From: a virus
Direction: 5' to 3' (one strand)
Length of the DNA stretch: 26,414 bases
IMG/VR virus record: IMGVR_UViG_3300019880_000008
Coordinates: 1-26,414 of that record
The position numbers were made by a program, and so were the translations under genes. Positions 1 through 26,414 of the stretch are shown in pieces. Within the stretch, counting starts at the first letter, position 1. Every line of letters starts with the position of its first letter. The notes below the pieces were generated by a model that saw nothing but the letters and a program-made list of their open reading frames with translations, ran no database searches and had not been told where the DNA came from.

Positions 1-37
1 TCCTTCGCGCAAAAAACGACTGTCTCGGAAAGGGTTC

Positions 38-550
38 GTGGCTCAGAAGCGTTCCCTCGCGCGAGTAACTAAATCCCGCAAGACGGACTCCGAAAAAAAG
101 GCGTCTTTTCGGGCGCGCTACCCCGACAGGCTGATGCCATCGGAGCGGGTACTGGACGAGTGGAAGCTCCGCGGCCAGTTGCTCGAGGACGAGAGCTACG
201 CGCGGCGGTGGGCAGCGTTCTGGCGGCAGACACTCGACTATCTACGGGACCAGGGCACGTGGGACGACCGCGATGTCCGGCTCCTCGCTGAGTACGTCGA
301 CTGGTGCCGCCTCGCGGATGATCACCAGCGCGAGGCTGAGGCAGATCCCTACACAGTTCACGCCGAGTCCGGTCGCCGCTACGCGCACCCTGGGTTCGAC
401 AAGGCCCGCGACGCGCGGGTGCAAGCACGCGAGTGCGCGCGCGAGCTCGGGATCGGCCCGAACGGGCGCGCCGCAGCGGGCTTGAACTGGCAGGGAGGTG
501 GCGGCGGCAAGGAGGACGACGGCAATGGCGGCGACCAGGAGGGGCTCTAA
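38..550 (+). CDS. terS: Small terminase subunit, P27-like
   Basis: The 170-aa product probably recognises phage DNA and hands it to the motor subunit encoded next. What is seen: a basic N-terminus (about residues 1-30), a helical middle (about 45-110) and the pattern HPGFDKARDARVQARECARE followed by LGIGPNGRA. The HP...helix...LG-x-P/G-x-R ending is typical of P27-family small terminases. The tail (about 150-170) is a Gly/Asp-rich linker. The start is GTG at 38, preceded by GGAAAGG at about 28-34. Its last 26 bases overlap the large terminase gene in another frame. Immediate position before the large terminase supports the call. The family assignment is by motif memory, not by search, and a divergent small subunit of another family is possible. 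Confidence 0.8.
   Translation: MAQKRSLARVTKSRKTDSEKKASFRARYPDRLMPSERVLDEWKLRGQLLEDESYARRWAAFWRQTLDYLRDQGTWDDRDVRLLAEYVDWCRLADDHQREAEADPYTVHAESGRRYAHPGFDKARDARVQARECARELGIGPNGRAAAGLNWQGGGGGKEDDGNGGDQEGL
511..516 (+). promoter_or_regulatory. Shine-Dalgarno GGAGGA that fixes the large terminase start
   Basis: GGAGGA lies 8 bases before the ATG at 525 and inside the end of the small terminase gene. An in-frame upstream start at 498 has no comparable site, so 525 is preferred. Confidence 0.6.
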
Positions 551-2177
551 CAGGCACCTCGGGCGCCAGCCCGAGCGGTCAATCGAGAAGGACAACCTCG
601 AGCACTTCGAGCGGTTCTGCTACTCGCTGAAGCTCCCCGACGACGGCGGCCGGTTCCGGTTGCAGGACTTCCAGCTCGCTCAGCTGAAGGACTACTTCGA
701 CGGGATCTTCGAGTCGCTGTGGCTCGAGCCGACCGGCCAAGGCAAGTCGACGCTGCTCGGCGCTCTCGCGCTTCACCACGGTACATACGTGCGCGTCAAC
801 CCGCGCGTGTACATCCTCGGTGGCCTCGGGGTGCATGGCCGCAACACCTTGGACGCTGCGTCGGCGTTTATCGCGGGCTCCGCGGATCTGTCGCGCTGGT
901 GGGTGGCGCAGGAGTACGAGATGGGGCGCATCAAGAGCCTCATCGCGGAGGACTCCAAGGGCCTGATCGAGAACCGCTCGGCGGGCCGCCGCGTCGGCGA
1001 GCGCGGCGGCAGTCCGGTGGAGGGAACCGGCCCGACGCTTATCCTCGTCGAGGAGACACACCGCCACGAGGACGGCGGCGCCGCGGTACGCACGCTGATA
1101 TCGAAGGCGCAGAAGCGGTCGCAGGGTCGCCAGAAGGTCCGCGCCGTCCACGCCACCACCCCGGGAGAGTCGATGCAGTCCGTGCTCGGGCGGATGGTCG
1201 AGCGCGCCACCGACGTGGACGCCGATGCGACCGTCACGACGACCCTGCGCCGCGTCAAGTCGGCCCTCGACGAGGCGCCCGCGAGAACGGCGCGCGACGT
1301 GTACTACCGGCGCGCGGTGGACGCCGACGGCGACCTCGTGATGCATGAGTTTGCGGTACCCGACAAGATCCAGCCGCCGAAGAAGGGCGCGAGCCGCGAG
1401 AAGGTCCGCGAGTACCTCAAGCACGTAAAGCGCGCCAACCCGGCGTCGTTCGTGACCGTCGACGGGCTCCGCCTGTCGCTGAAGGCCAGCAGCGCCGAGC
1501 CGTGGGTGTTCCTGCGCCAGCATGCGGGCCAGTGGGTGACACAGGACTTCGCCGCGATCGACAAGGTCGGCTGGTACGGATGCGAGCGGCGCGGCATCGC
1601 CATACCTCCCGGCGACCACCACGTCTATGTCGGCCTGGACATGGGCGAGAAGTGGGCGACCACCGCGATCGTCCCGGTGTGGGTTGATCCCGAGACCGGC
1701 CGTCCGCGCGCCGCGCACGCGCAGTTCCTGACCTCCGATGTGGCGGGTACCCGCCGCCGGCAGCGCAAGGTCCTCGACGTCCTGAACGCGATGCGCGAGA
1801 CGTGGCCGAACCTGCGGCTCGTGTTCGACCGCGCGAAGGGCGGCGGCCTGATCGCCGAGCAGCTCGAGGAGGACCACGGCCTCGTCGTCATCGACCACCC
1901 CCAGAACACGCCATTCGAGCTCGCGTCGATGATGTTCGGGGAGCTCGTCGACCAACAGGAGTTCGAGCACGACGGGCACCCCGAACTCACCGCGCATGTC
2001 CTCGCGGCAGTCGCGAAACGCTCCTACTACGGCAGACGCTGGCGTATCGAGCAGCCACGCGACGGGCAACCGATCGATGGTGCGGACGCCGTCGTGATGG
2101 CGACGAACATCGCGATGAACCCGCCCAACGAGGAGCGGGTGATCGACCCCGCCGACTACCGGATCACCCGCCTGTAG
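525..2177 (+). CDS. terL: Large terminase subunit (packaging ATPase and nuclease)
   Basis: The 550-aa motor packages DNA into the prohead through the portal and cuts the concatemer. An N-terminal ATPase shows a Walker A PTGQGKST at residues 69-76 (Lys74) and a Walker B strand LILVEE at 172-177, with Glu where Asp is more usual. The C-terminal RNase H-like nuclease shows three acidic positions: VGLDMGEKW (Asp372), LVFDRAKGG (Asp435) and IDGADAVV (Asp518/Asp521). Length fits the family. The start at 525 is chosen for its ribosome binding site; starting at 498 would add nine residues. It overlaps the small subunit gene by 26 bases, suggesting coupled translation. The Walker A variant resembles the PxGNGKS type that I recall from actinophage terminases. 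Confidence 0.93.
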   Translation: MAATRRGSNRHLGRQPERSIEKDNLEHFERFCYSLKLPDDGGRFRLQDFQLAQLKDYFDGIFESLWLEPTGQGKSTLLGALALHHGTYVRVNPRVYILGGLGVHGRNTLDAASAFIAGSADLSRWWVAQEYEMGRIKSLIAEDSKGLIENRSAGRRVGERGGSPVEGTGPTLILVEETHRHEDGGAAVRTLISKAQKRSQGRQKVRAVHATTPGESMQSVLGRMVERATDVDADATVTTTLRRVKSALDEAPARTARDVYYRRAVDADGDLVMHEFAVPDKIQPPKKGASREKVREYLKHVKRANPASFVTVDGLRLSLKASSAEPWVFLRQHAGQWVTQDFAAIDKVGWYGCERRGIAIPPGDHHVYVGLDMGEKWATTAIVPVWVDPETGRPRAAHAQFLTSDVAGTRRRQRKVLDVLNAMRETWPNLRLVFDRAKGGGLIAEQLEEDHGLVVIDHPQNTPFELASMMFGELVDQQEFEHDGHPELTAHVLAAVAKRSYYGRRWRIEQPRDGQPIDGADAVVMATNIAMNPPNEERVIDPADYRITRL

Positions 2178-2218
2178 CCGGGATCCCCCAACCGCTCTTG
2201 CGAGGAGGCCCCAGACCC

Positions 2219-2524
2219 GTGCTGACCGTCTTGCTTCTCGCCGTCATCGTTTTGCTCCTGATCGGGCTGGTCGTCTACGACGTGCGCCGCGACTGGCGGC
2301 CAGCGATCGACCGCTACGTTGGGCACCGTGTCGTGCTGCACATCCGCGACAATGGGCCATCCCTGCGCGGCGTGCTCCTCGAGCCAGGTCCGGATGTTCT
2401 GCGCCTCGGCCAGGCGGAGCACCTCGGTGCTCAGGCGGTCGTGACGCCGCTAGATGGCGTGCAGGTGATCCCGCGTGGTCGCCTCGATTTCTTCCAGGTC
2501 CTCGCATCGGGTGACGCTGAGTGA
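2219..2524 (+). CDS. Small single-pass membrane protein with a beta-rich C-terminal domain
   Basis: The 101-aa product begins with a hydrophobic segment (about residues 2-20, LTVLLLAVIVLLLIGLVV), followed by YDVRRDW. The basic residues just after the helix suggest that the rest faces the cytoplasm. The remaining 70 residues alternate in a strand-like way (RVVLHIRDNGPSLRGVLLE, then DVLRLGQAEHL, then VTPLDGVQVIPRG), reminiscent of a small Sm/SH3-like barrel. No family can be named with confidence. The start is GTG at 2219 after CGAGGAGGC (about 2200-2208). The stop overlaps the portal start by GTGA at 2521-2524, so the two genes are probably translationally coupled. The role is unknown; a link to packaging or prohead assembly at the membrane is only a guess from position. 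Confidence 0.7.
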   Translation: MLTVLLLAVIVLLLIGLVVYDVRRDWRPAIDRYVGHRVVLHIRDNGPSLRGVLLEPGPDVLRLGQAEHLGAQAVVTPLDGVQVIPRGRLDFFQVLASGDAE

Positions 2525-3951
2525 CGACGCTCGTCGGGCCCGAAGGCATCCTCGTAGGCGTGGGAGGGGACACCCAGCCGTTCCCGCGCTCCTCGGTACC
2601 GCTGAGCCAGTACGGCTCCGGGTCGGTCACGATGATTGGAGACGGGCGGACCGTCAGCTACGCCGAGCTTTATCGCTCGCAGATCTTCGTCGCGGCGACC
2701 GTCAACAAGCTCGCGCACCAGGTCGCCAGGCTGCCGCTGAAGACGTACAAGCGCACAGCACTCGGCCGCGAGCGGGTGCGCAGCGGGAGGCTCCCCAACC
2801 TCCTCGAACACCCGTTTCAGCGCGGCGGCCCGGTGCACCTGAAGGCCGCGATCATGATGCCCGCCCTCATCCAGGGCAACGGGCTGCTGCGGAAGGTACG
2901 CACGCAGGGCGCCGGGAGCCCGCCGGTGGGCTTGGATCCGCTGTCGTGGCCGTCGATGCGTGTCATCGGCGACTGGCGTGGACCTGTGGAAATGTGGGAA
3001 ACGACGCAGGTCGGGCAGCCGCGGTTCATCGACCCCGACGACGTCGTGCATGTCGCGTGGCGCGGCGCTGACGGTCCGATAGGTGTGAGCCCGCTACGCC
3101 AGCTCGGTACGACGCTGCGGATAGAGGACGCGGCGCAGCGCTACCAGCAGGCGCTGTTCAAGAACGCGGCGGTCCCAGAGTCATCGATCAGCCTCTCAGC
3201 GGAGTTCCTCGGCCTTGACCCCGAGGTCCGCAAGGAGGTCATGGCGAACGTCCGCGAGGACATCAGCGACATCCAAGCCGGCGTGGACAACGCTGGCCGG
3301 CCGGTCCTGCTGCCTCCCGGGATGACGTGGGAGACGGTCGGACATACCGCGGTTGAGGCGGAGTTGATCGCGCAGCGCAAGCTGACCCGCGAGGAGGTCG
3401 CGGTCTGCTACGACGTGCCTCCCCCGCTGATCGGACTGCTTGAGAAGAGCACGTTCAACAACATCAGCGAGCTGCACCGCATGCTGTATGTCACGGTCCT
3501 CGGGCCGTGGCTCACGCTGATCGAGGAGACCATCGACTCGCAGCTCATCTACCCCGAGGCCGCGTTCCGCGGTGACATCTGGGTCGAGTTCGATCTCTCC
3601 GAGGTGTTGAAGGGCGACCTGCTGCAGCGCTCCCAAGCCCTCGCGCTGCAGATCGCCTACGGCGTCCTCACGATCGACGAGGCGCGGGAGATCGAGAACC
3701 GCGAGCGGTTCAACCTGCCGGAGACCAGCGTCCCGCTGTACCCGGCCAACAACTTGAAGCCCGTCGGCCAGGCACCCGAAGAACCCTCGCAGGAGGCGGT
3801 GCAGCAGGCCGCGGGCGCGATCGCCGGGATGGACGGAGCGGACCTCACCAGGCTGCTCGCGACATCGGGCGGGTCGGTCATCACGGCAATCCTCGAGATC
3901 GCCGGCAAGCAGTCCACCAACGGCTCGCACTCCGAGCCGGCCGCCGCCTAA
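2521..3951 (+). CDS. Portal protein, HK97 type
   Basis: The 476-aa product forms the dodecameric ring at one capsid vertex through which DNA enters and to which the neck attaches. What is seen: an N-terminal segment with YRSQIFVAATVNKLAHQVAR (about residues 51-70), the phrase KLTREEVAVCYDVPPPLIGL (about 289-308), and FNNISELHRMLYVTVLGPW with a following long helix. These are typical of the HK97/phage_portal family. The C-terminal 60 residues are Pro/Gln/Ala-rich and likely flexible. The GTG start at 2521 overlaps the stop of the membrane protein gene by four bases. Its place between terminase and protease is the usual head order. Confidence 0.92.
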   Translation: MTTLVGPEGILVGVGGDTQPFPRSSVPLSQYGSGSVTMIGDGRTVSYAELYRSQIFVAATVNKLAHQVARLPLKTYKRTALGRERVRSGRLPNLLEHPFQRGGPVHLKAAIMMPALIQGNGLLRKVRTQGAGSPPVGLDPLSWPSMRVIGDWRGPVEMWETTQVGQPRFIDPDDVVHVAWRGADGPIGVSPLRQLGTTLRIEDAAQRYQQALFKNAAVPESSISLSAEFLGLDPEVRKEVMANVREDISDIQAGVDNAGRPVLLPPGMTWETVGHTAVEAELIAQRKLTREEVAVCYDVPPPLIGLLEKSTFNNISELHRMLYVTVLGPWLTLIEETIDSQLIYPEAAFRGDIWVEFDLSEVLKGDLLQRSQALALQIAYGVLTIDEAREIENRERFNLPETSVPLYPANNLKPVGQAPEEPSQEAVQQAAGAIAGMDGADLTRLLATSGGSVITAILEIAGKQSTNGSHSEPAAA

Positions 3952-3978
3952 CTCCACGACCGCCGAAGGAGGCGCACC

Positions 3979-5094
3979 GTGCCAACTATCTCGCGCGCAT
4001 CGTCGCGCCCTGACGCGACCCACGAGACGCTCATTGGGTGCCTAGACCCCGAGATGCCCTGGGCGATCCGCCCGAGTGTGCTCCCCGCGATCGCCGCGCT
4101 TATGCGCTCCGCCCCGCAGATCGAGAGCGTCGAGGAGTCGCGTGTCGGTGTGAGTGCGGCGCGTGGTGGCCAGCGCGTCGCTGGTGCCGTTGCGATCATC
4201 CCGCTGCAGGGCATCATCACCCCGAAGGGCGGGTTCCTGAGCCGTCTGCTGGGCCTCGGTGGTGGCTTGGAAGGGTTCCGCGAGAACCTGAACGAGGCGC
4301 TCGGGAACGACGACATTGGGTCGATCGTGATCGACGTCGACTCGCCCGGCGGCAGCATCGAACTCCTACACGAGACCGCCGCGGAGATCTTCGAGGCGCG
4401 CGGCACAAAGCCGATCGTCGCAGTCGCGAACACGATGGCCGCGTCAGCCGCGTACTGGCTCGCCGCGCAGGCCGATGAGGTCGTCGTGACGCCCAGCGGC
4501 ATCGTCGGCTCGATCGGAGTCTTCAGCATCCACGACGACTGGAGCAAGTTCAATGACGGGTTCGGGGTCCTCCCGACGTACATCAGCGCCGGGAAGTACA
4601 AGACCGACGGCAACCCCGATGAACCGCTCTCGGACACCGCGCGCGCCGCGATCCAAGAGATGGTCGACGACTATTACGCTCAGTTCGTCGCAGCTGTCGC
4701 GCAGGGCCGCGGCGTCAGCGAGTCCGCAGTCCGCTCCGGCTATGGCGAGGGACGCGTCCTCACCGCCCAGCGAGCCCTCGACGCCGGGATGGTCGACCGT
4801 GTCGAATCGCTCGAGGACACCATCGGGCGCCTCGTGGCGGGCGACCCGACCGCAGGCGCGATTGCTGGCGTCGGCACCGTGACTGCACCCACGCCCGAGG
4901 CCCTTCTCGAGGCGCTGCGCCCCCACCTCGATGTCGCCGCTGAGGCGACGCCCGACGAGATTGGCGACGCGGTCGCCGCGCTGCTCACAGACACACCGAC
5001 GGACGAGACCAAGACTTCCCGGCCTCCCGATGTTCGGGAGGCCGCCGCGGTGGCGACGCCGCCGTGGCTGCTGCTCCCAACCCCCCGTCACTGA
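3979..5094 (+). CDS. Prohead maturation protease, S49 (SppA-like) family
   Basis: The 371-aa serine protease probably trims the capsid N-terminal scaffold domain during head maturation. Motifs of the ClpP/SppA fold are clear: IVIDVDSPGGSIE (oxyanion strand, about residues 114-126), NTMAASAAYWLA with the nucleophile Ser156, VGSIGVFSIHDDWS, and GKYK at 205-208 carrying the general-base lysine. The Ser-Lys dyad is known for this family. Residues from about 290 on form a variable, Ala/Thr/Pro-rich tail. The start is GTG at 3979 after GAAGGAGGCG (about 3965-3974). The gene sits directly before the capsid gene, as in lambda C-type systems. No internal scaffold gene is apparent. A perfect hairpin lies within its last 75 bases (annotated separately). 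Confidence 0.9.
   Translation: MPTISRASSRPDATHETLIGCLDPEMPWAIRPSVLPAIAALMRSAPQIESVEESRVGVSAARGGQRVAGAVAIIPLQGIITPKGGFLSRLLGLGGGLEGFRENLNEALGNDDIGSIVIDVDSPGGSIELLHETAAEIFEARGTKPIVAVANTMAASAAYWLAAQADEVVVTPSGIVGSIGVFSIHDDWSKFNDGFGVLPTYISAGKYKTDGNPDEPLSDTARAAIQEMVDDYYAQFVAAVAQGRGVSESAVRSGYGEGRVLTAQRALDAGMVDRVESLEDTIGRLVAGDPTAGAIAGVGTVTAPTPEALLEALRPHLDVAAEATPDEIGDAVAALLTDTPTDETKTSRPPDVREAAAVATPPWLLLPTPRH
5020..5044 (+). repeat. Perfect 11-bp inverted repeat near the protease 3' end
   Basis: CGGCCTCCCGA at 5020-5030 pairs exactly with TCGGGAGGCCG at 5034-5044 across a 3-base TGT loop. It lies in the coding sequence, 50 bases before the stop and 77 bases before the capsid start. There is no T tract, so a simple intrinsic terminator is unlikely. 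A role in mRNA processing or in setting the protease/capsid ratio is possible but unproven. Confidence 0.55.
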
Positions 5095-5104
5095 CGGGCA
5101 ACCC

Positions 5105-5110
5105 AGGAGG
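5105..5110 (+). promoter_or_regulatory. Shine-Dalgarno AGGAGG for the capsid gene
   Basis: AGGAGG lies 10 bases before ATG 5121. It selects this start over the in-frame upstream start at 5064, which would lie inside the protease gene. Confidence 0.65.
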
Positions 5111-5120
5111 CATACGCACC

Positions 5121-6689
5121 ATGCACGAGTTCACCATCCACCCGGAGGCCGCTGAGCTGGCCGACCTGCTCCGCCCCGCGTGGGCGGGGAAGATGCACGC
5201 GCTGCGCGCCTCGGGCGTACCCCTCAACGACGGCGACAGCGCACTGATGCTGCGTGTCCGCGAGTTCAACCAGCAGATCGCTGCGGACCGGACGGCGGCG
5301 TCCGACCTGTGGGCGACGTTCGAGACGACCCGCAACGAGCTCGCCGCCTCCGACGTGGCCACGGACCCCGAGTCCCCTGGGTTCAAGGCCGCCGAGGACG
5401 CGTCCAAAGCGTACGAGGAGGCAGCGGAGAAAATCCGCACCGCCGAGGAGGCACGCGATCGCCTGCTCGCGCTCGTCAGCGGGGCCCCGCCAGCAAGCGG
5501 GAACGGCAACGGGCCCGAGGATGGCGATGGCCGTCGGCCGACGACGGTGGCAGACACGCTGCTCGAGCACGTCCGAAGCTCCGCGGGGCACCTCGCGCTT
5601 CAGTCGGATGACTACAAGCGCCTGATCGAGAGCAACGCGTTCACACAGAACGGCCGCAAGTCGATCGAGGCGATCCTCATCAAGGCAGGCGGCGAGGAGG
5701 CCCGCGAGCGGCTGAAGGCCGCCCTGACGCGGGGCGGGTCGATGCAGGCCGCGCTCGTCACCGGCGACGATCACGAAGGGTCCGCAGGCACGCTCGTCGT
5801 GCCGCAGCGGCTCCCCGGCATCACGGTGCCGCTGCGGACCCGTCCGCTGCGGATGCTCGATCTGATCACGGTCGGGCAGACCGACAGCGACGCGGTGGAC
5901 TACGTCGAGATGACGGGGTTCACCAACAACGCGGCGGAGACCGCTGAGGCGACCGCGACATCCGGGACGTCGGGCACGAAGCCTGAGTCCTCGATCTCGC
6001 TCGCGAAGCGCGAGACGACGGTGAAGACGATCGCCCACTGGATCCCCGCGACGAAGCGCTCGCTCGCGGATGCTGGCCAGCTCCGCACGCTGATCGAAGG
6101 CATCCTCGGGCTGGGGCTGGACCTCCGCCTGGACCAGCAGATCGCGTCCGGTAACGGCCAGGGCGAGAACCTGCGTGGGATCTACAACACCGTCGGGATC
6201 GGGCAGGTCGTGCAGGTCAAGGCGGCAACCGGGAACACGAACGTCCCGGAGACGATCCTCGACACCATCCACAAAGCGATCACGGTCGTGCGGCTCGCGT
6301 TCTTCGAGCCGAGCGCGGTCGGGATCAACCCCATCGACTGGGAGCGGGTACGCCTCGCCCGCTCGATGAAACCAGCTGTCGCGAACCAGTCCGGCGTCGC
6401 AGGCTCCTACGCAGAGGGCAAGTACCTGATGGGCGACCCCTCGGAATCCGGCGCGGAGCGGATTTGGGGTCTCACGCCGATCATCAGCGCCGCGTTCGAA
6501 GAGGGCAAGCCCGTCATCGGCGACTACGCGCAGGCGGTCCTGTGGCTGCGGCAGGGCACGCAGGTGCTCGCGTCCGACAGCCACATGGACTTCTTCGTCC
6601 GCAACATGGTCGCGATCCTCGCGGAGTTCCGCGCGGCGTTCGGTGTCCTCGCGCCGACCGCGTTCTGCGAGGCGGACATCGAGGAATAG
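5121..6689 (+). CDS. Major capsid protein, HK97 fold, with N-terminal delta domain
   Basis: The 522-aa product builds the capsid shell. Residues 1 to about 125 are charged and helical (FKAAEDASKAYEEAAEKIRT, then AEEARDRLLALV), as in the delta scaffold domain that is cleaved off by the prohead protease. A Gly/Asn/Pro-rich linker follows. The HK97 core starts around residue 205, with GTLVVPQRLPGITVPLRTRP and then TTVKTIAHWIPATKRSLAD, both classic for the family. Later elements include EGILGLGLDLRLDQQIASGN (A-domain approach) and the ending MDFFVRNMVAILAEFRAAFG. A cleavage point somewhere between about 130 and 205 is inference. The gene is followed by a strong hairpin. Confidence 0.94.
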   Translation: MHEFTIHPEAAELADLLRPAWAGKMHALRASGVPLNDGDSALMLRVREFNQQIAADRTAASDLWATFETTRNELAASDVATDPESPGFKAAEDASKAYEEAAEKIRTAEEARDRLLALVSGAPPASGNGNGPEDGDGRRPTTVADTLLEHVRSSAGHLALQSDDYKRLIESNAFTQNGRKSIEAILIKAGGEEARERLKAALTRGGSMQAALVTGDDHEGSAGTLVVPQRLPGITVPLRTRPLRMLDLITVGQTDSDAVDYVEMTGFTNNAAETAEATATSGTSGTKPESSISLAKRETTVKTIAHWIPATKRSLADAGQLRTLIEGILGLGLDLRLDQQIASGNGQGENLRGIYNTVGIGQVVQVKAATGNTNVPETILDTIHKAITVVRLAFFEPSAVGINPIDWERVRLARSMKPAVANQSGVAGSYAEGKYLMGDPSESGAERIWGLTPIISAAFEEGKPVIGDYAQAVLWLRQGTQVLASDSHMDFFVRNMVAILAEFRAAFGVLAPTAFCEADIEE

Positions 6690-6701
6690 ACCTCCCACGA
6701 C

Positions 6702-6727
6702 GGCCCCGGCGTTCACGCGCCGGGGCC
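6702..6727 (+). terminator. Strong hairpin after the capsid gene
   Basis: GGCCCCGGCG at 6702-6711 pairs perfectly with CGCCGGGGCC at 6718-6727 around a 6-base loop. It lies 13 bases after the capsid stop, where many phages carry a partial terminator or an mRNA-stabilising hairpin. No U-rich tail follows, so termination may be partial or absent. Confidence 0.55.
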
Positions 6728-6777
6728 ACTCGTCGTTCAGGCCCCACCCCCCACCTTGATCTGAAAGGACACTGCTG

Positions 6778-7326
6778 ATGAGCACCGCAACGCAGCGCGA
6801 GTTCCGCCCAGACCCATCCGGTACCGAGCGGCTGATGGCAGCCGTTGGCGACGAGGCACCCGCCGCGGAAGCTATCGCGCCGGGCCCGCCCTCCGCGACG
6901 ATGGCGGCACAGAACTACAGCCCGACCCCCAACATCGACACCGTCGAGGCGACGGTGCCGCCGATCGCGACGATCACCGCCGATGGCACGCACGCCCTCG
7001 GCGAGGTCAAGCGCGCGGGCACCGTCGCGGGTGCGACGTACATCCCGGATGCCGCGATCACTGGCGTCGCGACCAACAACCGCCGGCTGCGGGTCATCAA
7101 CAAGGGCCAGGACGGCACGGGCACCACGATCGTCGCGGAGCTCGGGTTCGGCTCGGGCACCAACGCAGCCGTCAGCGACGAGAAGACGCTCGCGCTGTCG
7201 GCCACCGCGGGGAACCTGAAAGTCGCCGCCGGCGACGTGCTGGCGTACGAGTCGACGCACATCGGGACCGGGATCGCGGACCCAGGCGGGTTCTGCCAGG
7301 TCGAGATCCAGCCGAAAGACGCCTAG
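6778..7326 (+). CDS. Capsid-associated protein, possible decoration protein
   Basis: The 182-aa product has an Ala/Pro-rich first 45 residues, then a beta-rich region. That region contains IATITADGTHALGEVKRAGT, a central LRVINKGQDGTG, LGFGSGTNAAVSDEKTLALS, and an ending FCQVEIQPKDA. This composition, with its position directly behind the capsid gene, suggests a head decoration or capsid-stabilising protein, but I do not recognise a specific family. The start is ATG 6778 after AAAGGA (about 6764-6769). The next gene starts two bases after its stop, so the two are probably co-translated. A capsid fibre or an unrelated neck component remains possible. Confidence 0.6.
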   Translation: MSTATQREFRPDPSGTERLMAAVGDEAPAAEAIAPGPPSATMAAQNYSPTPNIDTVEATVPPIATITADGTHALGEVKRAGTVAGATYIPDAAITGVATNNRRLRVINKGQDGTGTTIVAELGFGSGTNAAVSDEKTLALSATAGNLKVAAGDVLAYESTHIGTGIADPGGFCQVEIQPKDA

Positions 7327-7328
7327 CG

Positions 7329-7715
7329 ATGGGAACCATCGCTACAGAGGCGGTGTACGCCGAGGACGGCAACGGGATCCGGCGTCTCGTCGCCGCCGCG
7401 GGGGACGTCATCCCGGACGGGGCCCCGAGCTACGGGATCGTCACCCCCCGCGACCAGCCCGAGACGGGCCTCGAGCCGCTCGAGGGGTACGCCGCGATGA
7501 GCGAGGAAGACGTCATCGCTCTGCTGCCATCCCTCGACGCTGATCAGGTCAAGGCGGTGCGCGCGTACGAGCGTTCGCACCAGGCCCGCGGCTCGATCGT
7601 GCGGTTCCGCCGCACCTCGAAGGCCGTGGATATCCCCACTCCCAGGGGACGCAAGAGCTCGAAGCCCGCGTCCGAAGAGTTCGGGGATGGGCCGGACACT
7701 TCGGGCGACGAGTAG
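7329..7715 (+). CDS. Unknown small head-region protein with an acidic tail
   Basis: The product is 128 aa. The N-terminal 45 residues (AVYAEDGNGIRRLVAAAGDV, then IPDGAPSYGIVTPRD) look like a short beta domain. Residues 60-90 form a helical motif, LLPSLDADQVKAVRAYERSH, a pattern I associate with small actinophage proteins found next to head-tail connectors. The last 35 residues are Lys/Arg- then Asp/Glu-rich and probably disordered. The ATG at 7329 follows the stop of the preceding gene (7326) by two bases. Function is not recognised; a capsid or connector accessory role is inferred only from position. Confidence 0.55.
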   Translation: MGTIATEAVYAEDGNGIRRLVAAAGDVIPDGAPSYGIVTPRDQPETGLEPLEGYAAMSEEDVIALLPSLDADQVKAVRAYERSHQARGSIVRFRRTSKAVDIPTPRGRKSSKPASEEFGDGPDTSGDE

Positions 7716-7726
7716 CGGGGCGTCCG

Positions 7727-8383
7727 GTGGGACTGCCCGACTCGCTACCGCTCAAGGGACTGAAGCGGCGCGTCGACAAGCAACTCAGCACGGACGACGA
7801 TCTCCTCGAAGAATTCCTCGAGGGGGCGTTTGAGCAGGCACAGGCGCCCGCGCCCTGCGGGTGCGGGCGGCTGCTGACACCCGACCCGCCGTTCACAGAC
7901 GCAGAGCCGCCTGAGGACACCAACGCGCCGGTGCAGAAGACCTTCGAAGTGCCTGGCCGGCGTGTGCTGATCCCCGACGCGCGCGCGATCACAGAGGTCC
8001 TCGTCGACGACGAAGCGGTTACCGGCTACCACACCGTCCAGAAAGACGGGCATGTGGTCGCGCTCACGGTCCCCCACGACCCAGGGTGCCGCGCCTACGG
8101 ACATATCACCGGCTCGACCGGCTGCGAGTCGTGGTGTGCTCGCCGCCGGCGCGTGGTGAAGGTCACCGGCCGGTTCGGGTTCGTCGAGATCCCGATGAAC
8201 CTACGCGACGCGATCTACATCCTCGCCGCGCGCTCGTATCTGGAGCGCGACGCGCAGTACGCCGACCAGGTCGCGCTCCCCGATGGCGGAGGCGTCCAAG
8301 CGTATTACCGGCAGCTGCCGCCCCGCACAAAGCTCGTGTTCGCGACCTATGCGCCCGCGCAGGGACTCGCGGGTCTCGCGTGA
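7727..8383 (+). CDS. Head-tail connector (adaptor), with a Cys-rich insertion
   Basis: The 218-aa product probably forms the adaptor ring beneath the portal. What is seen: an N-terminal helical region (KGLKRRVDKQLSTDDDLLEE), then a beta region (RRVLIPDARAITEVLVDDEA). A C-terminal helix pair follows, NLRDAIYILAARSYLERDAQ, ending in YYRQLPPRTKLVF. This layout fits gp6/gp15-type connectors. Oddly, it carries Cys44, Cys46, Cys121, Cys133 and Cys137 plus His126, which could bind a metal or form disulphides. The start is GTG 7727. The stop overlaps the next start as GTGA at 8380-8383. The connector call rests mainly on position and overall architecture. Confidence 0.65.
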   Translation: MGLPDSLPLKGLKRRVDKQLSTDDDLLEEFLEGAFEQAQAPAPCGCGRLLTPDPPFTDAEPPEDTNAPVQKTFEVPGRRVLIPDARAITEVLVDDEAVTGYHTVQKDGHVVALTVPHDPGCRAYGHITGSTGCESWCARRRRVVKVTGRFGFVEIPMNLRDAIYILAARSYLERDAQYADQVALPDGGGVQAYYRQLPPRTKLVFATYAPAQGLAGLA

Positions 8384-8877
8384 GCATCAAAGCCAAGGAG
8401 ATGCCGCCCGCAGCGACGATCCTCGGCGCGCTCGACATCGGCGCCCGCAAGTCGATCGTCACGGCGCAGCAGGCAATCGCCCCGATCGTCTCGCGGGAGA
8501 CCCCACGCAAGACTGGGCAGACCGCCGCCGCGCTGCGCCCTCGCTTGTCACGCACAGCGACCGGAGCCGCGCTGACCGTCGGTGCGCCACGCCGCAAGCC
8601 ACACGGGCGCGCCACGATCGCGCAGGTCCTGCGGTGGCTGACACGCGGCACAGGCGAATACCGGAACACTGCGGGCCCGAAGAAGCCAATCCGCTCCTCG
8701 CGCAGGCCACCGCGCCGCATGGTCCTCCCGGGCGGCGCGAAGCGCTGGAGCGTGAAGGGGCAGCACCCCAACCCGTTCATGGCGCGCATCCAGGCACTCG
8801 GGACACTCAGGGTGCAGCAGGCCGCCGAGGAGGGCGCGAAGGACACCGCGCGCGACCTCGAGAGGCTGGTGGGGTGA
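8380..8877 (+). CDS. Neck/tail completion protein, HK97 gp10-like
   Basis: The 165-aa product resembles the HK97 gp10 family, which contributes to the neck or head-tail joining. Typical features are the phrase ETPRKTGQTAAALRPRLSRT (about residues 37-56), the strand AALTVGAPR, and the C-terminal NPFMARIQALGTLRVQQAAE with its following helix. The protein is strongly basic. The start GTG 8380 overlaps the connector stop (GTGA). The stop is followed immediately by the GTG of the next gene. Its order between connector and tail terminator is as expected for siphophages. Confidence 0.7.
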   Translation: MSIKAKEMPPAATILGALDIGARKSIVTAQQAIAPIVSRETPRKTGQTAAALRPRLSRTATGAALTVGAPRRKPHGRATIAQVLRWLTRGTGEYRNTAGPKKPIRSSRRPPRRMVLPGGAKRWSVKGQHPNPFMARIQALGTLRVQQAAEEGAKDTARDLERLVG

Positions 8878-9339
8878 GTGCAGATCGCCGCGATGATGGA
8901 CGCGCTCGTCACGCTCGAGCAGCAGGTCTCAGACGCCGCGAAGGCAGCAGACCAACGCGACGAGATGCGTGTCTACGAATGGCGCCCGGTTGGCTACCCC
9001 GAGCTCCCCGCGATCTGGAACTGGATCGACGACGGTACCTACGAGCTCGTCGACACCGGCCGCGGCGACGACATCATTGTCGTGACCGCCACTATCGCGG
9101 TGAAGCACTCCGATAGCTCCCTCGACGAGAACATGGGGCGCCTCGTAAAGCTCACCGACATCTTCCGCAGCGTCGTTGACCCCGTGCTGTGGCGCAACGG
9201 GCGTAACCCGCCGCTCGAGGGGACCGTCCGGCAAGCCAAGCGCGTCGTGACGCGCACCTCGTTCGATGAGTTCGACGGGATCCCCGTGATGTGCATGGAC
9301 ATGCTGATCCGGCTCGAGCTGAGCCAGATGCTCGCCTAA
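8878..9339 (+). CDS. Tail terminator / tail completion protein
   Basis: The 153-aa product has an N-terminal helix (MMDALVTLEQQVSDAAKAAD), then alternating strands (DEMRVYEWRP, YELVDTGRGDDIIVVTATIAV) and a second helical segment (MGRLVKLTDIFRSVVDPVLW). It ends in a strand, MCMDMLIRLELSQMLA. This alpha-beta layout and the position after the gp10-like gene fit a gpU/tail-terminator protein that caps the tail tube. GTG 8878 follows the upstream TGA (8875-8877) directly. No catalytic motif is seen. Assignment is from architecture and synteny, so another minor neck protein is possible. Confidence 0.6.
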   Translation: MQIAAMMDALVTLEQQVSDAAKAADQRDEMRVYEWRPVGYPELPAIWNWIDDGTYELVDTGRGDDIIVVTATIAVKHSDSSLDENMGRLVKLTDIFRSVVDPVLWRNGRNPPLEGTVRQAKRVVTRTSFDEFDGIPVMCMDMLIRLELSQMLA

Positions 9340-9362
9340 CAAGGGAGAGGAGGTGGACTTGA

Positions 9363-11963
9363 ATGCCCGATGACTCCGGCCGCCCCGACCTCCTCGAAGT
9401 CGCGGAGGACCGCGCACAGGAGCGCTACGAACTGGAACACCACGGCGGAGGGTCACCCCCACCCCCAGCGGTCGACCCCATCCGGGGACTGCACTATCAG
9501 GACGAGACCGGCTTGCACCTCCTCGGGGAGGGCTTTGCCGCAGCAACCAATGGCAGCCTGCTCGCGAAGACAACGGTTGGAGGCCAACCGGACATTGCTC
9601 TGGTCGACCCCGCCACCTCGAGCGGTGAGCTCGACGTCACGTCCTTCGGCGCGCACTGGGACGGAACGACAGATGACACTGCGGCGCTCGAAGCCGCGAT
9701 CGCGGCCGCTGTCGCTGCGGGCGGCGCCGTGATCAGGCTGCCCCCAGGTACGGGACTGATCGCGAAAACGATCAAGCTCCCGAAGAACCTCACCGGCATG
9801 GTGATCCTCCGTGGCTCCGGTGCCCTCAACAGCACCCTGAAGTGCGGAGAAAACACGCTCTTCACGTTCGCGAACACCGTCGCCGGTGACACCGTCGGGA
9901 ACGTAGCGTTCGAAGACTTCTGCGTCGACGGGGCTAACCTACAGGTCGCCAACAACAAAGCCGTGCCGGTTCTGATCGGGACGACCGAAAGCTGCAATAC
10001 GAGGGTCAACATCCTGAACGTGCGCGTCGCGAGGGTGCGCGGGATCAACGTCCCGAACCTCGGCAAAAAAGAAGGCGGCCGCCGCTGGATCTACCTCAAC
10101 GTGTTTCAGGAAACCCCCAACGCCGCACTGAACCGGATCGAAAACATCGACGTCGCGGACTGCGACTTCGCGGGCGGCCAATACGGCGTGTACGTCGGCG
10201 CGTTCGGGAAAGAAGCGCTCCCCGCGAACGTCTACATGGCGCATGTCCGCATCAGGAAGGTGCGGCACCTCATCCCCGAACTCGCCCCCGAATTCGGCTA
10301 CAACGCGCACGTCCAGCTCGGAGCGTGCGCTTGGTCAGACGGGCAGGACATCCTTGTCGAGGGGTGCTACGGCGAGAACTCCTGGGACGTCGGGATCGAG
10401 ATGGACATCCCCGGCACCGTGCGCGACTGCACGATGGTCAACTCCAACGACACCGGGTTCCTCTGGACCTCCTACAACGCGGCGTTCACGAAAGCCCCGA
10501 ACGTCGCACAGCTCACCGCCACAGCCGCGGTCGGTGCGACCATAGTGAAAGTCGCGAGCGGCGGGCTGAGCGTCGGCGGGATCGTGACTTTCGGTAGCCA
10601 GGGTCACGGCGAAGAGACCCGCCAGATCAAAACGATCCCGAACGGCGAATCGATCGAACTCACCGAAGCGCTCACGATCGAACACGCCAACGGGAGCTGG
10701 CTCGCGCAGGCCGAGAGCACCGGTAACGCGCGGTGGCGCGGCGAGAACATCGAGGCGCTCCGCACCCTCGCGACCCCTGGCTCACAGAGCGGCGTCCGGA
10801 TCCAGAACGCGGAAAACACGCGTCCCGCGCCCGCGCTCATCATCGACGGGTACAAGTACACGCGCACGTACACCGGGCACCCGGAAATCCTCGGGGAGGT
10901 CATCGGCTCTTCCTGCGGCACCGAAGCGATCCCGTTCGGCACCCCAGCGGCGGTGCACATCAAGAACATCAAGGCCGACATCGCCGGCGAGCAATTCGCC
11001 GGCAGCGAAACGGTCCAGTTCAGCCCCTTCTGGTTCGTATGGACGGCCCCAGGCGTACCGCTCGAGCTCTCGGGCGAACTGACCGTCGAAGGTGCCGGTA
11101 CGACATCCACCGGCAAAATCTCGGGGCGCCTCATCGACGTGAAAGGCAACGCCCTGCTCGAGCTCGACATCGCGACGAAGTGGACGATCAAAAAGACCGG
11201 CGGGGAAGCGTGGCGCGCGATCGCGCTGAACCTCTCCCGCGCCGGCGCGATCTCTGGCCGCATCCGGCATCGCGCGCGGCGTAGCGTCATCGAAGAAGGC
11301 GGCGGCGAACAGCGCGGCGTGCGGCTCGGCAAAGGCTGCGGCCATGCCTCCAAGCGCATCACTACCACCATCACCGGCGGTGCGCTCGCCGCGAAATCCA
11401 CGACGATCCCGGTGCCCTCCACCGAAGGCTTCAGCGTGGGTCAGCGCATCGTCGTCGACGCGCTCAGCACCGCCAAAAGCGAAGTGTTCACGATCACCTC
11501 GCTCGTCGCGAACACCTCGATCACGATCGCGAGCGTCGGCAACGAACCTGGCACCCTCGTGGAACACGCCAACGGCGCGGTCGTGGCGGCGCTCACCGAA
11601 CTGCAGGTCGTCGACTGTGACTGGGTGGGCCTCGGGACCGCAGGCAGCGGTCTCAGCGCCGAAGACGAAGTGGTGCTCGGCGGCGTCCGCTCGCGCGGGT
11701 GCATATTCCCGACGAACGCCAACAACACCACGATCACGCCACCCGAATCGAACAAGTTCTTCCAGGTCAACACGGGCCGCGCCGGGAACGTCGTGATCAA
11801 GGGCGGCACCGTCACCAAAGTCGACTGGGCATCCAACCCGAACCTGGCGAGCCAGGTCGCGGCCGCCACGAACTGCTCGATCCACGTCTCACCGGGTGAC
11901 CTCGTGAAGGTCACCTACAGCGTGGTCCCGGAATCCATCGTCTTCATCCCCGACCGGGTCTAA
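9363..11963 (+). CDS. Tailspike with pectate-lyase-type parallel beta-helix
   Basis: The 866-aa product is a probable receptor-binding or polysaccharide-degrading tailspike. Residues 1-90 are Pro/Gly-rich and likely attach it to the virion. At about residue 92 comes SFGAHWDGTTDDTAALEAAI, then GGAVIRLPPGTGLIAKTIKL. This is the standard opening of the pectate_lyase_3 beta-helix family. Repetitive short strands (LRGSGAL, VAFEDFCVDGANL, IENIDVADCDFAGGQYGVYV) continue to about 470. A roughly 70-residue beta domain appears twice (about 383-450 and 668-745). Catalytic residues cannot be named. The start is ATG 9363 with GGGAGAGGAGG before it. Its location between the neck and tail-tube genes is unusual, and glutamate codons favour GAA more than in its neighbours. 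Confidence 0.85.
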   Translation: MPDDSGRPDLLEVAEDRAQERYELEHHGGGSPPPPAVDPIRGLHYQDETGLHLLGEGFAAATNGSLLAKTTVGGQPDIALVDPATSSGELDVTSFGAHWDGTTDDTAALEAAIAAAVAAGGAVIRLPPGTGLIAKTIKLPKNLTGMVILRGSGALNSTLKCGENTLFTFANTVAGDTVGNVAFEDFCVDGANLQVANNKAVPVLIGTTESCNTRVNILNVRVARVRGINVPNLGKKEGGRRWIYLNVFQETPNAALNRIENIDVADCDFAGGQYGVYVGAFGKEALPANVYMAHVRIRKVRHLIPELAPEFGYNAHVQLGACAWSDGQDILVEGCYGENSWDVGIEMDIPGTVRDCTMVNSNDTGFLWTSYNAAFTKAPNVAQLTATAAVGATIVKVASGGLSVGGIVTFGSQGHGEETRQIKTIPNGESIELTEALTIEHANGSWLAQAESTGNARWRGENIEALRTLATPGSQSGVRIQNAENTRPAPALIIDGYKYTRTYTGHPEILGEVIGSSCGTEAIPFGTPAAVHIKNIKADIAGEQFAGSETVQFSPFWFVWTAPGVPLELSGELTVEGAGTTSTGKISGRLIDVKGNALLELDIATKWTIKKTGGEAWRAIALNLSRAGAISGRIRHRARRSVIEEGGGEQRGVRLGKGCGHASKRITTTITGGALAAKSTTIPVPSTEGFSVGQRIVVDALSTAKSEVFTITSLVANTSITIASVGNEPGTLVEHANGAVVAALTELQVVDCDWVGLGTAGSGLSAEDEVVLGGVRSRGCIFPTNANNTTITPPESNKFFQVNTGRAGNVVIKGGTVTKVDWASNPNLASQVAAATNCSIHVSPGDLVKVTYSVVPESIVFIPDRV
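10507..10713 (+). repeat. Tailspike internal domain repeat, copy 1
   Basis: The segment encodes a run from about AQLTATAAVGATIVKVASGG to EHANGSWLAQ. It matches copy 2 at about 11362-11595 in order of strands (VGATIVKV with AKSTTIPV; SVGGIVTF with SVGQRIVV; EHANG in both). The identity is moderate, and the bases GAACACGCCAACGG are shared exactly. Confidence 0.5.
11362..11595 (+). repeat. Tailspike internal domain repeat, copy 2
   Basis: The segment encodes a run from about TTTITGGALAAKSTTIPVPS to EHANGAVVAAL. It is the second copy of the small beta domain seen at 10507-10713. The copies probably stack or trimerise along the spike shaft, which is an inference. Confidence 0.5.
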
Positions 11964-11973
11964 GTAGACGCTC

Positions 11974-11998
11974 GCTCGCCTTACTTAACGAGGCGAGC
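11974..11998 (+). terminator. Terminator-like hairpin after the tailspike gene
   Basis: GCTCGCCT at 11974-11981 pairs with AGGCGAGC at 11991-11998 around a 9-base loop. A second possible pairing, TAAGTA (11961-11966) with TACTTA (11982-11987), overlaps it and would be exclusive with it. It opens the 137-base gene-free interval 11964-12100. There is no T tract. The rest of that interval shows only a weak GGTGAG/CTCACC stem and no promoter that I can defend. Confidence 0.4.
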
Positions 11999-12100
11999 CC
12001 CAGACTAGAGATCGCACCCCCTCTGTGTAGGTGAGGGCTCCTTGAGCACTCACCCAGCAGGCCGCAGTTCCCCAACCCCCACATCGAAGGAGGCCCCACG

Positions 12101-12391
12101 ATGGGCACGCCAAAGGACGCCGGGCCCACCGGGGCCTCGACACAGTCCACCCCAGCAGCGACCGCCTCGACGAGCGCTGGCGTCACCGCCAGCGAGCAGG
12201 ACACCGAGCAGAAGACGCCCGCCGAGGCCAGCGCGTCGCAGCATCCCCCAGCCTCGTCGTCGGCGTCGCCGACGACGCCCGACGATGACCCGGTGGAGGA
12301 CACGTCCGGGCGTCCCCCATTGGCCGAGGTCGCGCAGCAGCGTGCCGGTGGCCGCAACGCGCGCGATCGAAGCGCGAAGGAGGAGGTGTAG
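12101..12391 (+). CDS. Small disordered protein before the tail tube gene
   Basis: The 96-aa product is rich in Ser, Thr, Ala, Pro and acidic residues (ASTQSTPAATASTSAGVTAS, ASSSASPTTPDDDPVEDTSG), with a short charged C-terminus AGGRNARDRSAKEEV. It is almost certainly intrinsically disordered. No family is recognised. The start is ATG 12101 after GAAGGAGGCC (about 12086-12095), a strong ribosome binding site that supports real translation. The tail tube gene starts three bases after its stop. A role in tail assembly is suggested only by location. Confidence 0.55.
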   Translation: MGTPKDAGPTGASTQSTPAATASTSAGVTASEQDTEQKTPAEASASQHPPASSSASPTTPDDDPVEDTSGRPPLAEVAQQRAGGRNARDRSAKEEV

Positions 12392-12394
12392 ACG

Positions 12395-13474
12395 ATGTCA
12401 CGCTGGTTCGGATTCATCGATGACCCGACCGCTGGTGGGTCCACGTTCGACGTCCTGTCGGGGGGTCTCGCGATCCCAGTGCCCACGACGTTCGCGCCGG
12501 TCAGCGCGGCGCAGGCGGACCCCGGCTTGAACGAGCTGGACCGCAAGAACGAGGTGCGTGGCCGGCGTGCCGATACCGCGCCGATTAGCTTCGCGTCCGC
12601 GCCGAAGATGACGTTCGAGGCGCGCGGCTACCCGAAGCTCGTGCGTCCGATGCTCCGCAAAGCACTGGGCGGGTCGATCAGTTCGACCGGCACCGCGCCC
12701 GCAGCGATCTCCTCGACCGTCGGGACGCTGCAGAGCGGGAACCTCCCGGCGTTCATCGGGTGGCTTCTCCGTGAGGGGCAGCTGGACCGCATGACGGGCT
12801 GTGTCATCAGCGAGATCGCTTTCGACTTCCCCGTCGACGGGGAGAGCACGGTCCAGGTCACCGCTGACGGGCTCTTCCACGACACCGACGACTCGGGGGC
12901 CGCGGAAGACCCCAACGGGGAACCCGCGCTCGCGCTCCCGACGGCGTCGTACACGGGGTACACCGACACGTTCATGCTGAGGGACGCCACCGCGTTTCGT
13001 GGCGCGGGCGCCGGGGTGGAGATCCCGAACCTCGCTGGGTTCGGCCTGACGTTCAACAACGGGCTGATCGAGGACTTCCGGTCGCGTTTCCGCCCGAACC
13101 ACAACATCGAGTCGGCCGTGATCGACACGGTCACACACAAGCTGTGGTACCCCGAGCGCCACAAGCTCGGTGCGCAGCAGGTCACGGGCAAAATCGACCT
13201 CAGCGACGTCGACCCCGACGCCGAGCTGAAGCACCTGCTCACGCACGCGGAGAAGCTCGTGTTCGAAGTCGCCGCGGGTCCGCTCGGGACGACGCCGGCA
13301 GCGGACGAGATGATGCGCCTCACGCTCTACAAGCACGCGACCACCGGTGGTGGAGCCGAGCCGCTCGTCCGCGAAGGTGACCAGGTCTCGAGCTTCGAGT
13401 TCTCGGGTTACCTCGACGAAGGTGTCAACAAGGACGTCGAGGCGACGTTCGTCGGCACCGCCGCGCTCACGTAA
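12395..13474 (+). CDS. Major tail tube protein
   Basis: The 359-aa product probably polymerises into the tail tube. What is seen: an N-terminal SRWFGFIDD, followed by ELDRKNEVRGRRADTAPISF. Beta-rich stretches include MTGCVISEIAFDFPVDGEST, VQVTADGLFHDTDD and a C-terminal QVSSFEFSGYLDEGVNKDVE. The ISEIAFDFPVDGESTVQVTADG pattern, a strand and turn repeated late in the sequence, is typical of phage tail tube proteins of the Phage_tube_2 type. The start is ATG 12395 after AAGGAGGAGG (12378-12387). It precedes the chaperone and tape measure genes, as is usual for the tube gene. Confidence 0.8.
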   Translation: MSRWFGFIDDPTAGGSTFDVLSGGLAIPVPTTFAPVSAAQADPGLNELDRKNEVRGRRADTAPISFASAPKMTFEARGYPKLVRPMLRKALGGSISSTGTAPAAISSTVGTLQSGNLPAFIGWLLREGQLDRMTGCVISEIAFDFPVDGESTVQVTADGLFHDTDDSGAAEDPNGEPALALPTASYTGYTDTFMLRDATAFRGAGAGVEIPNLAGFGLTFNNGLIEDFRSRFRPNHNIESAVIDTVTHKLWYPERHKLGAQQVTGKIDLSDVDPDAELKHLLTHAEKLVFEVAAGPLGTTPAADEMMRLTLYKHATTGGGAEPLVREGDQVSSFEFSGYLDEGVNKDVEATFVGTAALT

Positions 13475-13481
13475 GCGCGTC

Positions 13482-13817
13482 GTGGACGACATCCAGGCGA
13501 CCGCGGAGTCCGCGCGGCGCCGGGTCAAGCGCGCGAGCGGCCTACTCAGGGACGCCGCACGCGACCTCATGGCGATCACCGAGGGCCAGGAGGCCCTCGG
13601 TGTCCACCACGTACACGACACGGAGAGCGTGCAGGGTGCGCGCGACCTCATCTCGATGGGTGTCGCGCGCTACGGCGCGGTCGACGTGATCGTGATCGCG
13701 CGACCCACGGGCCGCGCTGCTCGCATCACCCCCACCACGGCCGCCCAGGCGGCGAAGGAGAACACGCATGGCACCCAGGAGCACCACCAAGCAGCAGCAG
13801 CTCGAGCGAGGCCCTGA
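13482..13817 (+). CDS. Small basic protein of unknown function between tube and chaperone
   Basis: The 111-aa product starts DDIQATAESARRRVKRASGL, then has HHVHDTESVQGARDLISMGV and a hydrophobic strand AVDVIVIARPTG, and ends in a Gln/His/Ala/Arg-rich tail. No family is recognised. GTG 13482 lies 8 bases after the tail tube stop and has only a weak ribosome binding site; in-frame starts further upstream would be inside the tube gene. The last 50 bases overlap the tail chaperone gene in another frame, so the tail residues may be an accident of that overlap. Position suggests a tail assembly role, which is inference. Confidence 0.5.
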   Translation: MDDIQATAESARRRVKRASGLLRDAARDLMAITEGQEALGVHHVHDTESVQGARDLISMGVARYGAVDVIVIARPTGRAARITPTTAAQAAKENTHGTQEHHQAAAARARP

Positions 13818-14361
13818 CGGCGCGAAACCCGGCCAGGAGGTCCTCGACGCGCCCGATCGTCGGTACGCGTTCGACGCGGACGGCCGCGCGAAGACCCGCG
13901 AGGACGCGCCGGTCACGATCGGCGGGATGGTCTTTCACCGCCGCCGCAAGAACTGGGAGGCCACACGCTCGCTGCGGAAGCTGTTGCGTGTCCAGGAGCT
14001 CGAGGGTGGACGCGCGGAGCGGTTCCGTGCGCGTATCTCCGCGCTGACGCAGGAGATCCGCGGTGTCCGCGACGCCGAGACCGGCGAGTGGACGCGCCCC
14101 CCACTAGCGGACGAGCAGCGCATCGAGCAGATCGAGGCGCAGGTCGACGAACTGAACGAGAAGGTCGATGAGTGTGATGTCGAGTCCGACCAGGCGGCTT
14201 ACGAGATCATCGCGCTGCTGCTCCGCACCGAGGAGGGCGCAAGCCCAGATGTCGGGCATCTCAAGGAGTACCTGGACCTTGAGGAGGCCGGTGACCTCGC
14301 TGGCGCGCTCGCTGGGGGCGGCGAGGTGGCAGAGGGCCCTACGGCACCCCCGAGTTCCTAG
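13768..14361 (+). CDS. Tail assembly chaperone, unshifted form (G-like)
   Basis: The 197-aa product is the probable lambda gpG equivalent, which binds the tape measure and recruits tube subunits. Its N-terminus is basic. The middle contains VTIGGMVFHRRRKNWEATRS. A helical segment follows with EQRIEQIEAQVDELNEKVDE (likely coiled coil, about residues 118-137) and AAYEIIALLLRTEEG. The C-terminus ends GEVAEGPTAPPSS. The start is ATG 13768 after AAGGAG (13755-13760). Six codons before its stop lies a slippery heptamer that allows a -1 shift into the next frame (separate entries). It sits between tail tube and tape measure, the position conserved for this pair. Confidence 0.8.
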   Translation: MAPRSTTKQQQLERGPDGAKPGQEVLDAPDRRYAFDADGRAKTREDAPVTIGGMVFHRRRKNWEATRSLRKLLRVQELEGGRAERFRARISALTQEIRGVRDAETGEWTRPPLADEQRIEQIEAQVDELNEKVDECDVESDQAAYEIIALLLRTEEGASPDVGHLKEYLDLEEAGDLAGALAGGGEVAEGPTAPPSS

Positions 14362-14555
14362 ACGCCGTGATGTGGCTCGCCCACCACTTCCCCGGCCTGC
14401 ACCTGCGCCCCGAGGACGCGGACCAGCTCACGCCCGAGGAGACAGCAGCGATGGTCAAGGCCGGGAAGAAGATCCTCAAAGGCGAGGCAGACGAGCGGTG
14501 GGCGCACACGCGGATCATCGCGATGTCAAGCGGCGCGCGAATCAGGGGGTTGTAG
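13768..14555 (+). CDS. Tail assembly chaperone frameshift product (GT-like)
   Basis: A -1 shift at GGGCCCT (14334-14340) joins codons 13768-14340 to the reading frame 14340-14555, giving a 262-aa fusion. Across the junction the product reads AEGP then YGTPEFLDAVMWLAHHFPGL, a smooth sequence. It continues with DQLTPEETAAMVKAGKKILK and ends SSGARIRGL. The downstream frame has no convincing separate start or ribosome binding site; the ATG at 14370 begins mid-motif. In lambda and most long-tailed phages GT contacts both the tape measure and the tube protein. The frameshift is inferred from sequence only. If it did not occur, 14367-14555 would be a stand-alone 62-aa gene. Confidence 0.8.
14334..14340 (+). 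promoter_or_regulatory. Programmed -1 frameshift slippery site GGGCCCT
   Basis: In the zero frame the bases read G GGC CCT, an exact X XXY YYZ heptamer. After re-pairing, both tRNAs read GGG and CCC. The zero-frame stop TAG follows at 14359-14361 and the -1 frame stays open to 14555. A clear downstream pseudoknot was not worked out. Confidence 0.8.
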
Positions 14556-14557
14556 CT

Positions 14558-15118
14558 ATGGACGCGCAGACGGCCGCTGACATCCGAGTCTGTGAGCACT
14601 GCGGCGACGCGTTTGTGCGTCCCGCTGGGACCCGCCCGGGTCGGCGCTTCTGCAGCCGAGACTGCGGCTTCGCTGCGCGCCGCGCTGACCCGATAGCCCG
14701 GTTCTGGGCGCGCGTCGATAGGTCAGGTGGCCGCGCGGCATGCTGGCCCTGGCTCGGCGCCAAGACACGCGGCCGCGGTCGGTGGAAGGTCGACGGACGA
14801 CAGGTCTATGCCTATCGGTACGCATATGAGGTGCTCGCCGGTCCGATTCCCGATGGCCTCGTGCTTGACCACCTGTGCCGTAACCCACAGTGCTGCAACC
14901 CCAGACACCTAGAGCCGGTCACATCGAGCGAGAACACGAGGCGCGGCGTCTTGGGCGTGCCGAGGCCGCAGCAGGTGCGCGAAGCAATCTCCGCAGGCCA
15001 CCTCACTTCAGAGCGTAGTAAGGCCGCCGTCGCGGCTAGGCGTGGCGTCACGCGGGACCCCTCAATAGGTCGCAAGATCAGTGCTACGAAGCGCGCCGCT
15101 TACGGGACGATGCCATGA
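14558..15118 (+). CDS. Free-standing HNH homing-type endonuclease
   Basis: The 186-aa product is a probable DNA-cutting selfish element. An N-terminal zinc finger shows Cys12, Cys15, Cys32 and Cys36 (CEHCGDAF...FCSRDCG). The region FWARVDRSGG...CWPWLGAKTRGRG and GPIPDGLVLDHLCRNPQCCN lead into the HNH motif. Asp104-His105, Asn114 and His117 are the likely catalytic and metal residues, followed by NTRRG. The C-terminal 50 residues (SERSKAAVAARRG, SIGRKISATKRAA) look like a DNA-binding helical module. ATG 14558 lies two bases after the chaperone stop with a weak GGGGG site. Its stop overlaps the tape measure start as ATGA (15115-15118), so it sits inside the tail operon without breaking a gene. 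Confidence 0.85.
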   Translation: MDAQTAADIRVCEHCGDAFVRPAGTRPGRRFCSRDCGFAARRADPIARFWARVDRSGGRAACWPWLGAKTRGRGRWKVDGRQVYAYRYAYEVLAGPIPDGLVLDHLCRNPQCCNPRHLEPVTSSENTRRGVLGVPRPQQVREAISAGHLTSERSKAAVAARRGVTRDPSIGRKISATKRAAYGTMP

Positions 15119-18100
15119 GCGGCGCGACGATCAACATCAGATGGGTCCTCGACGTCGTCGATCGCGGCGAGACCGCGAAGATGCTGAAACAGGACCGTGC
15201 TATCCGCACAGGCCTCGCGCAGACCGACGCGCAGTACCACAAGACGGCCGCGTCGGCGGCATCCGCTTCCGCGCGGCAGGTGCAGGCATCCCAGCGCGCC
15301 GCGACCGCGACACGCCAGGAGGGCCGCGCGCAGGTAACGGCGTCCGCAGAGGTGCAGCGGTACGCCGCAGCTCAGCGTGAGGCGCTCACGATCGGCTCGA
15401 GGATCATCGCGCAGTCCGCCGAGGTCACAGCGGGCTACCGCCGCGAGGGCCGAGCCGCATCGGCGAGCGCGGCACAAGTCTCGCGTGCCGCGCGTATCCG
15501 TGCCTCAGCGGCGTCTGCTGCGCGGCGCGGCGCGGGTGCAGTCATTGGCGCTGGTGCGGCGGTGGGTGGCGCGGTCCGTAACGCCGCCTCGACAGCTGGC
15601 GTCGGTGTGGGGCTCGCGGGGTTCGCTGGGGTCGCTGTCGCGGCGAAAGAAACGATCGGGTTCGACAAGGCGCTGCGGAACGTCAACTCGATCGCGCAGC
15701 TCTCCGAGAAGCGACTACAGGCCGTGGGTGCCGCGCTGCGGTCCCTCGCGGGGAAGACCGCGCAGGCCCCAAAGACGCTCGCTGAAGGGATGTACGACCT
15801 CGTGTCGTCGGGCTTCAACGCGAAGCAGTCCCTCACCATCGTCGGCGCGGCCGCTCGAGCCGCGACCGCGGGCCTCACCACGACAGATGTCTCGACGAAG
15901 GCGGTCGCGGCGGTCCTGAACGCCTACCACCTGTCCGCGGACAAGGCGCGAGCCGTCAGCGACACGCTGTTCGCGACCGTCAATCGCGGCGTCATTACCT
16001 TCGAAGACCTCGCGTCCAACATCGGGACGGTCCTGCCGTTCGCCTCGTCGCTCGGAGTGAACCTCGGACAGGTCGGCGCTGCGATCTCCACGATGACGAA
16101 GCAGGGGATCTCCGGCGAGCTCTCTATCACGTTCCTCAAGAACGCGATGGTGTCGTTCCTGAAGCCCTCCGTGGGGATGGCGGCAGCGCTCAAGAAGACG
16201 GGCGCGTCGTCCGCCGAAGCGCTGATCAAGCAAAAGACGTTCGCGGGTGCGCTGAAGGCCGTCATCGCGACTACCGACGGCTCAAAGAAGTCGATCGCGA
16301 AGCTTTTCCCGAACATCAGGTCACTGACGGCCGCACTCGCGTTGACCGGGAAGAACAGCAAGTCAGCGGCAGCGGACATCAAGTTCTTCAAGAACACCTC
16401 GGGTCAAACCAGCCTCGCGCTCTCCCAGCAGTCGCAGTCGATCAGCTACCAGTGGAAAAAGCTGAAGGCCGAGGCGTCCTCGCTCGCGATCGGGCTCGGC
16501 ACCAAGCTGGTGCCCGCCGGGCTGAAAGTGCTGGGTGTCCTCACCTCGATCGGGAACAAGAGCACCCCGGCAGGCGGCGCGGTCTCGAGCGTCCTCGGCG
16601 GGCTGTCCGCTGGGCTGAAGGGGCACGACGCGCCGAGCAAGGTCACTGCCGCCCCGCGCGTCGCTGGGCACATGCGTGGCCCGGACGAAGTACAGGAACC
16701 GTCGAAGGTCGCGCAGGTCGCCGCGAAGATCGGGCAGGGCGCGCGCACCATCGGCACGGCCGCTGTCTCCGCCGGGAAGCAGCTCCTCGACGCGTTCAAG
16801 CCGGCGCTCCCGTTCCTACAGAACATCCTGCTGCCGCTGCTCATCGGGATCGGCAAGGGTGTCCTCGGGTCCGTCGTCGCGGCGTTCAAGGTCCTCGTCC
16901 CGATCATCAAAGTCGTCGCGACCGTCCTCGGCGCCGTCGGTCGGGTCGCCGCGCCGTTCAAGAGTGTCATCGAAGGCATCGGGACCGTGATCGGGTTCGT
17001 CGCCGCCGGCCCCATCCTGAAGTTCCTCGGTGCGCTCGGGAAGATCGGCATCGTCTTCACAATCCTCGCGGTCCCAGTGCGCCTCGTGACCGGCCTATTC
17101 GGGCTCGCCGGCAAAGCGATTGGCAAACTCCCTAGCGTCCTGCAGAAACTCGGCGGCCTGCTCGAGAAGGTAGGCGGCTGGTTCGGCAAACTGCCCGGCA
17201 AGATCGGCAGCGTCGCCGGTGGGGTGCTGAGCGCCGCTGGGCATCTCGCGATCTCCGCAGGCAAAGGGCTGGCGAGCCTCCCCGCGAAGCTCGCCGTGAA
17301 CGCGTACTCCGCGGGGCGCGCGGTCATCGACAAGCTCGGCTCGTGGATCGGGAAAGCCGGGAGCGTCGCCCGCAAGATCGCGAGCGTCATCGTCGGGGCG
17401 ATCCGTAGCCTGCCTGGGAAGGTCGCGGGGCTTGCCAGCGACCTCGTCAAGACGTTCGCGGACCTCGGAAAGAAAATCGTCTCGGCGATCGTGAAGGGGA
17501 TCAAAAGCGCCCCGGGCGCGGTCATCGACGCGATCAAGTCGCTAGTTCCGAACGCCGCGAAGGGCGTCGTCGACAAAGCACTCGGCCTCGCTGACAAAGT
17601 CAATCCGGTGAAGCTGTTCAAACGGCGTGGCGGGGTCGTGAAGCGCTACCAGGGCGGCGGTCTCGTCGACGCGTTCGTGTCCCCCGGCGAGCAGGTGCTC
17701 TACGGCGCCTCCAGCTGGACGGTGCCGGGCCCGCGCACGGCCGCGGACAGCGTGTTCGCGCGGCTCCCCGTAGGCGCCGCTGTCCTCACCGGTGACGGCC
17801 AGTCGCGGATGTCCGCTGGCGCGTCGATCGCGGAAGCGATCGCGACACAGGCACCACACTTCGCGGCAGGCGGGATCGTCCGCGGGAAGGTCTCCACGTT
17901 CGGTCCACCCACCGAGCCGAGAGGCAAGACAGCATCCGGTGCGACATCTGGTGCTCGAGGGGTCGCTATCCGCCCTGGCGCGACCTACCAGTCCGGTCGC
18001 TCAACGCTCGGGCAGTACTGGCGGATCACAATCGCGGGTCACTCCGGCGCGCTGAAGCAAACCGATCTCGGGCCGAACGAGAGCACCGGCCGACGGATCG

Positions 18101-20463
18101 ACGTGACGGGCGCCGGCGCGAAATTCCTGGGCATCGACCCGAGGCACTTCCCGACCGACAGCACCGGCACCGCGGAACTCCTCGGTAAGTCAGCGAAGGG
18201 CGCGAAGGGCAGCGTCAAGGGGCGCGTCCCGATCATCCTCGGGCGCTCCCGCTCCCGCGCTGGCCTCGTCGCGGACGCGCTCTCTCAGGGCGTAGACGCA
18301 GGCGCGGCTGGGCTCACGAGAGCGGAGATCGCGCGCGCGAACCGCGGCGCACGAGGCGCTGAGCTCAGCCCGATCATCGCCGCGATCGCGGAACAGACCG
18401 GCGCGGTCGACAAGGCCAGCAGCAGCCTCAGCGTCATCAAGGGCGGCACCGCAAAGGGCTCCGGGGGCGCCGCACGGCTCGAGTCCGTCGCGTCACGAAT
18501 CAAGGTGCCCTACGTGTACGGCGGCGGCCACAGCGGGTTCTCCTCGAACCCCGCCGGCCTGGACTGCTCCGGTTACCTCTCTGACGTCCTTCACTTCGGT
18601 GGCGCAAGCCCCACCCTAAAGGCACCCGCTGCCACCGGTGGCCTCTCAAGCTATGGGCAGAGCGGCGCCGGCCGCTACGTCACGATCCACATCCGCAACA
18701 GTGCGCCAGCGCACACGATGCTCACGATCGGCGGGCGCGGCTACTCCTCGGGGAACCGCGCGACGGGGCGGCTCTCTGGCCGTAACGACGTCAGCGCCGC
18801 GTATCTCTCCACCCTCCCGACGAAGCGGCACCCCATCGGGTTGCGCCGCGGCGGGATCATCGGACGGTTCCGCACAGGCGGGAGCATCCCCGGCGCGGGT
18901 GGCGCGCTCAGCACGGGTGTCTCGAGGGCCCTGACGTTCGCGGGCGGCTCCCTCAACAAGCTCGACGAAGTGATCGGGCACGCCGCGCAGGCAAGGCTCG
19001 ATGCGCTGTACAAGGCGATCCTCGCGCGGGTGCGCAAGGGCGGGGACGCGAAGACCGTGAAGCGGCTGCAGGCCGTGCTGAGCCTCATCGACTTCGAGGT
19101 CGGCCGGCGTATCGGGGCACTCCAAGCCTCGATCGAGAAGCGCACCACCGGCATCGAACACGGCCAGAACGTCGTAGACCGCACGCTACGCAAGCAGGGC
19201 CTCGACACCTCAAGTGTCGCGGGGCTCAACGTGCAAGCAGCAGCGGACGCGCAGCAGACCAAGGCGCGCCAGAAGAACGTCGCAGACGCAAAGCGCGCGC
19301 TCGCGATCGCGAAGCGCACAGGGAACCGCCAGCAGATCGCTGCCGCGGCCTCCCAGCTCACGCAGGCCCAAGAAGACCTCGACGAGTCCGTCACGAAGGG
19401 CATCGAGGACACACGGGCGCTCGTCATCGCGACGCAGCAGGACGTCATCGACCGCACCAGCCGAGCGATCGAAGAAGCCCACGCCCAGCTCGACCGTTCC
19501 CTGCGGAAGGCTGGGGTCGACGCCGGGTCCGCAGCGGGGATCGCGGCGACCACCGGCGTCGACGACGCGACCGTCGCGATGCGTGCCTCGGTCGTTGACA
19601 GCGTCAGCGCCGCGCTCGCGCACACCGCAGACGCCGGTGCACGCCAGCAGCTCACCGACCAGCTCAACCAGGCACGCTCGGATCTCGACGAGGCGCTCAC
19701 TGTCCAGATCGAGGATCGCCGCGCACTGATCCGCCAGGCAGCGCAGGAAGCCGTCGACACAGCGTCCTTCGGGGTCGACTCGATCCAGAACGCTCTGTCG
19801 GGCCTCGATATCAGCGAGCGCCTGAACCGCACCGCGGAAACACCCGCAGGGCTCCTGCAGAAGGCGCAGGCGATCCAGTCGCAGCTGATCCCGGTGCTGC
19901 AGAACTCGCTAGCGGCACTGAACAAGCAGTACGGGGCGCTCCTCTCGATCCAGGACAGCGCCGGCGCGCGCCAGGTGCTCCTCAGCATCCAGCAGGCAGG
20001 TAACGACATCGCGAGCGCGCTGGCGGACAGCGCTGACCTGATCCGCCAGGCCGCGGAGCAGGCCGCGCAGGAAACGGTGGACCGCGCCGCGCACGGCACC
20101 TCGCTCGCGCAGCTCGGGGAGCAGCGCCTCGAGCTCGAGCAGCGCCTCGCGGGCACATTCGACGCAGGCGGACAGTCCCGCGCGGACTACATCAACCAGG
20201 TCCTCATCCCGTCGCTGAATACCGAGCTCGCCGCGCTGAACGCGCAGCTGAACACCGCGAGCAAGGAAGGCGACGCGACACTCGCCAACCAGATCGCCGA
20301 GGCGATCGCCGGGAAGCAAAACGAGCTGCTGCAGTCCCAACTCGACGCGATGGAAGAGGTCGCTCAAAACACCAGCGACCGGAAGGTCGGCGGCACGCTC
20401 GGCTTCAACTACGGGAACGAGTCGCTCTCCGACGCGATCATCGCTGTAGGGAACGGCTCGTGA
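15115..20463 (+). CDS. Tape measure protein with RlpA-like and NlpC/P60 domains
   Basis: The 1782-aa product sets tail length and probably helps DNA pass the cell wall. Residues 1-150 are Ala/Arg-rich helix. About 178-470 is a PhageMin_Tail-type domain (GFDKALRNVNSIAQLSEKRL, MYDLVSSGFNAKQSL). About 560-668 is strongly hydrophobic. YQGGGLVDAFVSPGEQVLYG follows near 845. About 923-1025 resembles an RlpA-like double-psi barrel (STFGPPTEP, then TDLGPNESTGRRIDVTG with Asp984). About 1125-1225 is an NlpC/P60 peptidase-like domain with VPYVYGGGHSGF, LDCSGYL (Cys1151) and SAPAHTML (His1200). Residues 1345-1765 are coiled-coil-like with four imperfect repeats. The ATG overlaps the HNH stop by four bases. 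By the usual 0.15 nm per residue, full-length use would give a tail below about 270 nm. Confidence 0.92.
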   Translation: MSGATINIRWVLDVVDRGETAKMLKQDRAIRTGLAQTDAQYHKTAASAASASARQVQASQRAATATRQEGRAQVTASAEVQRYAAAQREALTIGSRIIAQSAEVTAGYRREGRAASASAAQVSRAARIRASAASAARRGAGAVIGAGAAVGGAVRNAASTAGVGVGLAGFAGVAVAAKETIGFDKALRNVNSIAQLSEKRLQAVGAALRSLAGKTAQAPKTLAEGMYDLVSSGFNAKQSLTIVGAAARAATAGLTTTDVSTKAVAAVLNAYHLSADKARAVSDTLFATVNRGVITFEDLASNIGTVLPFASSLGVNLGQVGAAISTMTKQGISGELSITFLKNAMVSFLKPSVGMAAALKKTGASSAEALIKQKTFAGALKAVIATTDGSKKSIAKLFPNIRSLTAALALTGKNSKSAAADIKFFKNTSGQTSLALSQQSQSISYQWKKLKAEASSLAIGLGTKLVPAGLKVLGVLTSIGNKSTPAGGAVSSVLGGLSAGLKGHDAPSKVTAAPRVAGHMRGPDEVQEPSKVAQVAAKIGQGARTIGTAAVSAGKQLLDAFKPALPFLQNILLPLLIGIGKGVLGSVVAAFKVLVPIIKVVATVLGAVGRVAAPFKSVIEGIGTVIGFVAAGPILKFLGALGKIGIVFTILAVPVRLVTGLFGLAGKAIGKLPSVLQKLGGLLEKVGGWFGKLPGKIGSVAGGVLSAAGHLAISAGKGLASLPAKLAVNAYSAGRAVIDKLGSWIGKAGSVARKIASVIVGAIRSLPGKVAGLASDLVKTFADLGKKIVSAIVKGIKSAPGAVIDAIKSLVPNAAKGVVDKALGLADKVNPVKLFKRRGGVVKRYQGGGLVDAFVSPGEQVLYGASSWTVPGPRTAADSVFARLPVGAAVLTGDGQSRMSAGASIAEAIATQAPHFAAGGIVRGKVSTFGPPTEPRGKTASGATSGARGVAIRPGATYQSGRSTLGQYWRITIAGHSGALKQTDLGPNESTGRRIDVTGAGAKFLGIDPRHFPTDSTGTAELLGKSAKGAKGSVKGRVPIILGRSRSRAGLVADALSQGVDAGAAGLTRAEIARANRGARGAELSPIIAAIAEQTGAVDKASSSLSVIKGGTAKGSGGAARLESVASRIKVPYVYGGGHSGFSSNPAGLDCSGYLSDVLHFGGASPTLKAPAATGGLSSYGQSGAGRYVTIHIRNSAPAHTMLTIGGRGYSSGNRATGRLSGRNDVSAAYLSTLPTKRHPIGLRRGGIIGRFRTGGSIPGAGGALSTGVSRALTFAGGSLNKLDEVIGHAAQARLDALYKAILARVRKGGDAKTVKRLQAVLSLIDFEVGRRIGALQASIEKRTTGIEHGQNVVDRTLRKQGLDTSSVAGLNVQAAADAQQTKARQKNVADAKRALAIAKRTGNRQQIAAAASQLTQAQEDLDESVTKGIEDTRALVIATQQDVIDRTSRAIEEAHAQLDRSLRKAGVDAGSAAGIAATTGVDDATVAMRASVVDSVSAALAHTADAGARQQLTDQLNQARSDLDEALTVQIEDRRALIRQAAQEAVDTASFGVDSIQNALSGLDISERLNRTAETPAGLLQKAQAIQSQLIPVLQNSLAALNKQYGALLSIQDSAGARQVLLSIQQAGNDIASALADSADLIRQAAEQAAQETVDRAAHGTSLAQLGEQRLELEQRLAGTFDAGGQSRADYINQVLIPSLNTELAALNAQLNTASKEGDATLANQIAEAIAGKQNELLQSQLDAMEEVAQNTSDRKVGGTLGFNYGNESLSDAIIAVGNGS
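19168..20370 (+). repeat. Four imperfect ~100-residue repeats in the tape measure C-terminus
   Basis: Units begin near residues 1352 (NVVDRT), 1443 (DVIDRT), 1545 (EAVDTA) and 1653 (ETVDRA), at spacings of 91, 102 and 108. Units 1 and 2 share QLTQAQEDLDESV...IEDTRAL against QLNQARSDLDEAL...IEDRRAL. Units 3 and 4 are more divergent. They are protein-level repeats with no long exact DNA identity. Confidence 0.55.
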
Positions 20464-20496
20464 GACACGCCCACTCGACAGTAGAAGGGAGGCTCA

Positions 20497-22533
20497 GTGC
20501 GGACTAAGAACTCGGTCATAGTGCTGGGCCCAGACGGGCGGCCCCTCGCGGGTGCCTCGGTGCACACCGTGGTCCGCGCGACCGGCGTCGACGCGTCCGT
20601 GTACGCCGCCGAGACCGGCGCGACACCAGGCACCAACCCCGCCGTCACCAACACGCACGGGCGCGTCACGCAGTGGCTAGAGCGAGGCGCGTACACCTCA
20701 ACTATCACCGGCGAAGGGATTGAAGCCTACCTCGAGGAGTGGGATAGCTCACCAGCGAGCGACGGCGCTATCGACCATGCGTGGGTGCCTAACAACCTGA
20801 TTGATGCGCAGCTCGTCGCGATGTCCCTCAAGCCCTCGGGCACAGCCGCGATCACCGACGAGGCGCTGCGCAGGATCGGCACAGGCGCCGACCAAGTTGT
20901 CGCGGGGAACGACCCGCGCCTCGGGGGCACACTCGCGACCCGCAGCGTCCTCGACATCGGGATCCTCAACCAGACCCGCGCCGGCCACGTCCTCGGCGTC
21001 GTCTCGGACTTCGCCAGCGCCCTTGGGCTCCCAACGCCAGTCGGGCTGTTCAACCTCAGCAATACGACGAACAACGGCAGCGGCGGCGCGCTCATCAACA
21101 AGGGCAGCGTCCCATTCGGGCCTGGGATCATGGGCGCAGCTACAGAGGCCGCGCTCTTCGCCGGATCCACCGCGCAGGCGCTCTTTGTCGTTGACACCGG
21201 CGGCGGCGACCCTTTCCGGCTGAAGGTCGGGACGTGGGGAGCGTGGTCGCGGACAGCGAAGCGCGGTGTCGCGCAGTTCGTCGTCTCGAAGCTGCACACC
21301 TCGACAGCGGCTAACAACTGGTTTGACCTACAGGTCGGGTCAACGAACGTCTTGTCCGCGCGCGCGTGGATCGGGGGCACCCCGACAGAAGTCGCTGGCA
21401 CGACCGACATCGCAGACGATCGCTGGCACTTCATCGTGGTGACCTACGACGGCTCCATCCTGCGCGCCTACGTCGATGGCGTCCTAGAGGGGTCTGTGGC
21501 GGTGACCGGTGGCCTGCTCAGCGGTGGAGCATGTCCGTTCAATATCGGCGCGGCGGCTGCGGACGGGTCGACTGCTGCCAGCTTTCCGCACTTCGGGCGC
21601 ATCGACGAGGCATTCGTGACACCTGACGTACTCTCGGCCGACCAGGCCAGGCTGCTGTACTGCGCGAGGTTCGCCCACGGCTACTCGGCCACACCCCTAC
21701 GAGCGAGCCTGGGTGTGCGGCGGCCCCGTAAGGGCGGCCCACTCGTCTCCGGTGACTTCCCATCGCAGCCGCTCAGGCTGCACAACTTCACGGCTGCCGC
21801 CGTGACGGACGCCGGATCGAACAATCAGAGCCTGACGAACACCAATGCTGCGGTCGCGGTAGCGGGGGCTGATGGAGCGCAGAACGGGGCGTTCAACTTC
21901 GTCGGCGCGTCCTCGCAGTCGCTCACCTCGACTGACACGGGTCTTCCTTCTGGCACAGCCGCGGCGACACTCGGCTGCTGGGTGAAGAGCACACTCGGTG
22001 GTAGCGGATCTGCCGTGAATGTCGTCTCGTACGGTTCAGGGTCGACCTACAGGTGCCTTTCGATCGGCCCAGCTGGCCTGCCCACCGTCGCGGATAACGC
22101 CGAAGGGACCGCCGGCTCGAAGGCCACAGGCACGGTGTCACTGCTCGACGGGCTTTGGCATTTCATGGTCGGAGTATTCGACCCCGCGGCCGCTGATGGG
22201 CTGCTACGAAAGCTCTACGTCGACGGGAAACTCGTCGGTGCCCAGACGGCGGCGCTTGTAGCGGTGACCCTCGCTGGGGCGGGCGGGTTTGCCATCGGGC
22301 GAACGAATAGCCCGCCGCTGTATTTCACCGGGCAGATCGACGGCGTGTTCCTGCACAGTGCCGCGCTCACCGCGAGCCAGATCGCGTCCCTCTACGCGAA
22401 GGGATCGCTCGCGCTTCCATCGTCCCCCAAGGCCACCGACGCGCACGTCGAGGCGTTCGACGCGGCGAACATCTGGGCCGTCTTCGACACGCTCGAATCA
22501 CAGCACCAGGTCGATCTAGCGGTCTCCGCATGA
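20497..22533 (+). CDS. Tail fibre with two LamG/concanavalin-like domains
   Basis: The 678-aa product is a probable glycan-binding receptor protein. Residues 1-80 form a beta domain (VIVLGPDGRPLAGASVHTVV) of the kind that attaches phage fibres. Residues 85-145 contain PSGTAAITDEALRRIGTGAD and VVAGNDPRLG, common in fibre linkers. The first LamG-like domain spans about 211-395 (DDRWHFIVVTYDGSILRAYV, then DGVLEGS, FGRIDEAFV). The second spans about 464-637 (LWHFMVGVFDPAAADGLLRK, LYVDGKLVG, FTGQIDGVFL). GTG 20497 follows AGAAGGGAGG. The stop overlaps the next start as ATGA at 22530-22533. It lies between the tape measure and distal tail genes, which is not the commonest order. Confidence 0.8.
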   Translation: MRTKNSVIVLGPDGRPLAGASVHTVVRATGVDASVYAAETGATPGTNPAVTNTHGRVTQWLERGAYTSTITGEGIEAYLEEWDSSPASDGAIDHAWVPNNLIDAQLVAMSLKPSGTAAITDEALRRIGTGADQVVAGNDPRLGGTLATRSVLDIGILNQTRAGHVLGVVSDFASALGLPTPVGLFNLSNTTNNGSGGALINKGSVPFGPGIMGAATEAALFAGSTAQALFVVDTGGGDPFRLKVGTWGAWSRTAKRGVAQFVVSKLHTSTAANNWFDLQVGSTNVLSARAWIGGTPTEVAGTTDIADDRWHFIVVTYDGSILRAYVDGVLEGSVAVTGGLLSGGACPFNIGAAAADGSTAASFPHFGRIDEAFVTPDVLSADQARLLYCARFAHGYSATPLRASLGVRRPRKGGPLVSGDFPSQPLRLHNFTAAAVTDAGSNNQSLTNTNAAVAVAGADGAQNGAFNFVGASSQSLTSTDTGLPSGTAAATLGCWVKSTLGGSGSAVNVVSYGSGSTYRCLSIGPAGLPTVADNAEGTAGSKATGTVSLLDGLWHFMVGVFDPAAADGLLRKLYVDGKLVGAQTAALVAVTLAGAGGFAIGRTNSPPLYFTGQIDGVFLHSAALTASQIASLYAKGSLALPSSPKATDAHVEAFDAANIWAVFDTLESQHQVDLAVSA

Positions 22534-23084
22534 GAACCCAAGCCGCCGAGCTCGGGAGCCTCGGATCGCTCATGTCCGTGCCGGTCGGCGGCCAGATCGC
22601 CGGTCCGTACTCTGCTCTGCCCGTGGTGCCTGGTGCGGTGTTCGACTGGGCGGACGGCGGTCTCATCGACCGGTCCACTTACGCCGCGTTCTATGCCGCC
22701 CAAGGCGGCAGCGCTCATGTGTACAACGGCGGCGTTGACCCCGGCTCCAACAAGGTCCGCAAGCCCGACAAGCGCGGCCGGGTCGCTATCGGAGCTGACA
22801 ACTTCGGCCAGGGCGCCGCCGGGCGACTCACTGTCTTCAATCGTGCCCTTGGGCAGAACGGTGGCGAGGAGCGCCATCAAAACACGGTTTCGGAGCTAGC
22901 GAATCACTCTCACCAGATCCCGATGTTCTCGGCGAATGCTGGTCATGGCTATTTCGCGAGTTACGTCCAAGCGAGCGACGGCTGGACGGGAATCGGGAGT
23001 CTCTCTCCAACTCAGGGCGCCGACTTCCCGCACAACAACCTCCAACCGTATGAGATAGACACAATTATCGTCAGAATCGCATGA
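22530..23084 (+). CDS. Tail collar / short tail fibre protein (gp12-like tip)
   Basis: The 184-aa product resembles the collar domain of short tail fibres. What is seen: GAVFDWADGGLIDRSTYAAF (about residues 35-54), NKVRKPDKRGRVAIGADNFG, then NGGEERHQNTVSELANHSHQ with His126-x-His128. The ending NNLQPYEIDTIIVRIA is diagnostic for collar tips. In T4 gp12 an HxH pair binds a metal ion on the trimer axis; the same is inferred here. The start is ATG 22530 (ATGA overlap with the fibre gene). The stop overlaps the LAGLIDADG gene as ATGA (23081-23084). The protein is short, so it may cap a fibre formed with the preceding LamG protein. Confidence 0.85.
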   Translation: MRTQAAELGSLGSLMSVPVGGQIAGPYSALPVVPGAVFDWADGGLIDRSTYAAFYAAQGGSAHVYNGGVDPGSNKVRKPDKRGRVAIGADNFGQGAAGRLTVFNRALGQNGGEERHQNTVSELANHSHQIPMFSANAGHGYFASYVQASDGWTGIGSLSPTQGADFPHNNLQPYEIDTIIVRIA

Positions 23085-23563
23085 GTCGCTTTCGCTCTCA
23101 GGAGTTCGCCGCGGGATGGCTGTCGGGCATGATCGACGGCGAGGGCAGCGTGTACATCGGCCCGGGCCGAGGGCGCTACGTGAAGATCGCGAGCACCGAC
23201 CACAACCTCGTCGACGCGACGATTGAGGCGCTCGCCATGTTCGACATCGACGCGCGGGTCCAAGTCACCCGCCACGACCACGAGCGGTGGGCCGACCTCT
23301 ACAACGTGGTCGTCGAGCGCCGCGAGCTTGTCCATCGCCTGCGCGATGTCGTGGACCTCCAGCACATGCTCAAGTCGAAGAAGCTCGCGGCCATCGGCGA
23401 TATAGACGTGACGGCCCACGGGGCTCACAACGCCGCCAAGACGCACTGTCCGCACGGTCACCCCTACGACGAGGCGAACACGTACGTGTACAACAACCAG
23501 CGCTTCTGTCGGGCGTGCAATCGCGCTCAGTATCACCAGCGCAAGCGGAGGGCCGTTGCGTGA
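23081..23563 (+). CDS. LAGLIDADG-type homing endonuclease with C-terminal zinc finger
   Basis: The 160-aa product has one LAGLIDADG motif, WLSGMIDGEGSVYIG (residues 13-27, likely catalytic Asp19 and Glu21), so it should act as a dimer. Residues 30-110 keep the family alternation (YVKIASTDHNLVDATIEALA, HERWADLYNVVVERRELVHR). The end, CPHGHPYDEANTYV...RFCRACNRAQYHQRKR, has Cys123, His125/His127, Cys143 and Cys146. I know this module mainly from the C-termini of phage HNH endonucleases. Both ends are coupled: ATGA overlap with the collar gene and GTGATG overlap with the next gene. No gene appears interrupted. Single-motif length is normal; the extra finger is the oddity. Confidence 0.85.
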   Translation: MSRFRSQEFAAGWLSGMIDGEGSVYIGPGRGRYVKIASTDHNLVDATIEALAMFDIDARVQVTRHDHERWADLYNVVVERRELVHRLRDVVDLQHMLKSKKLAAIGDIDVTAHGAHNAAKTHCPHGHPYDEANTYVYNNQRFCRACNRAQYHQRKRRAVA

Positions 23564-23952
23564 TGGATCACGTCGTTATCGACCACCACCTTGATGAGAA
23601 CGCCGGCGTCTATCTCGTCGCGATCGGTCGCCCTGTTGTCACTGAGGTCCCGAAGGTCAATGACGATGGCACGGAGGTCCGCGGTGAGGACGACGCGCCA
23701 GTCATGGAGACGCGCGTCGCTGGATATCTCGATGTCGAAGACTTCGTGTTTGACGCCAGCGACCTTCGCTGGTTCACCGAGGCGGGTGACCGCCGACCGG
23801 ACGAGGACGTCGCGGCTGATCAGCGCGACGCGATCGTCTCGGCGCTGCTCGCGCGCGAGGTGGCGGTGCAAGGACAACTGGCTGAAGTGACGCGGGAGGT
23901 CAGCTCGATGCCGGGTATCGGCGATATGCTCAAGGAGGTGGCTGCGGAGTGA
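23560..23952 (+). CDS. Unknown tail-region protein ending at a possibly leaky TGA
   Basis: The 130-aa product starts MDHVVIDHHLDENAGVYLVA, then has YLDVEDFVFDASDLRWFTEA. It ends in a helix, SALLAREVAVQGQLAEVTRE, followed by IGDMLKEVAAE. No family is recognised. It may start at GTG 23560 (GTGA overlap) or ATG 23563 (TGATG overlap); GCGGAGGG at about 23544-23551 fits either. The TGA at 23950-23952 lies in the loop of a 9-bp perfect stem and is followed by C. The same frame continues open to 24201 as strongly charged helical sequence. The gene could therefore be longer by readthrough, or could have suffered a nonsense mutation. Confidence 0.65.
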   Translation: MMDHVVIDHHLDENAGVYLVAIGRPVVTEVPKVNDDGTEVRGEDDAPVMETRVAGYLDVEDFVFDASDLRWFTEAGDRRPDEDVAADQRDAIVSALLAREVAVQGQLAEVTREVSSMPGIGDMLKEVAAE

Positions 23953-23964
23953 CCAGCAGCCACC
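23937..23964 (+). repeat. Perfect 9-bp stem with the TGA stop in its loop
   Basis: GGTGGCTGC at 23937-23945 pairs with GCAGCCACC at 23956-23964 across a 10-base loop that holds the stop codon TGA (23950-23952). No T tract follows. It may modulate termination of translation, or it may be a weak transcription signal. Confidence 0.55.
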
Positions 23965-24201
23965 GAGAGGGAGCGCGAGGAGAACGCGCGTGCAGCAGCG
24001 GAGGTGGAGAACGCCGCAGCGCACGCGGCGGTGCGGGCTCATAAGCGTGCGGCCGCGAAACATGCGCGAGAGAAGGCCAAGTCTTTGGCGCAAAACTTGG
24101 GTCTAGGGTCCGCCGACCCAAGTTTGCTGGCGCCCGCTGAGGCCGCCGATCCCGCTGAGGCTGAGGTCGAGCAGGATCAGCCTGGCGACCAGGCGGGGTA
24201 G
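23953..24201 (+). CDS. Continuation of the 23560 gene, or separate 65-aa gene from GTG 24004
   Basis: In the same frame as the preceding gene, bases 23953-24201 encode PAATEREREENARAAAEVEN, then AHKRAAAKHAREKAKSLAQN and a disordered Ala/Glu/Asp/Pro tail ending QPGDQAG. The charged helix begins immediately after the TGA and before any start codon, so the coding signal spans the stop. If independent, the first in-frame start is GTG 24004, with GGAG touching it and no proper spacing. The segment also holds an 11-bp perfect hairpin (24093-24125). Readthrough would give 213 aa in total. An alternative is an intergenic region with a terminator, but the residue composition argues for coding. Confidence 0.45.
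   Translation, partial: PAATEREREENARAAAEVENAAAHAAVRAHKRAAAKHAREKAKSLAQNLGLGSADPSLLAPAEAADPAEAEVEQDQPGDQAG
24093..24125 (+). terminator. Perfect 11-bp hairpin with A/T-flanked stem
   Basis: AAACTTGGGTC at 24093-24103 pairs exactly with GACCCAAGTTT at 24115-24125 over an 11-base loop. A small GCCAA/TTGGC stem lies just upstream (24076-24089). The A-rich left edge and TTT right edge resemble a bidirectional terminator, but the T run is short. It lies in the 23953-24201 open frame, 80 bases before the distal tail gene. Confidence 0.45.
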
Positions 24202-24204
24202 CGC

Positions 24205-25677
24205 ATGACACGCATCGTCGCGCTGACGCTCTCCCCGGAAGCGCAGGGAGCGGGCTACAGCGTGCGCCTAGGGCCCCTAGCGTTCGTGACGCCCGCCGAC
24301 ACTGTCGGCGAGACGATCGGGGACGGCCTCGAGGTCGTGGGTGCCGCGCTCACAGCGTCGGACCGCCGTCCGCGTCCGTTGAAGTTGAAGCTCCCGGTGC
24401 GCGGCTACCAGCTCGAGTTTGACGTCGTCGGCGCGGGGCTCAGGCTCCGCCGGCAAGTCCGGCAGGTGATCGATAACTCGAAGTGGCGGCTGCAGGGCCT
24501 CTACTTCGTGTGGGACGCCGACCCTGATCTCGATGGGTGGCTGATGGTCGGCGGTGCTGACCTCTCCGAGACGGACCCAGGGATCTCCTTCGGCGAATTC
24601 GAGATGGACCTCTCCGAGGTGTACATCGCCGGGAGGCCCGGCACGCACCGCCCAGGCCGCCGCGCGTGGGTGGTCGACCTGCGCACCGGGCTCGCTGCGA
24701 GGGACACCCGCCGGCTGCTGTATTCCACGGACTTCGCGGCGCAGGCGCTTCCAGCTGAGCCGCTGGTGGTGCCCGGGGACATCGTGGACCTCGTCGCTTC
24801 TGGGAACCACCCCGTCGTCTCCACGACCGTGGGGCCGCTAAGGGGTGCACGGCATCTGTACCGCACTGTCGCGGCGGCGGACGCGGAGATCGTGAGCTAT
24901 CTACCCGACGAATCGCTGCTCCCGGAACGCACCCGGTACCTCGAACTAGATGACCTTGGGTCCGTGCGTGTGTGGGATCTCTCCAACGCGACGCCCTACC
25001 CGCCGGAACCGGCTGGCTATAGCAGCGAACGCGACACCGACCCAAACCTCTACTGGGGGTGGGAGCGCGTCCTGGGTGATGTGCTGACCGCGAACAGGCC
25101 GCTCGCTGTCGATAACGGCGCGACGCGGCTGATCTGGCTCGGGCCCGCAGCGAACCAAGGCCTCGCGATCGAGTACTGGGACGACGCGCTCGGGAGCTTC
25201 CACCGCATCGGCAGGGTCCTGCACTCCCTGAACGTCCGGGAGCAGCGCGTGATCGAAGCGACCCCCGAGCGCGCCGTGATCGAGTGGCGCGCCGGCCGGT
25301 ATGGGCTCCGGGCGATCCTGCAGCGCGGATGGTGGGGGCCACGCCTGGAGTCCTACGACGACGGTGGCAGCACCGCGCGGCTGGAGTACGCACCCGACGC
25401 CGGGGGGACGATGAGCGTCACGACTCAGACCCCGACGTGGGTTGTGAATGCCACGAGCAGCGGCACTGGCCACCAGCCTCTGCTGTGGGCGGCAGGTTCC
25501 GCTGATGAGGTGCGGGACACAACCCCGACCGTTATCGCTGGGCCCGCCGCGACATGGCGGCGCACACGTGTGCTCGTCGCGCGGCTGGGCTGCCCACCGG
25601 GCCCGGACTCAGAAGATCTCGCGAGCCTTTCCCTAGTGGACGCGCGCCCGATCCCGGTCCTCATCGGACGCAGCTAG
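24205..25677 (+). CDS. Distal tail protein-like minor tail protein
   Basis: The 490-aa product probably forms part of the tail tip below the tape measure. The N-terminal 200 residues read as a Dit-type domain: YSVRLGPLAFVTPADTVGET, then RPLKLKLPVRGYQLEFDVVG, RQVRQVIDNSKWRLQGLYFV and FGEFEMDLSEVYIAGRPG. The remaining 290 residues are beta-rich (RLIWLGPAANQGLAIEYWDD, GRYGLRAILQRGWWGPRLES) and may be a carbohydrate-binding or additional tip domain. The protein is longer than a bare Dit (usually about 250 aa). ATG 24205 follows the upstream TAG by three bases, with a GGCGGGG stretch about 12 bases before. The next gene begins 7 bases after its stop. Family assignment is by pattern and position. 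Confidence 0.65.
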   Translation: MTRIVALTLSPEAQGAGYSVRLGPLAFVTPADTVGETIGDGLEVVGAALTASDRRPRPLKLKLPVRGYQLEFDVVGAGLRLRRQVRQVIDNSKWRLQGLYFVWDADPDLDGWLMVGGADLSETDPGISFGEFEMDLSEVYIAGRPGTHRPGRRAWVVDLRTGLAARDTRRLLYSTDFAAQALPAEPLVVPGDIVDLVASGNHPVVSTTVGPLRGARHLYRTVAAADAEIVSYLPDESLLPERTRYLELDDLGSVRVWDLSNATPYPPEPAGYSSERDTDPNLYWGWERVLGDVLTANRPLAVDNGATRLIWLGPAANQGLAIEYWDDALGSFHRIGRVLHSLNVREQRVIEATPERAVIEWRAGRYGLRAILQRGWWGPRLESYDDGGSTARLEYAPDAGGTMSVTTQTPTWVVNATSSGTGHQPLLWAAGSADEVRDTTPTVIAGPAATWRRTRVLVARLGCPPGPDSEDLASLSLVDARPIPVLIGRS

Positions 25678-25684
25678 CCCGACG

Positions 25685-26414
25685 ATGACCGATCTCCGCT
25701 CGATCGACCCATCTGAGTGCTGGGTCCGTCACGTCGTGCGCGGCGAAGCAGGCACCCCGTCCGCGGTCGCGGTGGGGCGCGTGTTCTTCGCGCGCGACGA
25801 TGTCGTGAAGGGCGAGGACGGCCTGAACGGCCGCCAGGGCTGGCAGAAGGCGGACAGCACAGCGGTGCTCTCCGACGATGGGTCGTTCACGCTCGTTCTG
25901 CCGAACGCCGCGGGTGACGACGGTGTACTGCACCGCCGGCGCTTCTCGATCCTCACAGACGACACATACGAGCCGGGTGAGGAGTGGCTCGAGTTCTGGC
26001 GCGACCCGAACGACCTCGTGTTCGTGGGCACCCCGACGGACTACGAGAAGGACAAGTCGATCGTCACCATCAAGGGCATCGACTTGCAGGTTGTGCTCGC
26101 GGGGTCGATCAGCAGCGACGTGGATGTGTGGGACGGCACCGCGCCTGCGGATGTGCTCAGGCACTACACCCGTATCGCGGTGCTCGCCTACGGCGCGGAC
26201 CTCGCGGTCAACCAGACCGGCCCCGGCGGCGGGTGGGGCGCAAGCCCGTACACGCAGGCGCTAACAGGCGTCAGCACGGACTGCTGGACGTGCGAGGCGC
26301 GGCTACGCTGGACGTCCGCGCAGCCGACCGCCGCTGGCTTGTCGTTCGTGCGCCTAGACGTCGCTGGTCTCTCGCTGCAGGTGGACGTGTACGACGGCTC
26401 GATCGCTCTTATAA
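25685..26414 (+). CDS. Tail hub/tip protein (Tal-like), 5' part only
   Basis: The frame from ATG 25685 stays open to the window edge (243 codons), so the gene is cut by the edge and not broken. It starts TDLRSIDPSECWVRHVVRGE and contains RRFSILTDDTYEPGEEWLEF. It continues WRDPNDLVFVGTPTDYEKDK then IVTIKGIDLQVVLAGS, and VWDGTAPADVLRHYTRIAVL. The LEFWRDPNDLVFVGTP...IVTIKGIDL pattern resembles the N-terminal hub domain of siphophage tail-associated (Tal/gp44-like) proteins. Position directly after a Dit-like gene fits. Beta-rich sequence from about residue 195 may be the start of another domain. The C-terminal half, which often carries a lysin or fibre module, is not visible. Confidence 0.7.
   Translation, partial: MTDLRSIDPSECWVRHVVRGEAGTPSAVAVGRVFFARDDVVKGEDGLNGRQGWQKADSTAVLSDDGSFTLVLPNAAGDDGVLHRRRFSILTDDTYEPGEEWLEFWRDPNDLVFVGTPTDYEKDKSIVTIKGIDLQVVLAGSISSDVDVWDGTAPADVLRHYTRIAVLAYGADLAVNQTGPGGGWGASPYTQALTGVSTDCWTCEARLRWTSAQPTAAGLSFVRLDVAGLSLQVDVYDGSIALI

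Follow-up and report, generated by a model that had tools for sequence, protein, structure and literature searches.

Gene order around the tail chaperone locus

The window, by which we mean the whole stretch of 26,414 bases of a virus record analysed here, has a GC content of 68% and belongs to an uncultivated, divergent tailed phage. Its structural genes follow the order terminase, portal, protease, capsid, head-tail adaptor, tail tube, G, T, HNH and tape measure. The features relevant to the chaperone genes G and T are:

12395..13474, plus strand, tail tube protein (Pfam Phage_tube_2, E 4.8e-7)
13768..14361, plus strand, G, zero-frame tail assembly chaperone of 197 aa (ATG with AAGGAG upstream, coding score, gene order)
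14323..14328, plus strand, Shine-Dalgarno-like GAGGTG (duplex -11.0 kcal/mol; spacing rule from PMC4066793)
14334..14340, plus strand, putative slippery heptamer G_GGC_CCT (sequence, codon-usage change point, same C_CCTAC at other chaperone junctions)
14337..14340, plus strand, core C_CCT within the heptamer (CCCTAC is 14337-14342)
14359..14361, plus strand, TAG stop of G, six sense codons past the heptamer
14340..14555, plus strand, T, -1 frame extension of 71 aa plus stop, predicted to be read only after a shift (coding score, TAC_6, start codons without ribosome binding site)
15115..20463, plus strand, tape measure protein (PhageMin_Tail, E 4.9e-27; phrog_991, E 1.1e-38)

The G/T pair is placed after the tail tube and before the tape measure gene, which is the lambda-type order, and consists, also as in lambda-type pairs, of two overlapping ORFs with the second in the -1 frame. 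T is separated from the tape measure gene by an HNH endonuclease gene (14558-15118; HNH_3, E 9e-12; phrog_826, E 5.8e-33) that is probably a homing-type insertion, and a further HNH endonuclease-like gene is present in the minor tail region (23081-23563; phrog_1492, E 6e-13). An 866-aa tail-spike-like protein (9363-11963; phrog_7458 and others) is encoded between the head-tail connector genes and the tail tube, an unusual position for a spike. Between tail tube and G, a reading frame at 13482-13817 has gene-like codon usage and overlaps the start of G by 50 bases; it has no family match.

The G/T overlap and the heptamer

The G frame ends with GAG GGC CCT ACG GCA CCC CCG AGT TCC TAG and the -1 frame is open from 14295 to its stop at 14553-14555. 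Sequence and coordinates agree with an earlier sequence-only reading, according to which GGGCCCT (14334-14340) lies in exact X_XXY_YYZ phase six codons before the G stop: a correctly phased slippery sequence close to the end of G, as expected for a lambda-type pair, and the sole in-phase XXXYYYZ within the 14295-14361 overlap. The smooth junction after EGP that was also claimed is reproduced by translation: a shift at the heptamer would join 191 aa of G to the 71 aa of T in a predicted fusion of 262 aa (junction ..EGP-YGTPEFLDAVMWLAHHF..), with the -1 frame continuing as YGTPEF. The 62-aa ORF given for 14367 is indeed present and starts with GTG. CCT makes up 6.8% of the Pro codons in the window and is thus an uncommon proline codon that permits cognate re-pairing. 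Two other runs considered as slip sites, TGGGGGC (14313) and ACCCCCG (14346), were rejected, as both tRNAs cannot re-pair.

In-phase XXXYYYZ heptamers occur in the window genes with a frequency of 0.0023 per codon, which predicts ~0.05 heptamers for an overlap with 21 allowed positions, and when the peptide is kept fixed, an in-phase heptamer turns up about half the time (~0.5); the heptamer alone is therefore weak evidence. Stronger support comes from the codon-usage change point and from the rarity of C_CCTAC: there are nine in-phase occurrences in 188,825 background codons (4.8e-5 per codon), and the chance of finding the motif, which was taken from phiC31-family junctions, in a 21-codon overlap is ~0.001.

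Codon usage and translation start signals

A codon-usage model that was trained on the other window genes and ignores the slip motif places the best switch from the G frame to the -1 frame at 14337-14339, inside the heptamer. Later switches cost 6 nats at 14358 and ~12 nats at 14364-14370, costs that also include a penalty for read-through of the G stop. The stretch from the heptamer to the first possible T start allows a fairer comparison, with +2.1 nats for the -1 frame and -3.2 for the G frame. Coding scores per codon are 0.279 for G and 0.228 for the T region (14340-14552); T is within the range of the other window genes (mean 0.317, 5% point 0.11), and wrong frames have their 99% points at -0.17 (-1 frame) and 0.16 (reverse).

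The only start codons available to T are GTG 14367 and ATG 14370, and at both the anti-Shine-Dalgarno energy is -2.5 kcal/mol, no better than background (G: -8.8, tube gene: -15.9, tape measure: -4.0 kcal/mol). T is thus without its own translation start signal, as is typical of lambda-type pairs. This absence is supportive, not decisive, because some structural genes of the window, such as the tape measure gene, also start weakly.

T could instead be a separate protein that is made by termination-reinitiation at GTG 14367 or ATG 14370, with the heptamer present by chance: both starts are only 5-8 nt past the G stop, a distance that permits coupling, the tape measure gene likewise has a weak ribosome binding site, and the RemusLoopin pair and others are annotated as two ORFs. 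We consider this improbable, given background-level start signals at both codons, the -1 frame codon usage that is already visible at 14340-14366, and the fact that two-ORF pairs of the phiC31 family share the conserved C_CCTAC with pairs annotated as joined (see below). Less probable still is a shift elsewhere in the overlap or slippage at the level of transcription: there are 21 allowed positions, and the runs in TGGGGGC and ACCCCCG, but GGGCCCT is the only in-phase heptamer and coincides with the codon-usage optimum, and a run of C3 or G5 is short for polymerase slippage.

Family matches of G and T

Profile searches with Pfam and phrog gave no confident family match for G. T resembles Pfam Phage_TAC_6 (PF09550), a short T-type chaperone domain whose profile positions 11-37 align with residues 19-45 of T at 17.0 bits (E 0.0082), below the gathering cut-off of 23.4 bits, so that membership is not established. 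Across all six frames of the window there is a single TAC_6 match, at 14388-14468 (16.3 bits, E 3.7e-4). No relatives of G, T, tube, portal or terminase were found in IMG/VR, GTDB genome scans for relatives also gave none, and tblastn searches of isolated phages with G, tube and T as queries returned nothing credible. AlphaFold models computed from the single sequences of T (pLDDT 68) and G (pLDDT 54) had no credible structural match. One phage related by its tape measure protein (L002) was considered, and its chaperone is unrelated to that of the window.

Candidate stimulatory elements and strength of the putative slip site

The GAGGTG upstream of the heptamer is a plausible stimulator of the shift: by duplex energy it ranks among the best 1.6% of coding positions; some Shine-Dalgarno-like motif is in range at 19% of coding positions. 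Neither a stem-loop nor a pseudoknot was found 5-8 nt past the heptamer (folding z between -0.75 and +1.0), and a simple, crude enumeration of H-type pseudoknots downstream of the heptamer also gave none. Many bacterial -1 sites are without downstream structure, and the missing structure does therefore not exclude function. At the other C_CCTAC sites described below, downstream structure is found only in SF3 (z -2.6) and perhaps in one metagenomic locus (L073, z -1.8).

All 64 heptamers have been measured in E. coli (PMC4066793): AAN or UUN sites outperform CCN sites on average, all-pyrimidine CCY is better than CCR, and sites that mix a purine X with a pyrimidine Z have a lower average strength. 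Given a strong stimulator, six tetramers are effective, C_CCU being one of them, and G_GG.C_CC.A is one of three heptamers that stay below threshold even with a strong stimulator (PMC4066793). The description of the window site as canonical thus holds for its geometry and not for its strength, since both CCN and purine-X/pyrimidine-Z sites are weaker in E. coli (PMC4066793). Among the XXXYYYZ sites annotated by SEA-PHAGES, all four bases occur at X, Y and Z (PMC10885494). In lambda, the GT:G ratio is low (30:1; PMC5009743), and by analogy a weak slip site would fit such a ratio.

C_CCTAC at other phage chaperone junctions

As homologues of G and T were not found, we inspected the chaperone junctions of phages whose portal or capsid proteins resemble those of the window. 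Having been collected by similarity, these phages are not independent of each other; together with the window they cover about three unrelated chaperone families. In the phiC31 family, the junction reads GAC CCT ACC with the -1 product GPYR in 11/11 distinct phages examined; these codons are invariant while the flanking codons vary, and the G/T junction of phiC31 itself is annotated 'ribosomal slippage'. Four capsid-related metagenomic loci (L067, L073, L077 and L093) have CGC CCT ACA with the product APYT or TPYT, and other loci found by their capsid have junctions with GGGAAAA, GGGAAAC, CCCAAAA or GGGGGAA instead.

Seven of ten further actinobacterial phages have C_CCTAC, either as AAC CCT AC (TinaLin, Archimedes, Murp, MissRona, Huffy and BFK20) or as CGC CCT ACG (SF3); it is absent from the junctions of Gsput1, DrSierra and Kromp. 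Murp, Archimedes and MissRona also contain an overlapping GGGAAAC, which leaves their exact slip site ambiguous. The -1 frame of BFK20 opens precisely at AAACCCT, and the shift must therefore take place there or further on. The base triplet in front of C_CCT is GGG in the window and AAA in the Gordonia and Corynebacterium phages, and elsewhere there is no triplet (GGA, GCG, CCG, ACG). C_CCTAC thus recurs in unrelated chaperone pairs, relatives of the window G/T pair itself not being found. A sequencing error or recent frameshift mutation, with G and T being one intact ORF or a broken gene, is very unlikely: this is a single metagenomic virus record, and one wrong base in a G/C run would give the same picture, but the break has the usual -1 direction and is exactly where tailed phages normally shift between chaperones, and its motif is also present at this junction in isolated, fully sequenced phages.

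Comparison with known systems

The -1 frameshift of lambda gpG/gpGT and the wider family of tail assembly chaperones were reportedly described by Xu, Hendrix and Duda in 2004. Both are reviewed in PMC5009743. The window pair resembles gpG/gpGT in gene order, -1 direction, a slip near the end of G and a short C-terminal T in front of the tape measure gene; it differs in its C_CCU-based slip site (lambda has the A-rich GGGAAAG), and the searches detected no sequence similarity to lambda G or T. With phiC31 gp41/gp42, phiBT1, TG1, Vash, RemusLoopin and others it shares CCT AC in the same phase with a -1 product GPY.., a short T domain, a stop a few codons on and a GC-rich genome, whereas the P-site codon of this group is GAC (GGACCCT, no triplet) and that of the window GGC. 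Homology of the window T to phiC31 T appeared likely by eye (HF.GL), but was not demonstrable by a profile search of the six-frame window, and consequently only the junction motif is used as evidence from phiC31. The Gordonia and Corynebacterium phages TinaLin, Huffy and BFK20, the first two with chaperones annotated as joined, likewise have AC after an in-phase X_XXC_CCT where the -1 shift is placed; here, the triplet is AAA and the T domain is from another, longer family.

A probable programmed -1 frameshift at GGGCCCT

The data are best explained by a programmed -1 ribosomal frameshift at GGGCCCT that would yield G and a G-T fusion chaperone, a reading to which we assign a probability of roughly 0.9. 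It agrees with the sequence-only reading and is supported by gene order, the switch in codon usage, T start codons without ribosome binding site, the weak TAC_6 match and the shared junction motif; several of the unrelated actinobacterial chaperone pairs with this motif are annotated as joined. Points against it are that homologues of G and T were not found, the lack of downstream structure, the weakness of CCN and purine-X sites in E. coli (PMC4066793), a mismatch in the P site and a TAC_6 score below cut-off.

The slippage itself, its efficiency, the tRNA steps and the role in tail assembly are what we infer from these data. One gene would give two products, G of 197 aa from most ribosomes and the G-T fusion of 262 aa from a minority. 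At the slip, the P site would be occupied by GGC and the A site by CCU; the proline tRNA in the A site would re-pair from CCU to CCC and the glycine tRNA in the P site would slip from GGC to GGG with a wobble mismatch. The upstream GAGGTG may promote this backward movement, after which the ribosome would read on in the -1 frame (YGTPEF..) up to 14555. C_CCU, the A-site tetramer, is probably the core of the signal, and the GGG triplet may only help. By analogy to lambda gpG/gpGT, the G part would bind the tape measure protein and the T part would recruit tail tube subunits.

In kind, the window site is ordinary: a lambda-like programmed -1 frameshift of G/GT type, well supported at the sequence level. 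Its annotation would be corrected to a fusion chaperone in place of an isolated 62-aa ORF. The recurrence of C_CCU_AC is the more interesting by-product: it indicates that GC-rich phages have repeatedly placed CCU, a rare codon, within C_CCU_AC where the two chaperones join. The odds are about even that -1 sites with AC after C_CCU form a separate, under-recognised class in chaperones of GC-rich, mainly actinobacterial phages, a class that relies on the proline tRNA in the A site moving from CCU to CCC, works whether or not there is a P-site XXX, mostly lacks a hairpin, and occurs in at least three unrelated chaperone families; if so, the window adds its G_GGC_CCU form. As a junction motif, this recurrence may be new; the passages considered from PMC10885494 do not describe C_CCT without P-site triplet, although an earlier description is possible. 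A literature search returned no paper that joins GGGCCCT with frameshift and slippery. C_CCU_AC offers a simple rule for locating chaperone fusions that have no A-rich heptamer, and as a site class it is directly testable on actinobacterial ribosomes.

Published records of phiC31 relatives, BFK20 and SF3 list G and T separately or omit T despite an in-phase C_CCTAC (L008 2702-3183; L010 131-615; L011 114-580; L012, L015, L016 and L017; L102 512-1287; L103 539-1335). Three further loci (L034 12237-12653, L044 13386-14228 and L046 11298-11693) have a -1 overlap without XXXYYYZ, but with CCGGAATC near the junction, possibly another slip-site variant.
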